Below are positions 1-64,000 of a stretch of DNA of 64,000 bases, in pieces (position 1 is the first letter of the stretch; every line of letters starts with the position of its first letter). A program made the position numbers and the translations under genes. The notes beneath the pieces are model-generated. The model did not search any database, was not told where the DNA came from, and saw only the letters and a program-made list of their open reading frames with translations. This DNA comes from Paracoccaceae bacterium (lineage in GTDB: Bacteria > Pseudomonadota > Alphaproteobacteria > Rhodobacterales > Rhodobacteraceae): NCBI GenBank assembly GCA_958296035.1, contig OY282431.1, positions 1,863,001 to 1,927,000 of the forward strand, read 5' to 3'.

Positions 1-351
1 AGCATGAACTTTCTGGAGGGCAGAATCCATAATGGTCGGGTTAGTATTCCGGCACTTGGAAATCAGACTCTGACAACTAGCATTAACTTGCCTGCCAACG
101 GTTCATCAGTTTCGGTCGGCTTGCGCCCACAGAATCTTGGACTCAAGCCAGACCCGTCACCATTGGTTGTGGAGTTGACTGAAAACCTCGGCGGCGTGTC
201 CTATGACTATCTGAGAACGCCAACAGGTGAGAAAATTGTCGTTGAGTCCAAGGGCGATGAAGAAATTCCACCAGGCACATCTGTATCACTGGTCTTCGAC
301 CCCTCCACTGCTTTGCTGTTTGAGTCGCCGTCTGGAAGGCGCATCCGGTAA
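1..351 (+). CDS. ABC transporter ATP-binding protein, C-terminal end (partial)
   Basis: The frame is open at the left window edge; only the last 116 codons are visible. The sequence around MNFLEGRI followed by a beta-rich stretch with VGLRPQNLG matches the TOBE/MalK-like regulatory domain at the C-terminus of UgpC/MsmX/MalK-type ATPases, where S-x-MNF and GIRPE-type motifs are typical. The nucleotide-binding domain lies outside the window. By family, the protein would energise a sugar, glycerol-phosphate or polyol importer, but the substrate cannot be read from this domain. The ATG at position 4 is probably internal, because the family continues upstream without a break. Downstream there is no permease gene, only mobile-element debris, so the operon either ends here or was cut by insertions. 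Confidence 0.8.
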   Translation, partial: SMNFLEGRIHNGRVSIPALGNQTLTTSINLPANGSSVSVGLRPQNLGLKPDPSPLVVELTENLGGVSYDYLRTPTGEKIVVESKGDEEIPPGTSVSLVFDPSTALLFESPSGRRIR

Positions 352-792
352 TTCGTCGCATTTACGCACTAGTTACCGTGGGCAAGCGTTAACAATGGCC
401 CGCATCCGCTTTCATCGGCTAGACTTGGAGAACCGGGGAGACCACTGTCTGACGTATGTACACATCTCTTTCTTAGCCTGTCATGATGGGTAGGTCATAT
501 CATTCCCGTGATGTCTTGATTCTTGATGTTCCCATTGGGGCCGCAATGTGGGTTGGAATGATGTGCAGCAAGGTATTGCTGGAAGCTGCGTTGATGATCG
601 GCTGATCAAGCTTGGCCCACGGGGCATCTCAATGACTAGGTGATGGTCGAGAAGATGGTCCGCCGCGGCGGTGCATGGAACCGCCTCTCGTATTTCTGAC
701 CGGCCCATTTTGGCCCTCTAGGAAACGCCCGGATCGGGGTGAGATCGGGCTCAGAATAATTCGCCAAGATTCCCTGCTACTGGGATGAAATA
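352..792. other. Intergenic, no recognisable gene
   Basis: This 440-base stretch after the ABC ATPase has only short frames on either strand, none with recognisable motifs. It leads into IS66 debris and is probably eroded mobile-element or flanking DNA. Confidence 0.5.
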
Positions 793-1026
793 ATGTGCAA
801 TATAACACGCAACCGCCTCGGGCGGGACCCGACCTCGGGGGCCTGGTATGTCTTCCGCCATCGGCGGCGGACCATGCTCAAGGTCATCGCCTTCGACCAG
901 GGCGGCACCTGGACCTGGTCCAGGCGCCTGGCGTGCGGTCTTTTCAGGGGGCTTGTCTCCGCCAGTCCGGCCGAGCCGCTCTCGGCCACCGGGCTCATGG
1001 CGCTGCTTGACGGCCTCGACATCATC
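793..1026 (+). pseudogene. IS66-family TnpB (Orf2) remnant
   Basis: The plus-strand frame contains the IS66 Orf2 pattern: GRDPTSGAWYVFRHRRR, then LKVIAFDQGG and WTWSRRLACGLF. This corresponds to the family's D-P-x-SG-x-x-FVF-R-RRGD, LK-x-L-x-x-D-GG and L-x-x-G-x-F blocks. The usual N-terminus (about 30 residues) is missing and the frame runs on into unrelated sequence after LLDGLDI. TnpB is an accessory protein needed for IS66 transposition. This copy is a fragment and cannot be functional. The nearby TnpC fragment lies on the opposite strand, which is not the native arrangement. Confidence 0.7.
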
Positions 1027-1193
1027 AAGTCAAGACAACGTAAACGGTACGCCCTGGCCGCCGGCCGGGTGCCGGATGATGATGTGTTCCGGATGATCCC
1101 GGCAGGCGTTCACAACCCTTTGACGCTGTCGGCGCAAAGCGGGACAAATTGTCCCATACCGTAGTGGATCAATCCGGGAATTGACTTTGGCAT

Positions 1194-1511
1194 CTACCTG
1201 GGAAACAACAGCGCTCCACAGGTGACCGCGGACAGGGCTATCCTGGGGCCGCCATCGTGGCCCGGCCGGATGCAAAGGGCTGGCCCGGACCCGCCCTCCC
1301 GGCGCCCGGCCTTGTAAATCCTGCCAATCAGTTCCAGCCCACAGGCCGCATGCCCGGGCTCCCGCTTCACACAGCCCTCGAACTTGCGACGCGTGTGCGA
1401 CCAGCACAAGGCATGCAAGACCACACCCGACGTCACCGCCGTCCAGGCCGAATAGCCCGCATAGCCATCGCTGAGCAGGATACCGGACCAGTCGCCCGGA
1501 ATGTCGCCCAC
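1194..1511 (-). pseudogene. IS66-family TnpC transposase fragment
   Basis: The minus-strand frame carries LLSDGYAGYSAW, then HALCWSHTRRKFEG. This is the central part of the IS66 DDE transposase: the second catalytic Asp block followed by the H-x-x-CW-x-H-x-RR-x-F block. About 100 residues of a roughly 500-residue protein remain, with no start or end. In an intact IS66 element tnpB and tnpC lie in the same direction. Here tnpB is on plus and tnpC on minus, so the element has been inverted internally or two different copies are juxtaposed. Confidence 0.7.
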
Positions 1512-1548
1512 ATTGGGGTGACAGCGATCGGACCTCTTATGAGGCTCC

Positions 1549-1620
1549 TGTCAACGCTAAGTTATAATTCCCCCAATCTGCTATTTTATTTTTCCCCCAC
1601 TTTTGGTCATTTTGTCCTAT
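1549..1620. repeat. IS21-like terminal sequence remnant
   Basis: The segment begins TGTCAACGC and holds repeated T-rich blocks with CCCCCA motifs (near 1570 and 1603). That pattern, a TGTCA terminus followed by repeated ATTCCCC(C)A blocks, is typical of the ends of IS21-family elements. No istA or istB frame is seen, so this would be a solo end left after deletion. The call rests on pattern recall only. Confidence 0.4.
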
Positions 1621-1638
1621 CTCAGTACTGATCTAATC

Positions 1639-1842
1639 TCCTGTCCTGCCTGGTTGCCTACACGCTGGGCATACCAGGCATCGCCATGAAGACGACCGGT
1701 CTTTCCACTTCACAGGCGCCAACACAGCCGAAGCCGCCGCGTGGGTCATGCCATACCACCTGCACTGTCCAGCCTGGTCACCTGCTGTCTGCCTACATCA
1801 GGCAACAAGGTGAAATATAGCCCCGCTATTCCATGATCCGGG
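1639..1842 (+). mobile_element. 3' end of an IS982-family element (remnant)
   Basis: This stretch is similar to the right part of the IS982 copy near 38803-39005. Shared blocks include TCCTGTCCTGCCTGGT, CCGCCGCGTGGG and CCATACCA. It ends in a degenerate right inverted repeat (1821-1842), related to the right end at 13727-13748. The 5' two thirds of the element are missing, and an IS21-like end lies directly upstream, so the element was probably broken by a second insertion. Confidence 0.6.
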
Positions 1843-1992
1843 ACAGTGTTTCCAGAGTTTGGTCGTGGCAGATCTGATCACCAGGACGACAGCACCTAGG
1901 GAATCGCCTGGCTCTGACGGGTGAATAAATTCTGTTCTCGGAGACGCTGAACATTTGTGGCGACCTGTGGCAGCCTGCAAGCGTGCAAACGC

Positions 1993-2259
1993 CTATTCCT
2001 CTTCCTCGGCTATGCGGCGCTCCGAAGAATCCAGTTCAATCTCCAGGCGAATTGGTTCGGAGGGCATGATCGTCGAAATTGCGCTCTTGTAAACAAGCTG
2101 CGAATGCATCTCACGGCGCAAGAGTACACAGTAAAGGTCGAAACCGGCAATGACGCCTTGCAATTTGACCCCGTTAACCAGGAATATTGTAACGCCGCAC
2201 TTTGATTTCCTGACCGTATTCAGGAACGCGTTCTGCAGCCTGCTGTTCCTATTAACCAT
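1993..2259 (-). CDS. hfq: RNA chaperone Hfq
   Basis: This is an 88-residue Sm-like protein. The Sm1 motif is visible at [22 protein letters not shown], with the distal-face and lateral residues in the expected order, and Sm2 follows as [16 protein letters not shown]; the Tyr-Lys-x-Ala-Ile-Ser-Thr segment is the family hallmark (normally YKHAIST, so the His of KH is replaced by Ser here). Hfq forms a hexamer in the cytoplasm that pairs small RNAs with mRNAs. The acidic tail (EEEE) is short, as in many alphaproteobacteria. It lies downstream of ntrY-ntrX-trkA-trkH on the same strand, the usual order in this class. The hflX gene that normally follows hfq is absent; IS debris begins instead. KH-to-KS at the Sm2 site may be worth noting, since the His lines the proximal pore. 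Confidence 0.95.
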
Positions 2260-2514
2260 CTGTTCCTTTCCTCACTTCTAACCGTGATACCGGTGCAGCC
2301 GATGTTTGTCTACCGTACGAGCACGTTCAACAACCCCAGGCACCGTTCAAGGAGACCATCCTATTATCGCTCTGTTGCCAACTTGCCTGGATCGCGTCGA
2401 TTCCCGGCAAACGGCACGTCTTCGATTTTCCGTGCATCTCCCTGGCAGGCTCGACCTCAACTGAATGCAGAAATGTCTGTGCAGAAGTATTTGCGGAGAT
2501 GTAAGCGTACATCC

Positions 2515-4023
2515 TCAGCCAAGCCATTCCAGTCTTCCCGCGATGAATACAAAGACAAGCAATTCAAGGCGGCCGACTATCATGGCAAAAGCAAGAACGA
2601 GCCTCGAAAACACATCCAGATCCTGAAACGCAAAGGTATCTGCCAGTACAGCCTCGATCAGCGGACCAGTTGTCGTCAACACGGCAGTGGAAACTGTCAG
2701 GGCCGATTCAAACTCTAATCCACGGGCTGCCAAAAACAGGAAGAGTACTGCAAAGCTCAGGACAAATAACACGCAGAAAATCCATGCCAGTGATGCGCCC
2801 TGGGGTCGCAGCACGCGGCGGGTCGGCTTGGTAGAAAGTGTCGCCCTGGGCAATACAATCCGATGCATCTCTCTCTGGCTGCGACTGAACAACAGATACA
2901 CCCTGAGCAGTTTGATGCCGCCAGCAGTAGTGGCAATCCCGCCGCCAACAACGGCGAGTGTAATCAGCGCCAGTCCAGGAAGCCGATGATCACCCGCCTG
3001 ATGCGCAAATGGCCAAAATGCACTCTCAAATCCTGTCGTTGTTAGAAACGACAGCGCATTGAAGATGATTCCCCAGCAATTGAAGGCGACAAGCCTAAGC
3101 CCGGCAAAGTTATAATCCCTTACCAGTTGCTGCCACTCGAACAATAGCAACAATGCCAAAATTGCGGAGACCAGAACCATTGCCACGTTTATCTCGGGAT
3201 CCGTTGCAAATCGATAAATGTTCCTGTTCCGGATGCTTCCAGTCACAACAAATCGCGACAGGGCCAGGGTCAGGAATAACAGGATCACCAACTCGCCCCA
3301 ATACCCGGTTGCACCCGCCAACGAGGATTGCCCCGGCCCGATGCCGCTCGTTGCCACTGTCGACATGGCAAAGATGATCGCCGGGAACGGGTCCATGCCT
3401 GTTACGACCAGTAGACACCACAAGACGGCTGTAATCCCGGTATACAGTGGCGCCAACATGACAAAGCTCTGGCTCAGATAACACCGCGCCCTATGGGTTC
3501 TTGGACTGCTGAAGTAGGCTGCAGAACCTGCATGTCCGGGCTTGACCGACTCGAAGCCGCCAAAGTCAAGTGGTCGGTAAATTGCAATTGCCGCGGCCCA
3601 CATGAGGAGGCCACCTAGCCAACCAACTTCCGCTCGCCAAAAGTGTATGATGTCGGAAGCTGCCGACACCTCCACGACTGATGCTCCAGTCGTCGTGAAG
3701 CACGAAACAAGCTCGATATAGCCATCGACGAGCGTCATCTCGTCCGTCAAGAGATAAACGGGGAGTGCCAGCAAGAGCGGGACAAAGGCAAAGGTAGCGA
3801 GCAAACCAACCAATTGTCGAAAGATTGTCAGTTCCGTCTGCCGGTTGGCCAGCGCGATGGCACAGAACACTGACACCATAAGAAGAATTATGGAACTGAA
3901 AACAAACGCTGAAGCAGTGTCATCATCGCCGGCGGTCGCAGCGAGAATTGATGGCACCAGCATGGCCAGACCGCCCACGCATGTCGCGGCAACAAGTACC
4001 GGGAACTCAACGCGCGAAAGCAT
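2515..4023 (-). CDS. trkH: Trk potassium uptake protein, membrane subunit TrkH
   Basis: This is a 502-residue polytopic membrane protein of the TrkH/KtrB superfamily. Hydrophobic helices fill most of the length. The pore-loop signatures are visible as SCFTTTGASVVE near residue 108, MSTVATSGIGPG in the middle, FLTTTGFESAF, and STAVLTTTGPL near the end; these are the four filter loops with their conserved Gly residues. It ends with VGRLELLVFVF, the usual C-terminal I-GRLE motif. The protein forms the K+ channel gated by TrkA. The start overlaps the trkA stop by 17 bases, so the two are translationally linked. A 255-base gap without a gene separates it from hfq. Confidence 0.93.
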   Translation of the reverse strand: MLSRVEFPVLVAATCVGGLAMLVPSILAATAGDDDTASAFVFSSIILLMVSVFCAIALANRQTELTIFRQLVGLLATFAFVPLLLALPVYLLTDEMTLVDGYIELVSCFTTTGASVVEVSAASDIIHFWRAEVGWLGGLLMWAAAIAIYRPLDFGGFESVKPGHAGSAAYFSSPRTHRARCYLSQSFVMLAPLYTGITAVLWCLLVVTGMDPFPAIIFAMSTVATSGIGPGQSSLAGATGYWGELVILLFLTLALSRFVVTGSIRNRNIYRFATDPEINVAMVLVSAILALLLLFEWQQLVRDYNFAGLRLVAFNCWGIIFNALSFLTTTGFESAFWPFAHQAGDHRLPGLALITLAVVGGGIATTAGGIKLLRVYLLFSRSQREMHRIVLPRATLSTKPTRRVLRPQGASLAWIFCVLFVLSFAVLFLFLAARGLEFESALTVSTAVLTTTGPLIEAVLADTFAFQDLDVFSRLVLAFAMIVGRLELLVFVFIAGRLEWLG

Positions 4024-5377
4024 TCGAGTGCAGAAACCTTGTCGTTTCGCTGCTGCCGTCCGCCATCATGAACAATGCCAGACGATCGCTCCTCCGAAGT
4101 CTCACATTGGGATGGATTTTCCTGATCTTGCCATCGCGCAGCAACGCCCCGACCAGGACGCCGTCCGGAAAACTCGCATTCTTGATCAGCTTTCCGCGCA
4201 TTGATGACGCAGAAGACACTCGCACCTCAACCAGCTCGGCCTCGTCATCCCCGATGATATTGACCCTTTCCACAAACATCCGCTTGACGTGCGGCAATAT
4301 GGAGGAAACAGTTGTCCGCTGCGGGTTGAGGGTGACGTCGATCCCCACTGACTCTGCCAGGTCCGAGATGGAGGCATCGTTGAGGTGCGCTGCTGTCAAG
4401 GCGCGGGAGTTGCGGGTACGAGCCTTTGCCAGCGCCAGTATGTTGGTTCGGTCTTCTTCGGTAACCGCCAGAATGGCGTCGGCAGACGAAATGCCAGTTT
4501 CTTCAAGAATCTCCTCGTCGAGGCCATCCCCCAGATACACAATCGTTTTCGACAACTGCTCGGCCGCCGCCTCGGCAACGTTCTTTCGCCTGTCAATCAA
4601 CTTTATCCTGGTGCCTCGTGAGTTCTTTTCCAGCCCCTGTGCGATGGCCAGGCCGACGTCACCAGCACCGATTATCACGACATGATCATGCCGTGCCGAT
4701 TCGATACCGAAAATTTCAAGCGAACGCTTGATGTCACGATTGGCAGCCGTGAAAAATATCTGGTCACCGGCATACACCTCATCATCTGACCCGGCAATCC
4801 TCAGTCGCCTGTTGCGTCTGACACCGACAACTAATGCGGACAAATCCTCGAATAGCGGCGTCAGCTGCCTTAGCTGCGTATTCAGTATGTTCGATTTGTC
4901 TCCAATGCGAAGCCCGATGGCCTGCGCCTTGTCGTCCAAAATGTTGCATCGAAAGAACATGTCCCTCGACTCAATCAGCCTGAGGGCGGCTCGGGCAACT
5001 TCCTGCTCCGGATTCACAAGAACATCCACGAATCCGCCGTTGGCTCGGGCAAGAACGCTCTGGTACTCGCTGCTGCGTACCCGGCAGATTATGCGCGCCG
5101 AGCGGTTCATGCGATTTGTGAAATAGCCCGCCAGGATATTGGCCTTTTCGTCGGGCGTTGAGGCCACGAGTACGTCTGCCTCGGCAACGCCGGCCTGGGC
5201 CAGACTGACCGGGCTGGCGACGTCGCCGCGGATACCGTCAATATTTGGAAAACGGCTGGCAATCCCGTCCAGGGCATCGCCTTCACCCAGAAGGGTTATG
5301 TCGCACTCGTCGTCTCGGCTCAAATAGGCACAGATGTCGGTTCCTACCGTCCCTGCACCAAGAACAACGACCCTCAC
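4007..5377 (-). CDS. trkA: Trk system potassium uptake regulatory subunit TrkA
   Basis: This 456-residue cytoplasmic protein has the duplicated RCK layout. The N-terminal Rossmann fold starts with VVVLGAGTVGTD, and the second with VVIIGAGDVGLA near residue 230. Each is followed by a TrkA-C domain (the last ends with the RLRRSDRLALFM strand). The dinucleotide-binding Gly motifs are intact in both halves. TrkA forms a ring that gates TrkH in response to nucleotides. The start overlaps the ntrX stop by four bases (ATGA), and the end overlaps trkH, so ntrX-trkA-trkH form one transcription unit. Linkage of trkA to ntrYX is usual in alphaproteobacteria. Confidence 0.95.
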   Translation of the reverse strand: MRVVVLGAGTVGTDICAYLSRDDECDITLLGEGDALDGIASRFPNIDGIRGDVASPVSLAQAGVAEADVLVASTPDEKANILAGYFTNRMNRSARIICRVRSSEYQSVLARANGGFVDVLVNPEQEVARAALRLIESRDMFFRCNILDDKAQAIGLRIGDKSNILNTQLRQLTPLFEDLSALVVGVRRNRRLRIAGSDDEVYAGDQIFFTAANRDIKRSLEIFGIESARHDHVVIIGAGDVGLAIAQGLEKNSRGTRIKLIDRRKNVAEAAAEQLSKTIVYLGDGLDEEILEETGISSADAILAVTEEDRTNILALAKARTRNSRALTAAHLNDASISDLAESVGIDVTLNPQRTTVSSILPHVKRMFVERVNIIGDDEAELVEVRVSSASSMRGKLIKNASFPDGVLVGALLRDGKIRKIHPNVRLRRSDRLALFMMADGSSETTRFLHSNAFAR

Positions 5378-6783
5378 GGCAACTGATCCTGCTGGCTGGC
5401 AGCAACGCGCCCCCCATAGGAATTGCGCACTGTTGTAATACCTAACGCCTTGATCTTGCGATGCAGTGCTGCCCTCTCCATGCCGACAAATTCCGCTGCC
5501 CTCGAAATGTTGCCGTCAAAGCGATTGATCTGGTTGATCAGGTACTCCCGCTCGAACTCCTCGCGGGCATCACGCAATTTCATGCCCATGAAGCGACGGT
5601 CCAGGCTCGACGAGGCTCCTTCAGCAGTTCTGGTAACTGCCGAGGCTATCTCGGACATGGTAATGGGACTGTCCGAACTGCTGACAATCAGGACTCTCTC
5701 AAGCGAATTCCTGAGTTGCTTGATGTTTCCGGGCCAATCGGATTCACAAAGGAACTTTTCGGCTTCGCCGGTGAGTTGACGCAACGCAAATCCCTGCGAC
5801 AAGTGCAGGTGGCGCAGGAAATAGGCAGCCAGGGCTGGTATATCCTCACGACGCATGTTGAGTGCCGGAACCTGGATTGTTACCGTGCCGATGCGCCGGA
5901 AAAGTGCGAGGCTGAAGCGCTCCTGGTCTATCTCCCTCTGAAGATCCTTGCTGGAACTGGCGATGACCCGCAGCTTCATCTTGATATCGAAACTTCCGGA
6001 TACGGGCCGAACCTGTCGGCGGGCTATCGCCCTTGCCAGCCCGGTTTGCAACGCCAGCGGGATGTATCCTACCTCCTTGAGAAACAGCGTCCCGCCATGG
6101 GCCATTTCAAGAAACCCTGGTTCCGCGGCCTGATCAATGTCGGCGCGGCCATACAAGGAAGCCTCGGCAACAGAGGCTTCAATGGTGGCAAAATTTGCTG
6201 CAACAAATGGTCCCGAGGCATAGGCCGAATGGGCATGTGCATAACGGGCTGCAGTTTCCTTGCCGGACCCCCTGGGACCTACCAGCAGCACGTGCATATT
6301 TGTATCGGACACCCTGTCGACCTGACCTCGAAACTTGCGACAAACCGCCGATTCACCAACAATATGCGCCGACCCCGGACCGCTCAACTGCAACACATCG
6401 ATCTTGCGCCGCAAGGTCACAAGTTCCATCGCATTCTTGACTACGGACAACAGTCGGTCGAGACCGATCGGCTTCTCGACATAGTCGAAGGCCCCCTGCC
6501 GCATGGCCCGCACCGCCACCTCGATAGTGCCGTGCGCAGACATGATGACCACGGGTGTGCTCGGACTTCGCCGTCGCAACTCACGCATGACACCGAGCCC
6601 GTCCATGACCGGGTCCTGCAACCAGATATCGAGTAACACAAAACTTGGTTTGGCTTGTCGAAACTCCCTGATGCATTCGCTGCTACTCGCCGCGGAGCGG
6701 GTCGCATATCCATTGTCTGCGAGAATCTCGGAGATTAGATTGCGAATGTGCGGATTGTCATCGACAATCAGAATGTCATCCAT
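5374..6783 (-). CDS. ntrX: NtrX-type response regulator with degenerate sigma-54 ATPase core
   Basis: This 469-residue protein has a receiver domain (acidic D8-D9, phospho-acceptor D52 in VLLDIW, K104), an AAA+ domain and a C-terminal Fis-type helix-turn-helix (NISRAAEFVGMERAALHRKI). It is the partner of NtrY and controls nitrogen, redox or envelope genes in relatives. The ATPase core is damaged: Walker A is recognisable (GPRGSGKE, 169-176), but the GAFTGA loop that contacts sigma-54 is missing, with a shortened SLYGRADIDQ segment in its place, and Walker B reads GGTLFLKE with Lys236 where the family has Asp. It therefore probably works as a DNA-binding regulator without sigma-54 activation. 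Loss of GAFTGA is known in some NtrX proteins; the Walker B change is an added oddity. It lies 32 bases after ntrY and overlaps trkA. Confidence 0.92.
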   Translation of the reverse strand: MDDILIVDDNPHIRNLISEILADNGYATRSAASSSECIREFRQAKPSFVLLDIWLQDPVMDGLGVMRELRRRSPSTPVVIMSAHGTIEVAVRAMRQGAFDYVEKPIGLDRLLSVVKNAMELVTLRRKIDVLQLSGPGSAHIVGESAVCRKFRGQVDRVSDTNMHVLLVGPRGSGKETAARYAHAHSAYASGPFVAANFATIEASVAEASLYGRADIDQAAEPGFLEMAHGGTLFLKEVGYIPLALQTGLARAIARRQVRPVSGSFDIKMKLRVIASSSKDLQREIDQERFSLALFRRIGTVTIQVPALNMRREDIPALAAYFLRHLHLSQGFALRQLTGEAEKFLCESDWPGNIKQLRNSLERVLIVSSSDSPITMSEIASAVTRTAEGASSSLDRRFMGMKLRDAREEFEREYLINQINRFDGNISRAAEFVGMERAALHRKIKALGITTVRNSYGGRVAASQQDQLP

Positions 6784-6815
6784 GCTTTTGCTGACCTAGC
6801 CTTGCTGCAGAATTC

Positions 6816-9197
6816 CTAATGTTGTTCGGCTGTCTTCGCCACCGACCTCAAGAGGCGAATACGCACCATCGCTCCAGCGTGATTGTCATCGGTGAATACA
6901 GGGGCATCATGCAGTGTCATCTCACCATTGTGCCCCTCAATTATTCGTTCAGCGTAGGCCAATCCCAAACCGGTCCCTCCCTCGCGGAAAGTAACAAATG
7001 GTCTGATGATATGCGACCTGTCCCGATTAGCCGGGAATCCCGTACCGTTATCCATGATGCAAATCTGCAACCAGCGACCTGTTGTTTCAGCTTCTACCCG
7101 AATTCGAGGTCTGAACACACGGCTCTCTTGCATCTTGGCCATTCGGGTCGCAATTGCTTCACTGGCGTTCTTCAGCAAGTTGGTGAGTGCCTGATTCAAG
7201 AGGTCCTTGTCGATTCTGACTTCTATACGCGTCAATTCGCACGAAAACTCCATTGCGATTTTCGGAACACGGCCGGCTTCGCTGGCCAGCACATTTCGCA
7301 GTACAGGCAAAATGTCCTGGCGCTGGAGTCTTGGCTCGGGTAGCTTGGCAAAGCGGGAAAACTCGTCTGAAATGCGTATCAGGCCTGATACGCTGTCATC
7401 AATGCGGCCAGTGTATCGATCGACCATGGTCTGAGTCCGTGAATCCAGCCGCCCACCAACCAGGTGACCGAGCTGCCCGGTGGCGAGCAGGATAGGAGTC
7501 ATGGCATTCTTGATTTCATGGGCAATCTGTTGTGCGACATTGGTCCAGGCTGCCTTGTTCTCGGCTCGGACAAGATCCGTGACATCGTCGAAGGCAATCA
7601 CGAAGCCTTCACGACCGCCTTCATTTGTGCGACGCGTCGCGACGCGGACCAGGAACTCGCTGACGCCGCCGGCTGCTGATGTCCTTAGCTGATGTTGGGA
7701 GGTCTCATGCCCCCAACTGACATGCTGGTCAAGAATATTGGCAAACTCGGGCACGAGTTGGCGGATTCCGGTTCCAGAAAACTCGCCGTCGAATCCATCA
7801 CTGTGACCGATTCTTGAATGATGCAGCAGACGACCTGCTGACCTGTTTATGAATACTACCGTTTCGTCATCGTCCAGGCCGATCACGCCCGCTGTAACAT
7901 TGGCCAGGACTCCCCGAAACTGGCGTTCCCGATGCTCTGCCGCATTACGGGTCTTTTCCAGTTCATTGATACTGGTGTTCAGCTGATCAATCATCAACTT
8001 GAACGCTCGGCCAAGCCTGGCAATCTCATTGGTGCCAGCGGTGTTGATGCTGACCTCGCGATTGCCTTCACCGAATTGTCTGGCGGCCCTTGCCAGTTCC
8101 TGGACTGGTCTGCTCAGACGCTGCGCATAAAAGGATCCCAGTTGCGTCATGAGCAGCACCAGCGCCAGCGCCAGACTCATGTAGAGTATCGAGTACTGAA
8201 ACACCTGGTAGGTAATCTTCTGAACCAGATCACGGGACGAAGCCGTCTTGCGAGCCAGCGACCGCCGCAGTTCCAGAATCGAAGAATTCACTTCCAGTGT
8301 GGACACCAGGTAGTAGTCAAAGGTTACGTCGAGGCGTATCACGGCTATCAACTCAGTCCCTGACTCGTCCTCGAAAATGCTCCCGATATGAGTCGTGCCG
8401 TCCAGGACAGGGGTAAGCGGAGAGGGTTCACCGGTCGAGGTTATGTCGAGATCACTCCCGCAATGGCCGTTCTGATCATTGTCGCCAACATTTATCGCCA
8501 GCTGGCGCATGACATTTCGAGGTGGCGGCAGGTAGTTGAACATGTAACTCGCCACGCCGCGTACGATGAGTGTGCAATTTCCGTCAATTATGAAAACGTG
8601 CCCGATGCTCCCTGACATTTGCGACTGAAGAACGTGAAGTGGTTGACGGTAGCGCCTGAGATCGAGGTTAGGGTAGCGCAGGATTTCCTGCTCCACTAGC
8701 CCTGCAAGTCCCGTAGCATAGGTGCGCAGTTCTTCGACCTTCCCGCTGGCGTAGGATTCCGAAGCCGTACTTGCTCTGTCAAGCTCTTCCTTGACCTCGA
8801 CTGCCAGGCTGTCACCGATGCCGACGTTGAGCACCAGTGATGCGACAACTGCAATGACAAGCGTGGGAACAAAGGCCAGAAGCGCAAATACGCGGGTGAG
8901 CGTTACCCGCAAGGGGGTTCTGATTTCGGGGTCCCGATGCCGGCCCATTCCGGCCAGGGCGAATAGCAATCGAGCCGCGACGATGGTGAAAAACACGAAA
9001 TCGAACAGTATGAATACGATCAGCCGATCGGTATACTCCCCCCGCGCAAAATCGACGATGGCAAGGACCGTGGCCACCGTTGCCAGCGGAATGCAACACA
9101 GGAGTGCAAACGAAACCCAGTAATCGACGTGTCGATAGACTTTCTTCAGAAACAGGCGGCGCAGGCGGCGTGCAAGGTTGTCCAGATTGGATTTCAT
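6816..9197 (-). CDS. ntrY: Sensor histidine kinase NtrY
   Basis: This is a membrane sensor kinase of about 793 residues. The order is: several N-terminal membrane helices (the first beginning around WVSFALLCCIPLA), a long periplasmic sensor region, a further helix (SLALALVLLMTQLG), HAMP, PAS (around GVIGLDDDETVVFINRS), and a HisKA/HATPase unit. Visible kinase motifs are AHEIKNAMTPI with the phospho-His, NLLKNASEAI (N box), DNGTGFP (G1) and GGTGLGLAY (G2). It phosphorylates NtrX. I chose the ATG at 9197 (MKSNLDNLARR) because the upstream in-frame stretch from 9338 looks unlike a leader and the basic N-terminus precedes the first helix. No dusB-ntrB-ntrC genes lie upstream; ispDF starts divergently at 9690. 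Confidence 0.92.
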   Translation of the reverse strand: MKSNLDNLARRLRRLFLKKVYRHVDYWVSFALLCCIPLATVATVLAIVDFARGEYTDRLIVFILFDFVFFTIVAARLLFALAGMGRHRDPEIRTPLRVTLTRVFALLAFVPTLVIAVVASLVLNVGIGDSLAVEVKEELDRASTASESYASGKVEELRTYATGLAGLVEQEILRYPNLDLRRYRQPLHVLQSQMSGSIGHVFIIDGNCTLIVRGVASYMFNYLPPPRNVMRQLAINVGDNDQNGHCGSDLDITSTGEPSPLTPVLDGTTHIGSIFEDESGTELIAVIRLDVTFDYYLVSTLEVNSSILELRRSLARKTASSRDLVQKITYQVFQYSILYMSLALALVLLMTQLGSFYAQRLSRPVQELARAARQFGEGNREVSINTAGTNEIARLGRAFKLMIDQLNTSINELEKTRNAAEHRERQFRGVLANVTAGVIGLDDDETVVFINRSAGRLLHHSRIGHSDGFDGEFSGTGIRQLVPEFANILDQHVSWGHETSQHQLRTSAAGGVSEFLVRVATRRTNEGGREGFVIAFDDVTDLVRAENKAAWTNVAQQIAHEIKNAMTPILLATGQLGHLVGGRLDSRTQTMVDRYTGRIDDSVSGLIRISDEFSRFAKLPEPRLQRQDILPVLRNVLASEAGRVPKIAMEFSCELTRIEVRIDKDLLNQALTNLLKNASEAIATRMAKMQESRVFRPRIRVEAETTGRWLQICIMDNGTGFPANRDRSHIIRPFVTFREGGTGLGLAYAERIIEGHNGEMTLHDAPVFTDDNHAGAMVRIRLLRSVAKTAEQH

Positions 9198-9689
9198 GGA
9201 CGGCTGGCCTGACGATATGCGGAAGTGGGAAAATCTCTCTTCAACCCGAAATCCATTCAGTGCTGCTTCTAGCCTTCGGCGGTGAACGTACTGTGCAACC
9301 TCACGGACGACTTGCGGTACCACAATTGCCGGGCACACCGGACCCTTGCGGCCCGCCTGTTGTTCCGGCTGGCAAGGCTCCCAGGAAAGATCACCTGGCC
9401 CTGTGACCGCCTTCCCGGGTTCCGGTCACCGCATTGCTCCCGGATCAGCCCTTTTTACTATACATCAACTCGTCAGGATCCCAAACAACAACCGCAATGG
9501 ATGGCGTATGCAGGCGGCGTGGCCTGCACCTGAGCGTGTTGCGGGCCCACGCAGGCTGCCCGGGCGCGAACTCCGCAATGCAATCTTGATCCCTGTTGCG
9601 CGGCGCTGGCGTGGATTAACAGGACATTTCCGTGTATTTCCTGCCGGATCATCGTCAATTCCGGCCGAGGATCAGCGAAGGAGGACGGT
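9198..9689. other. Divergent intergenic region between ntrY and ispDF
   Basis: About 490 bases contain no convincing gene. It must hold the promoters of the ntrY operon (minus) and of ispDF (plus). In many alphaproteobacteria dusB, ntrB and ntrC occupy this junction; I see no remnant of them here. Confidence 0.6.
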
Positions 9690-10901
9690 TTGCAGGCATC
9701 TAAACCTCAGCAGGTGCAGAAACGTCCAGGAAGATACAGCGACCGGAGGATAGCCGCAGTTGTCCTGGCAGCCGGTTCCGGCAGCCGGGTTGGAGGATCT
9801 CTTCCCAAGCAGTTTCGGGCGGTAGGCGGTCGGCCAATGGTTGCTCATGCCTTGCAGGCGTTTGGGCGCCATCCGGCCATCTCGCGGTGTGTCCTTGTAC
9901 TTGGCAAACAGCACTTTCCGCTCTTCGACCGACTGGTAGGGCCTTCCCTGGGCACGGATGTGGAAACCGTCACGGGCGGTTCGAATCGGTCTGCATCGGT
10001 CGCCAATGCTCTCGAGCATCTGGCTCAGGACAGCATTACGCATGTCCTTGTGCACGATGGCGCCAGGCCCCTTGTCTCGTCGCGGCTGATCTCGTCTGTT
10101 GTGGACAGGTTGGCAGTTGAAAATGCCGTCATCCCTGCCCTGCCAGTTGCAGATGCATTGTGGCGACTGCAAAATGGCAGCCTACGCAAGGCGGTAAGAC
10201 GTGATGGATTGGTAAGGGCCCAAACACCACAGGGATTTGCCTTTCGACAATTGCTGGAAGCGTTTCGAACCAGAAATGGAGGCGCCGATGACTGTGCAGC
10301 GATTGCAGCCGGGCACGGCATGGCGGTGACGATCGTGGCCGGCGAGACACGCAACTTCAAGATTACGCACCAGGCAGATTTACGCCGGGCCAACGACACA
10401 CTCGCGCAGCGATTTGAAACACGCATCGGACACGGGGTGGATGCGCATCGGTGCTGCCCTGGCACCGGGGTTGTGCTTTGTGGCGTGAAGATTTCAGGTC
10501 AATTCTCGTTGCAGGGTCATTCAGATGCCGATGTCGGGTTGCACGCTCTCTGTGATGCCCTCTATGGTGCCATGGGTGACGGAGACATCGGCGCATGGTT
10601 TCCGCCAACCGACTCAGAATGGCAAGGTGCCGACTCAACGATATTTCTGCACCATGCGGCATCGCGAGTTGCAGACAGGGGTTTCGCGGTCGTCAACATC
10701 GACATTACACTCATATGTGAGGAGCCGAAAATTCGCCCGCATGCTTCCGCAATGCGCTCAGTTATTGCTAAAGTCCTCAATACCTCTGTGGCAAGAATTA
10801 ACGTCAAGGCGACTACAACCGAGGGTATGGGCTTCGCCGGTCGCAGGGAAGGTATCGCCGCACACGCGACTGCGGTGGTCAGAGGGCCGTGTCAAAACTG
10901 A
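9690..10901 (+). CDS. ispDF: Bifunctional IspD/IspF (MEP pathway)
   Basis: This 403-residue fusion has 2-C-methyl-D-erythritol 4-phosphate cytidylyltransferase at the N-terminus and 2-C-methyl-D-erythritol 2,4-cyclodiphosphate synthase at the C-terminus. IspD: AAVVLAAGSGSRVGG with the CTP-binding Gly/Arg, then VLVHDGARPLV. IspF starts near residue 245: IGHGVDAHRC with the metal-binding Asp and His, GHSDADVGLHALCDAL, and the closing KATTTEGMGFAGR. It carries out the third and fifth steps of isoprenoid synthesis; the intervening ispE is elsewhere. The start is TTG at 9690, supported by a strong GAAGGAGG at 9677-9684 with five bases of spacing. It overlaps pgpA by 13 bases. The fusion is common in alphaproteobacteria. 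Confidence 0.95.
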   Translation: MQASKPQQVQKRPGRYSDRRIAAVVLAAGSGSRVGGSLPKQFRAVGGRPMVAHALQAFGRHPAISRCVLVLGKQHFPLFDRLVGPSLGTDVETVTGGSNRSASVANALEHLAQDSITHVLVHDGARPLVSSRLISSVVDRLAVENAVIPALPVADALWRLQNGSLRKAVRRDGLVRAQTPQGFAFRQLLEAFRTRNGGADDCAAIAAGHGMAVTIVAGETRNFKITHQADLRRANDTLAQRFETRIGHGVDAHRCCPGTGVVLCGVKISGQFSLQGHSDADVGLHALCDALYGAMGDGDIGAWFPPTDSEWQGADSTIFLHHAASRVADRGFAVVNIDITLICEEPKIRPHASAMRSVIAKVLNTSVARINVKATTTEGMGFAGRREGIAAHATAVVRGPCQN

Positions 10902-11380
10902 TCGCAACGCTTTTCGGACTGGGTCAGTTTCCAGTTGCTCCAGGTACGGTCGGCTCGGCAGCGGCGGTAATCACCGCTGTCGTGGCCAGTTATTCCGGCG
11001 TCGGACTGAAACACGTCGCGCCAGCTGTCGTGCTCATGTGCATTTTCGGCTGGATGGCCGTGTCGGCGGCACTGCAAGAATTCGAATCGAGCGACCCTTC
11101 GGCTATCATCATCGACGAATTCGTCGGTCAATGGATCGCTCTGCTGCCACTCTATCACTATGCGGCCAGACATGGTGACGATGACAATACGCTCTGCTTC
11201 CCTGGCGTTGCTCTGGCATTTATCCTCTTTCGGGTCCTCGATATCTACAAGCCCTCCCTAATCGGCAAGGCGGACGCACTCCCTGGTGCAACCGGAATCA
11301 TTTTCGACGACATACTCGCAGGCGTGGCGACGGCGATTGTCGTGATCGCGTTGGCAGAAATCTTCCTGCGAACCAGTTGA
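10889..11380 (+). CDS. pgpA: Phosphatidylglycerophosphatase A
   Basis: This 163-residue inner-membrane protein converts phosphatidylglycerophosphate to phosphatidylglycerol. Family motifs are FPVAPGTVGSAAAV at the N-terminus, IIIDEFVGQW in the middle and RVLDIYKPSLIG toward the end, with four hydrophobic helices between them. The start is GTG at 10889 inside the end of ispDF, so the two genes are translationally coupled. The pairing of pgpA with ispDF is usual in this class. Confidence 0.92.
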   Translation: MSKLIATLFGLGQFPVAPGTVGSAAAVITAVVASYSGVGLKHVAPAVVLMCIFGWMAVSAALQEFESSDPSAIIIDEFVGQWIALLPLYHYAARHGDDDNTLCFPGVALAFILFRVLDIYKPSLIGKADALPGATGIIFDDILAGVATAIVVIALAEIFLRTS

Positions 11381-11506
11381 ATAGCTTGACAGTTCCAGGC
11401 CGACAGGCTGGTAATTTCATATCGGGACAGGGCAAGCGCTCTCGTAAACTCCAGTTCCAAACAACTGAACTCCCCTGGGCTGTAAGCACACCGGCACCGG
11501 GAAGAT

Positions 11507-11535
11507 TTGTACAAGAAGTATGTTCAATGTAGAAT
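11507..11535 (+). promoter_or_regulatory. Candidate sigma-70 promoter for amtB
   Basis: TTGTAC (11507-11512) and TAGAAT (11530-11535) are separated by 17 bases, and the amtB ATG follows at 11618. A second weaker pair is TTGACA at 11386 with GGTAAT at 11410. No sigma-54 (-24/-12) element is evident, which is unusual for an ammonium transporter gene that answers to NtrC in relatives. Confidence 0.35.
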
Positions 11536-11617
11536 ACGGAGACCTTGGAGTCCACAGTGCCAGTCGTGGAGCTTCCTGCTCCCGGCGAGATTACCCGAAC
11601 TGGGAGGGAATGGAAGA

Positions 11618-12799
11618 ATGAACGGAGCAGATACAGCGTGGATCATCGTGGCAACAGCTTTGGTCCTCTTCATGACGCTTCCCGGACTAGCCTTGTTTTA
11701 CGGCGGGCTGGTACGGGCACGCAATGTTCTCAGTGTCTTTATGCTATGTTACGCCGTAGCCTGCCTGATGAGCATTCTCTGGCTGGCGTTTGGATATTCG
11801 ATTGCCTTTGGGAGCGGTGAATCCGGCATCTGGGGTGGATTAGACAAGATATTCTTGTTGGGCGTGACTCCGGATTCCCTGAGCGGCACTTTACCGGAAA
11901 TCTTGTTCTTTGCGTTCCAGATGACTTTTGCGGTCATCACACCAGCGCTCATCGTCGGCGCATTTGTCGAGCGAATCACGTTTTCCTACGTACTGGTATT
12001 CACTGGTGCATGGATGCTTCTCGTCTATGCTCCCGTTGTCCACTGGATTTGGGGCGGAGGCATGATGGCAGATGGCGGAATTTTCGGAGAAGTCGGCGTA
12101 AAGGACTTTGCCGGAGGCGTGGTGGTCCATGAAACCGCTGGCATTGCAGCCCTGGTAATTGCCTTTGTGTTGGGTGCCAGGAAGGATCGGTCCAAGCCTC
12201 CGCACAGTCCGGTGATCGTCATGATCGGCGCAGCGATGCTGTGGGTCGGCTGGTTCGGGTTCAATGGTGGATCGCAATTGGCTGCTGACGGCGGGGCTGC
12301 CTCGGCGCTGACAGTCACGCACATTTCGGCGGCAACGGCTTCCCTGACCTGGATTCTTTACGAGCGGATCAAGTACGGCAAGTGTTCGCTTGTAGGCATG
12401 GTAACAGGCACAATAGCCGGACTGGCTTCGATAACGCCGGCATCCGGCTTTGTCGGCCCCGTGGCAGCACTTGTCATCGGTGCCGTTGCCGGTGTGATTT
12501 GCCAGATTGCGGTAGGATTCGTGAAGGCAAGGTTGAAAATTGACGACACTCTTGATGTCTTTGCCGTGCACGGTGTTGGGGGCATTTTCGGAACCTTGAT
12601 GATTATCGTGTTTGGTGGCGGAAGCGCACTTGCCCAGTTTGGTGCCGTCATCATCGTTGGAGTCTACACTGTCGTGGTAACCGCGATTATTGTGAAAGTA
12701 CTTCAAGCGGTCATGACGATGCGGGTCTCTCCTGAGCATGAAGCGACAGGACTGGATCTTTCCATGCACGGTGAGCGTGCCTACGAATTCAACTCCTGA
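11618..12799 (+). CDS. amtB: Ammonium transporter AmtB
   Basis: This 393-residue membrane channel of the Amt/Rh family has eleven predicted helices. Key positions are visible: the Phe gate region in FFAFQMTFAVITPAL, the Trp block HWIWGGG, the first twin-histidine in VVHETAG and the second in FAVHGVGG near the end. Twin His lines the conduction pathway for ammonium. The start at ATG 11618 follows GGAGGGAATGGAAG; the in-frame extension to 11507 overlaps the candidate promoter and has no signal character. There is no glnK/glnB gene before or after it, although PII proteins usually gate this channel; the gene may be elsewhere. A hairpin overlaps the stop codon, and another follows at 12832. Confidence 0.93.
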   Translation: MNGADTAWIIVATALVLFMTLPGLALFYGGLVRARNVLSVFMLCYAVACLMSILWLAFGYSIAFGSGESGIWGGLDKIFLLGVTPDSLSGTLPEILFFAFQMTFAVITPALIVGAFVERITFSYVLVFTGAWMLLVYAPVVHWIWGGGMMADGGIFGEVGVKDFAGGVVVHETAGIAALVIAFVLGARKDRSKPPHSPVIVMIGAAMLWVGWFGFNGGSQLAADGGAASALTVTHISAATASLTWILYERIKYGKCSLVGMVTGTIAGLASITPASGFVGPVAALVIGAVAGVICQIAVGFVKARLKIDDTLDVFAVHGVGGIFGTLMIIVFGGGSALAQFGAVIIVGVYTVVVTAIIVKVLQAVMTMRVSPEHEATGLDLSMHGERAYEFNS

Positions 12800-12831
12800 T
12801 CGGAATCAGGAGCGTTACAAAGTAGTCAGGA

Positions 12832-12861
12832 GCTGGTGCCCGACATTGCTTGGGCACCAGC
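12832..12861 (+). terminator. Strong hairpin downstream of amtB
   Basis: GCTGGTGCCC (12832-12841) and GGGCACCAGC (12852-12861) form a perfect 10-bp stem with a 10-base loop, 30 bases after the amtB stop. A smaller 8-bp stem (12793-12812) overlaps the stop codon. Neither has a U tract, so termination is likely but not certain. Confidence 0.5.
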
Positions 12862-13022
12862 CTGGCCTCGCCAGGTCAACACCCTGCCAGCAGCTTTCTG
12901 TGACCTGTACGGGTCAGTCCGACCTGTCAGGCAAAGGAATTCGAAGCACAGAAGCGGCGGGCCTCGAAACGCCATCGACACAAACTGAAGAATGGCCGGT
13001 TCGGGAGAAGAGAGAGCACCTT

Positions 13023-13748
13023 AACCCCGATTCCGGATAAGGGGGGTCGATTTTGGGTAGGAGGGATTCCCTTTCCCCATAATGCCTGTTTCCATGGGTT
13101 GTGATCTACAACAATCCAGAGGATCCCTCCCGTGAACACATCTACCATAGCGCTCTTCTGCTGTCTCTGCGCTTGTGGCTGCCTCTGCGAAGCATGGGAA
13201 AGACATCACCTCGTCCCCACCACACGAAAACGCATCCGCAAGACCAGGCGCACACGGGGCATAATGATGGTCATCATGACCCTGTTCCACCTGTTACCCT
13301 GCCGCAACTTCAAACGCTTCCGGTTTCATGCCATAGAGGGCCAGTACAGGGACGGCTTCGGCGAACCTCCCCGCCTATGGACGCCTTGTGGCCCCGATGC
13401 CAGGATTGCTGCTGCTCCACCCCCTGTGCCAGGGCCGCGAAAAGACCGGCACATATAGCATCGACAGCACCAGGCTGGCGGTCTGCCACAACGCCGGCGT
13501 GCCAGGCGTCATCGGGTGTTCAGGGGGCTTGCCGCCCGTGGTCGAACCGCAATGGGGTGGTTCTACGGCTTCAGGATGCATGTGGTCATCAACAGCAAGG
13601 GCCAGCTGATGGCCGTGCAGTTCTCACCCGGCAACACCGATGACCAGGCGCCATGCCATGCCACCAGCTCTGTCCAGTCCGGTCCCCCGATGTTTGCCCA
13701 CATCGGGCATCAAGGTGAACAATAGACCCGCTTTTCCAGAATTCGGGT
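13023..13748 (+). mobile_element. Decayed IS982-family element (copy A)
   Basis: The left end AACCCCGATTCCGGATAAGG matches the left end of the copies at 38234 and 63399. The right end (13727-13748) is an imperfect inverted repeat of it. Inside, the transposase begins with a GTG at 13132 (MNTSTIALFCC) and follows the sequence of the copy at 63509, but it switches frame at least twice: first near 13380-13400, then near 13500. The DDE-domain blocks IDSTRLAVCHN and GLAARGRTAMGWFYGF therefore lie in different frames. A large part of the C-terminal half is deleted. The total length is about 725 bases against about 1 kb for IS982 elements. It is not functional. Confidence 0.85.
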
Positions 13749-14081
13749 ACCTTACGTTCTCCTATCTGGCAAGACCGAATTGCATGCAGCTAGTTGGACT
13801 TGGTTCGGACGCGCGATGTGCCGGTGAATTGACATGATTCCTGGCTTGCAGTGCCGCGCCTTTGTAGAGTTAGGGCGCACAGCAATTTCCGGATTTATCC
13901 ACAATTCGACATTGCACTGGTCGGCCCGGGACGCCATTTGGCGCCAGACAGCTGTATCATCGCCAATTGCCCCTTGGCCCAGTGATTCGCATCGACCGGA
14001 AGTTGGACGACCGATGCGCGGTGGAACCAGACGTAACCTGTCGACAAATGCCATGCTTATTCAACCAGGTGCTGGAGAGGT
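13749..14081. other. Intergenic between IS982 copy A and mttB
   Basis: About 330 bases contain no recognisable gene. The region lies downstream of the minus-strand mttB, so it would hold its terminator; no clear stem with a U tract was found. Confidence 0.4.
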
Positions 14082-15632
14082 TCAAGCGAAGGCGTCAGGC
14101 ATCGAATTCTTGCGCTGCGCAATGTAGGCCTGCAGAGCCTCGTCAATTGCTGGGTCGATTGCAGGTTGCTGGTATTGCTCAAGCAAATTCCTGACTTGTT
14201 CGGCAGCCAAGGCCTGACTGTCTCTTTCTCCCTCTTCCAACCACGTTTCAAAGGGCTTGTAGTCGAATACTTCGCTGCGCCAGAAAGCGGTCTTGTAGTT
14301 CGCCTGGGTATGTGCGCATCCGAGGTAGTGGCCACCTGGCTGAACCTCGCGGATGGCATCCATAGCCAGACCGTTAGAGGAGATATCGATCCCCTGGGAA
14401 AACTTGTGCAGGCCACCGAGCTGGTCGGCATCAAGCACGAACTTCTCGAACGAGGAAACAAGCCCGCCCTCAAGCCAGCCACAGGCGTGCAGCATGAAGT
14501 TGACGCCGCCCAACAGCGCCGATTGCAATGTTGCTGCCGATTCGTAGGCCGCCTGGGCGTCAGGAAGTTTCGAGCTGCACAAACCACCACCGGACCGATA
14601 TGGAAGATTCATTCGACGAGCGAGTTGGCCCGCCCCGAAGAGAATCTGGCTTGCTTCGGGTGTACCAAAGGTCGGCGCGCCTGAGTTCATGTCGATCGAA
14701 GTTACGAAGGTACCGAAAATTGCCGGTGAACCGGGCCGAACCAGCTGGCTGTAGCCGACGCCCGCAAGGACCTCGGCCAGCACCTGTGACAAAGTTCCGG
14801 CCATTGTGACTGGCGCCATGGCACCACCGACGATGAACGGCGAGATGATACTGGCCTGGTTGGCACTCGCGTATTCTTCCAATGCACCCATCATCATGGA
14901 ATCAAAGGTAAGCGGAGAATTGATGTTGATCAGTGACGTGATAACAGTGTTGCCTTCAACAAACCCTTTGCCAAACAGGAGCTGAGCCATGTTAAGAGTG
15001 TCACGGGCCCGCTCTCGGGCGGTTACAGAACCCATAAACGGCTTGTCTGACAACGTCATGTGTGCGTACACCATGTCGAGATGCCGCTTATTGACGGGGA
15101 TGTCCGTGGGCTCACACAAAGTCCCACCCGAATGGTGCAGCCATTTGGACATATAGGCCAGGCGCACAAAATTTCGAAAATCCTCAATCGTGGCATACCG
15201 GCGACCGCCGTTGGCATCTCTCACAAATGGAGGACCGTAAACGGGGGCCAGGACGAGAGAATTCCCCCCGATCCTGACGCTCTTTGCCGGGTCCCGGGCT
15301 GCCTGGATATATTCAGCCGGTGCCTTGGCACAAAGAGAGCGTGCTAGCCCCTTCGGCATTCGAACCCTTTCGCCGTCAATATCTGCCCCGGCATCACGCC
15401 ACAATTCGAGTGCTTTGGGGTTATCAATGAAGTCCACCCCGATTTCCTCAAGAATGCATTCAGCCTGGTGCTCGATTGTTTCGAGCGCCTCGTCATTGAG
15501 CAAGTCAAAATTGGGAATGCGCCGCTCAATGAATTTCGCCGTTTCAATGCGTACCGCCGTTCTCCTGGCGCGTCGGGCGGCTCCGCCGCCACCTCTTCTG
15601 CGGCGGCGTGCCGTTCGTCTGGACGCTGTCAT
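14082..15632 (-). CDS. MttB-family corrinoid-dependent methyltransferase (non-pyrrolysine type)
   Basis: This 516-residue protein belongs to the trimethylamine methyltransferase superfamily (COG5598). The body follows the family pattern: [15 protein letters not shown] near the start, then the TIM-barrel strands, [20 protein letters not shown] and the closing [18 protein letters not shown]. There is no in-frame amber codon, so it is the non-pyrrolysine branch, whose known members demethylate glycine betaine, proline betaine, carnitine and similar quaternary amines and pass the methyl to a corrinoid protein. The substrate here is unknown. The N-terminus is a striking Arg/Gly tail ([13 protein letters not shown] then AARRARR). 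No corrinoid protein is adjacent; one is at 36374-37078. It is convergent with IS982 copy A and divergent from guaA. Confidence 0.85.
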
Positions 15633-15842
15633 GCCACTTCTCTCCTAATCCGATGCGTTCAAGGGTTGACGTTTTCCTGCGCACCCGACTATCTGTTCGC
15701 AATCGCGTGGCTGAACCCGGCCGTGCCCGGGAATTGTTCGAAACTCCTTGCGTGTTCAACTAGAACCAGCAACAAAAGACGGTTACGCCGCCCGGTGAAC
15801 TGGCAGCAGTATATTCTGTACGACAACAGGCTGGAACAGTTC

Positions 15843-17411
15843 ATGGCCAAAAAACCGCATGAAGTTATGTTGATTGTCGACTTCGGCAGCCAGGTCACGC
15901 AATTGATTGCGCGCCGGTTCCGCGAATACAACGTCTACTGTGAAATTCATCCTGCCAACCTCATTGATGAAGCCCTGCTTCTGAAGTTAAAGCCGAAGGC
16001 AGCAGTACTTTCCGGCGGGCCAGCGAGCGTCGTATCAACGGAGTTCCCAAGGCTTCCCGACACATTCTATGAGCTTGACCTCCCCGTTCTGGGAATATGT
16101 TACGGTCAACAGGTCATGGTCAAACAACTCGGAGGCACGGTTGAAGGGAACGATGCGCGCCGTGAATATGGGCGTACCCTGGTCCACGCCACGGTAGCGG
16201 ACACCGAACACCCGCTGCTCAGGGGTTTCTTCGCAAAGGCCTCTGTAACCGTCTGGATGTCGCATGGCGATCGTGTAACCAACCTGCCTTCAGGGTTTTC
16301 GACCCTGGCAGCATCGCGTCATGCACCAAACGCCATAATCGGCGATGAATCGCGCCGCCTCTTCGGCTTGCAGTTTCACCCCGAGGTCTATCATACCACC
16401 AATGGAAGCGTCCTGCTACGTAACTTTGCCGATCTGGCAGAATTCCAGCGCGACTGGACGATGTCTGCAGCAGGAGAAGATGCCATCGCCGCGTTGAGAG
16501 CAACAGTCGGAGACGGACGGGTCATTTGCGCCCTGTCCGGCGGTGTCGATTCGGCGGTTACTGCTCTATTGCTCCATCGGGCGGTTCCTGAACAGTTGAC
16601 CTGTGTTTTCGTTGACCACGGCTTGCTGCGTGCCGGTGAAGCAAACCAGGTCCTCAGGCTTTTTCGGGACAACTTTAACTTGCGACTGATTCAATTGGAT
16701 GAAACTGCACGCTTTCTGGATGCATTATCAGGAGTCAGTAACCCCGAAGACAAGCGAAAGATCATTGGTCAGCAATTTATCGACGTCTTTCTCGAAGTTT
16801 CACAACAATCGGGAGGATTCGATTTCCTGGCTCAGGGAACGCTGTATCCTGATGTCATCGAGTCGGTCAGTGTAACCGGGGGCCCCAGCGAAACGATCAA
16901 GTCTCATCATAACGTCGGCGGATTACCGGACGAACTTGGTCTGGATCTGGTTGAACCCCTGCGGGCATTCTTCAAGGATGAGGTGCGTGCGCTGGGACGG
17001 GAGCTGGGCCTTTCAGAGGAGTTTGTAAGGCGACACCCGTTTCCCGGCCCGGGACTGGCAATACGCATTTTGGGACAGGTCACGCCTGGACGAGTTTCTC
17101 TGGCTCGGGCGGCGGACGCGGTCCTAATGGACCAGATTCGCAATCACCATCTATATGATCAGATCTGGCAAGCATTCGTCACTCTGCTGCCGATTCGAAC
17201 TGTAGGCGTGATGGGCGACCAGCGCACCTACGATCATGTCTGTGCGATAAGGGCGGTAACGAGTACAGACGGAATGACGGCCGACTATTTTCGGTTCAGC
17301 CACGACTTTCTGTCCGAGACGGCCAGCAGAATTGTCAACGAGGTTCCAGGCATAAACCGCGTGACATACGACATTACGTCCAAGCCGCCAGCAACTATAG
17401 AATGGGAGTGA
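15843..17411 (+). CDS. guaA: GMP synthase (glutamine-hydrolysing)
   Basis: This 522-residue enzyme converts XMP to GMP. The N-terminal glutamine amidotransferase carries the nucleophile in LGICYGQQ (Cys86) and the His/Glu pair in FHPEVYH. The ATP pyrophosphatase domain has the P-loop LSGGVDSAV, and the C-terminal dimerisation domain ends with [14 protein letters not shown], the near-invariant family tail. I chose the ATG at 15843 (MAKKPHEVM) over the longer in-frame extension because the glutaminase fold starts immediately after it. The first 210 bases upstream hold the divergent promoters of guaA and mttB. Confidence 0.96.
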
Positions 17412-17759
17412 ACGATTCTCCTCGTCAATTGCATTTTCCGTTCACCAATCTGCCTCGTACCCGGGGCTGCGCAGGTGATTCGGACGACCAAAGGCAAGGT
17501 GGAGCCTCCGAATCGGTAATCCATGACCCACGCCGCTAGGCGGTTGGTGCCCTACGCGTTGCAATTTCACCAACTTGACCACAATATATCCGGTGTGCCT
17601 GTCGGCGTTCGAATCTTGATCGCAGGTAAAGCATGCTGAATGGAATCTCTTGCCTTCTCCAACACCTTGCAGGCGGCGGTCTGAAGCCGGTTGCGCGATC
17701 AAGCTGGTTTCCCATTGACCGATGAGATCAGAGTTCGACTTGTCCAGCCGAGACGGCCC

Positions 17760-18635
17760 GTGATCTACAGGTCACGAAACCATTGGCTGGAGGCCACGGA
17801 GAAGCGTGTCCTGCTCTTCGGCATGTCCGGCCTTGGCAAGACCTACCTTTCCAACATCCTCAGAGATGCTGGGAATTGGTTCCATTACTCCGTCGATTAC
17901 CGCATCGGCACACGCTACATGGGCGAGCACATCGTCGACAACTTCAAGCGGGAGGCAATGAACAACGCCTTTCTTGCCGGCCTGCTGATGAGTGATTCGA
18001 TCTACATTGCGTCCAATATCACTTTCAACAATCTCCAGCCTCTTTCGACATTTCTGGGCAAGCCCGGCAGCCCTGAAAAGGGTGGTATTTCAATCAACGA
18101 ATACAGGCGACGCCAGGAACTACACCGCAAGGCAGAGGTCGCAGCGCTAGAAGACACAGTCCACTTCATTGAACGCTCTCGCGACCTATATCGTTATGCC
18201 AATTTTGTTTGCGATTCCGGAGGTTCGATCTGTGAGGTAGTTGACCCCTTTGACCGTGAGGACCGGTTGCTGACGTTCCTTGCTGATCACCTGCTCCTGG
18301 TCTGGATCAGAGGTAGCGACGAGCATACCGAACGCATGAAGCGCCGTTTCCTCAGGGCTCCCAAGCCGATGTACTACCGCCCCGAGTTCTTTGATGTACA
18401 TTGGCAGGCGTATCTCGATCAAATGGACGTCAGGCCCGATGATGTTGAACCCGATCAGTTTGTGCGCTGGATATTCGCTAGAGCCATTTCCCAGCGACAA
18501 CCGCGCTATGAAGCCATGTTCCGCTACTGGGGTGTGGTTGTTGATGCCGGCGATTTCGAAGGTGTTGCCGGCGAGGGGGAAATCGTGGATTTGATTGGCG
18601 ACGCCCTGGACCTCCGGTTCAGGCGATCTTCCTGA
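17760..18635 (+). CDS. P-loop NTPase of an alphaproteobacterial family, function unknown
   Basis: A protein of about 291 residues with a kinase-like P-loop near the N-terminus: KRVLLFGMSGLGKTYLSN (Walker A GxxxxGKT). Further conserved-looking blocks are FHYSVDYRIGTRYMGEHI and FVCDSGGSICEVVDPFD, the second probably carrying a Walker B-like Asp. I recognise the family as a conserved alphaproteobacterial protein often labelled only 'ATPase'; the fold resembles small nucleotide kinases. The start is uncertain: GTG 17760 gives VIYRSRNHW just before the first strand, while a TTG at 17691 would add 23 residues. It sits 19 bases before metA on the same strand, so the two are probably co-transcribed; the link to methionine synthesis is only suggested by position. 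Confidence 0.75.
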   Translation: MIYRSRNHWLEATEKRVLLFGMSGLGKTYLSNILRDAGNWFHYSVDYRIGTRYMGEHIVDNFKREAMNNAFLAGLLMSDSIYIASNITFNNLQPLSTFLGKPGSPEKGGISINEYRRRQELHRKAEVAALEDTVHFIERSRDLYRYANFVCDSGGSICEVVDPFDREDRLLTFLADHLLLVWIRGSDEHTERMKRRFLRAPKPMYYRPEFFDVHWQAYLDQMDVRPDDVEPDQFVRWIFARAISQRQPRYEAMFRYWGVVVDAGDFEGVAGEGEIVDLIGDALDLRFRRSS

Positions 18636-18654
18636 AATCAATTCGAGATCCTAA

Positions 18655-19578
18655 ATGCCAATAAAGATTCCCAAAGATCTGCCCGCCTACTCGGTTCTAA
18701 GCAATGAAGGCGTGATGGTCATGTCGAACGAAAGAGCGCGTCGACAAGACATAAGACCGCTCGAAATCGGCCTCGTCAACCTGATGCCCAAGAAGGAGGA
18801 AACCGAGACTCAACTGGCTCGGCTCATTGGTGCCACGCCGTTGCAGATCAACTTTTCACTCATTCGCATGACTTACCACGAGAGTCGGACGACACCACAG
18901 AAACACCTGCAGGAATTTTATCAGACATTTGCCGAGGTCCGACACGCCAGGTTTGATGGATTGATCATCACCGGCGCTCCAATTGAACACCTCGAATATG
19001 AAAAGGTCGATTATTGGGATGAACTCTGCGACATGTTTCGCTGGGCTCAGACGCATGTCCATTCCACCGTCGGTCTGTGCTGGGCAGGCATGGCGCTCCT
19101 CTATTACTGGCGCGGCATTCCCAAGCGTTTGATGAGGACCAAGACTTTCGGCTGCTACAGCCAACATGTCACAGACTGCACCTCACCCTACATGCGGGGG
19201 TTCTCGGACCACTGCATCGTTCCCGTAAGCCGCTGGGCTGAATGCACCGCGGACGACCTGGATAATGTCCCGCAAATCAGGATTCTTCTTGATTCACCCG
19301 CCACCGGTCCGTGCATCGTGGAGGACAGCACTTATCGCTACCTGGGCATTTTCAATCATTTTGAATACGACTATGATACACTGCATCACGAATACACTCG
19401 GGACCTGAATGCCGGCAGCCCGATCGAGTTGCCACGCAACTACTATCCTGACGATGACCCTGAACGGCAGCCTGCCAACCACTGGCGCAGCCATGGTCAC
19501 GTACTTTATGGAAACTGGATCAATCAGATCTACCAGACAACGCCGTACGAGCTCGAGAAGATCGGGTCGAACAGGTAG
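18655..19578 (+). CDS. metA: Homoserine O-acyltransferase MetA, predicted acetyltransferase
   Basis: This 307-residue protein carries out the first committed step of methionine synthesis. The class I glutamine-amidotransferase-like fold is clear: NLMPKKEETETQ, the nucleophile Cys142 in GLCWAGMALLYY, and the catalytic His235 and Glu237 in IFNHFEYDY. Residue 111 is Glu (ITGAPIEHLEYE). In this family Glu at 111 goes with acetyl-CoA use and Gly with succinyl-CoA use, so O-acetylhomoserine is the predicted product despite the metA name. The gene follows the P-loop gene by 19 bases and precedes tetR by about 50 bases. The ATG at 18655 is the natural start (MPIKIPKDLPA). Confidence 0.94.
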   Translation: MPIKIPKDLPAYSVLSNEGVMVMSNERARRQDIRPLEIGLVNLMPKKEETETQLARLIGATPLQINFSLIRMTYHESRTTPQKHLQEFYQTFAEVRHARFDGLIITGAPIEHLEYEKVDYWDELCDMFRWAQTHVHSTVGLCWAGMALLYYWRGIPKRLMRTKTFGCYSQHVTDCTSPYMRGFSDHCIVPVSRWAECTADDLDNVPQIRILLDSPATGPCIVEDSTYRYLGIFNHFEYDYDTLHHEYTRDLNAGSPIELPRNYYPDDDPERQPANHWRSHGHVLYGNWINQIYQTTPYELEKIGSNR

Positions 19579-19628
19579 CGCCAGTTGCCAGGGGGTCGGC
19601 CGCAGGAACATGGTACGGATGACTGCGT

Positions 19629-20252
19629 GTGGCTAAGCGGGGCTACCATCACGGCAATTTGAAACAAACGCTTATCGAGGCGACGCTTGAGCTGGTGGAG
19701 GAACTGGGCCCACAGGCATTCACCCTGGCCGAGGCCGCCAAACGAGCCCAGGTTTCAGCAGCAGCCCCGTATCGTCATTTCCGGTCCAAGAATGATCTCT
19801 TTGTCGAGATTGCCCAGCAGGGATTCGAGACCTTTGCCGACCTGATGGAGTATGCATACAAGTCCGCACAGGAGTCACCGCTTTCTGCATTCGAGGCAAC
19901 AGGACGCGCCTACCTGGCCTTTGCACGACGTTATCCCGGTCACTACATCCTGATGTTCGAATCCGGTGTCTCGCTCAATGCAACCCCCGGGCTGGCCCAT
20001 GCCGCTCAGCGTGCCAAAGGCATCCTTCACCGCGCTGCCGAAGACCTGGTGGTACATATTCCAAAGGAAAGGCGCCCTCCCCCATCAATGGTCAGTGATC
20101 ATGTCTGGGCCTTGAGTCATGGCGTTGTAGAGTTGTTTGCGAGGAACCCCGCCGGTTCCCGCTCGCCGTTCAGCGCCGAAGACCTGCTTGAAAGTGGACT
20201 GGGCGTTTATCTGCGCGGCCTCGGCTTGCTGGCTCCGGACAAGAGAAAATAA
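19629..20252 (+). CDS. TetR/AcrR-family transcriptional regulator
   Basis: A 207-residue regulator. The N-terminal helix-turn-helix is visible: YHHGNLKQTLIEATLELVEE, TLAEAAKRAQVSAAAPYRHF and SKNDLFVEIA, the usual TetR block. The C-terminal half is helical (a WHG/TetR_C-like ligand domain with AFARRYPGHYILMFE). It is probably a repressor of the downstream DUF2852 gene: a perfect 21-base palindrome lies between them at 20301-20321. The start is GTG at 19629 (MAKRGYHHG). The ligand is unknown. Confidence 0.9.
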   Translation: MAKRGYHHGNLKQTLIEATLELVEELGPQAFTLAEAAKRAQVSAAAPYRHFRSKNDLFVEIAQQGFETFADLMEYAYKSAQESPLSAFEATGRAYLAFARRYPGHYILMFESGVSLNATPGLAHAAQRAKGILHRAAEDLVVHIPKERRPPPSMVSDHVWALSHGVVELFARNPAGSRSPFSAEDLLESGLGVYLRGLGLLAPDKRK

Positions 20253-20278
20253 TTTCTTGCCCGGACTTGAACTTGCGC

Positions 20279-20321
20279 TTGTCAGCACTACCTTTTCCGT
20301 GTTAATGTTATTAACATTAAC
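20279..20321 (+). promoter_or_regulatory. Palindromic operator overlapping a promoter, upstream of the DUF2852 gene
   Basis: GTTAATGTTA (20301-20310), a single T, then TAACATTAAC (20312-20321) form a perfect 10-bp inverted repeat. TTGTCA at 20279-20284 is a likely -35 element, and the palindrome falls where the -10 would lie (GTTAAT or TTAATG, spacing 16-17). The site is 22 bases before the DUF2852 start and 48 bases after tetR. Size and symmetry suit a TetR-type dimer, so occupancy would block the promoter. The assignment to this TetR protein is inference from position. Confidence 0.65.
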
Positions 20322-20342
20322 ATTGATCAAAGGGGCAAACAC

Positions 20343-20828
20343 ATGGATTCAACAATGACAGCAACTACCGAAAGTTACTCGAAGCCCGGGGGCACCCGAC
20401 CGACCGACATCAAAGTCAACCACAAACCACATGATCAAGATCAGCATTTGGAGGACAAACGCATGGAGGCGCTCAAGAGCAGGCTGTCGCACGCAATAGG
20501 CTGGATGGACCAGCAAGGGCGGAAGGCGTGGATCGCGCTGATGGTCGTCTGCTTTATCTTCGCTTGGCCGATTGGATTGGCCGTACTGTTCTTCCTGATA
20601 TGGAGCAATCGCATGGGAAAGAAATTCTTCAGATCACGCAAAAATACCGCGGGAATGAGAACCACCAAAAACACGGCCTTTGAAAACTACAAGTCCGAAA
20701 CACTGAACCGTTTGAAGCAGGAACAAAAGGAATTCGAGGACTTCCTGGAACGGCTGAGAGCGGCGAAGGATCAAGCCGAATTTGACCAGTTCATGACACA
20801 ACGGGAACTCGATTCCGCCAAATCCTGA
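20343..20828 (+). CDS. DUF2852 membrane protein
   Basis: A 161-residue protein with a polar, disordered N-terminus of about 50 residues, one hydrophobic membrane segment (WIALMVVCFIFAWPIGLAVL, about residues 62-82), and a basic, coiled-coil-like C-terminus that ends with the FLERLRAAKDQAEFDQFM motif typical of DUF2852. The topology is probably a single-pass or hairpin inner-membrane protein with the C-terminus in the cytoplasm. Function is unknown. It is preceded by the palindrome at 20301-20321 and followed by a good terminator, so it forms its own unit, likely repressed by the adjacent TetR protein. Confidence 0.8.
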   Translation: MDSTMTATTESYSKPGGTRPTDIKVNHKPHDQDQHLEDKRMEALKSRLSHAIGWMDQQGRKAWIALMVVCFIFAWPIGLAVLFFLIWSNRMGKKFFRSRKNTAGMRTTKNTAFENYKSETLNRLKQEQKEFEDFLERLRAAKDQAEFDQFMTQRELDSAKS

Positions 20829-20854
20829 AGACATTCAACTGGACCGGCCGAAAG

Positions 20855-20889
20855 AACCGGCGGCGTTTGACAGCGCTGCCGGTTTTTCC
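20855..20889 (+). terminator. Rho-independent terminator after the DUF2852 gene
   Basis: AACCGGCGGCG (20855-20865) pairs with CGCTGCCGGTT (20874-20884) with one mismatch; a short loop separates them and the run GGTTTTTCC follows. It lies 27 bases after the stop codon. Confidence 0.8.
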
Positions 20890-21344
20890 TTGGCAAGACG
20901 GAACTGCAACCGGCTCGCTCGTCTGAAGGGTAGACAGATTCAACTGCCGGGTTGACGTCGGCTGTCCACAGTTCTTGCTCCATGAAGGGTCAGTAGTGTG
21001 CGGGTCGGCGCAGAGGTATCCGGATGCTGCCGAACCGGGATCGTATCCGTCAAGACACAATGGGATCATCGGCGAGTCGCTGCGCCTGGTCACCTCCAAA
21101 TCGAACTTACCACCACGGTGGTGCCGCCTTTCGACAGGTTTTGCCAGGCCGATGGTTTGCTCTGCAAGACTTTTTCGAAGCGTTCCATGCGGCTGACGCT
21201 ACTCCACCTCCCTTTTTAATTGAAATTTGGAGCAAACTGATGTTCTTTGAGGCTTGCGTCGGCAAACCGTTATTGTCCGGCGGTTGATCAGGAATACCAA
21301 GGGCCGTCCGCGGCTCACGATGCAGTTCAGGAGACAGGTTGGAC
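20890..21344. other. Leader region of ilvB
   Basis: About 450 bases without a recognisable gene. Acetolactate synthase operons are often controlled by attenuation, but I found no leader peptide rich in Ile, Val or Leu and no clear terminator stem here. AGGAGA at 21329-21334 is the ilvB ribosome-binding site. Confidence 0.4.
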
Positions 21345-23135
21345 ATGTCCTCAAAGACCGACGACAGCAGCTCAATGCATCGCATGACCGGCGCCAAAAT
21401 GGTTGTTCAGGCCTTGAAGGACAATGGTGTTGACGTCGTATTCGGCTATCCGGGCGGTGCCGTGCTGCCGATCTATGACGAAATCTTCCTGCAAAACGAA
21501 ATCCGGCACGTGCTTGTACGCCACGAACAGGGCGCTGTACACGCAGCCGAAGGATATGCCAGATCAACCGGAAAACCGGGCGTTGTCCTGGTAACCTCTG
21601 GACCGGGTGCCACAAATTCGGTTACCGGCATGACCGATGCGCTGATGGATTCGGTCCCCGTCATCGTGTTTTCGGGCCAGGTACCGACATTCATGATCGG
21701 CAACGATGCTTTTCAGGAAGCTGATACCGTTGGCATTACACGGCCCTGTACAAAACATAACTGGCTCGTGAAGGACACAGATCGCCTCCCGCACGCTATA
21801 CATCAGGCCTTCTTTGTTGCGACGCATGGTCGACCGGGCCCGGTCCTCGTTGACATTCCCAAGGATGTGCAGTTTGCGACAGGAAACTATGTCCCCCCTG
21901 AGCAGGCGGATTCAACCAGCTACAGGCCCGTGGTCAAGGGAGACAGGCAGGCCATAGAGACGCTTGCAGAATTGCTTGAACGGGCCGAGCGACCGATCTT
22001 TTACACTGGTGGCGGCGTCATAAACTCGGGCCTCGAGGCCTGCCAACTGTTGCGCCAGCTCGTCGAACAGACCGGTTTCCCCGTAACCTCGACGCTAATG
22101 GGTCTTGGTGCTTACCCTGCATGCGGCAAGCACTGGCTGGGCATGCTCGGCATGCACGGTGCCTATGAAGCCAACATGGCGATGTATGAATGTGACCTCA
22201 TGATTAATGTCGGTGCCAGATTCGATGACCGCATCACCGGGCGTGTCAGTGACTTCAGTCCGGCCTCGTACAAGGCACACATCGACATTGACCGCTCTTC
22301 AATCAACAAGGCAATTCCCACCGAACTGCCGATTGTTGGCGACGCCGGCCACATCCTGCGGGACCTTCTTGAGGCCTGGTTGGAACGGGGCGGCAGGACG
22401 CAAACAGAATCGGTCGCCGACTGGTGGTCTCAGATCAGGGATTGGAAGCTCAGGGACAGCTTTCAGTACGATAACTCCGGATCGACCATCAAGCCGCAAT
22501 ACGCCATTCAGCGGCTGGAGGCGCTGACCAAGGGGCTGGATCGCTACATCACGACAGATGTAGGACAGCACCAGATGTGGGCAGCCCAGTTCATGGGCAT
22601 GGATGAACCGTTTCGCTGGATGACGTCGGGAGGCCTCGGGACGATGGGCTACGGATTGCCGGCCTCGATCGGCGTGCAGATCGCTCATCCTGAATCGCTC
22701 GTTATCAACGTGGCCGGGGATGCCAGCTGGCTCATGAACATGCAGGAAATGGGTACAGCCGTCCAGTACCGGTTGCCCGTCAAGCAGTTCATCGTCAACA
22801 ATATGAGGCTGGGAATGGTCCGCCAGTGGCAGCAGATACTGCACGGTCAGCGCTATAGCCACTCCTGGTCGGAGGCCTTGCCTGATTTTGTCCTCATGGC
22901 GCGGGCATTTGGCTGCCATGGCATCCAGGTCACCCGACCAGAAGACGTCGATGATGCCATTACCGAGATGGTCGAGACCGATGGACCGGTCATCGTCGAT
23001 TGCGTGGTCGAACGTCACGAGAATTGTTTTCCGATGATTCCCTCTGGTGAGCCACACAACCGAATGATCTTTGCTGAGGACGTCGAAGCGGAGACTGATG
23101 AATTGATCAGTGGCGCCGGCTCGGTTCTGGTTTAG
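21345..23135 (+). CDS. ilvB: Acetolactate synthase, large subunit
   Basis: This catalytic subunit of about 596 residues makes acetolactate for valine and leucine, and acetohydroxybutyrate for isoleucine. The ThDP fold is in the usual order: VFGYPGGAVLPIYDE, the activating Glu in VRHEQGAVHAAEGYAR, VTSGPGATN, the middle domain, then GTMGYGLPASIG and the Mg/ThDP block GDASWLMNMQEM with the following Asn-rich loop (VNNMRLGMVRQWQ). I chose ATG 21345, ten bases after AGGAGA; a TTG six bases earlier is only four bases from that site. ilvH follows after a 14-base gap. ilvC, which often comes next, is not here. Confidence 0.95.
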   Translation: MSSKTDDSSSMHRMTGAKMVVQALKDNGVDVVFGYPGGAVLPIYDEIFLQNEIRHVLVRHEQGAVHAAEGYARSTGKPGVVLVTSGPGATNSVTGMTDALMDSVPVIVFSGQVPTFMIGNDAFQEADTVGITRPCTKHNWLVKDTDRLPHAIHQAFFVATHGRPGPVLVDIPKDVQFATGNYVPPEQADSTSYRPVVKGDRQAIETLAELLERAERPIFYTGGGVINSGLEACQLLRQLVEQTGFPVTSTLMGLGAYPACGKHWLGMLGMHGAYEANMAMYECDLMINVGARFDDRITGRVSDFSPASYKAHIDIDRSSINKAIPTELPIVGDAGHILRDLLEAWLERGGRTQTESVADWWSQIRDWKLRDSFQYDNSGSTIKPQYAIQRLEALTKGLDRYITTDVGQHQMWAAQFMGMDEPFRWMTSGGLGTMGYGLPASIGVQIAHPESLVINVAGDASWLMNMQEMGTAVQYRLPVKQFIVNNMRLGMVRQWQQILHGQRYSHSWSEALPDFVLMARAFGCHGIQVTRPEDVDDAITEMVETDGPVIVDCVVERHENCFPMIPSGEPHNRMIFAEDVEAETDELISGAGSVLV

Positions 23136-23149
23136 TTGGAGGTACGGTA

Positions 23150-23707
23150 ATGAGCCCGCTGAAGCTGGAAAGAGGCGTGTCCAATCGCTCGGCCTACGAC
23201 CTGAGAAACCCTGTCGAGGTGTCGGAAACCCATACCATCGCCGTGCTTGTCGATAATGAAGCTGGTGTATTGGCGAGGGTAATAGGACTGTTTTCCGGAC
23301 GCGGTTACAATATCGAAAGCCTGACCGTGGCCGAAATCGACCACACCGGCCATCGGTCGAGAATTACAATCGTCACGCGCGGAAACCCCGCAGTCATCGA
23401 TCAAATTCGAGCCCAGCTCGAACGTATGGTTCCCGTTCACGAAGTGCATGACCTGACTGTGGACGGCGATACAATCGAAAGGGAATTGGCACTTCTCAAG
23501 GTGCGAGGCACCGGATCACAGCGGGTAGAGGCACTTCGTCTTGCCGACATATTTCGCGCCAAGGTTGTCGACTCGACCCTGGAGAGCTTTGTATTCGAGA
23601 TTACCGGCACCTCCGACAAGGTCGATAAGTTTGCGGAACTGATGCGACCACTGAAACTGGTGGAACTTGCCAGGACCGGCGTCGTTGGAATCTCTCGGGG
23701 CGTATGA
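23150..23707 (+). CDS. ilvH: Acetolactate synthase, small regulatory subunit
   Basis: A 185-residue regulatory subunit. The ACT domain starts near residue 27 (ETHTIAVLVDNEAGVLARV, then GLFSGRGYNIESLTVA), the valine-binding fold. The second domain includes ELALLKV and closes with LKLVELARTGVVGISRG, the family tail. It lies 14 bases after ilvB on the same strand and assembles with it; valine feedback acts through this subunit. Confidence 0.95.
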   Translation: MSPLKLERGVSNRSAYDLRNPVEVSETHTIAVLVDNEAGVLARVIGLFSGRGYNIESLTVAEIDHTGHRSRITIVTRGNPAVIDQIRAQLERMVPVHEVHDLTVDGDTIERELALLKVRGTGSQRVEALRLADIFRAKVVDSTLESFVFEITGTSDKVDKFAELMRPLKLVELARTGVVGISRGV

Positions 23708-23796
23708 CAGGATTTTCTGTCCCGGTCGATCAACCCTTACGGCTTGCGTTTAACTGAAGGTCTGCCGAAGACCAGCTGGCTGGCACGTAACCGCGG

Positions 23797-26700
23797 TCAG
23801 CTGCACCCGGTCGTGGTGCCGCAATTGACGCAGTGCAGGCAGGTTCCGCTCCGAACGAGCGTGTAGTTGCCGCATTCCTGGCACACATCGCCTGAATACG
23901 CCGGTTCTGCCTCCCCGGTGCTAATGCCTGGCTCCTCCGGGTTTGACCGATGTGATTGAATCGCTATCACGTTATCCCTCCCGGCTTGCACCTGCTGGCC
24001 ACTACCATTCACGACCAGGGTACTCCCCTGCCCTGCGCTCACGGCGACATCGCTCTCGTTCCGTGCTGCAGTATTCCCTCGATAAAACCCTGCCGATGCC
24101 GGCTGACGAGCCGAAAGTTGCTCTTCCAGTTGTGCCGTCTGTTCGGCATATTTTTTGTTGACGCTGCCAATTTCGTCAAAACGATTCTCGCTTGGCTTGA
24201 CATGGGCAAGGTCGGTTCTGTCCAGGTAGCTAATGGCCAGCTCCCTGAATATATAGTCGAGAACTGACATCGAGTTCTTGATGGTTTCATTGCCGATGAC
24301 CATGCCAGATGGCTCGAATCGGGTATTCACGAATGCTTCGACAAATACATCAAGCGGTACGCCGTATTGAAGCCCTAGTGACACGGCGATGGCGAAGTTG
24401 TTCATCATTGCCCGAAAGCTTGTGCCTTCCTTGTGCATGTCAATGAAGATCTCGCCCAGCGTACCGTCATCATATTCACCGGTCCGCAGATAAATCTTGT
24501 GACCGCCAACGACAGCTTTCTGAGTATAGCCAACACGCCGTTGAGGAAGCTTTTTGCGTTGATATGCAAATGAACTGGAATTTCCCCTGGACTTGGCAAT
24601 TGCCTGGGCAAGTTCCACGGTCTTTGCGGCGCCTGTCTTGTCGGAACTGTCAAGATCCTCGGCTGCATCCAGAAGGCTTGCCATGGCCGACGACAGCGGC
24701 TGGCTGAGTTTCGAGCCATCACGATAGAGTGCGACAGCCTTGATGCCGAGTTGCCACGACAAGAGGTAAACCGACTTGCAGTCATCAATGGAAGCATTTG
24801 CCGGCATGTTCACCGTCTTCGAAATCGCCCCTGAGACGAAACTTTGCGCAGCCGCCACCATCTTGATGTGGCTGTTGACTCCCAGGCAGCGTGTTCCTTT
24901 CCTTCCATTGGGATTGGCGCAGTCAAAAACCGGCAAATGTCTGGCTTTCAGGTGCGGTGCTCCTTCGAGTGACATCGAACCGCAAACGTACTCGTTGGCT
25001 TCTGCTATTTGCTCCTCGCTAAATCCAAGTGCATCTAGCAGCCTAAAGCCGGGGTCCCTTAGCTTGCTCAGCTCCAGCCCGAGCGTTTCGAGGCAAAACC
25101 CCATTCCTACTCGCTCCGGCGTGAAAACAAGCCTCAGGTCAAACGCGGTGGCAAGACTTCCCTCAATGCGATCCAGCTCCTGCTCACGAAATCCATGTGA
25201 CTTTAGTATTTCGTGATTGAGATGAGGCGCCCCCCGCAAGGTTGCCCGTCCAATCGTATAGGCTTTGATGTCGGAAATTTCTGATTCGCTGTAACCCAGG
25301 GCCTTCAGGCCCTTGGGCACCGAGCGGTTGATGATCTTGAAAAAACCGCCGCCGGCGAGTTTCTTGTACTTGACAAGTGTAAAGTCCGGCTCGATGCCGG
25401 TTGTATCACAATCCATGACCAAGCCAATAGTGCCTGTTGGCGCAATCACCGAGACCTGAGCATTGCGATAACCCTTCTTGATGCCAAGCTCTAGAGCCTT
25501 GTCCCAGGCGCGTCGGCCCAGTTCGACCAGAGTTGGATCGGGGCAGTCCTCCTGACACAGCGGCACAGGAAGCGTAGCCAGGTTGTGGTAACCTCGGGTG
25601 TTTCCGTAAGCCGCATTGCGATGATTGCGAATGACCTGCAACATTGCAGAGCGATTGGGCCCGTATCCCTCGAACGGTCCCAGCTCACCGGCCATTTCTG
25701 CTGAAGTTGCATATGCAACGCCGCTAAGCAGTGCTGTCAGTGCGCCGCACATGCTCCGCCCACCTTCTGAATCGTAGGGGATGCCCATGTTCATCAGAAG
25801 TCCACCAACATTGGCATAGCCGATTCCGAGCGTACGATATCGATGCGACCGACTGGCGATCTCTTTCGATGGAAACTGTGCCATCAGTTGCGAGATCTCA
25901 AGGGTCATCGTGATCAGCCGAATCACATGCGAGAATTCCTCGCCGTCGAAGCTGCCATTACGATAGAAGGCCAGAAGGTTGATGGAGGCCAGGTTACACG
26001 CCGTATCATCAAGAAACATGTACTCTGAGCACGGGTTGGAAGCCCGGATTTCTCCGCTTTCCGGACAGGTATGCCAGTCGTTGATCGTATCGTGAAACTG
26101 AACTCCGGGATCGGCACAAGCCCAAGCCGAGTGGCAGACCTGCTCCCAAAGACCCCGGGCCCGAACCGTGCGAGCTACCCTACCACTGGTACGCCAATAG
26201 AACTTCCATTCCGCATCGTCCCCGACAGCCTTCATGAAGCTATTTGTGACCCTCACCGAATTATTGGAGTTCTGACCCGATACGGTTGCATAGGCTTCTG
26301 ATTCCCAGTCCGCATTGAACTCTGAAAAGTCGAAGTGCTTGTAGCCCTGACGCGCATACTGGAGGACACGATTGATATAGGCCCGCGGCACCATGGCGCG
26401 CCTGGCCCTCGCCAGGGCCTGCCTCAGGGTTCCATTCCTTTCCGGATCGCACGCTTCAATTTTGGGAAGTTTGGATTCGTTGATGGCCTCGAAGATGTGA
26501 TCGAGTTCCCTTGAAATCGCCCGAGAACCGGCCACCAGCGAAGCGACCTTCTGTTCTTCCCGAACCTTCCAGTTGATGAACTCCTCGACATCAGGATGAT
26601 CCATGTCACAAATGACCATCTTGGCGGCTCGCCTGGTCGTCCCGCCCGACTTGATGGCACCAGCCGCTCTGTCACCGATGGCAAGAAAGCTCATCATCCC

Positions 26701-27456
26701 GCTGGACTTGCCACCGCTGGCAAGCGGTTCGTTTTGAGCCCTCAGGCGAGAAAAGTTGGTACCGGTACCAGAGCCGAACTTGAATAGTCGAGCTTCGCGG
26801 CACCACAAATCCATGATGCCTCCATCGGTGACCAGATCGTCGCTGATCGACTGGATGAAACAAGCATGCGGCTGTGGCCGACCATAGGCACATGTCGAGC
26901 GCTTGAGCATTCCATCGCTCGCGTCGACGAAGTAATGACCCTGCTCGGGACCGGTGATTCCATATGCCCAGTTTATGCCCGTGTTGAACCACTGCGGCGA
27001 ATTGGGTGCTGCACGTTGGGTTGCCAGAATGTATCTGGATTCGTCAAAAAAGGCGCGTGCATCATCCTCGCAGTCAAAATAGCCGCCTTTCCATCCCCAG
27101 TAGGTCCAGGTTCCGGCCAGGCGATTGAAGACCTGCTTGGCAGAAGTTTCACCACCCCAGCGCAGACTGGCCGGAAGCTCTGCAAGCTCATCCATAGCGG
27201 GTTCGTGGCGCCACAGAAATGATGGAACGTCTTGCTCTTCGACCGGCTTCAGCCGGCGAGCAACACCTGCCTTGCGAAAGTACTTCTGGGCAAGCACATC
27301 GGTCGCCACCTGACTCCATGCGGCAGGGACCTCGATTCGGCGCAACTCGAAAACTGTCTTGCCGTTGGTATCGCGAATTTCCGAATCCGCGGTCATAAAC
27401 TCAAGGGTCGAGAACGGGCAGGCTCCCGATCTCGTGTACCTGCGCACGACCTTCAT
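23797..27456 (-). CDS. nrdJ: Vitamin B12-dependent ribonucleotide reductase (class II)
   Basis: A 1219-residue class II reductase of the long alphaproteobacterial type, which makes deoxyribonucleotides using adenosylcobalamin and works with or without oxygen. Visible features are [13 protein letters not shown] with the substrate loop, the active-site [21 protein letters not shown] region (split here; N-x-C-x-E catalytic motif), a second conserved loop in [10 protein letters not shown], and the C-terminal cysteine cluster CQECGNYTL followed by CLHCVNCG. The start ATG at 27456 follows AAAGGGGAAAG. The gene is monocistronic, convergent with ilvH. It makes the cell dependent on cobalamin unless another reductase exists elsewhere. 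Confidence 0.95.
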
Positions 27457-27631
27457 TCTTTCCCCTTTGGCCCTTCCCGGTGCGTTGAAAGCTGCTGTCC
27501 AAATGCAACGACTTAAATGCCGACCCGACTCCAGATCCGGCCTAGCTTGGAAACCGTCTCAAATAGCCATCGTGTAGGGACAAGGCGGTTTTTAACACCA
27601 TAAGTAGTACAAACGCAAATCCGGGAACTGA

Positions 27632-27823
27632 GAGGCGGCTAACAAGATGCTGGTAGCGGAGCGCATGAAGCGCTCTGGAATGCAGTGGAACATCGGCGGC
27701 GGACTGGCGATATTGACCTACCGGTCGTTGGCGCAGTCGGCTCGACTTGATGCTGCGCGGGCGCATCTGATGGCCTACAGAAAAGGTCGGTTTGCGGCCG
27801 ATAGCGGTCCCTGCGAGAAGTAG
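27632..27823 (+). pseudogene. Transposase C-terminal fragment, probably ISKra4-like
   Basis: A 64-codon piece reads EAANKMLVAERMKRSGMQW, then GGGLAILTYRSLAQSARLD, ending at a TAG (27821). The E-A-ANK-x-LV-x-x-R-x-KRSGM-x-W and LA-x-LT-x-RSLAQS blocks resemble the C-terminus of ISKra4-type transposases. A stop lies just upstream in frame, so nothing else of the protein survives here. The family assignment is from memory. Confidence 0.55.
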
Positions 27824-27849
27824 ACACTTGGGGTCAATTTGAGGCATTC

Positions 27850-28241
27850 GATGTCGTCGCGGCAGGGCCGTCGGTTGCCCGACGCCCCCCGCACAGATCC
27901 GGACGTGCGCGTTAACGCATCCGGCTCCGCCTTCGGGTCATGACGGCCAACCGCCGGTACGGCCACGGGTGTACGATGCGGATACGGGGCCACGGTAGCT
28001 GGATCATGTAACTGACCTCGTCCCATGACGTCCTGTCCTTCTGCGAGCGACGGCGAAGGGCTCGCAGGCGCAGGCGTTTGACGACTTGCGCAAAGTCTTG
28101 CAGATGGCAAAAGCTCCCGGGAACGGCATAATATTGTAGCCGGCCGGCGATGATCTTCCCCGTCCACGCCGCCAGCGCATGGACGCCTCGGTGCCTGTTC
28201 TGATACAACACCGCCCTGATCCGACGCAGCGTTCGGCTCAC
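27850..28241 (-). mobile_element. Group II intron remnant with reverse transcriptase/maturase C-terminus
   Basis: The minus-strand frame 28241-27912 reads GRLQYYAVPGSFCHLQDF, then VKRLRLRALRRRSQKDRTSW and PWPRIRIVHPWP. This is the C-terminal part of group II intron proteins (Y-x-YYGVPGN, LRRRSQ, RI-HP-P). Beyond its stop the minus strand continues GCACGTCCGGATCTGTGCGG, the type of sequence that follows the intron protein stop. The RT catalytic domain (with the YADD box) is missing, so the element is dead. The adjacent stretch to about 29100 may hold further eroded pieces. Confidence 0.7.
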
Positions 28242-29574
28242 GCGCTTGCATGACCGGCCAGGCGCTCCCCGAGATCTTCGAGAAAGCGTTCGCTGTTGTT
28301 TTTAGGAATATTTCAGTAGCAGGGGGGCCAGATTTCCCGGTTAACTTCATTACCGATCTTCAAGTGACACCGGTTTAATCCGGCAAGGTTTCTGTCCCGG
28401 GGAGACCTCTTCAAGCAGCAAGCCTCTACACAGCTTCCCACCAGCAGGGAGGCCAGGTGGTTGATCTCATCGGACTCGGTGACAGTATGACACAAGTCGC
28501 CCATGAAACCGGCCTTGCCGCCGAGGCCTACATTAGCAGCCAGGGCCTGGAAGAAGGCAACCCCTCCCCCCTGTCCGAAGTCCCGGTGCCAGGCCGCCTG
28601 TGGCATGGTTGGTCACGGCACCTGCCGGCGCCAGGAGCCGAAAGGCATGCGGGTCAGGCGCTGGTACTGCCGATGCTATCTATTTCGGGGCTCTAGAGCC
28701 CTGCCCACACGCGCCCCTGCCGACGATTCGTCCGACACCTCACGGTGCCGAACGCACGGCTCGGGGTGAAAGTGGTGGTTGACCTTCTGTCGGGTAGAGC
28801 ACTGGCCATCAGGTAGAAAGGAAACCCTTGGCAACGCCGTTATTCCTGCCTATCAGCTTCATGCAGGCGTCCATTTCCGACGCTTGATCCGTTCACTCTC
28901 GTTACGGCCCTGCTCTTTGCTCGCCCCCCGGGCTGACCAGACAGGAAAGGCACATTGTCTTCCCAAGCCGCCCAGGGCTTTTACTTCCGAGCTTCCAGGT
29001 CGCAGGGTCACCCCTTGCGTCCGTCGGATATGACTACGGCGCCAACCGAGTATTTCGCCGGTGGGACTTTCACCCACGGGTACAGCAGCTAGTCTCGCGG
29101 CGCCCTTCCCGCCAGACTTTCACCCGCTGTCCAGTTGCCAGTTAGCCTGGCGCACGCGATACGAGATTCACATCCCCTGGCAAGGTGGCAAACTGCTGGT
29201 TCGTTCCGCGCACCAGCCAACGGTTCCTGTTTGGCGGAATGCCAATGATTCGCCATTTTCTCAGGGCCCGGGATCGTACAATTGCGCGTGCCTTCCAGGG
29301 CTTATGGCACAATCTGATCAGCAACGATATCCTGATGGACATGCGCCGCGGGCCACCATGCCGCTCGCCGGGCATGTTGCAACGGAATAGAGGTCGAAGC
29401 CCCAGACACAACAGCCAGGCATCGCCCGATGCTACAGGAACACGGACGACTTGCCTCGTGCAGGTCATGCTACAATGTCTGCCTTGATGTCACATTGTCA
29501 CGCGTTCAGAATTGCACCTGCCCACCGGACTGCAAACCAGAGCCTTACAGGTTACCATCGGAACAAGGCAAATC
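28242..29574. other. Gene-poor region, probably eroded mobile elements
   Basis: About 1.3 kb with no convincing gene. Frames on both strands are short, mutually overlapping and without motifs. The stretch from about 28700 to 29110, with GC-rich blocks such as GACGATTCGTCCGACACC and CGGTGGGACTTTCACCCAC, looks like flanking or structural sequence of the same intron or of another element. tRNA-Pro begins at the right edge. Confidence 0.4.
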
Positions 29575-29651
29575 TGGTCGGGGCGATTGGATTTGAACCA
29601 ACGACCTGCGGTTCCCAAAACCGCCGCGCTGCCATGCTGCGCCACGCCCCG
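29575..29651 (-). tRNA. tRNA-Pro (UGG)
   Basis: A 77-base cloverleaf on the minus strand. Acceptor CGGGGCG pairs with CGCCCCG, followed by A and an encoded CCA. The anticodon loop is TTTGGGA with anticodon TGG, and the T arm contains GGTTCAAATCC. It lies just downstream of the DUF192 gene, as in many alphaproteobacteria. Confidence 0.93.
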
Positions 29652-29693
29652 ACTTCCGGCCCGAATAAAGCAAGCAGGTTTGCCAGTAAAGTC

Positions 29694-30233
29694 CTAATTG
29701 GGCTCACTGCAAAGCCAGGCCGCCGCGCTCTGGTCTATGCGGCTGTGCCGGGCCTCGCTGCCGACATCAATTCCGAACTGGCTAACTACCCCCGCATTGA
29801 CCTCGAGAACGTATTTGCTCAATTCGCTACCGACAATGGAACGCGTACTGAAGGGCACCGCGGATTCGTGGATCGAGGCCACCCGACCGGCTTCGTCAAG
29901 GAACAGCATGTCGAGAGGGATGCTCGTGTTCTTCATCCAGAAACTTTGCGGACCGGGACGATCGAAAACGAACAGCATTCCGGTCCCGCGCCGCAGGTGC
30001 TGTCGAAACATCAGGCCTTGCCTTCGTTTCTCCACCGTGTCCGCTATTTCGACCTTGAAACTGGCAATTCCCCAGCTGCCGCGCAAGGAAAGGATATCCT
30101 GCTCGCAGGCAAGTGCGCCCGCCTGTGGCAACCAGGCCAGGACGACAACGAATACGCGAAGTGCCGATACCAGGCGCGTTGCCGGGTTTACGACAATTCG
30201 GTCTGGTGACTCTATTTGATCCGACTGTTCCAC
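29694..30233 (-). CDS. DUF192 family protein (COG1430), probably exported
   Basis: A 179-residue protein. A hydrophobic segment (VSALRVFVVVLAWLPQAGALA, shown from about residue 22) looks like a signal peptide. The mature part carries the DUF192 core: VEIADTVEKRRQGLMFRQHL, GMLFVFDRPGPQSFWMKNT and PLDMLFLDEAGRV, ending with VLEVNAGVV. Role unknown. It overlaps the end of the cold-shock gene by 22 bases if the first ATG is used; a later start is possible. The pairing with a cold-shock gene and tRNA-Pro is a usual alphaproteobacterial arrangement. Confidence 0.85.
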   Translation of the reverse strand: MEQSDQIESPDRIVVNPATRLVSALRVFVVVLAWLPQAGALACEQDILSLRGSWGIASFKVEIADTVEKRRQGLMFRQHLRRGTGMLFVFDRPGPQSFWMKNTSIPLDMLFLDEAGRVASIHESAVPFSTRSIVGSELSKYVLEVNAGVVSQFGIDVGSEARHSRIDQSAAAWLCSEPN

Positions 30234-30709
30234 GGACGGATTTCTTCGGCGACCAACCCGCGTCGTCCCTCACCCAATCGCAGGCTTATCGCTTCTCCTG
30301 GCTGCAGTTCGGACATGCTGCTGTTGCGCAGAACATCTATATGCACAAATATATCGCGTGTATCGCCATAGATATTCAGGAATCCAAATCCGCGGAGGGG
30401 ATCAAACCATTTGACCCGGGCCGGCAGAAAGCTTTCTGCCGGATGATCACTCGACCCGCTACCGGACTGTTTGCCTGACGCATCGGATCTGAGGATCGCC
30501 ATGATCCGCGTAGCCTGCAGACCTCTTTCCGAGTTCTGTACCTCAAATTCAATTCTTGTGCCTTCGGATATCGAATTCTGGCCAAAATTCCGCAAGATAT
30601 TGGCATGGAGCAGAATGTCCTCTTCAACCTGGTCAGAGACAACAAAGCCGAATCCTCGGGCGACGTTGAACCATTTGACCTCACCAACAATGGTCCAACG
30701 TTCCATCAT
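30212..30709 (-). CDS. Double cold-shock-domain protein
   Basis: A protein of about 165 residues with two cold-shock domains. The first has VGEVKWFNVARGFGFVV with the RNP1 motif and DILLHANIL (RNP2-like); the second has ARVKWFDPLRGFGFLN and DIFVHIDVLR. The aromatic residues that stack on nucleic acid are kept in both RNP1 motifs. A Ser/Gly-rich linker (SGKQSGSGSSDH) joins them. It probably binds single-stranded RNA or DNA. I chose the ATG pair at 30709/30706 (MMERWTIVGEV) over a GTG at 30739 that adds ten residues. It is followed by the overlapping DUF192 gene. Confidence 0.85.
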   Translation of the reverse strand: MMERWTIVGEVKWFNVARGFGFVVSDQVEEDILLHANILRNFGQNSISEGTRIEFEVQNSERGLQATRIMAILRSDASGKQSGSGSSDHPAESFLPARVKWFDPLRGFGFLNIYGDTRDIFVHIDVLRNSSMSELQPGEAISLRLGEGRRGLVAEEIRPWNSRIK

Positions 30710-30800
30710 TTTCTTCGATCCAGAGATTACTGCACACAACTGCCGTATGTTGCGGTGTGAACATCCGTGGGGCGGACCTTACAGCGTTGCGTGGCTGCAA

Positions 30801-31391
30801 TCAAGGATACAACCGGCAAGTCGTCCATTCCGAGGCAGAAACCGTACGCCTCGTCCAACGAAATCGATCATGAAGCCGATGCCGTCCCTCGCTCCAGAAC
30901 TCGATTTCCAGTGGCCTCAAACGGTATCCACCCCAAAATGGCGGGCGAGGCGGGTCGATGCCAAAGCGGGCAGCAGCCTTGGCCGCGCTCGCAACCAGAT
31001 CTGCCTTCGACTTGAGCGGTGAAGACTGGCGCGACACCCAGGCACCGTAACGACTTTGCAGGGGTCGACTTGCATAATACTGGTCAGACAAGTGCTGTTC
31101 CAGCCTTTCAATTGGTCCTCGTACCCTGACCTGTCGCCCGAGCTCCCGCCAGAAAATGACGAATGCAGCGCCGCAGCCGGTTGTCAGTTCCTGCGCCTTC
31201 GGGCTCTCATAGTTGGTGAAAAATACAAACCCGGAATCTTCAACACCCTTGAGCAGAACCATTCTCACATTGGGCATTTGACCAGGCCCGGCAGTTGCGA
31301 GTGCAATGGCGTTGTGATCCCTTATCCCCTCGCTTTCGGCCGCCGAAAGCCAGCGTCGAAATTGGGTGATCGGATGTTCATCTTGACTCAC
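30801..31391 (-). CDS. pdxH: Pyridoxamine 5'-phosphate oxidase
   Basis: This 196-residue FMN enzyme converts pyridoxine or pyridoxamine phosphate to PLP. Recognisable parts are NAIALATAGPGQMPNVRMVLLK (split around the FMN strand), FFTNYESPKAQEL, FWRELGRQVRVRG, the ASRPLQSRYGAWVSRQSS segment and WGGYRLRPLEIEFWSEG, closing with RLYP. All are in family order and the length is normal. Together with pdxA at 54031 it covers parts of PLP synthesis. It is divergent from fabI with about 140 bases between them. Confidence 0.94.
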   Translation of the reverse strand: MSQDEHPITQFRRWLSAAESEGIRDHNAIALATAGPGQMPNVRMVLLKGVEDSGFVFFTNYESPKAQELTTGCGAAFVIFWRELGRQVRVRGPIERLEQHLSDQYYASRPLQSRYGAWVSRQSSPLKSKADLVASAAKAAARFGIDPPRPPFWGGYRLRPLEIEFWSEGRHRLHDRFRWTRRTVSASEWTTCRLYP

Positions 31392-31533
31392 TTGTGATCC
31401 CGGCTCTTGCGACGATCCACATTACACGGGAATTCTCCCCGGGGGTGTTGTCCCGCTTCCATTTTGCTACAACAGAGAGTATTAGTCATGGCCAGTCTTT
31501 AACGCAATGTAAGCGGACACAGTCACTGGACAT

Positions 31534-32346
31534 ATGGGACTTCTGACCGGCAAGCGCGGCTTGATCATGGGCGTGGCCAACAACCGGTCTATTGCCTGGG
31601 GCATCGCCGAGGCCTGTTATCATCAAGGCGCCTCTCTGGCCTTTTCTTATCAAAGCGAGCCATTTCGGCGTCGTGTGGCACCGCTTGCCAAGTCTGTCGG
31701 ATCCGACTTTCTTGTACCCTGTGATGTAGCCAGCGAGGACTCGCTGGATGCTGTATTCGTGCGAGTCGACGAAGTCTGGGGCAAGCTCGACTTTGTCGTT
31801 CATGCCATCGGTTTTTCGGACAAGAACGAACTGCGTGGCCGATATGTCGACACCTCCGCTGCCAATTTTGCCATGTCAATGGATATCTCTGTGTACTCGT
31901 TCACTGCAGTCGCCCGGCGAGCAATCGAGCGCATGCCCGATGGTGGATCGCTGCTCACATTGACATATTATGGTGCCGAAAAAGTCATGCCCCATTACAA
32001 CGTGATGGGCGTAGCGAAAGCTGCCCTCGAGACGTCAGTACGTTACCTTGCGGCAGATCTTGGAGGACAGAATATCCGCGTCAACGCAATTTCTGCTGGA
32101 ACTGTCAAGACGCTGGCCTCATCCGGTATCGGTGACTTTCGCTACATCATGCGGTGGAACGAATTGAATTCTCCGCTGCAGCGAAACGTGACCATCCAGG
32201 AGATTGGCGGATCGGCCGTATACCTGCTTTCGGATCTTGGGTCGGCCGTAACCGGCGAGATACTTCACGTGGATGCCGGTTACCATGTTGTTGGAATGAA
32301 ACGCGTTGATGCGCCTGACATCGATGCCACAAAGAACAGGAACTAG
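31534..32346 (+). CDS. fabI: Enoyl-[acyl-carrier-protein] reductase FabI
   Basis: This 270-residue NADH-dependent short-chain reductase catalyses the last step of each fatty-acid elongation round. Motifs are GVANNRSIAWGIA (cofactor loop), HAIGFSDKNELRG, the catalytic set YYGAEKVMPHYNVMGVAK (Tyr-x6-Lys), and VNAISAGTVKTLASSGI, all of FabI type. Nearby genes pdxH and the phosphoribosyltransferase do not share its pathway. The start ATG at 31534 (MGLLTGKRGLIMG) has no clear ribosome-binding site. The stop is directly followed by the next start. Confidence 0.95.
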   Translation: MGLLTGKRGLIMGVANNRSIAWGIAEACYHQGASLAFSYQSEPFRRRVAPLAKSVGSDFLVPCDVASEDSLDAVFVRVDEVWGKLDFVVHAIGFSDKNELRGRYVDTSAANFAMSMDISVYSFTAVARRAIERMPDGGSLLTLTYYGAEKVMPHYNVMGVAKAALETSVRYLAADLGGQNIRVNAISAGTVKTLASSGIGDFRYIMRWNELNSPLQRNVTIQEIGGSAVYLLSDLGSAVTGEILHVDAGYHVVGMKRVDAPDIDATKNRN

Positions 32347-32838
32347 GTGTTGGCAGCGCAGGGTAAGGCGTTCAACGTCACATGGGAAGAATTGCATCGC
32401 GATGTTAGAGCCCTTGCCTGGCGGCTCGACACGGAAACTCCAGGATCGGGAGCCTGGAAGGGCATACTTGCTGTAACCCGCGGCGGTATGGCTCCAGCAA
32501 TGATAATTGCCCGCGAATTGAACATTCGGGCCGTCGATTCCATTTCGGTGAAGTGTTACCTTCACCAGGATCGACATGAACCGACAATTCTCAAGCACGC
32601 CAATCTGGAATTCGTCGGCGATGGCAAGGATATTTTGGTCGTAGACGACCTCGTTGACACCGGACGTACACTGCGGTTGGTACGCAACCTGGTCCCGAAG
32701 GCCACCTATTGCACGGTCTATGCCAAACCCATGGGGCGGCCCATGGTCGATATTTTCGTAACCGAGGTAAGCCAGGATACGTGGATCTACTTCCCATGGG
32801 ATCTAGACACCAGTTATGTGGCTCCGCTGAGGAGCTAG
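32347..32838 (+). CDS. gpt: Xanthine(-guanine) phosphoribosyltransferase
   Basis: A 163-residue type I phosphoribosyltransferase for purine salvage. The PRPP loop is clear: DILVVDDLVDTGRTL (acidic pair followed by T-G-R-T). LAVTRGGMAPAMIIARELNI is the N-terminal substrate loop, and the closing segment YFPWDLDTSY matches the hood region of XGPRT. The start is GTG at 32347, the base after the fabI stop, so the two are translationally coupled. Hypoxanthine or guanine preference cannot be told from sequence alone. Confidence 0.88.
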   Translation: MLAAQGKAFNVTWEELHRDVRALAWRLDTETPGSGAWKGILAVTRGGMAPAMIIARELNIRAVDSISVKCYLHQDRHEPTILKHANLEFVGDGKDILVVDDLVDTGRTLRLVRNLVPKATYCTVYAKPMGRPMVDIFVTEVSQDTWIYFPWDLDTSYVAPLRS

Positions 32839-33487
32839 ATTCGCCGCGCAGTCAAGGCCAGTTACCCCTGACGGATGACCAAATCGAGGCTTCGTCACCT
32901 TCTACAGATTTGCCACAAGTGGTGGACAACACGGCTGTGGACGAATTCAGAAATGAACTGCCTTGATTGCTCCGTGCCGACCGAAGTGCGGGATCCTGGC
33001 AGCCTGACTGCCGGCGCCTGTCCTGCCTTTGCGATGGAAAGGCGAGGCGCCTCTCCTGCCACGGTATGTTCCGTCACGAAATTCATTTGATCGAATCGCG
33101 CCCCAACCGCGGTTCAGAATCTTCCCGAGACTGCTGTTACCATCAAGACGGTTGAGGCCAGTGTATCGATAGGCCGCAACAGTCGGATGCATTTCGGCAG
33201 AACCGTGGAGTTTCCCATTAGCCTCATGCGACCAGTGCTGGCTCCCGAGATTGGCACAATCACGGCCATCGGGCAGGCCACCCAACCCGGTGCGCAAGGT
33301 CTGGAAACCAAGGCGACCGAAGCACCCCTAGAAGGTGGCTGTGGCCACAGGGTTTCCTGGACGAGCCGAACTGGTACATAGGGCGTTGTGATCATGCAGT
33401 GACGAACGATTGCATTTGTTTGGTTACGCCCGGTTGGCAACAGGTACCTGTTCGGCCCGACCTTTGGCTACACGTTAAGGCAAGCAC
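32839..33487. other. Intergenic, no recognisable gene
   Basis: About 650 bases upstream of purB. Short frames exist on both strands but none has motifs, a plausible start and a usable length. It holds the purB promoter, and no riboswitch-like structure was recognised. Confidence 0.45.
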
Positions 33488-34819
33488 ATGTTGACAAGAT
33501 ATTCCCGCCCTCAGATGCGCGGCATTTGGTCTCGGCAAAGGCAGTTGAGAACGTGGTTCCGAATCCAGGCTTATGCGCTGGAAGCAATGGCACAGCTAAA
33601 CCGGGTTCCGGCATGCTGTGCCGAGCAACTGTGGGCCTGTGAGCCCAACACTTTCGACAACAAGCGCATAGGTGAGATCGAGGCGGAGGTTAAGCACGAA
33701 TCACTAGCATTCCAGATGTACCTCGAGGAACTCGTCGGAACACCGGAAGCACGCTTCATTCATCACGGCCTGACATCATCGGATGTTCTTGACACGTGCC
33801 TAGGTTACCAGCTGGTCGGTGCCGGCGACCTGATTGTCGAAGGTGTACTGGCGCTGACTTCATCCCTTCGGAAGAAGTCAGAGCAATACAAACACACATT
33901 GTGCATTGGCCGTAGCCACGGTGTCCATGCAGAACCTGTTACCTTTGGCCTCAAAATGGCCCGGGCATATGCAGAATTTTGCCGCAATGCGGAGCGCATG
34001 CGCCGCGCCAGAGAAGAGATCGCGGTAGGTAAGATTTCCGGAGCCATGGGTACATTTGCTACTGTTGATCCCTTTGTTGAGGAATTTGTCTGCAAGCGGC
34101 TGGGCCTTATCCCTGAACCTATTTCTAGCCAGATAATCCCGCGTGACCGACATGCTGCGTTCTTTCTGGCCATGGCACTCGTCGCCGCAAGCCTTGAGCG
34201 CCTGGCAACCGAACTGCGCCACTTGCACATAACCGAGGTCGCAGAGGTGAGCGAGGCCTTCGGAGCCAAGCAAAAGGGGTCCTCGGCCATGCCTCACAAG
34301 CGCAATCCTATTCTCTCCGAGAATGTGTGCGGTCTGGCGCGTCTTGTGCGCTCAAATTGCAAAGTGGCTCTTGACAACGTTTCGCTCTGGCATGAGCGTG
34401 ATATGACCCATTCTTCGGTTGAGCGCGCCATAGCACCCGATGCCACAACCACGCTGGACTTTGCGCTGTGGCGAATGAATTCCATTGTCGAGAACCTGGA
34501 AATCAACGAGCGCCAAATGCAGAATAACATTGCGGCAACGCGCGGTCGCATTCTATCTCAGCGTGTCTTGCTGCTTCTTGCTGAAACCGGTCTTAACCGA
34601 GACCTGGCCTATCGTCTTGTACAGTCCTGCGCTACCAGGTCAGCGAAGGACGGAATGGATTTTCGAGAAACCCTGCTCGCGCAACCCGAGATTAGAGACA
34701 GACTTACGATGCAGCGACTTGATCAGGTGTTCGACCATGAACAGAACGCGGGCCAGGTTGACAGGATTCTGACCAGGGTCGAAAATGCATATACCGCAAC
34801 AGATTCAAGACTGGATTGA
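33488..34819 (+). CDS. purB: Adenylosuccinate lyase
   Basis: This 443-residue fumarase-superfamily enzyme works twice in purine synthesis, cleaving SAICAR and adenylosuccinate. Signature GSSAMPHKRNP holds the flexible catalytic Ser loop. Other blocks are VKHESLAFQMYLEE, HHGLTSSDVLDT and GRSHGVHAEPVTFGLK, with the general acid His in SHGVHAEP. The C-terminal domain follows to the end and the length is normal. ATG 33488 (MLTRYSRPQM) is the usual start motif. It stands alone on the plus strand. Confidence 0.96.
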   Translation: MLTRYSRPQMRGIWSRQRQLRTWFRIQAYALEAMAQLNRVPACCAEQLWACEPNTFDNKRIGEIEAEVKHESLAFQMYLEELVGTPEARFIHHGLTSSDVLDTCLGYQLVGAGDLIVEGVLALTSSLRKKSEQYKHTLCIGRSHGVHAEPVTFGLKMARAYAEFCRNAERMRRAREEIAVGKISGAMGTFATVDPFVEEFVCKRLGLIPEPISSQIIPRDRHAAFFLAMALVAASLERLATELRHLHITEVAEVSEAFGAKQKGSSAMPHKRNPILSENVCGLARLVRSNCKVALDNVSLWHERDMTHSSVERAIAPDATTTLDFALWRMNSIVENLEINERQMQNNIAATRGRILSQRVLLLLAETGLNRDLAYRLVQSCATRSAKDGMDFRETLLAQPEIRDRLTMQRLDQVFDHEQNAGQVDRILTRVENAYTATDSRLD

Positions 34820-35083
34820 TTACGACAGGCCGTCTTCGTCGGCACCCGAGCGCAAAGGCTGTCGCGCACTCGCCCCGCCGGTTGATAGGAATGATGCCGG
34901 CTTGTCCCATAAATGACCATCGACCGCCGCATCACGCCTTGTAGCAGTCCCGATTATGGTCTTTTCTCGCCGGAAACTGTCCGCCGGAGTGCACTAGTTG
35001 GTAGTCGGCACGTTAATCCGCATAGACTGCTTATCGGCCTCCCAAGCCCACTTGTTGGCACACTTCAAGTGTATGGCTTGAGT

Positions 35084-35398
35084 TCATTTTGCGTTGAGGA
35101 CTGCGGCCAGCTGTTGTTCGCAAAGTGTTGTATATTTGCTTCGCACCTCGGCCTCGCTGACAACGCCGTCCAGGTCACTAATCACTTTTTGGAGAACATC
35201 CTCGGGACCAGGTTCCTCAAGGTCAGCCTTAACAGTATCCAGGGCGTAGACCTGCGCCATGTCAGCTGACAATTTCAGCTTCTCGGATGCCCATAACCCG
35301 AGTTCCTTGTCAGCGCGTGCATAGGCCTTGAACTGCAGTTCCTCGCCGAATGCAAACCGCGCTTCAGCCGCCCTTCGGCGCTCTTCAAAAAAATCCAC
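35084..35398 (-). CDS. DUF1476 protein (ATPase inhibitor zeta-like)
   Basis: A 104-residue protein. The segment FFEERRRAAEARFAFGEELQFK, then KELGLWASEKLKL and DGVVSEAEVRSKY, matches DUF1476, the family that includes the zeta-type inhibitor of the F1-ATPase in alphaproteobacteria. I chose GTG 35398, preceded by GGAAGGAAG about nine bases upstream, giving the usual length; an ATG at 35509 would add 37 residues without family support. It is the last gene of the minus-strand cluster that starts at 38206, with 198 bases after DUF1638. Confidence 0.85.
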   Translation of the reverse strand: MDFFEERRRAAEARFAFGEELQFKAYARADKELGLWASEKLKLSADMAQVYALDTVKADLEEPGPEDVLQKVISDLDGVVSEAEVRSKYTTLCEQQLAAVLNAK

Positions 35399-35596
35399 CT
35401 GGCTAGTCTTCCTTCCACAATTCCGTCCCACGAATATAATTATCCGGCACTCTCGATCAAGAACCACGCACAGGGGCTGCGCCATTGCCCTGCTCTGCTG
35501 GAAACTCACAATCGACTACTTGTCGGTTCTCCTGACTGCCATCCTGTCTGAACATTGAAGACGGCCACTTCCGTACATCGCGCTTGTCGGCAGGTC

Positions 35597-36247
35597 TCAC
35601 GGTTCGAGTCGGGAGAGAACTCTTTCCAAATCACCGTAGCCTGTCACGCGGCGCTCGTATTCCAGCCCCAGGAATTGAGCGCAGCGGCGGGCCTCTTGCT
35701 CAAGCTCTGCATCATCCTTTTGGGCCAAGTAAACCACTTTCTCGTAGTTGCCGAAATAGGTGTCTCGCAGTTCGGGAAATCGATCGAGACCCAGAGGCTT
35801 GATTACAAACGCCTCAAACTGCCGGACCAAAAAGTCGGTGAGGTAGAAGGACGTCAACTCACTCTCCTGGTGACTGTCGAATGATTCCAACCCCTCGTAA
35901 AATGCATAGCAATGCGGTCCAGCAATCATTTCAACTCCCAGTTTCCTGCACCTGTCCTGCAGCAATCCTCCCGTTCCGCAATCGGCGTAGACTACAAAGA
36001 TCTTGTCATAGTGTTGACGAAACTTGAGAACCGATGCCTCAACTGCATCGGGAATCTGATTCGGGAACAGGTGCAATTTTGCTGGTAGGCAGTGCAGGTC
36101 GAGATGCACCCAATTGTTGATCCGCTTGAGTTCGATGATTTCCCTTGCGAGTGCGCCACAGGCCAGCAGGAGTATTCTCTCGCAGGGTGAGCCCTTTAGC
36201 CGTTCTGTTGCGGGGGAAAGCTGTAGCGGACTATGTACTTCTGCCAT
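35597..36247 (-). CDS. DUF1638 protein linked to corrinoid methyl transfer
   Basis: A protein of about 216 residues. It has the DUF1638 features: RILLLACGALAREI at the N-terminus, VVYADCGTGGLLQDRCRK in the middle (CGTGG with nearby Cys), then GPHCYAFYEGLESF and a C-terminal region with FGNYEKVVYLAQ. Cys and His residues in these blocks could bind a metal, but this is not shown. Members of the family occur beside corrinoid proteins and methyltransferases; here it follows the corrinoid protein gene by 126 bases. Catalytic role unknown. ATG 36247 (MAEVHSPLQ) was chosen; an earlier in-frame start at 36328 adds 27 residues of low complexity. Confidence 0.82.
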   Translation of the reverse strand: MAEVHSPLQLSPATERLKGSPCERILLLACGALAREIIELKRINNWVHLDLHCLPAKLHLFPNQIPDAVEASVLKFRQHYDKIFVVYADCGTGGLLQDRCRKLGVEMIAGPHCYAFYEGLESFDSHQESELTSFYLTDFLVRQFEAFVIKPLGLDRFPELRDTYFGNYEKVVYLAQKDDAELEQEARRCAQFLGLEYERRVTGYGDLERVLSRLEP

Positions 36248-36373
36248 TGCGAAAGTCTCGGTTCTCGAGTGCTCGGCTACGACCATTTCTTGGTCCCTGG
36301 AACCTGCTCCGTCGCTGCGTCTGGCCAACCACGGCCGGCAAGTCGGTTGTCGGTGACCAGTCTGTTCTTCGGA

Positions 36374-37078
36374 TCAACCGGCAGCAACGAGTTGGTTGTG
36401 CTTTCTTGCCATGTATTCCTTGGCAGTCTCGACGGCGATGGCCGCATCGCGGCAGTACGAATCTGCACCAATTGCACGGGCGAATTCTTCGTTAAGGGGA
36501 GCACCGCCTACCAACACTACAAGATTGTCGCGAATGCCGAGTTCCTTCAACCGATCAATGACAACCTTCATGTATGGCATTGTCGTGGTCAGCAAGGCCG
36601 ACATGCCGAGAATATCCGGATCTTCGGTCTCGATTGCTTCAAGGTAGTTTTCTACCGGGTTGTTGATTCCGAGATCAACAACCTCAAATCCGGCACCCTC
36701 CATCATCATAGACACGAGGTTCTTGCCTATATCGTGGATATCTCCCTTGACGGTTCCAATGACCATCTTGCCCATGCGTGGGGCACCCGTTTCGATCAGG
36801 AGCGGCTTGAGGATAGTCATTCCCGCCTTCATCGCATTGGCCGACATCAGGACTTCGGGCACGAATAGAATGCCGTCCCGAAAATCAATCCCGACGATTC
36901 GCATTCCCTCGACAAGCGCCTCGGTCAAGACCCTGTAAGGCAACCAACCACGTTCCAGAAGAATATTTACGCCTTCGACAACCTCTTCATTCAGACCATC
37001 GTAAAGGTCATCGTGCATCTGCGGAACCAATTCCTCATTCGGTAGTTCCGAGAGGATAAGGTCGTCGTAATCATCCAT
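36374..37078 (-). CDS. Cobalamin-binding methyltransferase corrinoid protein
   Basis: A 234-residue stand-alone B12 protein of the MtbC/MttC type. The N-terminal helical cap (about residues 15-95) precedes the Rossmann-like domain with GTVKGDIHDIGKNLV, the D-x-H-x-x-G motif whose His115 coordinates cobalt; D113 and G118 are also present. GMSALLTTTMPYMK and LVGGAPLNEEFA complete the B12 fold, the same as in the cobalamin module of MetH. It accepts a methyl group from a donor enzyme and passes it on; the neighbour downstream in pathway terms is probably the homocysteine methyltransferase at 37187. ATG 37078 (MDDYDDLI) was chosen. It lies 108 bases after the BHMT gene. Confidence 0.92.
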   Translation of the reverse strand: MDDYDDLILSELPNEELVPQMHDDLYDGLNEEVVEGVNILLERGWLPYRVLTEALVEGMRIVGIDFRDGILFVPEVLMSANAMKAGMTILKPLLIETGAPRMGKMVIGTVKGDIHDIGKNLVSMMMEGAGFEVVDLGINNPVENYLEAIETEDPDILGMSALLTTTMPYMKVVIDRLKELGIRDNLVVLVGGAPLNEEFARAIGADSYCRDAAIAVETAKEYMARKHNQLVAAG

Positions 37079-37186
37079 CAAAACGCTCCCAAGATGCGAA
37101 AGCCCAATCCTGCGCCCGTAATTGCAAACCGCTGACAATACAACAACATTGTGGATCAGGTGCTAAGTTCAGTTCTATGTCATTCC

Positions 37187-38206
37187 CTAATTGTGCCTTG
37201 CAGGCCGCCGACCCGCTGATCTACGGCGTCGGCTCCGACGTCTGTTTGTCCGGGGCGCGTTGTCGTAGGTCAAGGGGCCCAGCTTGGCAATGACTTCTTC
37301 GAGCCGGGGCTTTGCACCCATGGGTGCCGTCTCCAGCCGTTCTCTCATCTTTTCGACGTGCCGAGGTGTCGTTCCACAGCATCCACCAATGATGGTGGCT
37401 CCGACATTGCGTGCCAGTTCAACATAATCGGCCATGACCTCCGGGGAGCCTGCATAATGAATTCGACCTTCAACAAAGGAAGGAATTCCGGCGTTTCCCT
37501 TAGCTATCACGGGTCTCGAAGGACGAGCGTCGCAAATCTGAATCAGCGCTTGCATGAGATCAGATATCCCGGAGCCACAATTGGCGCCCATTGCAAGAGG
37601 TGCAGGCACAACAGACTCGGCAATATCAACCAATTGTGGTGGACTGATCCCCATCATTGTCCGACCAGCCGTGTCAAAGCTCATTGTTCCGCACCATGGC
37701 AGGCCGGCAAGCCGACACCCCTCGGCCGCAGCAAGAAACTCCTCCTGCGAAGACATCGTCTCGATCCACAGCAGATCCACGCCGCCCTCAGCAAGCCCGG
37801 TCGCCTGTTCATGAAACAACTCCACCGCATCGGAATGCGATAGTGATCCGGCAGGTCCCATAATTTCCCCGGATGGTCCCATTGAACCCGCGACGATACA
37901 CAATTCGGGGCTGGAATCTGCAACTTCCCGGGCCAGCAATGCAGCGACTTTCGAAAGCTCGCGGCTTCGGTCAGCCGCATTGTGCAATTGGAGGCGGGCC
38001 CGATTGCTGCCAAACGAATTGGTCAAGAACAGCTGGGCTCCGGCAGCAACAGCGTTGCGGTACAGTTTTGAAACCTTGGCTGGGTCCATTACATTAAGCA
38101 TTTCCGGGGCCTCACCAGCCTCAAGACCCATGTTGAACAGGTTTGTCGCCGTGGCACCATCGGCTAACAGCCAGCCCTGACGGTCAAGAATACAGTTCAA
38201 ATTCAT
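37187..38206 (-). CDS. BHMT-type homocysteine S-methyltransferase with Arg-rich tail
   Basis: A 339-residue zinc enzyme that transfers a methyl to homocysteine to make methionine. The Zn ligands are visible as NCGSG and GGCCGTTP, and the barrel begins with LADGATATNLF and NSFGSNR. The fold is that of the Hcy-binding module of MetH as well as of betaine-homocysteine methyltransferase. The C-terminus ends in an unusual basic tail (RRRSRRRR then AGRRPARHN), matching in character the N-terminal tail of the MttB protein at 14082. It leads the cluster with the corrinoid protein, DUF1638 and DUF1476. An IS982 left end lies 27 bases before the start codon, so the native promoter has been separated from the gene. 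Confidence 0.9.
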   Translation of the reverse strand: MNLNCILDRQGWLLADGATATNLFNMGLEAGEAPEMLNVMDPAKVSKLYRNAVAAGAQLFLTNSFGSNRARLQLHNAADRSRELSKVAALLAREVADSSPELCIVAGSMGPSGEIMGPAGSLSHSDAVELFHEQATGLAEGGVDLLWIETMSSQEEFLAAAEGCRLAGLPWCGTMSFDTAGRTMMGISPPQLVDIAESVVPAPLAMGANCGSGISDLMQALIQICDARPSRPVIAKGNAGIPSFVEGRIHYAGSPEVMADYVELARNVGATIIGGCCGTTPRHVEKMRERLETAPMGAKPRLEEVIAKLGPLTYDNAPRTNRRRSRRRRSAGRRPARHN

Positions 38207-38233
38207 CTTCGATCTCGATGCAGAATATCAAAA

Positions 38234-39005
38234 AACCGATTCTGGATAAGGGGGCATGGTCTTGATGGGAGGGAATCCCTTTCCCTACAATTGATGAGTC
38301 AATGGGTTGTTTTCGACAACAATCCAGAGGCTCTCTCCCATGAACCCGTCTACCATGGCTCACCTCTGCTGTCACTATGATTCTGGCCGCATCGACAAGG
38401 AACAGGAAAGACATCGCCTTGTCCCCGCGATAGGAATGTGCCGCCCCAAGACCCGGCTCCAACTCTCGCCCGACCGCAACTTCAGGCGGTTCCGGTTTCT
38501 TGCCATAAGGTGACTGTACCGAAGCGGCTGCGGTTACCCCGCCCGCCTATGGGCGCCTCAAAGCCCGCATGCCATGCATCATCGCCTGCTCAGGAGGTCT
38601 GCTGCACACCGTCGAACCAGAAAGGGGTTGATTTGCGGCTACAAGATGCCTGTGGTCATCAACTGCAAAGGCCAGCTGATGGCCGTGCAGTTCTAACCCG
38701 GCAACACCGCTGACCGGGCGCCACTGGCGGTGCTGACAGCCGGGCGCAAGGGCCAAGATCCTTGGCAACGAGGCACCGTTCGGTAAACAGGGTCTTTCGT
38801 CACATCCTGTCCTGCCTGGTCGCCGATGTGCCGGGTAAACCAGGCATCACAGTGGAGATGACCGATCGCCCCTCTTCACAATCAACAACACATCCGACAC
38901 CGCCGCGTGGGCCATACCATGCCGCCTGCACTGGCCAGCCCTTCACCTGCTGACCGGGCGATTCGGCAACCGGGCGTAGAAACAGGCCCGGTTATCCAAT
39001 ATCCA
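38234..39005 (+). mobile_element. Decayed IS982-family element (copy B)
   Basis: The left end AACCGATTCTGGATAAGGGG is shared with the copies at 13023 and 63399. The transposase start ATG at 38340 (MNPSTMAHLCC) aligns with that of copy C, but stops and frameshifts follow: the third block is out of frame and the DDE blocks cannot be joined. The 3' part includes CCGCCGCGTGGGCCATACCA, which is also seen in the remnant at 1639-1842. The right inverted repeat is degenerate (about 38986-39005). The left end sits 27 bases from the start codon of the BHMT gene. Confidence 0.82.
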
Positions 39006-39049
39006 AAAGTCGGGCAAGAAAAACTCTGTGTCCGGGGCACCGGCCGCAA

Positions 39050-39508
39050 CTAGTTAATGCAGCAGCGCTTGTCATTGACATTTCCCGTGGCAAGGCTGGA
39101 TGCCAGTTCGCGAATTCGTGACACCATCGAGGTCAGGCCATTGGAACGCTGAGATGACAGGTGGTTCTGAAGGTCCAGACGTCCCAGTTCTCCAAATGCG
39201 TCTGTAGTGAGCACGTCATCGACATTACGTCCGTTATACAGTGCCTGGAGTATGGCAATCAGTCCGCGCACAATAAGTGCATCGCTGTCGCCTCGAAAGC
39301 TGAACATTGGCGGAGAGCCCCTGGTGTCAGCAATGGCAATTATCCATACCTGACTGGCACAACCTGAAACTTTTGTTGCCGGTACCTTGAGCGCGTCTTC
39401 AAGTGTGTCCATGCTCCGGCCCAAATCGATTACATATCCATAACGATCCTGCCAGTTGCCGAGAAATGCAAAATCCTCTACGATTTGTTCGAACGCTTCC
39501 GGAGCCAC
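39050..39508 (-). CDS. sufE: SufE-type cysteine desulfuration protein
   Basis: A protein of about 152 residues. The core starts VAPEAFEQIVEDFAFL, then NWQDRYGYVIDLGR, and the acceptor cysteine lies in VSGCASQVWI. Family order is normal: it takes persulfide from SufS for Fe-S cluster assembly. I chose GTG 39508: it gives the usual N-terminus E-F-x-x-IVEDF. The in-frame ATG at 39700 would overlap the divergent lipoprotein gene and add about 60 residues unlike any SufE. IspG and other Fe-S enzymes here depend on such a system; sufS and sufBCD are not in the window. Confidence 0.85.
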   Translation of the reverse strand: MAPEAFEQIVEDFAFLGNWQDRYGYVIDLGRSMDTLEDALKVPATKVSGCASQVWIIAIADTRGSPPMFSFRGDSDALIVRGLIAILQALYNGRNVDDVLTTDAFGELGRLDLQNHLSSQRSNGLTSMVSRIRELASSLATGNVNDKRCCIN

Positions 39509-39603
39509 TGCGCCTGCTTTCTCATCATGACTGTGTGCAGTTTGGTTGACGGACTTCAGTATACCACTGGCACAACCTTTTGGAACGAAGTATGTGGATG
39601 TGC

Positions 39604-40125
39604 ATGGCCAGGTTTCAATACAGTAATATCGGTTTCCGGAATCTGTTTTGCCGGCATGCCGGCATCCTGGTAGCAGCTGTCGTACTTGCCGGTTGCTCAT
39701 CCGGTTTCTTTGTTCTCCCAAACAGGATTTCCTCAGTCGAACCCGAAACCCCCACAATTGCGAGCGATGAAGCCGTACAGACCACTAGCGCCGGAAGTAC
39801 GACAATTGATAGCATCGAGTCGGTAGAATCCTTTAGGCTGGCAAGCGGTGTATTGCTGATAATTGTTGGCACGACGCGTCACGACGGTGCAACCATGTCC
39901 ACGCTGGTACCACTAAACGAGGAGTTGCCAGATTCGAATGGCGTTCTGAGGTATGAGTTCCAGATTGTGCCGCTTGGTGAGGCCTCTGACGCGACAGAAG
40001 CCGCGCGGAATGAGGTGACACTTTCTCATTCAGTTTCACAAGAACGCCTCACTGGAGCATCGGAGATTGAAATTGTGTCGGCTTCGAACACGTTCAGTGT
40101 TCAGATTCCAGGTCAACGATTCTGA
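39604..40125 (+). CDS. Hypothetical lipoprotein
   Basis: A 173-residue protein. The N-terminus has a basic region, a hydrophobic core and a lipobox (GILVAAVVLAGCSS with Cys near residue 31), so it should be lipidated and placed in the envelope. The rest is Thr/Ser/Glu-rich, with two beta-like strands (ASGVLLIIVGTT; YEFQIVPLG). I do not recognise a family. ATG 39604 (MARFQYS) was chosen; 39580 is an alternative. It is divergent from sufE, with 95 bases between them, and its end overlaps the 3' end of rnd by 32 bases on the opposite strand. Confidence 0.7.
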   Translation: MARFQYSNIGFRNLFCRHAGILVAAVVLAGCSSGFFVLPNRISSVEPETPTIASDEAVQTTSAGSTTIDSIESVESFRLASGVLLIIVGTTRHDGATMSTLVPLNEELPDSNGVLRYEFQIVPLGEASDATEAARNEVTLSHSVSQERLTGASEIEIVSASNTFSVQIPGQRF

Positions 40126-41257
40126 ACTTGGAATTTGACAGGGTTAAGGCAATTTCACCGCGACACAACTGAAGCGCGCGGGCACCAAAAACTTCACGAC
40201 GCCATCCTAGCAACGGTCTGGCATTCATGTCACCCGTTACGATCGCCTGTATATCATCGGAGCTTGCAAGCAGTTGTTCAGCAACTCCGACGTCCCTGGC
40301 AATGATCTTTCGCAGTAGGCGCAACATGTTGGAAGCATCTCGTTCGGTCGGTATTCTAGGCTCCAATTCAACCGGGAACCCCTTTTGATTCTTCCTGGAC
40401 AGACCGGCTTGCACTGCCGCCATTGCTTGTGTTCCAAACTTGCGTACCAACTGCGAGTTGCCTGCAAACCGGACCCTCTTCAATTGTCCTGAAGACCTGG
40501 GCTGTGACCCTGCCAGAGAAATCAGGCCGCTATCTGAAAGCAGGAAGCGACGGGGAACATCTAGCTGTTGCGCCAATTGCTCTCGCAGCTTTGCCAACTC
40601 CTTGACCACGGAAAACGTGTCGGCCGAGATATGAGCCAGCTTCATTCTTCTCCATGCCTGATCAACATCGATACGATAAGTCTCGGGAGCAGTCAGAATG
40701 CGAATCTCATCGTCGACCCATGCTGATCTTCCATTCTCCTCAAGAGTCTCCTTCAGTTTCAAGTAAATGATCCGCAGGTAGGTCACGTCGGACAGCGCAT
40801 AAGCCATTTGCTTTGCCGCTAGAGGGCGCTTGGACCAGTCCGCGAAGCGCGCTGACTTGTCGATGCGAGCCGAGGCGAGGCGCCGCACCAGTGTTGCATA
40901 GGCAACGCTATGCCCGAAGCCACACACCATGGCTGCCAACTGCGTGTCGAATATCGGGCTCGGAATCTGCTCCGTTTGCCGATAGAAGATTTCGATATCC
41001 TGCTTTGCTGAATGAAAGACCTTCACCACCGAGTTGTCGGAGAGCAGCGCATGAAGGCTGTCCAGTTTCATAGTGGGCGCCAGAACATCCACCAGCGCCG
41101 TCTCACCGAAATCGCCAGGCATGGCGAGTTGCACCAGACACAGTTTTGGGAAATACTTCCGTTCACCCATAAACTCGGTATCGACGGCGACAAACGGGTG
41201 TTTTCGTGCTTTCCTACAAAACCTGTCGAGTTCAGCAGTTCTGGTAAGCAATGCCAT
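40094..41257 (-). CDS. rnd: Ribonuclease D
   Basis: A 387-residue 3'-5' exonuclease that trims tRNA and other RNA ends. The DEDD catalytic core is visible: FVAVDTEFMGE (Exo I), VFHSAKQDIEIF (Exo II), and YALSDVTYL (Exo III with the Tyr). The helical HRDC domains follow (one includes LRRDVGVAEQ-like ARDVGVAEQLL). ATG 41257 (MALLTRTAEL) follows AAGGA with seven bases of spacing, so I prefer it to the ATG at 41272. The 3' end overlaps the lipoprotein gene on the other strand. Confidence 0.93.
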   Translation of the reverse strand: MALLTRTAELDRFCRKARKHPFVAVDTEFMGERKYFPKLCLVQLAMPGDFGETALVDVLAPTMKLDSLHALLSDNSVVKVFHSAKQDIEIFYRQTEQIPSPIFDTQLAAMVCGFGHSVAYATLVRRLASARIDKSARFADWSKRPLAAKQMAYALSDVTYLRIIYLKLKETLEENGRSAWVDDEIRILTAPETYRIDVDQAWRRMKLAHISADTFSVVKELAKLREQLAQQLDVPRRFLLSDSGLISLAGSQPRSSGQLKRVRFAGNSQLVRKFGTQAMAAVQAGLSRKNQKGFPVELEPRIPTERDASNMLRLLRKIIARDVGVAEQLLASSDDIQAIVTGDMNARPLLGWRREVFGARALQLCRGEIALTLSNSKFRIVDLESEH

Positions 41258-41345
41258 CATTGATTCCTTCATTCCAATTTCGACTTTGCCGACGCCTGGT
41301 CAAGTCTGCGCAAGCAGGGACAGGTGCCGAGGCGCCCAAGGTTGC

Positions 41346-41822
41346 ATGCGCTGTCTGATCCAGAGAGTAAGTGAAGCGCGGGTCACTGTGCACGGCAGGA
41401 GTACAGGACAAATCGGAACCGGGCTCGTAGTACTGGTCTGCGCCATGAAAGGCGACCGCAAGCCGACAGTGCAGCGCATGGCCGGCAAGATTGCGAAGTT
41501 GCGGATATTTGCCGACCAACGGGGACGAATGAATCGCTCGGTCATGGATGTTGGCGCCTCCATACTTGCCGTCAGCCAGTTTACGCTGGCTGCCAACACG
41601 GCGCGCGGGAATAGGCCGGGCTTTTCGGACGCCGCACAACCCGACACTGCAAGAATACTCTTTGATCACCTTGTCCGGGAGTTGAGAGCAACCGGCCTGA
41701 ACGTCCACACCGGTGAATTTGGTGCCCACATGATGTTGTCTCTCACCAATGACGGTCCTGTTACCATTTGGCTTGACCTCAGCAACGGGGATTGCCCGGG
41801 CCATGCACCGCAGCAATTGTGA
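41346..41822 (+). CDS. dtd: D-aminoacyl-tRNA deacylase
   Basis: A 158-residue proofreading enzyme that hydrolyses D-amino acids and glycine from mischarged tRNA. It starts MRCLIQRVSEARVTV, as usual, and carries SQFTLAA in the middle and NDGPVTIWLD at the end, the second holding the cross-subunit Gly-cisPro motif. Length is close to normal (145-150). It is divergent from rnd with about 90 bases between starts. Confidence 0.93.
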   Translation: MRCLIQRVSEARVTVHGRSTGQIGTGLVVLVCAMKGDRKPTVQRMAGKIAKLRIFADQRGRMNRSVMDVGASILAVSQFTLAANTARGNRPGFSDAAQPDTARILFDHLVRELRATGLNVHTGEFGAHMMLSLTNDGPVTIWLDLSNGDCPGHAPQQL

Positions 41823-42147
41823 CCCTAGGGACCTGAGGAGCACCCCTCTCGCATGCGAACGGATCTTTACACCGGGACTCTGCGGGCAAACGCCCGGTCA
41901 CCAAGCCTATCCGGCCTTCGCCGCCCAAATTGCCTTCGAGCCTGCCCTATGTTGTTACTGGCTCGTGGATGTCGCGGTGAATCAACAGGGTGAAAAGGTC
42001 TGGTTTCCCGGCGCTGACCCGGTCCTGCACGAAGAAATCCCAGATTCTGGTCATGGATGGACAATGCGGCCGACGGCGAGCCTTGTCCGGTGCTGTGTTA
42101 TGGTCTGCAAGACCGCGCCCACCGGGATTGTCTGGAATTGCAAAGTC
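41823..42147. other. Intergenic, no recognisable gene
   Basis: About 325 bases between dtd and tRNA-Asn. Frames here run through or overlap the tRNA and show no motifs. Confidence 0.45.
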
Positions 42148-42222
42148 TGGCTCCGGCGGCAGGATTCGAACCTGCGACCAATTGATTAACAGTCAACTGC
42201 TCTTCCACTGAGCTACGCCGGA
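42148..42222 (-). tRNA. tRNA-Asn (GUU)
   Basis: A 75-base cloverleaf on the minus strand with encoded CCA. Acceptor TCCGGCG pairs with CGCCGGA. The anticodon loop CTGTTAA carries GTT, and the T arm contains GGTTCGAATCC. Confidence 0.95.
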
Positions 42223-42339
42223 GTGTTTCGGATCTGATACCAGACCGCATGCAGCCAGTCCAGTTGCAAATGGATGTTGGGTCAGGCAAATTCAAGGATC
42301 CAACCGGAAGCCGAAAGGCGCAGCCAGACAGGCGCAAAG

Positions 42340-43749
42340 ATGCGAGGCCACGCCCCCAAACGAAACTTTGCAGGATGGTTGAAACCACTTTCTCCTCCCG
42401 GCATATCCGGCCGTGTTCACCTCATTCTCTTTTTTCCGATTGCCATGATCCTACTCGCCGTGGCGATCATGTTTGTTCAACGCCATTTTGACCGCGTAAC
42501 ACGTCAGCTAGTGGCCAGCTTCCAGCCGAAGCTCGAACTCGTGCTGATGACAATTAACACGGCGCCCGATATCGAAGCTGCTGCAAACGATATCGGGCAT
42601 GTGACCGATGTCTTTGGCTTGAGCGTCTGGTTTGCGAATTCGGAACAAACAAATGTCGAAGACCATTCGGTATGGTTCGACCTGACCGGAACAATTGCGA
42701 TTGACGTGTTGCACAGGATCGAACCGGCCATTGTTGGCGTGGACCTGGAACCCGGACCCGGGTCGCAGCCGATACTTGCCGTCTTGACCCGACATGGGAT
42801 TGCCTTGATTCAAGTGCCCCGTTCTGCCTTGACTCCATCCAATCCTCAGCAGTTTCTCATCTTGATCATCTTCGCGGCACTCCTGACGACAGTAATTTCG
42901 CTGTTGTTCCTGCGCAATCAGTTGCGGCCCATTCGCCGTCTCAGCAATGCGGTGGAAGCATTTAGTCGTGGCCGTGACATTGATCTACCCATAACCGGTG
43001 CCCGCGAAATTCGCAGTGCAGCCACCGCGTTTGTCGAAATGCGCAAGCGGATCAGGCAACAGGAACAGGAGCGGACGACCGTCTTTGCCAATATCAGCCA
43101 CGATCTAAAGACACCGCTTGCCAGAGTTCGACTTGGACTTGAACTGCTCGAAAAGAGCCCGGAAAGAAAGGCACTGGTCAAGGACATCCAACTCATGGAC
43201 AAGATGATTTCAGAGGTGCTCGAGTACACAAGACATGGAAAGATTGGTGACATCGGCGAACTGAAGCCAATTGAGGTTGTTCGTACTATTGTTGGTGATG
43301 CACAAGCTGCCGGACAAGCTGTGGAGCTGCGTATCAGCCCCGGCTATCCGGATGACGTCACAGTCGTGTGGCACCAACTTGCCCTGCGCCGTGCTCTCGA
43401 CAATCTGATCCTGAATGCTCGAAAACATGCCAGCAGGGCAATCCTGACTGTGCAGATTGTTGACCAATTCCACGTCTTTTGCGTCGAGGACGACGGTGAA
43501 GGAATAGATGAAGCGGACCGGCGGCGAGCCATCGAACCCAATGTTCGCCTCGACAAGGCAAGAAATCTCAATCTCAGCGAAGGGTCAGGTCTAGGCCTTG
43601 CGATCGTCAACCAGATCGCCACTACACACGGTGGTGGACTTGACCTCGGCGAAAGTGAGGAATTGGGCGGGCTGAAAGCAACTATTCGACTTTCGACCAA
43701 TGCGTTGGTAGGCCTGGAGGGATTCGAACCCCCAACCAAAGCGTTATGA
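42340..43749 (+). CDS. EnvZ-like orphan sensor histidine kinase, C-terminus reads into an antisense tRNA
   Basis: A membrane kinase of about 469 residues. TM1 lies around HLILFFPIAMILLAVAIMFV, a periplasmic segment of about 110 residues follows, then TM2 (FLILIIFAALLTTVISLLF), a HAMP domain beginning NQLRPIRRLSNAV, the H box FANISHDLKTPLARVRL, NLILNARKHAS (N box), EDDGEGID (G1) and GSGLGLAIVNQIA (G2). The domain order is that of EnvZ. No OmpR-type regulator is next to it. The last 14 residues (VGLEGFEPPTKAL) are encoded by the antisense strand of the tRNA at 43706-43781, so the original stop was lost or never lay before the tRNA. The start is uncertain; ATG 42340 gives a short basic N-terminus before TM1. 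Confidence 0.85.
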   Translation: MRGHAPKRNFAGWLKPLSPPGISGRVHLILFFPIAMILLAVAIMFVQRHFDRVTRQLVASFQPKLELVLMTINTAPDIEAAANDIGHVTDVFGLSVWFANSEQTNVEDHSVWFDLTGTIAIDVLHRIEPAIVGVDLEPGPGSQPILAVLTRHGIALIQVPRSALTPSNPQQFLILIIFAALLTTVISLLFLRNQLRPIRRLSNAVEAFSRGRDIDLPITGAREIRSAATAFVEMRKRIRQQEQERTTVFANISHDLKTPLARVRLGLELLEKSPERKALVKDIQLMDKMISEVLEYTRHGKIGDIGELKPIEVVRTIVGDAQAAGQAVELRISPGYPDDVTVVWHQLALRRALDNLILNARKHASRAILTVQIVDQFHVFCVEDDGEGIDEADRRRAIEPNVRLDKARNLNLSEGSGLGLAIVNQIATTHGGGLDLGESEELGGLKATIRLSTNALVGLEGFEPPTKAL

Positions 43750-43781
43750 GCGCTCTGCTCTGACCGTTGAGCTACAGGCCC
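43706..43781 (-). tRNA. tRNA with CAU anticodon, probably tRNA-Ile2
   Basis: A 76-base cloverleaf on the minus strand with encoded CCA. Acceptor GGGCCTG pairs with CAGGCCT, with a G-U pair at the end. The anticodon loop CTCATAA carries CAT. The stem and D arm resemble the Ile2 tRNA (lysidine-modified) more than elongator or initiator Met, but this is a judgement by eye. The 3' half overlaps the end of the histidine kinase gene on the opposite strand. Confidence 0.85.
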
Positions 43782-45316
43782 GCCCGGAACAGGGTTATGT
43801 CAAGCAGGTTGAACTTTCAAGCCTGCCTTTTGGCTCTAAGGCATAGCACGCTTTACGACAGGACTTTCCGCCTTTCGCCCATCCGGACTAATCCGGCCGA
43901 ATTCAGCGGCCCGTTTCAGGCTGTTGCCCGGCTCGGTCTGACAACATTTTCGAGTGACAACCAACCGTCAAAGATCTCAACTGTTCCGCCAGAACGCCCC
44001 TTGAGCAAGAAAGGTCGCCTGACAAGACACCACTGCACTGGACACTTCCAACCTGGGGGACTGGCAGACGGGGATCTGCCGGGGAGCGCTCTGTTGTCTA
44101 CGGATCACACAGGAATAGCCCGGCATCATTGGCGGGCGGTTTCCCCGGATGGCATAATCCCGTATCCCTCAAATTGCTGCAACGACAGTACCGGCATGCA
44201 CTCAAGCATGGGTCGGCCCAACCGCAGGAGTTAACTTGCCACCAGTGTGCTACCTGCATCCAGCCCGTCCATGAGGTTCCCAATCACGAGCTTTCACCAC
44301 AGTGTTTGCAGGAGGCCTCTTGTACGACAACTATCCACCAAGCCAGGCTACCTCCCGGTTGGCGAATTTCATAATGCCGGAGTAACTCGTGTCACTGACC
44401 CTTTCGGGAAAAACGATCGCCTTTACGAATACGGATGCAGACCTGTCCCAACGTTTCCGGAAAAACCTGAACTAACAGGCCCATACAGGCTGCAGTGCAA
44501 GGGCTGGGCGTGCGATCGGAAGTGTATAATCCTGAGCCTATCACCGACCAGTCAGCTGTGTGAATTATTGCGGTCAGAATTCGCAGGGCGAAGGTGGACT
44601 GAACAAGACAGAAAAGAGGCATCAAGACGACCTGCCGTCCAGACCATTCCCTTTGCCGGGCCAGTCCGGATCAATCTCCAGCAGGCGTGCATGCATCTGG
44701 TCACGGAACCCTGTGACAGCCTGTTCAAGCTGCACCCGACCAACAATTACGAACCTGACAACATCTAGTACCCGGCCACCCTCATGGAGCATGGCAACAC
44801 AATCGGTCCGGACAATCTCAGGCCAGGCGTCCAGATGATCCACCGCCACCCTGGCAACCGGTGCGGTTACATGTCGAGCATTTCACATGGCCATTTGGTG
44901 CCTGCGACCTTTCCTGTTCGGCGACCCTGGCCGGCGCCCAGCTCAGGGTCTCCAGGACGCTCACTGGCAAGACCTCGGGAAAACCTGTTGATGCCATGCG
45001 AATGATCAGCAGGCACACCGCGCTGTTGTATGGCTACCTTGACCAGCAGCTCGACGCCATTTGATGAAATCTGTACCGGATCGCTGCATTGCTCCTGGCA
45101 GGCACAACCACGCCGACCGACAACATGGACAGATTCAACTGCGAAGGGACCCGTCTCATCCTTTCAACGCCGCCCTGGCTTCCTGTCCGCGGGTATTGCA
45201 CGGCCGCGAGTGCTTATCAGTTTAACAGAGGGCTTTGGCTTCTCGACTGTGGACGACCACTTGGCTCCGGCTCGCGCATATGCAGCACAATCGTTCTTCG
45301 AACCTGATTGCAGCCC
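43782..45316. other. Long region without a recognisable gene
   Basis: About 1.5 kb. Many overlapping frames occur on both strands, the longest about 170 codons (44247-44768, plus), but none has family motifs or a supported start. TATAAT at 44525-44530 is a possible -10 without a matching -35. It may be an eroded gene or foreign DNA. I saw no IS982 ends inside it. Confidence 0.4.
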
Positions 45317-45736
45317 TTAACCGACTATCTCGGTTTCCGAAAAAAAGAAGGCGATCTCCCTGGCTGCAGTCGATGGCGCATCTGAGCCATGCACCGAATT
45401 TTCTGTCAGGGAAACTGCAAGATCGCGGCGAATCGTCCCTTCTTCGGCATCAGCGGGATTGGTTGCGCCCATGACCTGCCGATTCAGGGCGATTGCATTC
45501 TCTGCCTCCAGAACCTGCACGACAATCGGCCCCGATACCATGAACTCGCATAGCTCATCAAAAAAGGGGCGCTCCGCATGCACGGCATAAAACTGCTGTG
45601 CCTGGGCAATGGTTAACTGGAACCTCTTAAGGGCGACTACCCGAAGGCCGGCGGCTTCCAGTCTCGCTGTCACCTGACCACACAGATTTCTCCTCGTGGC
45701 GTCAGGCTTGATGATCGATAATGTTCGCTCTGTCAC
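45317..45736 (-). CDS. ndk: Nucleoside diphosphate kinase
   Basis: A 139-residue enzyme that balances nucleoside triphosphates. It reads [17 protein letters not shown] and closes with [12 protein letters not shown], where the His is the phosphorylated residue. GTG 45736 was chosen because the family starts M-x-TERTL and GAAG lies about nine bases upstream; the ATG at 45781 would add 15 residues. Downstream of holC and pepA on the same strand. Confidence 0.95.
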
Positions 45737-45932
45737 GGTTTCATTCTTCAATTGGACCTGTTTCGGAGACCGGAGGCGCACCTACAGACTTGCGCATCAC
45801 TTGCCAACTACAAACCAATCCGCCATTCATCCACAAGTTCTTCTTTTTCCCGGGCACGCGCCGACGCTGGCAACACAAGACCCATGCCTCGTGCTGGACG
45901 GCAGACCTGCTTCCGCCTGCCAACGTGTCCTG

Positions 45933-46436
45933 CTATTGCGTAGCAGCACGGGATTTCTTGGCTTCGGAACTGGTCGAGTGCATTTGTTTCCATCGACCAT
46001 CCTGCTGCCTGTAGTATTTCATTGGCAGGTTCAGCCTTGCAAGAGACTTCCACATCTGGCGCGCAATGCTGGTGGCTTCTCTTGACTCACCGGAGAATAC
46101 GATCATGACGCGGTGGAATCCCCGCATTTCTTCTGGTTGAACAACCGCGCCCTGAAGAATGATCAGGGCGTCCGGATTGTTGGCACGAGTGTCGGAAATT
46201 GACAGTAGAACCGAATGCTCGGCGTCGAATTCGGAGCCTGCCACTCCAACCCCAAAGAACAGTGTGCTGGTCTGGACCCAAAGTCTTGATTCTGTTTTCT
46301 GCAGTTGTTCCGGTGAAGCGCCGCGAATGCAGACCCTCCAGCCGCTCTTTCTCGCGTTGCGCACAAGGGTAAAGACCAGGTCATCGGAGTTACTCCTGAC
46401 CTGGTAAAAGTAGATGTCACCGGATTCACGCGTCAC
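45933..46436 (-). CDS. holC: DNA polymerase III chi subunit
   Basis: A 167-residue protein. It matches HolC by YFYQV at the start, the KSGWRVCIRGASPEQL block, LLSISDTRANNPDALII and YYRQQDGRWKQ near the end. HolC joins the clamp loader to SSB. It overlaps the end of pepA by 11 bases; pepA-holC is a standard pair in proteobacteria. The start ATG at 46436 is inside pepA. Confidence 0.88.
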   Translation of the reverse strand: MTRESGDIYFYQVRSNSDDLVFTLVRNARKSGWRVCIRGASPEQLQKTESRLWVQTSTLFFGVGVAGSEFDAEHSVLLSISDTRANNPDALIILQGAVVQPEEMRGFHRVMIVFSGESREATSIARQMWKSLARLNLPMKYYRQQDGRWKQMHSTSSEAKKSRAATQ

Positions 46437-47901
46437 TGTAATTGTCGACGATCAACTTGCTAAGTGACCGGACGCCCCATCCCGTAGCGCCCATCGGTGC
46501 AAATTTTGACTCCTTGGGTGTCCATGCCACACCGGCGATGTCGAGATGAATCCACGGCAGCTCGGGACGCACAAACCTCTTGAGGAACTGGGCAGCAGTA
46601 ATGGCACCGGCCCAGCGATTGCCGATATTCTTCATATCCGCGAATTTGGAATCAATGATCTTGTCGAAGGACTTAGACAAAGGCTGACGCCAAACATTTT
46701 CGTCTTCCGAGGCGGCGGCAGCCTCAAACTTCTGGTAAAATCTATCGTCGTTGGAGAATGCACCGCAATACTCGTGGCCCAGACTAACGATTATTGCTCC
46801 TGTTAGCGTCGCCAGATCAACCATTGCCGCTGGCTTGAATCGCTCCTGAGCAAACCACATGAGGTCGGCCAGAACCAATCTCCCCTCGGCATCGGTATTG
46901 ACAACCTCCACAGTGTCGCCCTTCAGCGTGCGCACTATGTCGCCCGGCCTCTGAGCACTCCCGCTCGGCATGTTTTCCACCAGCCCAACCACACCAACAA
47001 CATTGGCCGGTGCGTTTCCAAGCGCCAAGGATTTCATGACACCGGCTACAGTTGCCGCACCGGCCATGTCCATGGTCATTTGTTCCATCCCGCTCGCTGG
47101 CTTGATTGAAATTCCGCCAGTATCGAACACCACGCCCTTGCCGATCAGGGCAATCGGAGGAGAATTACCGCCCCGCCAACGCATGACCACAACCCTTGAC
47201 GGGCTATCCGAACCCTGCCCTACGGCGAGCAGGGCCCGCATCCCCAGCCGTTCAAGTTCGTCCTCGTCGATTACCTCGACCTCGACGCCAAGTTCTCGCA
47301 GTTGACACAGACGTCTGGCGAACTCACACGTCGTGAGCACATTGGCAGGTTCGTTGACGAGGTCCTGCGTAAAGTGGACGCCATCAATCGCTGGTCTCAG
47401 TACATCGAACCTCTTGTTGAGAGTTGGGGGAGAAGGCGCCATGACCCGCCACTTGCCGGCAGGGCCCGTTTCCGTTTTCTCCTTCTTGTAGCGGTCAAAT
47501 CTGTAGCCTCCGAGAGTCATTCCCTGTACCACCAAATCCAGGTTCCGGGTGCCTGCAGTGGCTTCGACCAGAACTGACAAATCGGTCAGTTTCTTGCCTA
47601 TCCTGGCGCCGGTTCGACGCATGAATATGGGTTCCGGTCTGTCTGGCAATTTGACCACCAGGCAGCGTTCTGCACCAATGCCGCTTACTCCCCAGCATTC
47701 CAGAATCTGGCCCGGTTTCATATCGGCAAATTTCTTGCTGGCCAGTACACCGGTCAGCCACCGCCCGGTTCGCACGTCAATATGGGATAGCACCGGACCC
47801 AGATTCGCGCCTGGCTGGACAAGGCACACGAACTGACCCTCCAGTGACTGCACAGTACCCAACTTTCGGCCTACAACCTGTATTGATTCTAGTCTATTCA
47901 T
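46426..47901 (-). CDS. pepA: Cytosol (leucyl) aminopeptidase
   Basis: A 491-residue M17 metallopeptidase. The signature NTDAEGRLVLAD is complete; other metal-binding blocks are LIGKGVVFDTGGISIKP and DMAGAATV, and the C-terminal barrel ends with GVAWTPKESKFAPMGATG. It degrades peptides from the N-terminus in the cytoplasm. It is divergent from lptF, with about 75 bases between starts, as in many proteobacteria, and overlaps holC. Confidence 0.95.
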   Translation of the reverse strand: MNRLESIQVVGRKLGTVQSLEGQFVCLVQPGANLGPVLSHIDVRTGRWLTGVLASKKFADMKPGQILECWGVSGIGAERCLVVKLPDRPEPIFMRRTGARIGKKLTDLSVLVEATAGTRNLDLVVQGMTLGGYRFDRYKKEKTETGPAGKWRVMAPSPPTLNKRFDVLRPAIDGVHFTQDLVNEPANVLTTCEFARRLCQLRELGVEVEVIDEDELERLGMRALLAVGQGSDSPSRVVVMRWRGGNSPPIALIGKGVVFDTGGISIKPASGMEQMTMDMAGAATVAGVMKSLALGNAPANVVGVVGLVENMPSGSAQRPGDIVRTLKGDTVEVVNTDAEGRLVLADLMWFAQERFKPAAMVDLATLTGAIIVSLGHEYCGAFSNDDRFYQKFEAAAASEDENVWRQPLSKSFDKIIDSKFADMKNIGNRWAGAITAAQFLKRFVRPELPWIHLDIAGVAWTPKESKFAPMGATGWGVRSLSKLIVDNYSDA

Positions 47902-47975
47902 GGTCCACCGCTAAGTGTTGTAACCGTCGCTGCTCCAATAACGCCAATGCATTGGAGGTGTTGGCGGTTGCTATA

Positions 47976-49109
47976 ATGTTTGATGGAGACCGTAAAGACG
48001 TGCTGCTTTTGAGCGAGCTCGACAGATACACCTTGAAAAGGCTGTTGACGCTGTTTCTGTTCTTTACGTTGATTCTGGCTGGAGCCTACTGGATCAACCA
48101 GTCGGTACGTTCTCTTAGTTATGTAATTCCCAACATTCACTCGCTGCAGACCTTTATGTCCCTGACCCTGTGGCACCTGGTCAGGTCTCTCATGATCGTA
48201 ATGCCTCTTACCGGTTTCATTGCAGCCACTTACTTCACGGTACAATTACATCTTAGCCGCGAACTTGCTGCAATCTACAGCACCGGGATTTCGCTCAGAA
48301 CGCTGTTGCGTCCATACCTGGCCTTCGCCACGGTAGTCGGAATTCTGGTTGCGATCTACGCCCATCAGGTTGGCCCGTACAGCAGGTTTGCAATCGGCGA
48401 ACTCAACCATCGTATCGTTCACAATTTTGCTATCGGGCCATCGCACACCAATCGCTTCAACTTTCCTGGAAGAAACCTGGCAATTTTTGTCGATGACATA
48501 ACAGTTGACCAGAAACTTACCAATATCATTGTCTTCGACTATGCGCCGGGGGATAGGGAGAATTTGCATTTCGCAGAGTCGGCATACATGCTCCGGGCCA
48601 ATAACTCCGTGGATCTGGTCATGTTGCATGGCCAGTCGGTTTTGCTCAACAAGACAAACCATACCGTAGCCAATCTGAACTTCGACGACGTCACGGTCAG
48701 CCTATCGGCGGTCCTCGCGGCGCCACCTCGTCGTATTCCAGGCATCAGGGAATTTACTTCCTTCAGGTTACATGACGACGAAGCGCTTGCGGACGGTGAA
48801 GTGCACTTCGGTACCGAACAGATCAGGCTCGAAACCAATCTTCGCAACTCGGAACTTGTCCATTCCTTGTTTCTGGTTCTGTTGGGTGCCGTTCCTGTGC
48901 TGTCAATCACCGGACGCGGTCATGGCGCACCGTTAGCCTGTCTGGCTGCAGCGGTGCTTGGCTTCGGCACCTTCCTGCTAGCCGAGACACTGCAAGCCTT
49001 TGTCGGGCAGGAGCCTGACCTGTGGCCGACGCTCTATACCGCCTCGGGTGTCGGGCTACTTGCGGTGGCGATTTTGCTGTTTCGCCTCCACGCAGTGGGC
49101 AGACAATAG
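47976..49109 (+). CDS. lptF: LPS export permease LptF
   Basis: A permease of about 377 residues with the YjgP/YjgQ fold. N-terminal helices include LTLFLFFTLILAGAYW and LIVMPLTGFIAATYFTVQLHLSRELA (two segments), then a periplasmic beta-jellyroll region with LNFDDVTVSLS, and C-terminal helices. It extracts lipopolysaccharide from the inner membrane with LptG and LptB. ATG 47976 overlaps a TATAAT at 47972-47977; the GTG at 48000 (MLLLSELDRYTLKRLL) with GGAG upstream is a serious alternative, giving about 369 residues. lptG follows after one base. Confidence 0.9.
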   Translation: MFDGDRKDVLLLSELDRYTLKRLLTLFLFFTLILAGAYWINQSVRSLSYVIPNIHSLQTFMSLTLWHLVRSLMIVMPLTGFIAATYFTVQLHLSRELAAIYSTGISLRTLLRPYLAFATVVGILVAIYAHQVGPYSRFAIGELNHRIVHNFAIGPSHTNRFNFPGRNLAIFVDDITVDQKLTNIIVFDYAPGDRENLHFAESAYMLRANNSVDLVMLHGQSVLLNKTNHTVANLNFDDVTVSLSAVLAAPPRRIPGIREFTSFRLHDDEALADGEVHFGTEQIRLETNLRNSELVHSLFLVLLGAVPVLSITGRGHGAPLACLAAAVLGFGTFLLAETLQAFVGQEPDLWPTLYTASGVGLLAVAILLFRLHAVGRQ

Positions 49110-49110
49110 C

Positions 49111-50229
49111 ATGGGCGCAGAAACTCGCCCCCAATCAGCTTACCGGCTGACCCTCTTTCTGTGGCGCAAGTTCTTCAGGTCACTGGTACTGGTAACTCTT
49201 GGCTTCGCGTGCGTGACCTACCTTCTGGAGCTGGAACGTGAGTTCGGGCGAGATGTTGGCGACAGCTTCGTTCAGCATCCTGCCGTGTTGGCGTTGTTGC
49301 AGGTGCCCGAAGCGCTGTTTTCCTTGCTGCCGATTATTGTTCTGCTCGGCTCACTGAATACCTCGCTGCGCCTGGCACGGAGTAATGAACTCACCATAAT
49401 CCAGTCCATCGGTATTGCCGGACGCAGTGCAATACTGCGCATGGCGATACTAGCTACCCTGTTCGGCATTGTGTCCATTACACTACTTCACCCGATGGTC
49501 TTGTGGTCGACACAGGTCTATGTAGACGCCACAGGCAGCATGGTTCAGCAGGACCCAAGGGTATTGGTGGAAAAGGACGGTTACCTCTGGATACGCGAAG
49601 AACTGAATGGACAACAAACGGTCCTTCGGCTGAAACAGGACCCAGATTCCGAAGGGTTTCTGTCGGCCAATTTCGTAACAACAGATGAGCGCGGCAGCCC
49701 GGCACAATACCTGATTTCCGACAAGGTAACCCGGTTGCCAGATGGCTGGCGTCTTGATGATGTAAAGATGTGGCAGCTCGGCAGCGAAATCCTGAATGTC
49801 GAATCCACTGCTACCGAGCTCGACCACATCGAGTTTCACACGGCCTATTCGGCGTATGAGACCGTACAGAGGCTGACCGCCGAGGAACGCATACACATCT
49901 GGGAATTGCGCCAGCAGGTGGAATTCATGGAGCAGGCAAGCCTCCGCCGGGCCAACCTCTTCGTCCATATCTTTTCCCTGATATCGTTACCGGTCGTATT
50001 TGCCACAATGACGATCGTGGGAGGTGCCGGGGCCCTGAGGCCGGCACCAATGCTACAGATACCTTCGACCGTCATAGTCGCGATTCTGGCAGGACTGGCA
50101 GTCTTTTTCATGAGAAATCTTGCCTATGTGCTGGGAATCAATGACGCCGTTCCACTGCTGTCAGCCAGTTGGACTGTGCCGGTTGCAACACTCCTTCTGG
50201 CCTTTGCGGCAATTCGGTATGTCGAGTGA
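49111..50229 (+). CDS. lptG: LPS export permease LptG
   Basis: A 372-residue partner of LptF. Membrane helices bracket a periplasmic jellyroll domain: VPEALFSLLPIIVLLGSLNT and SNELTIIQSIGI near the N-terminus (the family's coupling helix), LDDVKMWQL in the periplasmic part, and IFSLISLPVVFATMTIVGG at the end. The start ATG at 49111 follows the lptF stop by one base. The next gene, lptD, is 373 bases away, which is longer than usual in this cluster. Confidence 0.92.
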   Translation: MGAETRPQSAYRLTLFLWRKFFRSLVLVTLGFACVTYLLELEREFGRDVGDSFVQHPAVLALLQVPEALFSLLPIIVLLGSLNTSLRLARSNELTIIQSIGIAGRSAILRMAILATLFGIVSITLLHPMVLWSTQVYVDATGSMVQQDPRVLVEKDGYLWIREELNGQQTVLRLKQDPDSEGFLSANFVTTDERGSPAQYLISDKVTRLPDGWRLDDVKMWQLGSEILNVESTATELDHIEFHTAYSAYETVQRLTAEERIHIWELRQQVEFMEQASLRRANLFVHIFSLISLPVVFATMTIVGGAGALRPAPMLQIPSTVIVAILAGLAVFFMRNLAYVLGINDAVPLLSASWTVPVATLLLAFAAIRYVE

Positions 50230-50602
50230 ATTCCCCGATGCCGCGTCCGGGCAGTCCTGCAACACAGTTCAAATGTGTCGCGAATGGCCGTTTCAGGACA
50301 ATCCGGCATCTGGACAGGGTAGCATTGTGCTGCAGAATTCCAGAGCAGATCCGAATAACGATTTGACACCGCGCGGGGAATTCGGGTACCTGCTAACGAC
50401 GCAATGCGAGTTGCGTCCATGGCAGGTGACCTTTCGGGAACCATGCACCATTCGGGCGGATCGGTGTGGCCGGCTGTGCGGGCATGCAAAGTACCTGCGT
50501 GCGATGTGTTGCACGCCTTCGTGCTGATGATTCCAGGAGTCGGCAAGTGGTTCGGGAATCAGTCCGGCGAGAGAGAACCAAAGCCGAAAGCCCTGTTTCC
50601 AG
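50230..50602. other. Intergenic between lptG and lptD
   Basis: About 370 bases. In relatives lptG and lptD are nearly contiguous. TTGACA at 50364-50369 is a possible -35 element with a weak -10, so lptD may have its own promoter here. No gene seen. Confidence 0.4.
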
Positions 50603-52798
50603 GTGCGAATGAGCAGAACCAGATGGATTGAACCGCAAGTGTACAGTGCAACCGCAATCTGGCAACTAATCCGGTTAGCCGTGTGCTCCGCGGAAAGGCT
50701 TCGGCTTGTCACCGCTACCGTGGTCTGCGCTCTTCTTTTGCCGATAACCCTGTCACAGGTCCATGCGCAAGACCAAAATCCCAGTTCCGGGCCACCCACC
50801 GTAATTGCCGACAGAATAACGTTCAGAAACGGTGACCGGAGGTTCCTGGCAGAAGGAAACGTCGTAGTTACGATAGATGGTCAGGTGTTAACCTGTCCGC
50901 GACTTGAATCTGATGGTGAGACCTTGACGGTCGAGGGCCCGATCCGCTGGGCGGATGATAGTGGCAATGTACTGACCAGCGATTTGGCAGAGGTTTCGGT
51001 GGACTTTCAGCGAGGCATGCTCAGCGGTGTCAGGCTGCTTATCGACAGGCATGTCCAGATCAGTGCCAACCGCCTGACGTTCAGCCAGCAGGAATTCGAT
51101 GTCATTCGTGATGTACGTGTTACGCCTTGCCAGATCTGCGAGTCAGGTGAGCCCCCGGTGTGGCATTTTCGTTCTCGTCTCCTGGTCAGAGACAAGGAGG
51201 AACAACGGCTGTACCTGCGTGGTGTCCAACTCCGCGTTGGACCGGTTCCAGTCTTCTATTTGCCCTGGCTGTCAATTCCGTTAGCTCGTTCAGCCAACCC
51301 GAACGGCCTGCTTTTCCCCGAGCTGTCCTACGACTCCGATGCAGGTGCCGGAATCAGGATTCCCTACTACCTGCGCCTGGGGCCACATGCCGATGCAACA
51401 TTGACACCAGGGTTGTCAGCCGATGGCCAGAGTTCATTTGGCTACGATTACCGACAAGCATTTGATCGTGGATGGCTTACCATGTCAGGCGAGGTTGCCA
51501 TAAATGATCCGCAGGAGCTGTTTGCAGAGGAGAAAAAGCTTTTCCGTGGCGGACTCAAGCTGGGTGACGACGGCAAGCTACTGGCACTGCATACCGATAA
51601 CGCGGAACATGCCGGAGACGGACTGGCCCAGATATTTCCGGAGGAACATGAACTGACAGTGGTTACAGCGGGCCGGAGGACGGATCACCAGTATGCCGTA
51701 GGTCGATATATCGGGCTTGAGGCAGACAGGCAAAAGACCAATGATGAAGATCCAATGTCATCACTTTCCGACCTGCAGTGGCACGGTCACAGGACATGGT
51801 CTCGCGCCGGATTGGTCCAGTTGTCCATGGGTGTTCGCTCCTTTCAACATGTCGAACACGACGATGTGCTCCATGCCAACCTGAGGCTGGACTATTCACA
51901 TTCACGAATTCTGGACCCGGGACTGATTGCCGAGTTCGCCGCCGCTGTGAATGCTACTGCAACAGAGTGGACAGAGGAAAAGGCGAAACACAAACATGCA
52001 GATATCCGGCCGCAAGTATCTGCATCAATTGCGCTTCCCCTGGTCCGCACCGGAAAACAAACACGAGAAGTGCTGGAGCCAGGACTGCACCTCCACTACA
52101 GTAAGGCAGACGAGTCCAGGCCAGCACCCGAGTTGCAGCAACCTGTTGTCAGTATCGATTCTAGCAGTCTTGCCTCCGCTGACCGACTGGCAGGGCTGGG
52201 GCAGGACGAGCAGGGGCTGCGCCTCAGCGCCGGTCTCGGATACACTCTCTTCGATGGTGACGGCAACGAATTCGAGCTGGCGGCAGGAAGAATATTCCGC
52301 ATGGGAATGGAAGACGACAGATTTCAGGAACCCGCCAATGGAAGACCAAACTCCTACTATGCCGCATTCGCCGGCATCAGATCCAAAGGCGGCCTTTCAT
52401 TCGGACAACACGTCAGTCTTGACGAAGACCTGGAACCGTTGATTGAAGAAAGCGCACTTCAGTATATAGGGGACGGTTTTGGTGTGAAGCTTGCCCACGG
52501 GTGGATTAGTGAAAATTTTGACGGCAACAAGGCCAAATCGTGGAGTCTCGATGCATCGTATCGGGTTCAAGATCACTGGGTGCTCAATGGTGGCTGGCAG
52601 CATGATGTTTATGCCCAGGGCAAACGGACGGTTGACGTCGGTCTCACCTATTCACACCAGTGCCTCAGGGCCGGCCTCAAGGTCGAACGAGAACTCAGTA
52701 CCGCCACAACACCGCAGCCATCGACGTCAATCGGCTTCACAACGACAATCGAGGGCCTCAACAAGGCAATCGGAGGCCCGTCAGAGACGTGCCTCTAA
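50603..52798 (+). CDS. lptD: LPS assembly outer-membrane protein LptD
   Basis: A 731-residue outer-membrane protein. A signal peptide (ending LLLPITLSQVHA) is followed by the OstA jellyroll domain with ADRITFRNGDRRFLAEGNV and then the large beta-barrel (LYLRGVQLRVGPVPVFYLPW). Its TPCQICESGEPPVWHF motif is typical of alphaproteobacterial LptD. It inserts LPS into the outer leaflet with LptE. Cys residues are few but include an N-terminal and C-terminal pair that could form disulfides. The start is GTG 50603 or ATG 50609 (MSRTRW). It precedes surA. Confidence 0.93.
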   Translation: MRMSRTRWIEPQVYSATAIWQLIRLAVCSAERLRLVTATVVCALLLPITLSQVHAQDQNPSSGPPTVIADRITFRNGDRRFLAEGNVVVTIDGQVLTCPRLESDGETLTVEGPIRWADDSGNVLTSDLAEVSVDFQRGMLSGVRLLIDRHVQISANRLTFSQQEFDVIRDVRVTPCQICESGEPPVWHFRSRLLVRDKEEQRLYLRGVQLRVGPVPVFYLPWLSIPLARSANPNGLLFPELSYDSDAGAGIRIPYYLRLGPHADATLTPGLSADGQSSFGYDYRQAFDRGWLTMSGEVAINDPQELFAEEKKLFRGGLKLGDDGKLLALHTDNAEHAGDGLAQIFPEEHELTVVTAGRRTDHQYAVGRYIGLEADRQKTNDEDPMSSLSDLQWHGHRTWSRAGLVQLSMGVRSFQHVEHDDVLHANLRLDYSHSRILDPGLIAEFAAAVNATATEWTEEKAKHKHADIRPQVSASIALPLVRTGKQTREVLEPGLHLHYSKADESRPAPELQQPVVSIDSSSLASADRLAGLGQDEQGLRLSAGLGYTLFDGDGNEFELAAGRIFRMGMEDDRFQEPANGRPNSYYAAFAGIRSKGGLSFGQHVSLDEDLEPLIEESALQYIGDGFGVKLAHGWISENFDGNKAKSWSLDASYRVQDHWVLNGGWQHDVYAQGKRTVDVGLTYSHQCLRAGLKVERELSTATTPQPSTSIGFTTTIEGLNKAIGGPSETCL

Positions 52799-52819
52799 CG
52801 CATCCATTTGAGAGAAATG

Positions 52820-54034
52820 ATGATCAGAGCATTGTTCTTTGCAATTCTATGTGCGTCCACAGCTGTTGCGCAGGGGCTGCCCTCCAGCCCCTATTCGACA
52901 GCATTCCTGGTCAACGGCGTGAGCGTAAGCCATTACGATATCGAGCAAGCTACGTTAATGAATCAGGCCTTGACGGATGACAAGAACCCACGTGCCGAAG
53001 CAGAAAAGATGCTCATCAACGACATTCTTTATCTGCAGGAGGCCGATCGCCTCGACATCAGCGTTTCGGAGAAGGAAGTTCGAGACGGCATGGCTGAATA
53101 TGCCGGACGCTCTGGCCAGACAGACGAGGAATTCCTGCGGTTGCTCGGCCGGTCCGGCGTGCACCCTGGAACCTTCAGGAATTTCGTCCGAGCCGGACTG
53201 GCGTGGCGCAAGGTCATTGCGCGACTTTATGGTGAACAAGCCAGTGATATCAGCGGCAGCGAGGTGGATGATCTGGTTGAATACCAGCCCGCCCAGGGAG
53301 TTGAACAGTTTGATATTTCGGAAATAGCGTTGCCGGCGACACCGGAACTGAGCGCGCGAGCGAATGAAGTCGCTCAGCAGATCATCGCGTACTCGACTTC
53401 TGCCAGCAGGTTCGCCGAGGCTGCAAAAAGAGCGTCAGTGGCCAATTCAGGTCCTTCCGGAGGCAAAGTAGGCTGGATGTCGCTTTCCAGGTTGCCGCCG
53501 ACCATTCACGGTACCCTGCGCAACACCAGCACAGGCTCGGTTTCAGCACCGCAGCAAATCGATCAGCACCTTTACATTTTCTTCGTTCACAATCGTCGCG
53601 AGGTGACGGAAAACGTCCGGCCTGCTGTAATTGAATATGCGATGCTTACGGTTACGGGAGAGAACCCGGAGGCAGCGGCGGGTGCCGCGGGTTCGATTGC
53701 GCGACGCGTTAGCAGTTGCAGCGATCTGGGTATTGAAGCACAGGAATGGGCCGAAGAAGACTACAGGAAGTATGTCGTTGCGAGTAATTCAGAAGAGTAT
53801 GCGCAGATACCGGTCGAGACCGCCCGGCTTGACAACGGTGAAGTCGCCATTCGACAAGATGTACCCGGACGCCCGAATGCACGCCTGTTGATAATGCTGT
53901 GCGACCGAATCTTTGTGCAGGACCGTGAAGTAAGGACCGAACTTCGGCGACGGCTTCTGCTCGCCAACCTCGAAGCATACAGCAGTCGCCATCTTGCAAC
54001 GCTGAAGGCGAATTCTGTTATCATTCGCAAGTGA
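52820..54034 (+). CDS. surA: SurA-like periplasmic chaperone/peptidyl-prolyl isomerase
   Basis: A protein of about 404 residues. A signal peptide (IRALFFAILCASTAVAQ) is followed by the SurA_N helical domain (AEKMLINDILYLQEADRLDI) and one PpiC-type parvulin domain (ASRFAEAAKRASV, SGGKVGWMS). It helps outer-membrane proteins such as LptD to fold; its place directly after lptD fits. ATG 52820 was preferred to the TTG at 52808, since GAGAG lies five bases upstream. It shares a four-base overlap with pdxA (stop TGA inside GTGA). Confidence 0.88.
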   Translation: MIRALFFAILCASTAVAQGLPSSPYSTAFLVNGVSVSHYDIEQATLMNQALTDDKNPRAEAEKMLINDILYLQEADRLDISVSEKEVRDGMAEYAGRSGQTDEEFLRLLGRSGVHPGTFRNFVRAGLAWRKVIARLYGEQASDISGSEVDDLVEYQPAQGVEQFDISEIALPATPELSARANEVAQQIIAYSTSASRFAEAAKRASVANSGPSGGKVGWMSLSRLPPTIHGTLRNTSTGSVSAPQQIDQHLYIFFVHNRREVTENVRPAVIEYAMLTVTGENPEAAAGAAGSIARRVSSCSDLGIEAQEWAEEDYRKYVVASNSEEYAQIPVETARLDNGEVAIRQDVPGRPNARLLIMLCDRIFVQDREVRTELRRRLLLANLEAYSSRHLATLKANSVIIRK

Positions 54035-55020
54035 TTCTGCCGGTTGCCCTAACCTGTGGTGAGCCGGCAGGCGTCTCGATTGAACTGGCTGCGAGGGCCT
54101 GGAGTCGACTGACGCCGCGGCTACTTTTTTTTCTGGTTGCCGACACACGGCATGTTCAGGCGCATCGGCTGCCGATTCCTGTAGAACGGATATCGTCGCC
54201 TGCCTATTGCAGCGAGGCCATGCCTTTTGGGCTACCTGTAATACATCACGAGTTTCCCCGCCCGATTGCCCCTGGACGTCCGGATGCAGCGAATGCACCT
54301 GCCATCGTCGAGGTTGTAGACCGCGCCGTAAACTGGTGCAAGAACGGGGCAGCTGCAGCAATTTGTACTGGTCCGCTTGCCAAGCATGTATTCGCAGCGG
54401 CGGGACGGCCAGGCGTCTCAGGTCACACCGAGTACATCGCCAGCCTCTGCGGTGTTGATCAACCAGTCATGATGCTGGCCAGCCGATCGCTGCGGGTCGT
54501 GCCCGCAACAACGCATATACCGCTGCGAGAGGTTTCGGCCAGTTTGACCGAGCGGAATTTATCATCGATAATCAGGACATGTGCGCATGCCCTTGCCCAG
54601 GACCTGGGAATCGCAGCCCCCAGAATTGCCGTCATGGGGCTCAATCCGCATGCCGGTGAAGGTGGCTTACTGGGAGACGAGGAACAACTGACAATAATTC
54701 CTGCCATAGCCGCTGCCTGCCAACAGGGACTAAATGTAACCGGCCCCCATTCGGCCGATACGATGTTCTGTGCCGAACGGTTGCGCGAATTCGACTTGGC
54801 AGTCTGCATGTATCATGATCAGGCACTTATTCCGATCAAGACACTTGCATTTCACGAAGCCGTCAACACCACCTTGGGCTTGCCTATTGTTCGCACTTCT
54901 CCCGACCATGGCACGGCTTTGGATATCGCAGGGACAGGCAGGGCTCGTCCAGACAGCCTGATCGCTGCCTTGCAACTCGCCCACCGCATCGCTGCTACAA
55001 GACGACGTCGTGGCGGATGA
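54031..55020 (+). CDS. pdxA: 4-hydroxythreonine-4-phosphate dehydrogenase
   Basis: A 329-residue NAD-dependent enzyme of PLP synthesis (with PdxJ). Key blocks are LTCGEPAGVSIELAAR near the start, TGPLAKHVFAAAG, GHTEYIA, VMGLNPHAGEGG, CMYHDQALIPIK and RTSPDHGTALDIAG; the metal-binding His residues in GHTE, NPHAG and YHDQ are all present. GTG 54031 overlaps the surA stop. The next gene rsmA starts 11 bases before its end. Confidence 0.95.
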   Translation: MILPVALTCGEPAGVSIELAARAWSRLTPRLLFFLVADTRHVQAHRLPIPVERISSPAYCSEAMPFGLPVIHHEFPRPIAPGRPDAANAPAIVEVVDRAVNWCKNGAAAAICTGPLAKHVFAAAGRPGVSGHTEYIASLCGVDQPVMMLASRSLRVVPATTHIPLREVSASLTERNLSSIIRTCAHALAQDLGIAAPRIAVMGLNPHAGEGGLLGDEEQLTIIPAIAAACQQGLNVTGPHSADTMFCAERLREFDLAVCMYHDQALIPIKTLAFHEAVNTTLGLPIVRTSPDHGTALDIAGTGRARPDSLIAALQLAHRIAATRRRRGG

Positions 55021-55876
55021 ACTTGACTGTTTCCCGCCGCTCAGGGAGGTCATTGCGAAATATCGCCTCTCGGCCAGGAAGGCACTCGGGCAGAACTACA
55101 TACTCGATCTCAACCTGACACGACGCATCGCCCGACAAGCCGGCAACCTTGAGGCATTTGATGTATTGGAAATCGGTGCCGGGCCCGGAGGATTGACGCG
55201 TGCCCTGCTTGCTGAGGGCGCCCGCAATGTCCTTGCGGTCGAGATTGACAAGAGGTTTGCCCCGGCCCTTGATGACCTGGCCGCGCACGCCGACAATCGC
55301 CTCAAGATCGTAGTCGGCGACGGGCTTCATGTCCGGCCCACCGACCATCTTGAAGGGCCGATCAAGATCATATCAAACCTACCATACAATGTCGCAACGA
55401 AGTTTCTTGGCCGATGGCTTGAGGATGAACCCTGGCCACCATTCTGGCATGCCATGGTCATCATGCTTCAGCGAGAGGTGGCCGGTCGCATCACTGCATC
55501 ACCTGGAAGCAAGAGCTATGGAAGACTGTCCCTGCTTTGCCAGTATCGGTCGAAAGCGGAAGTCGCCTTTCGCGTCCCACCGCAAGCATTTGTACCTGCA
55601 CCAGAGGTCGAATCAGCGCTGGTACGTATCCTGCCGAGACCTTCGCCCTTGACATCTGCCGGCACTGAGGCCTTGCGGGAGATTTCTCGCGCCGCCTTTG
55701 GGCAGCGTCGCAAGATGTTGAGAAGAAGTTTGCGTCCCCTATGCCACAACATTGAGGGGGTTCTTGCAGCCAGTGGTCTCAGCCCCACAGCTAGAGCCGA
55801 AGAATTGTCTGTGGAAAACTACATACGTATGGCTGCATTGCTGGTTGATCAGCGGTTGTCGAATCCGGACGGTTGA
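55010..55876 (+). CDS. rsmA: 16S rRNA dimethyltransferase RsmA (KsgA)
   Basis: A 288-residue SAM-dependent methyltransferase that dimethylates two adenines near the 3' end of 16S rRNA. Motifs are KALGQNYILD, VLEIGAGPGGLTRALL (SAM loop) and IISNLPYNVATK (NLPY catalytic motif). The C-terminal domain is normal. It starts with GTG 55010, overlapping the pdxA end by 11 bases, as usual in this operon. It converges with the DUF4167 gene. Confidence 0.96.
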   Translation: MADELDCFPPLREVIAKYRLSARKALGQNYILDLNLTRRIARQAGNLEAFDVLEIGAGPGGLTRALLAEGARNVLAVEIDKRFAPALDDLAAHADNRLKIVVGDGLHVRPTDHLEGPIKIISNLPYNVATKFLGRWLEDEPWPPFWHAMVIMLQREVAGRITASPGSKSYGRLSLLCQYRSKAEVAFRVPPQAFVPAPEVESALVRILPRPSPLTSAGTEALREISRAAFGQRRKMLRRSLRPLCHNIEGVLAASGLSPTARAEELSVENYIRMAALLVDQRLSNPDG

Positions 55877-55909
55877 GTCGTTCCACCCGCCAGACAGCTG
55901 ACCCGGACT

Positions 55910-56278
55910 CTAGAGAGTTGCGGCTTCGCCCGCATCTTTCGAACTGTTTTCGCTCGCCGCACGCGCATGCCGCTTCTTTGCATGACCGGACTGGTTGCTG
56001 CCATTCGACTTGTTCGCTCCACCATGCCGTGCATTGGCCTGTGCCGCGCGCTGCGCTTCCTGCTCGCGCAGGTAACCTGCCAGCCTGACGTAGTGCTCGG
56101 CATGTTGCGCGTAATTCTCGGCGACAATCTGATCCCCGCTCAAGCGGGCATCTCTTGCCATGGCGCGATATTTCTCGACGAGCTGATGTGTATTTCCACG
56201 AATCTTGCCGTCAGGGCCTGAGCTTTCGTAGACGCGGTTGGTTCCGTATCCCGGATGCCGCCTGTTCTTGTGTCTCAT
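55910..56278 (-). CDS. DUF4167 protein
   Basis: A protein of about 122 residues. RHKNRRHPGYG, then SSGPDGKIRGNTHQLVEKYR and AENYAQHAEHYVRLAGYL match DUF4167, an alphaproteobacterial family following prmC; the C-terminus is low-complexity and basic. Function unknown; the basic N-terminus suggests nucleic-acid or ribosome binding (inference). ATG 56278 was chosen; 56299 is an alternative. It is separated from prmC by about 700 bases, unlike relatives where the two are close. Confidence 0.8.
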   Translation of the reverse strand: MRHKNRRHPGYGTNRVYESSGPDGKIRGNTHQLVEKYRAMARDARLSGDQIVAENYAQHAEHYVRLAGYLREQEAQRAAQANARHGGANKSNGSNQSGHAKKRHARAASENSSKDAGEAATL

Positions 56279-56982
56279 TCTCGCTCTACCTGTCTTCATG
56301 CCTGCATTCTCCGTATTCCCTGTCGTGTTTCCTGGCGTTTGAGGCTGAATTGCCGAGCCAGCATCGGCCTGCCATGCTGTCCAACGTTGGCTCGTGTTGT
56401 AAGGGAGGTGACAATGCCAGCAGTCCCGCCGACCCAGCGGCCCAACCGAACTTGCTGTCTTCCATCAGATTGATGATACCACCTCGGGATCCGATTCTGG
56501 CCAGCAACTTTGCCGACGAGAATGATAAGTATTGTACATTATGCGCTTTCATTCCTTGCCAGCTGCATCGCGCTGCCGGGACGGTTGCCCGGCGAGGGCG
56601 ACATGCTGCAGACATTGTGCAACGCTATATTTGAGCAGGTTTTACTCAAGTCCCGGGTTCCGGTGCCAACAGATGCATGTGTATACTCCCGGTCGAGTTC
56701 CCTGTTACCAGCCAGACAAGCGCTGCCTGGGCGAGGATACCAGCCTGCGTTTTTCTCTCAACTGACCGCTGGCCGGCCGCCTGGCACCCGTTTTCGTATT
56801 ACCAAGAACATGTTCTCTCGCCGTCCACCATGGGAAAAGATTCCAGAGTCGTCCCGTGGTCAAGTTGGTCATAGTCGTTGTCAACGCATCCTCACAGCGC
56901 TTCCGGACTTTCGACTTGCGAGACTGAACCATTCATTTCCGGACATGGTCGCTACAGCATAACGGCTTGTCTAGGGCGCCCT
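56279..56982. other. Intergenic between prmC and DUF4167
   Basis: About 700 bases. The plus-strand frame at 56510-56962 has no recognisable motif and no start signal. The DUF4167 promoter must lie here. No IS ends found. Confidence 0.4.
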
Positions 56983-57822
56983 TTATGGCCTGGGCACAAG
57001 CGAAAGCGCCCGTATGTTGCCATCCAAATCCCGCTTTACCTGGTCGAGATCAAACCCATGCCCTGCAAAAATACCCTTTACTGGCTCAAACTGTTTCGAA
57101 CCGATCTCGACGATTAGGCATCCGCCGGGATAAAGGTGGTTCTTCGCTTTACTCGCCAGTATTCGAAATGCTTCGGTGCCATCTCCGCCCAGCGTAAGTG
57201 CATGCCGGGGCTCGTAAAGCCTGATCTCGGGGGCTAGCGAAGCACATTCATACCTATCGATATATGGCGGGTTTGAAATAATCAAGTCGAATTTACGATC
57301 GATTGTAGAAAACCAGTTCGAGTGCCTGAAGTCACAGCGCGATGAAACACCGTTCCGCTCCGCATTTTGTCGAGCGACCGCCAAGGCCTTTTCGCAGATA
57401 TCAACACCTGCACCGATTGCCGCACTTCTTTCCGCCAGTATCGAAACCAATAGACAGCCAGAGCCGGTGCCGACGTCAAGGATACACCTGAAGTTCTTGC
57501 TCAGCGCAAGAAGTACAAGCGATTCGGAATCGGGTCGGGGATCGAGCACGTCCGACGTTACCTTGAACCTCCGGCCAAAAAATTCCCGCTGTCCCGTGAT
57601 CTGCGACACCGGCTTTCTTGCAGTCCGCTGTACAACTGCATTCTCGAACGCGTGCTGCAGCCGGGCAGGCAACGAATAGTAACTGGCCTCGCTTAGGCTG
57701 GCCAGCGAGCAACCGACAACATGTTCGAGAAGCACGCAGGCATCACGTCCTGCGCCGTGGACACCGGCATCGCGCAGGCGCGCCGTCGCATCGTTCATAA
57801 GATCGGGAACAGCGGTACTCAC
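56983..57822 (-). CDS. prmC: Release-factor glutamine methyltransferase
   Basis: A 279-residue SAM methyltransferase that modifies the GGQ glutamine of release factors. Signature [10 protein letters not shown] (NPPY) is present, with the SAM-binding [14 protein letters not shown] and an N-terminal helical domain. It overlaps prfA by four bases (ATGA) so the enzyme and its substrate are co-translated. Confidence 0.95.
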
Positions 57823-58874
57823 AACTCTAGGTTCGCCAGGCGCGAGGCCCGGTCATGAGAGGCCAGAGCATCAATGAGTTCATCCAGGTCGCCCTGAAGT
57901 ATCTGGGCAAGCTTGTAGAGAGTCAGATCAATGCGGTGATCCGAAACTCGCCCTTGAGGAAAATTGTAGGTACGGATGCGCTCCGACCGGTCACCACTTC
58001 CAACAAGAGACCTTCGGCTGGATGCCCGTTCCTGCGATGCCCGTTCATCTTCGATGTCACGCAACCTGCTCCGCAGCACAGTCATTGCTCTGGCTCGATT
58101 GCGATGTTGTGATTTTTCCGACGAAACGACGGAAATTCCGGAGGGCAAGTGAGTAATTCTTACCGCAGAGTCGGTCGTATTGACGTGCTGGCCTCCGGAA
58201 CCGCTTGCTCTCATGGTGTCTATGCGCAGATCCTCCTGCTTGATCTCGACCTCAATCTCCTCAGCTTCGGGAAGCACGGCAACGGTGGCTGCAGAGGTGT
58301 GAATTCTGCCGCTGGATTCGGTCCTCGGCACCCTCTGTACGCGGTGAACGCCAGACTCGAACTTCAATCTGGCATAGGCGTTACGGCCCTCGATCAGGAC
58401 AATCGCTTCCTTGAAACCGCCGAGTGTTGTGTCGCTGGAGTTCAGCAGCTCGTATTTCCAGTTCTTCAGTTCAGCATACTTCTCGTACATGCGAAACAGA
58501 ACGCCGCCGAACAGGGCTGCCTCCTCGCCGCCGGTTCCTGCCCGGATTTCGAGTACAACCGATCTCTTGTCATTGCTGCTGGACTCCAGGAGCACCTCCA
58601 GAAGTTCTGCCTCGCAGTCGCTTTTCTGATCGGACAGGATGGACAGCTCATCGACGGCAAGCTGCCGCAGCTCAGGGTCGTCGAGCAATAGCCGGGTTTC
58701 CTCGATTTCCTCCTGCAGGTCGAAATATCGCTGTGCCCTTGCGACGATCGGGCGTAGCTTGCTGAATTCTCGCGACAATTCAGCCACAACCCTGTGATCG
58801 GGTTGTTTCAGGAGTTCTTCCTGTATCCACTGCTGCCGCGCAATAACTTGTTCAAGTCGCTGGCGCGGGATCAT
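57819..58874 (-). CDS. prfA: Peptide chain release factor 1
   Basis: A 351-residue factor that recognises UAA and UAG. It carries [14 protein letters not shown] with the GGQ loop, and [20 protein letters not shown] with the codon-reading tripeptide. That tripeptide is P-R-T, where bacterial RF1 usually has P-A-T or P-V-T; the outer Pro and Thr are kept. The rest of the domain order is normal. ispG lies 102 bases upstream on the same strand. Confidence 0.95.
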
Positions 58875-58976
58875 GACGTATACGCTCGCTCAGCTGTTGC
58901 GCCCGCCGGTCTGCTGTCAATGCGTTCCATATGCTGCTGCGCTGCCGTCCAGAAACGGGTCGTGCCGGCGTCCGGT

Positions 58977-60137
58977 TCAGGGCGTGCCATCGACGCGGAC
59001 AGTTGCCTGACGATCATCAATGGCCCTGTTGTCCGAAGCTTCCAGCTCACGCGCCTTGCGTGTTACCAATTCGACGAGGTGATTGACCATTTGGTCGTTC
59101 GACATCTTGCGTGCTGCCTTGCCGGAGACATAAACCATGCCGGCATCCTTTCCTCCGCCGGTAAATCCGACGTCCGTCATGAATGCCTCACCGGGGCCGT
59201 TGACGACACACCCAATGATGGACAGCGTTACTGGTGCCCGGATGTGTGCCAGCCTTTCTTCGAGTTCGTGCACCGTCTTGATCACATCAAACCCTTGCCG
59301 GGCACAGCTCGGACAAGCGATTACCGTGACGCCGCGGTGACGCAGTCCTAGAGACTTGAGAATTTCAAAGCCAACTCGTACTTCTTCTACCGGATCAGCT
59401 GAAAGGCTAACCCGCAGCGTATCTCCGATACCTTCCCACAACAGGCTTCCAATGCCTATTGCCGAACTGACCGTACCTGGGAGCATGCTGCCGGCTTCAG
59501 TGATTCCAAGATGAATTGGTGCATCTGTTTGCTCGGCCAGGTCTCGATATGCTGCCACGGCAAGAAAGACATCTGAAGCCTTGCAACTGATCTTGTACTC
59601 CGAAAACCCGTGATCCTCAAGAATCCTGATATGGGCCAATGCAGATTCGACCATCGCGTCAGGACAAGGCTCGCCATACTTTTCAAGGAGATTTCGTTCC
59701 AGGCTGCCGGCATTCACGCCGATGCGAATTGAGCAGCCATTAGCCACAGCGGCATCTACAACACTGCGCTCGCGCTCCAGGGCACCAATATTTCCAGGAT
59801 TGATACGCAGGCAGGCCGCCCCTGCATCCGCTGCTTCGATGGCCCGCTGGTAATGAAAATGAATGTCCGCAACGAGCGGCACCGGGCTCGCGTCTACGAT
59901 CTTCCTGAAGGCCTTCGACGAAGCCCGGTCTGGAACGGAAACCCGAACAATATCGGCGCCAGCGTCTGCACAGGCGGAGATTTGTTCAACCGTTGCCTCG
60001 ATGTCAGTCGTGGCTGTGTTTGTCATGGTCTGAACTGAAATTGGTGCGTCACCACCGACTGCGACATCGCCAACCATCACTTGCCGAGTGGTGCGCCGTT
60101 CAATGGTTCTCCATGGTCGAAGGGCGTGCAAGTTCAT
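58977..60137 (-). CDS. ispG: 4-hydroxy-3-methylbut-2-en-1-yl diphosphate synthase
   Basis: A 386-residue [4Fe-4S] enzyme of the MEP pathway. The iron-sulfur ligands are in ACPSCARQG (C-x2-C) and [11 protein letters not shown]; the barrel starts with ISVQTMTNT and holds RINPGNIG. It serves the same pathway as ispDF at 9690. It lies between the rodZ-like gene and prfA in the usual alphaproteobacterial order. Confidence 0.96.
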
Positions 60138-60291
60138 ATGTGGCCGCCGTTAGTTGTCATTGTGATTCTCGGCACGAGTGCTGGCGCCAGACTAATGCAA
60201 TTTGGTGTCAGCAGAAAGGTCCTTACAGAGGGCTTGATGGCTGCACCAGTACCTGGCAGGTACCTGCAATCGGCAGATCCGCCACCTGCGG

Positions 60292-61482
60292 TCAATTTTC
60301 GGCTTGCGCCACCTTGAGGCCAGCCTGACCGGCGATCTCTTCCGGAATGGACGCTATAGGCAGCTGCCCGAAACCATTCCGAATTGATTGCGGATCCAGT
60401 TCGATGTCTTTCACGACCCGCGTGCCGGTTCCGGCAGGCCCGAACAGATCTCCATTGACAATAAAATAGAGAGAGCCTGAATTCCCTGCTCGAAGCAGAA
60501 GAGTCGTGTCGACAATCGGGATGTCGTACTTCTCTCCTGTTTCAAGAATTCTTTCGTAGTGAATCGTACCAGATGCCTCCCTTACCCTTACCCAACTGGG
60601 CTGGGATGCTATCAGTGCGAAATTCTGAATTGATTCCTGTTCGACCTCAGCGTCCTCGGAACCGGCCGTTTCGCTTACAGCGACTTCATTCGCTTCGACC
60701 TCGGTGTCCGCAAGTTCAGGAGCCGCCAACTGTTCCTCGGCATCAACCTCTACTGCCTCAAGCTGAACCGAAAGTGATGGCGGGATTTCGGTCTCGAGAG
60801 GCTCCACATAGACTTCATCGGGACTGAGTTCAGCTATGCGAGGCAGATCATCGTTGTTACCGAGGGCAACTGTCTGCCCATTGATTACGGCGAGATTGGC
60901 GCGGGAGATTTCCGGCTGCAACAGCTCCCCTGCGCTGTATGTGGTCAAGACGGCATCACGAGACTGTTGCACCTGAGCGTACAGCGTCCACATAAGGTAT
61001 CCGCCGCCGGCGAGCAAAACCGTGGCTAGCACCACAATGCTAACTCCGGCGATCGGCATTCTTTCCGACCATGTTGAAAGTGTCCGGCCGCTATCAGGTG
61101 CAAGCGAACTATACGAACCGGCTGCAATAGCTTGATTTGACAGTTCATTAATGTGCCTCACCATCGGTGGCACCATATCGATGCCTGTCGACGTGCCGGT
61201 AATGAGGGCTGTGTGGCCGGTTTCCTGACAGAACTGCTTCAGGATCTTGGTCTGGTCTAGCCCAAGATATCTTGCATACTGGCGGACCGACCCCAAGATC
61301 AGCGACTTGTTCTTGAATGCCTCCAGGTCACCGTTCTCGATGGCATGAATCATGTAGGGCCGCAGCCCTGTTTCCTTATGCACGTCGAGGAGGGACTTTC
61401 CCTTGCTTGCCCGGTATCCGCGCAGCTGGACTCCCAGTGCGAAGCTCCCCCTTTTGGAAGATTGCTGATGTTGGGCGGTCAT
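60292..61482 (-). CDS. RodZ-like helix-turn-helix membrane protein (DUF4115)
   Basis: A protein of about 396 residues. An N-terminal HTH domain (LRGYRASKGKSLLDVHKETG; GSVRQYARYLGLD) is followed by a linker, one membrane helix (IAGVSIVVLATVLLAGGGYLM), an acidic stretch rich in Glu, and the C-terminal DUF4115 domain (SWVRVREASGTIHYERILETGEKY). This order is that of RodZ, which links MreB to the envelope, but the role is not proven. It lies 154 bases upstream of ispG on the same strand. ATG 61482 was chosen over a GTG at 61509. Confidence 0.8.
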   Translation of the reverse strand: MTAQHQQSSKRGSFALGVQLRGYRASKGKSLLDVHKETGLRPYMIHAIENGDLEAFKNKSLILGSVRQYARYLGLDQTKILKQFCQETGHTALITGTSTGIDMVPPMVRHINELSNQAIAAGSYSSLAPDSGRTLSTWSERMPIAGVSIVVLATVLLAGGGYLMWTLYAQVQQSRDAVLTTYSAGELLQPEISRANLAVINGQTVALGNNDDLPRIAELSPDEVYVEPLETEIPPSLSVQLEAVEVDAEEQLAAPELADTEVEANEVAVSETAGSEDAEVEQESIQNFALIASQPSWVRVREASGTIHYERILETGEKYDIPIVDTTLLLRAGNSGSLYFIVNGDLFGPAGTGTRVVKDIELDPQSIRNGFGQLPIASIPEEIAGQAGLKVAQAEN

Positions 61483-61577
61483 GCTTGGCTGGTCATCAAC
61501 TGGCAACACCGAACGGCTCCAGAAGTCCGCGACAGTTTCTCTTCAACATCCGGGGGAACCCTAACACAAGCGACGAT

Positions 61578-61937
61578 TCATTCCAAGTTTTGGTCCAGTA
61601 ATGGTGTTCCTGTTCGGGTTTTGGTGTTTTCAGCAACAATGTCTCTGGATTCGTGTGCCAGCCGTGACAAGATCAATCGGAATTCTTGCGGTGGCTCCTC
61701 GCTTCCCAAAGCCCAGTGTACAATATCACAGTCGTTTTCTTTGAGGAGCATCTCGAAATCACACAGTAGTCGATTGTCAGGATTGCTGCCGATGCCGTCG
61801 GCCAGCCTGCCTAGCAGAAGGCAGGCTTCGCGGGTGCCTCGTAGTCTGGCCTGAACCTTCAGGCGACGAATTTGCGCCCAACGGGACACCGTAATGCCGG
61901 CGCCCTCCGACAGCATTTTCGTATCGTCAGGCATCAT
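61578..61937 (-). CDS. sdhE: Succinate dehydrogenase assembly factor SdhE
   Basis: A 119-residue protein. The segment IRRLKVQARLRGTREACLLLGRLAD carries the RGxxE motif of SdhE (CptB/DUF339), here RGTRE, and NRLLCDFEMLLKENDCDIVHWALG follows in family order. SdhE promotes covalent FAD attachment to SdhA. The C-terminal 20 residues extend beyond the usual length. The start overlaps the lrp stop by 11 bases. Confidence 0.82.
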   Translation of the reverse strand: MMPDDTKMLSEGAGITVSRWAQIRRLKVQARLRGTREACLLLGRLADGIGSNPDNRLLCDFEMLLKENDCDIVHWALGSEEPPQEFRLILSRLAHESRDIVAENTKTRTGTPLLDQNLE

Positions 61938-62442
61938 GAGGCGGCCTTTCCTGTGCCAGACCGGGCATGGTGGAATATTTGAGCTCTTCCATCGAAAGCA
62001 ATGCCGTAACGTTGAAGATGTTAACCTCCTTGATCAGAGACTGGTAGAATTTGTCGTAGGCGCGGGCGTTGGCCACGCGGACTTTGAGTATGTAGTCAAT
62101 ATCTCCGGCAAGCCTGTGTGCTTCAACTACTTCAGGTCGGCTGCGTACGACTTCCAGGAACTTGTGCTGCCAGTCGGGCTCATGTTCGGAAGTCCGGACC
62201 AGAACGAAGAAACAGGCTTCGAAGCCGATCAAATTTGCGTCAATTTCGACTGTGTAGCGCGTGATGACTCCAGCACGACGCAACTTCTTGATTCGGTTCC
62301 AGATGCGGCTCCTGCTACTACCGATACGACTGGCGATTCTTTCGAGAGGCTGACTGGCATCGGCATTGAGGCAAGACAGGATGTGGCGGTCGACGTTGTC
62401 CAGGATCAGTGTCTTGGCGCCACCTTTTCCTGCAAGTTTCAT
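61927..62442 (-). CDS. Lrp/AsnC-family regulator
   Basis: A 171-residue regulator. The HTH is LDNVDRHILSCLNADASQPL, then SRSRIWNRIKKLRRAGVI; the RAM effector domain follows (EVVEAHRLAGDIDYILKVRV). It probably senses an amino acid. It is translationally linked to sdhE and lies 22 bases downstream of thyX, all on minus. Confidence 0.9.
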   Translation of the reverse strand: MKLAGKGGAKTLILDNVDRHILSCLNADASQPLERIASRIGSSRSRIWNRIKKLRRAGVITRYTVEIDANLIGFEACFFVLVRTSEHEPDWQHKFLEVVRSRPEVVEAHRLAGDIDYILKVRVANARAYDKFYQSLIKEVNIFNVTALLSMEELKYSTMPGLAQERPPHDA

Positions 62443-62464
62443 CTCACGTCACCCAATTTGTCGC

Positions 62465-63382
62465 TTAGCTCCCGAAGTCGAACACTTCGCACAATTCTTT
62501 CCATTCCCGTGCGGTCAGACCGGATTCACCGTGAGTTATTCGCTCTCCGGCCACGCGCCGCCTTATCAACTCGGCCTGGGACCGGGAAAGGTTTATGGCG
62601 CCCTGCTCATACTCCTCGAAGGCACCCCACACAGTTGGTACCCACAACCTGACCAGTCTTGCCAACTCTTCTGCATAGAGCCGGATTTCCAACTGGGCAT
62701 GCCTGTCCGTTCGTAGCTTGATGAAATGCAGGAGGTTGTGCAGATCGATTTTCCAGTACCACTGCGTGTAAATGCTGGTCGGCAGGTTAATTCTGGCCAG
62801 TTCCCGCGCCAGTCCTTGCTGGTTTTCGCTGGAAAGCATCTGTTCGTAGTGCTGGTAGGTCAAGGCAGAATCGCCTTTCAATGAGGCCAGAACCCTGTCA
62901 GCCTGTTCATCGCACAGTATATTCCCCCTGCCCTGTCGACCGGCGGCCCCGGCCTGTGCTGCAAGATGCTCTTTCGCGGGCAAGTAGAACTCCCGGTCGA
63001 GCTTCGAATAGCGAGCTGAATACTCGTTGACTGATGCCGTGCGATGTCTGATCCACTGGCGGGCCACGAAAATTGGCAGTTTGACGTGAAGCTTGATCTC
63101 GCACATCTCGAACGGCGTAGTGTGGCGGTGGCGCATCAGGAACCGAATCAGACCAGCATCTGAACGCTTCTTCTTGGTCCCCGTACCGTACGACACCCGT
63201 GCTGCCTGAACGACCGCATCGTCGTTGCCCATATAGTCAATAACGCGCACAAACCCGTGGTCAAGTACCTCGTGCGCCGAATAGAGAACCTCTTCAAGTC
63301 CCGGACTGACCGCTCGCGACGTTGTTGTCACGGTGCTGCGTTGTCGTTCAATCTCGGCAGCCTGCTCAGGTGTTAGCGCCAT
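62465..63382 (-). CDS. thyX: FAD-dependent thymidylate synthase ThyX
   Basis: A 305-residue flavin enzyme that makes dTMP from dUMP with methylenetetrahydrofolate. The ThyX motif RHRTASVNEYSARYS is complete (RHRxxSxNExSxR). The tail includes EWKELCEVF. ATG 63382 has AGGTGA at 63389-63394, six bases upstream. An IS982 left end lies 17 bases before the start codon, so the native promoter has been cut off. lrp and sdhE follow. Confidence 0.95.
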   Translation of the reverse strand: MALTPEQAAEIERQRSTVTTTSRAVSPGLEEVLYSAHEVLDHGFVRVIDYMGNDDAVVQAARVSYGTGTKKKRSDAGLIRFLMRHRHTTPFEMCEIKLHVKLPIFVARQWIRHRTASVNEYSARYSKLDREFYLPAKEHLAAQAGAAGRQGRGNILCDEQADRVLASLKGDSALTYQHYEQMLSSENQQGLARELARINLPTSIYTQWYWKIDLHNLLHFIKLRTDRHAQLEIRLYAEELARLVRLWVPTVWGAFEEYEQGAINLSRSQAELIRRRVAGERITHGESGLTAREWKELCEVFDFGS

Positions 63383-63436
63383 CCCCAGTCACCTCTATAA
63401 CCCCGATTCTGGATAAGGGGGGTCGATTTTCGGGTA

Positions 63437-63507
63437 GGAGGGATTCCCTTTTCCCATAAAGTCTGATTCTATGGGTTGTTGTCGAACACAATCCAGAGGA
63501 TCCCTCC
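63437..63507 (+). promoter_or_regulatory. Leader hairpin that can mask the transposase ribosome-binding site
   Basis: GGAGGGATTCC (63437-63447) can pair with GGATCCCTCC (63498-63507), giving eight contiguous base pairs plus two after a bulged base. The second arm begins at the last bases of AGAGGA, the likely Shine-Dalgarno, just before ATG 63509. A smaller stem lies between the arms. The same arms are seen in copy A, less well in copy B. Confidence 0.5.
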
Positions 63508-63508
63508 C

Positions 63509-64000
63509 ATGAACACATCTACCATAGCTCTCTTCTGCTGTCTCTACGATTTTGGCTGCGTCTACGAGGCATGGGAAAGACATCGCCTTGTCCCCACCAC
63601 ACGAAAACGCATCCGCAAGACCAAGCTCACACTGGGCGAGATGATGTTCATCATGACCCTGTTCCACCTGTCACCCTACCGCAACTTCAAACGCTTCTGG
63701 CTTCATGCCATAGAGGGCTATTACCGCGACTGCTTCGGCGACCTCCCTTCCTATGGACGCTTTGTAGCCCTGATGCCAAGATTGCTGCCGCCCACCATGC
63801 TGCTGCTCCACCACCTGTGCCAAGGCAGCGAAAAGACCGGCCTGTATATCATCGACAGCACCAGGCTAGCGGTCTGCCACAACGCCCGCAGCTCGCGTCA
63901 TCGGGTGTTCAAGGGACTGGCCGCACAGGGTCGCACCGCAATGGGGTGGTTCTACGGCTTCAAGATGCATGGGGTCATCAACAGCAAGGGCCAGTTGATG
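63509..64000 (+). CDS. IS982-family transposase, N-terminal part (partial)
   Basis: 164 codons are visible from ATG 63509 with no stop. The sequence begins MNTSTIALFCCLYDFGCVYE and continues LTLGEMMFIMTLFHLSPYRNF, the usual IS982 N-terminal region. DDE blocks follow: YIIDSTRLAVCHNARSSRH carries the first Asp, and FKGLAAQGRTAMGWFYGFK the following block. The frame is better preserved than in copies A and B, so this may be the source copy or a recent one. Confidence 0.9.
   Translation, partial: MNTSTIALFCCLYDFGCVYEAWERHRLVPTTRKRIRKTKLTLGEMMFIMTLFHLSPYRNFKRFWLHAIEGYYRDCFGDLPSYGRFVALMPRLLPPTMLLLHHLCQGSEKTGLYIIDSTRLAVCHNARSSRHRVFKGLAAQGRTAMGWFYGFKMHGVINSKGQLM

Follow-up and report, generated by a model that had tools for sequence, protein, structure and literature searches.

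The window, a 64,000-nucleotide stretch of a Paracoccaceae bacterium genome, contains three adjacent genes whose products include the homocysteine and corrinoid modules of MetH as separate proteins, together with a DUF1638 protein. The locus raises the questions of how methionine is made from such separate parts, how the parts are held together, and what DUF1638 does among them. The genes of the cluster and two further enzymes considered here are as follows.

35597..36328, minus strand: DUF1638 protein (PF07796, 104.3 bits against a gathering cut-off of 27)
36374..37138, minus strand: mtgC, stand-alone corrinoid (cobalamin) carrier, 254 aa (PF02310 and PF02607)
37187..38206, minus strand: mtgE/bmt, stand-alone homocysteine-activating module, 339 aa (PF02574, S-methyl_trans, 191.9 bits, above cut-off)
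14082..15632, minus strand: MttB/MtgB-family methyltransferase, 516 aa (PF06253, 762.7 bits)
G000:C1:1780585-1781574: MtgD, stand-alone pterin-binding methyltransferase, outside the cluster (PRK07535, 398 bits, above cut-off)

The three ORFs of the cluster lie where the preliminary description placed them, all on the minus strand and all with Pfam matches above cut-off. As called, the ORFs are separated by 48 and 45 bp. PF02574 is the only domain of MtgE, and a profile search of the whole genome found no second match to it. MtgE has an NCG motif at residue 209 and a GGCC motif at residue 274, which we take to be zinc-ligand motifs. The label "BHMT-type" given earlier to this protein is correct as a database name, as MtgE matches NCBIfam PRK07534 (476 bits, above cut-off), which is named betaine--homocysteine S-methyltransferase. 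By closeness to PDB entries (phmmer) it is not, as the homocysteine domains of MetH (best 121.7 bits) are nearer characterised relatives than BHMT (best 54.2 bits).

MtgC contains the B12-binding (91.4 bits) and B12-binding_2 (57.8 bits) domains, both above cut-off, and the cobalamin motifs DIHDIG, SAL, and GGAP. Its likely start is residue 22 (codon 37073-37075). PF02310 has two matches in the genome, MtgC and a 726-aa frame that we take to be a mutase, and only one MtgC-type carrier is encoded.

The pterin-binding module, described earlier as missing, is missing from the cluster but not from the genome. A genome search for a stand-alone pterin-binding domain and a RamA/RACo activator, as suggested in the preliminary description, found one of each. 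The single PF00809 match (G000:C1:1780747-1781436) is within MtgD, and the only RACo_C_ter gene scores 282.5 bits. MtgD, an MTHFR-like gene, and this RACo/RamA gene are grouped together approximately 116 kb from the mtgE-mtgC-DUF1638 cluster. RamA has the RACo middle, linker, and C-terminal domains, as do the RACo, AcsV, and RamA activases, and aligns to 3zyy with 272 bits. The MetH activation domain (PF02965) had no match in a profile search of the genome. Neither a complete MetH nor a full-length MetE, either of which was to count against the first reading, was found in the whole-genome search, and both are rejected as the source of methionine. Two proteins with a MetE catalytic domain are nevertheless present, each with an HxC motif, and one is above the cut-off of an NCBI-named methionine synthase family. 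These two proteins, and the residual growth of the Phaeobacter bmt mutant, weigh against the split-synthase reading given next.

Homocysteine, corrinoid, and pterin modules are therefore encoded as proteins of their own, with a RamA-like activase and no PF02965. The cluster, with the distant MtgD and RamA, is very probably the published split cobalamin-dependent methionine synthase of Alphaproteobacteria, with one shared corrinoid carrier. We infer from sequence that it would operate likewise in this organism, where MtgC would hold the methyl group on cobalamin in common for all other modules. Most of this finding is known, since the system has been published as a split synthase (Price et al. 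2018), including in Phaeobacter, as the preliminary description has it (PMC5764234), and as a glycine betaine demethylase (Mausz et al. 2025).

As reported by Price et al. (PMC5764234), the three-part synthase of Phaeobacter inhibens likewise has its homocysteine, pterin, and corrinoid modules on proteins of their own. It too has a RamA-like DUF4445 protein and lacks PF02965, and its DUF1638 gene closes the operon, immediately after the corrinoid gene. It differs in having a radical-SAM gene (PGA1_c13360), where here none lies between mtgE and mtgC, and in that its locus tags for MtgD and RamA (c16040, c15200) are far apart while the two genes are adjacent here. The Ruegeria pomeroyi MtgBCDE system, described as a dual methionine synthase and glycine-betaine demethylase (PMC12478193), also has one MtgC-type carrier, RamA, DUF1638, MtgD beside an MTHFR gene, and several MttB-family genes. 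Methionine auxotrophy on loss of split-synthase parts is known only for Phaeobacter and Ruegeria (PMC5764234, PMC12478193), and the demethylation role of MtgBCDE was shown in Ruegeria (PMC12478193). The present genome encodes five PF06253 proteins, window copy included, alongside the one shared MtgC. In the PDB, the window copy matches 4yyc (692.7 bits), 2qne (403.8 bits), and 9yce, a glycine betaine methyltransferase (402.5 bits). It is a candidate glycine-betaine methyl donor to MtgC. Compared with canonical MetH, the homocysteine, pterin, and cobalamin modules are the same by Pfam domain but are separate polypeptides, and RamA-type reactivation takes the place of PF02965.

Several of these proteins carry an arginine-rich end. 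The tails in the window, and the segment of MtgC discussed with them, are as follows.

37190..37243, minus strand: Arg-rich C-terminal tail of MtgE, RRRSRRRRSAGRRPARHN
15549..15620, minus strand: Arg-rich N-terminal tail of the MttB/MtgB-family protein
37022..37075, minus strand: acidic N-terminal segment of MtgC, MDDYDDLILSELPNEELV, putative docking site for the Arg tails

RamA here differs from other RACo-type activases in an extra Arg-rich tail of approximately 35 residues (residues 647-681) past the part aligned to 3zyy. A C-terminal tail was scored as at least 5 Arg within the last 20 residues, and an N-terminal tail as a 20-residue stretch with 6 or more Arg inside the first 80 residues. 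Within DUF1638 neighbourhoods, the C-terminal tail is present in MtgE (9/9, from other genomes), MtgD (34/41), and RamA (43/46), and is absent from MtgC (0/70), MTHFR (0/39), MetV (0/14), and PF13769 (0/41). It is found in 1 of 75 DUF1638 proteins and in 43 of 629 other ORFs, a set that takes in spurious antisense ORFs. Other loci gave 34/35 for MtgE (L014-L074), 8/9 for MtgD, 3/4 for RamA, 0/55 for MtgC, and 2/60 for DUF1638, and the within-locus comparison gave 53/54. The N-terminal tail is present on 31 of 34 MttB-type neighbourhood homologues by a weaker measure, passed also by 99/629 other ORFs, 15/75 DUF1638, 10/39 MTHFR, and 5/14 MetV proteins. The small PF13769 protein (structure model pLDDT 82.8) had no structure match at E ≤ 0.001.

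Paralogues belonging to other corrinoid systems were compared in 20 hand-picked stretches. These covered 11 of the 14 lower-scoring RACo places (205-232 bits) plus a second RACo copy of genome G384, and MtgC-system RamA from genomes whose RamA lay outside the loci already examined. The tail is present in 0 of 12 RACo and 1 of 12 MtgD paralogues, as against 7 of 8 MtgC-system RamA (the exception is G069) and 4 of 4 MtgD. The untailed paralogues come partly from the same genomes as tailed ones (G164, G244, G384). Tails also occur in Sinorhizobium meliloti and in a betaproteobacterium; in the present genome, 549 kb of 3.64 Mb were sampled for Arg-tailed proteins. Base composition alone is not the cause, since one tailed stretch has 36% G+C, and the tails total 634 Arg to 30 Lys. 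The Arg tails are almost certainly real and specific to this system.

Their function is a separate matter. Our tentative reading, based on sequence, is that the tails of MtgE, MtgD, RamA, and the MttB enzymes may use the acidic segment at the MtgC N-terminus as their docking site, standing in for the covalent linkers of MetH. The segment could be scored in 43 of 72 MtgC homologues, the other 29 being missed by the segment motif. Of these 43, 42 have 5 or more acidic residues in a stretch of 14, and none has 2 or more basic residues. The MtaBC (methanol) and MttBC (trimethylamine) systems are comparable in that a stand-alone corrinoid protein docks on TIM-barrel methyltransferases, and the N-terminal extension of MtaC, which stabilises the MtaC-MtaB complex, is a precedent for N-terminal docking (PMC9842639). 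The MtaC N-terminus is, however, a folded domain (PMC9842639), whereas here a short acidic segment would meet putative Arg tails on the partners.

A serious competitor, somewhat short of an even chance, is that the tails serve in binding to nucleic acid, polyphosphate, or membrane, or in a condensate. Short poly-Arg stretches bind many polyanions, and the choice of the MtgC segment as partner is a guess. Against this, the tails follow one corrinoid system while same-family paralogues in other corrinoid operons are untailed, and MtgC is the single protein that every tagged protein must meet. If the tag marks MtgC partners, DUF1638 would be an exception, lacking a C-terminal Arg tail. The tails go without mention in the main text of Mausz et al. 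2025 (PMC12478193), and the portions of the cited papers drawn on here give no account of how separate enzymes find one low-abundance carrier. What looks new is an Arg-rich end on nearly all expected partners of the shared B12 carrier, which could hold the pieces together.

The occurrence of DUF1638 follows RamA and the corrinoid carrier rather than homocysteine chemistry. RamA (at least 265 bits) is present in 76 of 78 DUF1638 genomes (phi 0.96). This cut-off, which divides RamA from other RACo proteins, was chosen after inspection of the score list; when any RACo match is counted, the figure is 77 of 78, with 16 further RACo genomes lacking DUF1638. The MttB family is present in 77 of 78, and the MetH activation domain (PF02965) in 39 of 78 (phi -0.09). 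MtgC is directly upstream of 69 of 79 DUF1638 genes. MtgE is nearby in only 9 of 79 neighbourhoods (8 of 60 loci with full flanks), and a tie to homocysteine chemistry is rejected on this count. The neighbouring "DUF1476" (35084-35509), now Pfam ATPase inhibitor subunit zeta, is probably a bystander, since it is found in just 4 of 79 DUF1638 neighbourhoods.

DUF1638 more likely begins at the ATG at 36247 (M28), as methionine occupies that place in 130 of 142 aligned sequences. An alignment of 103 of 123 references (20 were excluded by hand with no fixed rule, among them one truncated and two over-long) has conserved C57, H86, D116, C117, H139, and C140, with C80 in most. In the AlphaFold2 model (mean pLDDT 92.7), the invariant Cys, His, and Asp residues are near the ends of predicted strands. 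Foldseek against the PDB gave no fold match: of 1464 hits with E ≤ 10, a single one reached E ≤ 0.001, and query TM was ≤ 0.33 among the 50 matches listed. Sequence and profile searches of the PDB gave nothing useful (best E values 0.0027, to an engineered protein, and 0.42), and weak Pfam relatives led to no useful link. The window protein matches PF07796 only, and no ASKHA or 2Fe-2S ferredoxin activase domain was found in it or in the listed families of 103 members. The within-family test used as negatives only those with a family code listed. An ATP-dependent activase of the RamA/RACo type is not supported for DUF1638, no activase domain having been found in these searches.

The preliminary description called DUF1638 undescribed, and suggested a missing activation or transfer factor. 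The first holds for mechanism; a methionine-auxotrophy phenotype and induction on N-osmolytes have been published (PMC5764234, PMC12478193). A transfer factor is now less likely. Two genomes (G093, G384) keep MtgC, MtgD, and RamA in the absence of DUF1638, which argues against an indispensable role. We give an even chance to DUF1638 being an accessory of the carrier that, with RamA, keeps cobalamin in the active state.

It is also possible, though on the unlikely side, that DUF1638 is a cofactor chaperone acting in loading, protection, or repair of the carrier's corrinoid and not in its reduction. Such a role fits its position directly downstream of MtgC. It also fits two genomes in which DUF1638 accompanies another corrinoid protein in a corrinoid/URO-D operon (L173, L175), one of these genomes having no MttB-family match. 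The invariant residues near predicted strand ends would suit metal or cofactor binding. Price et al. argued against a role in B12 synthesis on the ground that DUF1638, unlike the B12 genes, is not essential (PMC5764234). This essentiality argument leaves corrinoid loading by DUF1638 unaffected.

A broader reading, put more tentatively than docking by itself, is that bacteria with this split synthase use a code of electrostatic tags. The methyl donors, the acceptor, the folate methyltransferase, and the activase come from different protein families, and the tag is not at the same end in all of them; each would dock by its Arg tail on the acidic segment of one carrier, replacing the linkers of MetH. 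DUF1638, with a fold unmatched in the PDB, would be an untagged, carrier-dedicated maintenance protein.

Two further readings concern the methyl route. Rather than competing with split MetH, the amine donor raised in the preliminary description gives the shared carrier a second role, which has been published for Ruegeria (PMC12478193). As the main methionine route, folate-free transfer of an amine methyl group through MtgB, MtgC, and MtgE to homocysteine is improbable. Every required module is encoded, with one carrier in common and five MttB-family genes, but the Ruegeria mtgD mutant needs methionine on succinate (PMC12478193), so methyl-folate is the donor when amine is not supplied. A folate-free shortcut could still operate when glycine betaine is supplied.

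It is similarly doubtful that MtgE is mainly a stand-alone betaine/DMSP-homocysteine methyltransferase that makes no use of the corrinoid carrier. Purified Phaeobacter inhibens Bmt (MtgE) makes methionine from betaine or DMSP in vitro in the absence of folate or cobalamin (Narvaez-Barragan et al., PMC12366255), meaning that the module is also able to work by itself; the NCBIfam family name agrees. Against this reading are the greater closeness to MetH homocysteine domains, the methionine auxotrophy of Ruegeria mtgC and mtgD mutants, and the absence, per Mausz et al., of the betaine-binding residues of human BHMT from MtgE-type (S. meliloti-type) proteins (PMC12478193).

As published, the split synthase with its shared carrier connects the turnover of B12, methionine, and glycine betaine in bacteria that are abundant. 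DUF1638 has been unexplained since 2018; the present results point to the corrinoid protein and RamA, and candidate residues are named. If the tails are docking tags, peptides give a test, and the tag could reveal further carrier partners in genomes. A tag code of this kind, if true, would allow many methyl donors to share a single B12 carrier.

Three genes of the window, assigned by Pfam and named after Mausz et al., form a cluster:
37187-38206, reverse strand, homocysteine S-methyltransferase (MtgE), transcribed first
36374-37138, reverse strand, corrinoid protein (MtgC), transcribed second
35597-36328, reverse strand, DUF1638 protein, transcribed third

The intergenic gaps are 48 and 45 bp. 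Pfam confirms the homocysteine, corrinoid and DUF1638 ORFs that the preliminary description placed at 35597-38206. The following gene, 'DUF1476', is ATPase inhibitor subunit zeta under present Pfam naming. The window (G000:C1:1863001-1927000) is part of a 3.64-Mb, single-contig alphaproteobacterial genome, which its loci place, probably, in the Rhodobacteraceae.

Family searches of this whole genome returned one match each for PF02574, PF00809 and RACo_C_ter, two for PF02310, five for the MTTB family, and three stretches in two proteins for PF01717. The pterin module, described earlier as missing, is absent from the window cluster and is present in the genome as the single PF00809 protein, MtgD (PRK07535, 398 bits, above cut-off). 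MtgD belongs to a cluster approximately 116 kb from DUF1638, together with a PF13769 protein, an MTHFR-like protein and the activase RamA. The MTHFR-like assignment is weak (TIGR00676 at 36.5 bits, under the cut-off, and nothing in Pfam). RamA is the only RACo_C_ter gene and the only RamA/RACo-type activator found. As to a separate metH or metE, PF02965 has no match in the genome, and two proteins (378 and 373 aa) contain the MetE catalytic domain only:
L106:3841-4977, reverse strand, Mes-like protein lacking the folate-binding half, HxC motif
L107:3299-4420, forward strand, Mes-like protein lacking the folate-binding half, HxC motif

One of the two scores above the cut-off of PRK06520, a family named as methionine synthase. 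MtgD being the sole PF00809 match, this search identified no dihydropteroate synthase (folP) in the genome, which is rated 95% complete. Separately, an MttB-family gene (L111:5922-7445, reverse strand) adjoins an FAD oxidoreductase/GcvT-domain gene (L111:7533-10043, forward strand) of the dimethylglycine/sarcosine dehydrogenase type, which fits stepwise demethylation.

The cluster had been interpreted as a split MetH or an amine-to-homocysteine route; this is partly supported, and the system itself is already known (PMC5764234, PMC12478193). The three-part synthase of Phaeobacter was found through mutant fitness and comes with a RamA-like protein and a DUF1638 protein, the mutants of the latter being rescued by methionine (Price et al. 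2018, PMC5764234). Its authors make no specific proposal on DUF1638 function. In Ruegeria, methionine supply and growth on glycine betaine both require mtgC and mtgD, and DUF1638 is among the proteins raised on N-osmolytes (Mausz et al. 2025, PMC12478193). Purified Bmt is reported to convert betaine or DMSP to methionine without cofactors; a comparable Mes-like protein exists in Phaeobacter, but a bmt mutant of that organism is still auxotrophic, apart from slight residual growth (Narvaez-Barragan et al. 2025, PMC12366255). These two accounts of MtgE conflict. The MtgE sequence, MetH-like rather than BHMT-like, leans toward that of Mausz et al. without settling the matter. Because both the three-part synthase and its glycine-betaine role have been reported, the finding as first given is largely published.

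The neighbours of DUF1638 were compared for 79 genes of other genomes. MtgC is nearby in 71, RamA in 46, MtgD in 45, an MttB-type gene in 34, and MtgE in 9; in 69 of them the gene immediately upstream, in the same orientation, is MtgC. Of the 60 loci with full flanks, 54 have MtgC nearby and 8 have MtgE. At two loci (L173, and L175 of genome G107) DUF1638 is instead beside a corrinoid protein and URO-D-type proteins, and G107 has no match in the MTTB search of 387 genomes. Both loci are operons that combine a corrinoid protein, a URO-D-type methyltransferase and a DUF1638 gene. An Azoarcus plasmid carries the run MtgC, DUF1638, PF13769, MetV, MTHFR, MtgD and RamA next to glycine-betaine transport genes. 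Together, these neighbourhoods tie DUF1638 to corrinoid carriers and the activase, irrespective of methyl donor or acceptor.

The small PF13769 protein (Pfam name 'Virulence factor') is near 48 of the 79 DUF1638 genes. The copy in the MtgD/RamA cluster, assigned by Pfam, has relatives in neighbourhoods L112-L190:
L105:10447-10797, reverse strand, PF13769 protein

YWRDIP and other residues are invariant, and no fold match was found in the PDB. It appears to belong, so far unrecognised, to the methyl-folate/corrinoid operon.

Among 387 genomes of the class, DUF1638 is present in 78, RACo_C_ter in 93, MTTB in 85 and PF02965 in 227. With RamA called at 265 bits or more, 76 genomes have both DUF1638 and RamA, 2 only DUF1638, 3 only RamA, and 306 neither (phi 0.96). 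The corresponding counts are 77, 1, 8 and 301 for MTTB (phi 0.93), and 39, 39, 188 and 121 for PF02965 (phi -0.09). Agreement between DUF1638 and RamA is full in 9 of the 12 families with variable DUF1638, the negatives being limited to those for which a family code was available. A match between DUF1638 and RamA across 158 genomes was already shown by Price et al. (PMC5764234); the MTTB and PF02965 comparisons and the genome sample are new. As for the exceptions, RamA is lost at a contig end in G260, MtgC is absent too in G147, and DUF1638 accompanies another RACo type in G107. In G372, scored negative for DUF1638, MtgC lies where the contig ends. G093 (L222) and G384 (L191) are real exceptions: they lack DUF1638 and retain MtgC, RamA, MtgD and an MTHFR-like gene. 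These otherwise intact operons are useful for finding a DUF1638 replacement.

Six residues of DUF1638 (C57, H86, D116, C117, H139 and C140) are conserved in 141 or 142 of 142 sequences, and C80 in 135. An alignment of 103 sequences shows no variation at those six positions and has C80 in 98. The AlphaFold2 model (mean pLDDT 92.7) has the conserved cysteines at, or close to, the C-termini of predicted strands, as would be expected of a cofactor or metal site. Sequence search gave no PDB relative and fold search no convincing one; the papers found to name DUF1638 or PF07796 give no mechanism.

MtgE, MtgD and RamA of the window's genome end in arginine runs. The window MttB-family protein has such a run at its N-terminus. 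Of the four further MttB-family proteins in the genome, at least three share this feature, and one has an uncertain start. A protein was scored as having a C-terminal tail if its final 20 residues include 5 or more Arg. In the neighbourhood set such a tail is present in MtgD (34/41), RamA (43/46) and MtgE (9/9); the counts for the rest are MtgC 0/70, MTHFR 0/39, MetV 0/14, PF13769 0/41, zeta 0/4, MttB C-termini 0/34, DUF1638 1/75 and other ORFs 43/629. The independent loci L014-L074 gave MtgE 34/35, MtgD 8/9, RamA 3/4, MtgC 0/55, MTHFR 0/7 and DUF1638 2/60. An N-terminal run (at least 6 Arg in 20 among the first 80 residues) occurs in 31/34 MttB-type proteins, 99/629 other ORFs, 15/75 DUF1638, 10/39 MTHFR and 5/14 MetV; this measure is weaker because start positions are uncertain. 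Within loci, C-terminal Arg is higher in tagged than in untagged proteins in 53 of 54, and the tails contain 634 Arg vs 30 Lys.

Paralogues from other corrinoid operons have tails in 0 of 12 RACo and 1 of 12 MtgD proteins, vs 7 of 8 RamA and 4 of 4 MtgD proteins of the MtgC system in the same control. Both kinds occur together in G164, G244 and G384. At L173 and L175, none of the URO-D proteins is tailed. Tails of MtgC-system proteins persist at a G+C content as low as 36% in one stretch. Across 549 kb of the window's genome, a sample enriched for the MtgE, MtgD and RamA regions and containing one 1-kb overlap, 18 of 399 ORFs have a C-terminal tail, these three included. The tails fall outside the catalytic domains, since PDB alignments extend to residue 300 of 339 in MtgE, 307 of 329 in MtgD and 646 of 681 in RamA, and begin at residue 39 of the MttB-type protein, opposite residue 3 of 9yce. 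Arg-rich tails are also present in S. meliloti MtgE, MtgD (a looser run), RamA and MttB, and in Azoarcus MtgD and RamA. Among the matches listed in searches of open-access literature, none was relevant to such tails in these families, and the word 'arginine' is absent from the main text of Mausz et al. (PMC12478193).

Every tagged protein must come into contact with MtgC. The N-terminal segment of MtgC is acidic, 5 or more of 14 residues being acidic in 42 of the 43 proteins scored (those in which a motif located the segment; 29 of 72 were unscored). From these two features, we propose that the tails may dock on this segment. A rival explanation is that they bind other polyanions. For docking at the MtgC N-terminus there is a partial precedent in MtaC, whose N-terminal domain stabilises the MtaB-MtaC complex (PMC9842639). 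To the published system, the present work adds the reassignment of DUF1638 to the corrinoid carrier and activase, and the pattern of arginine-rich tails.
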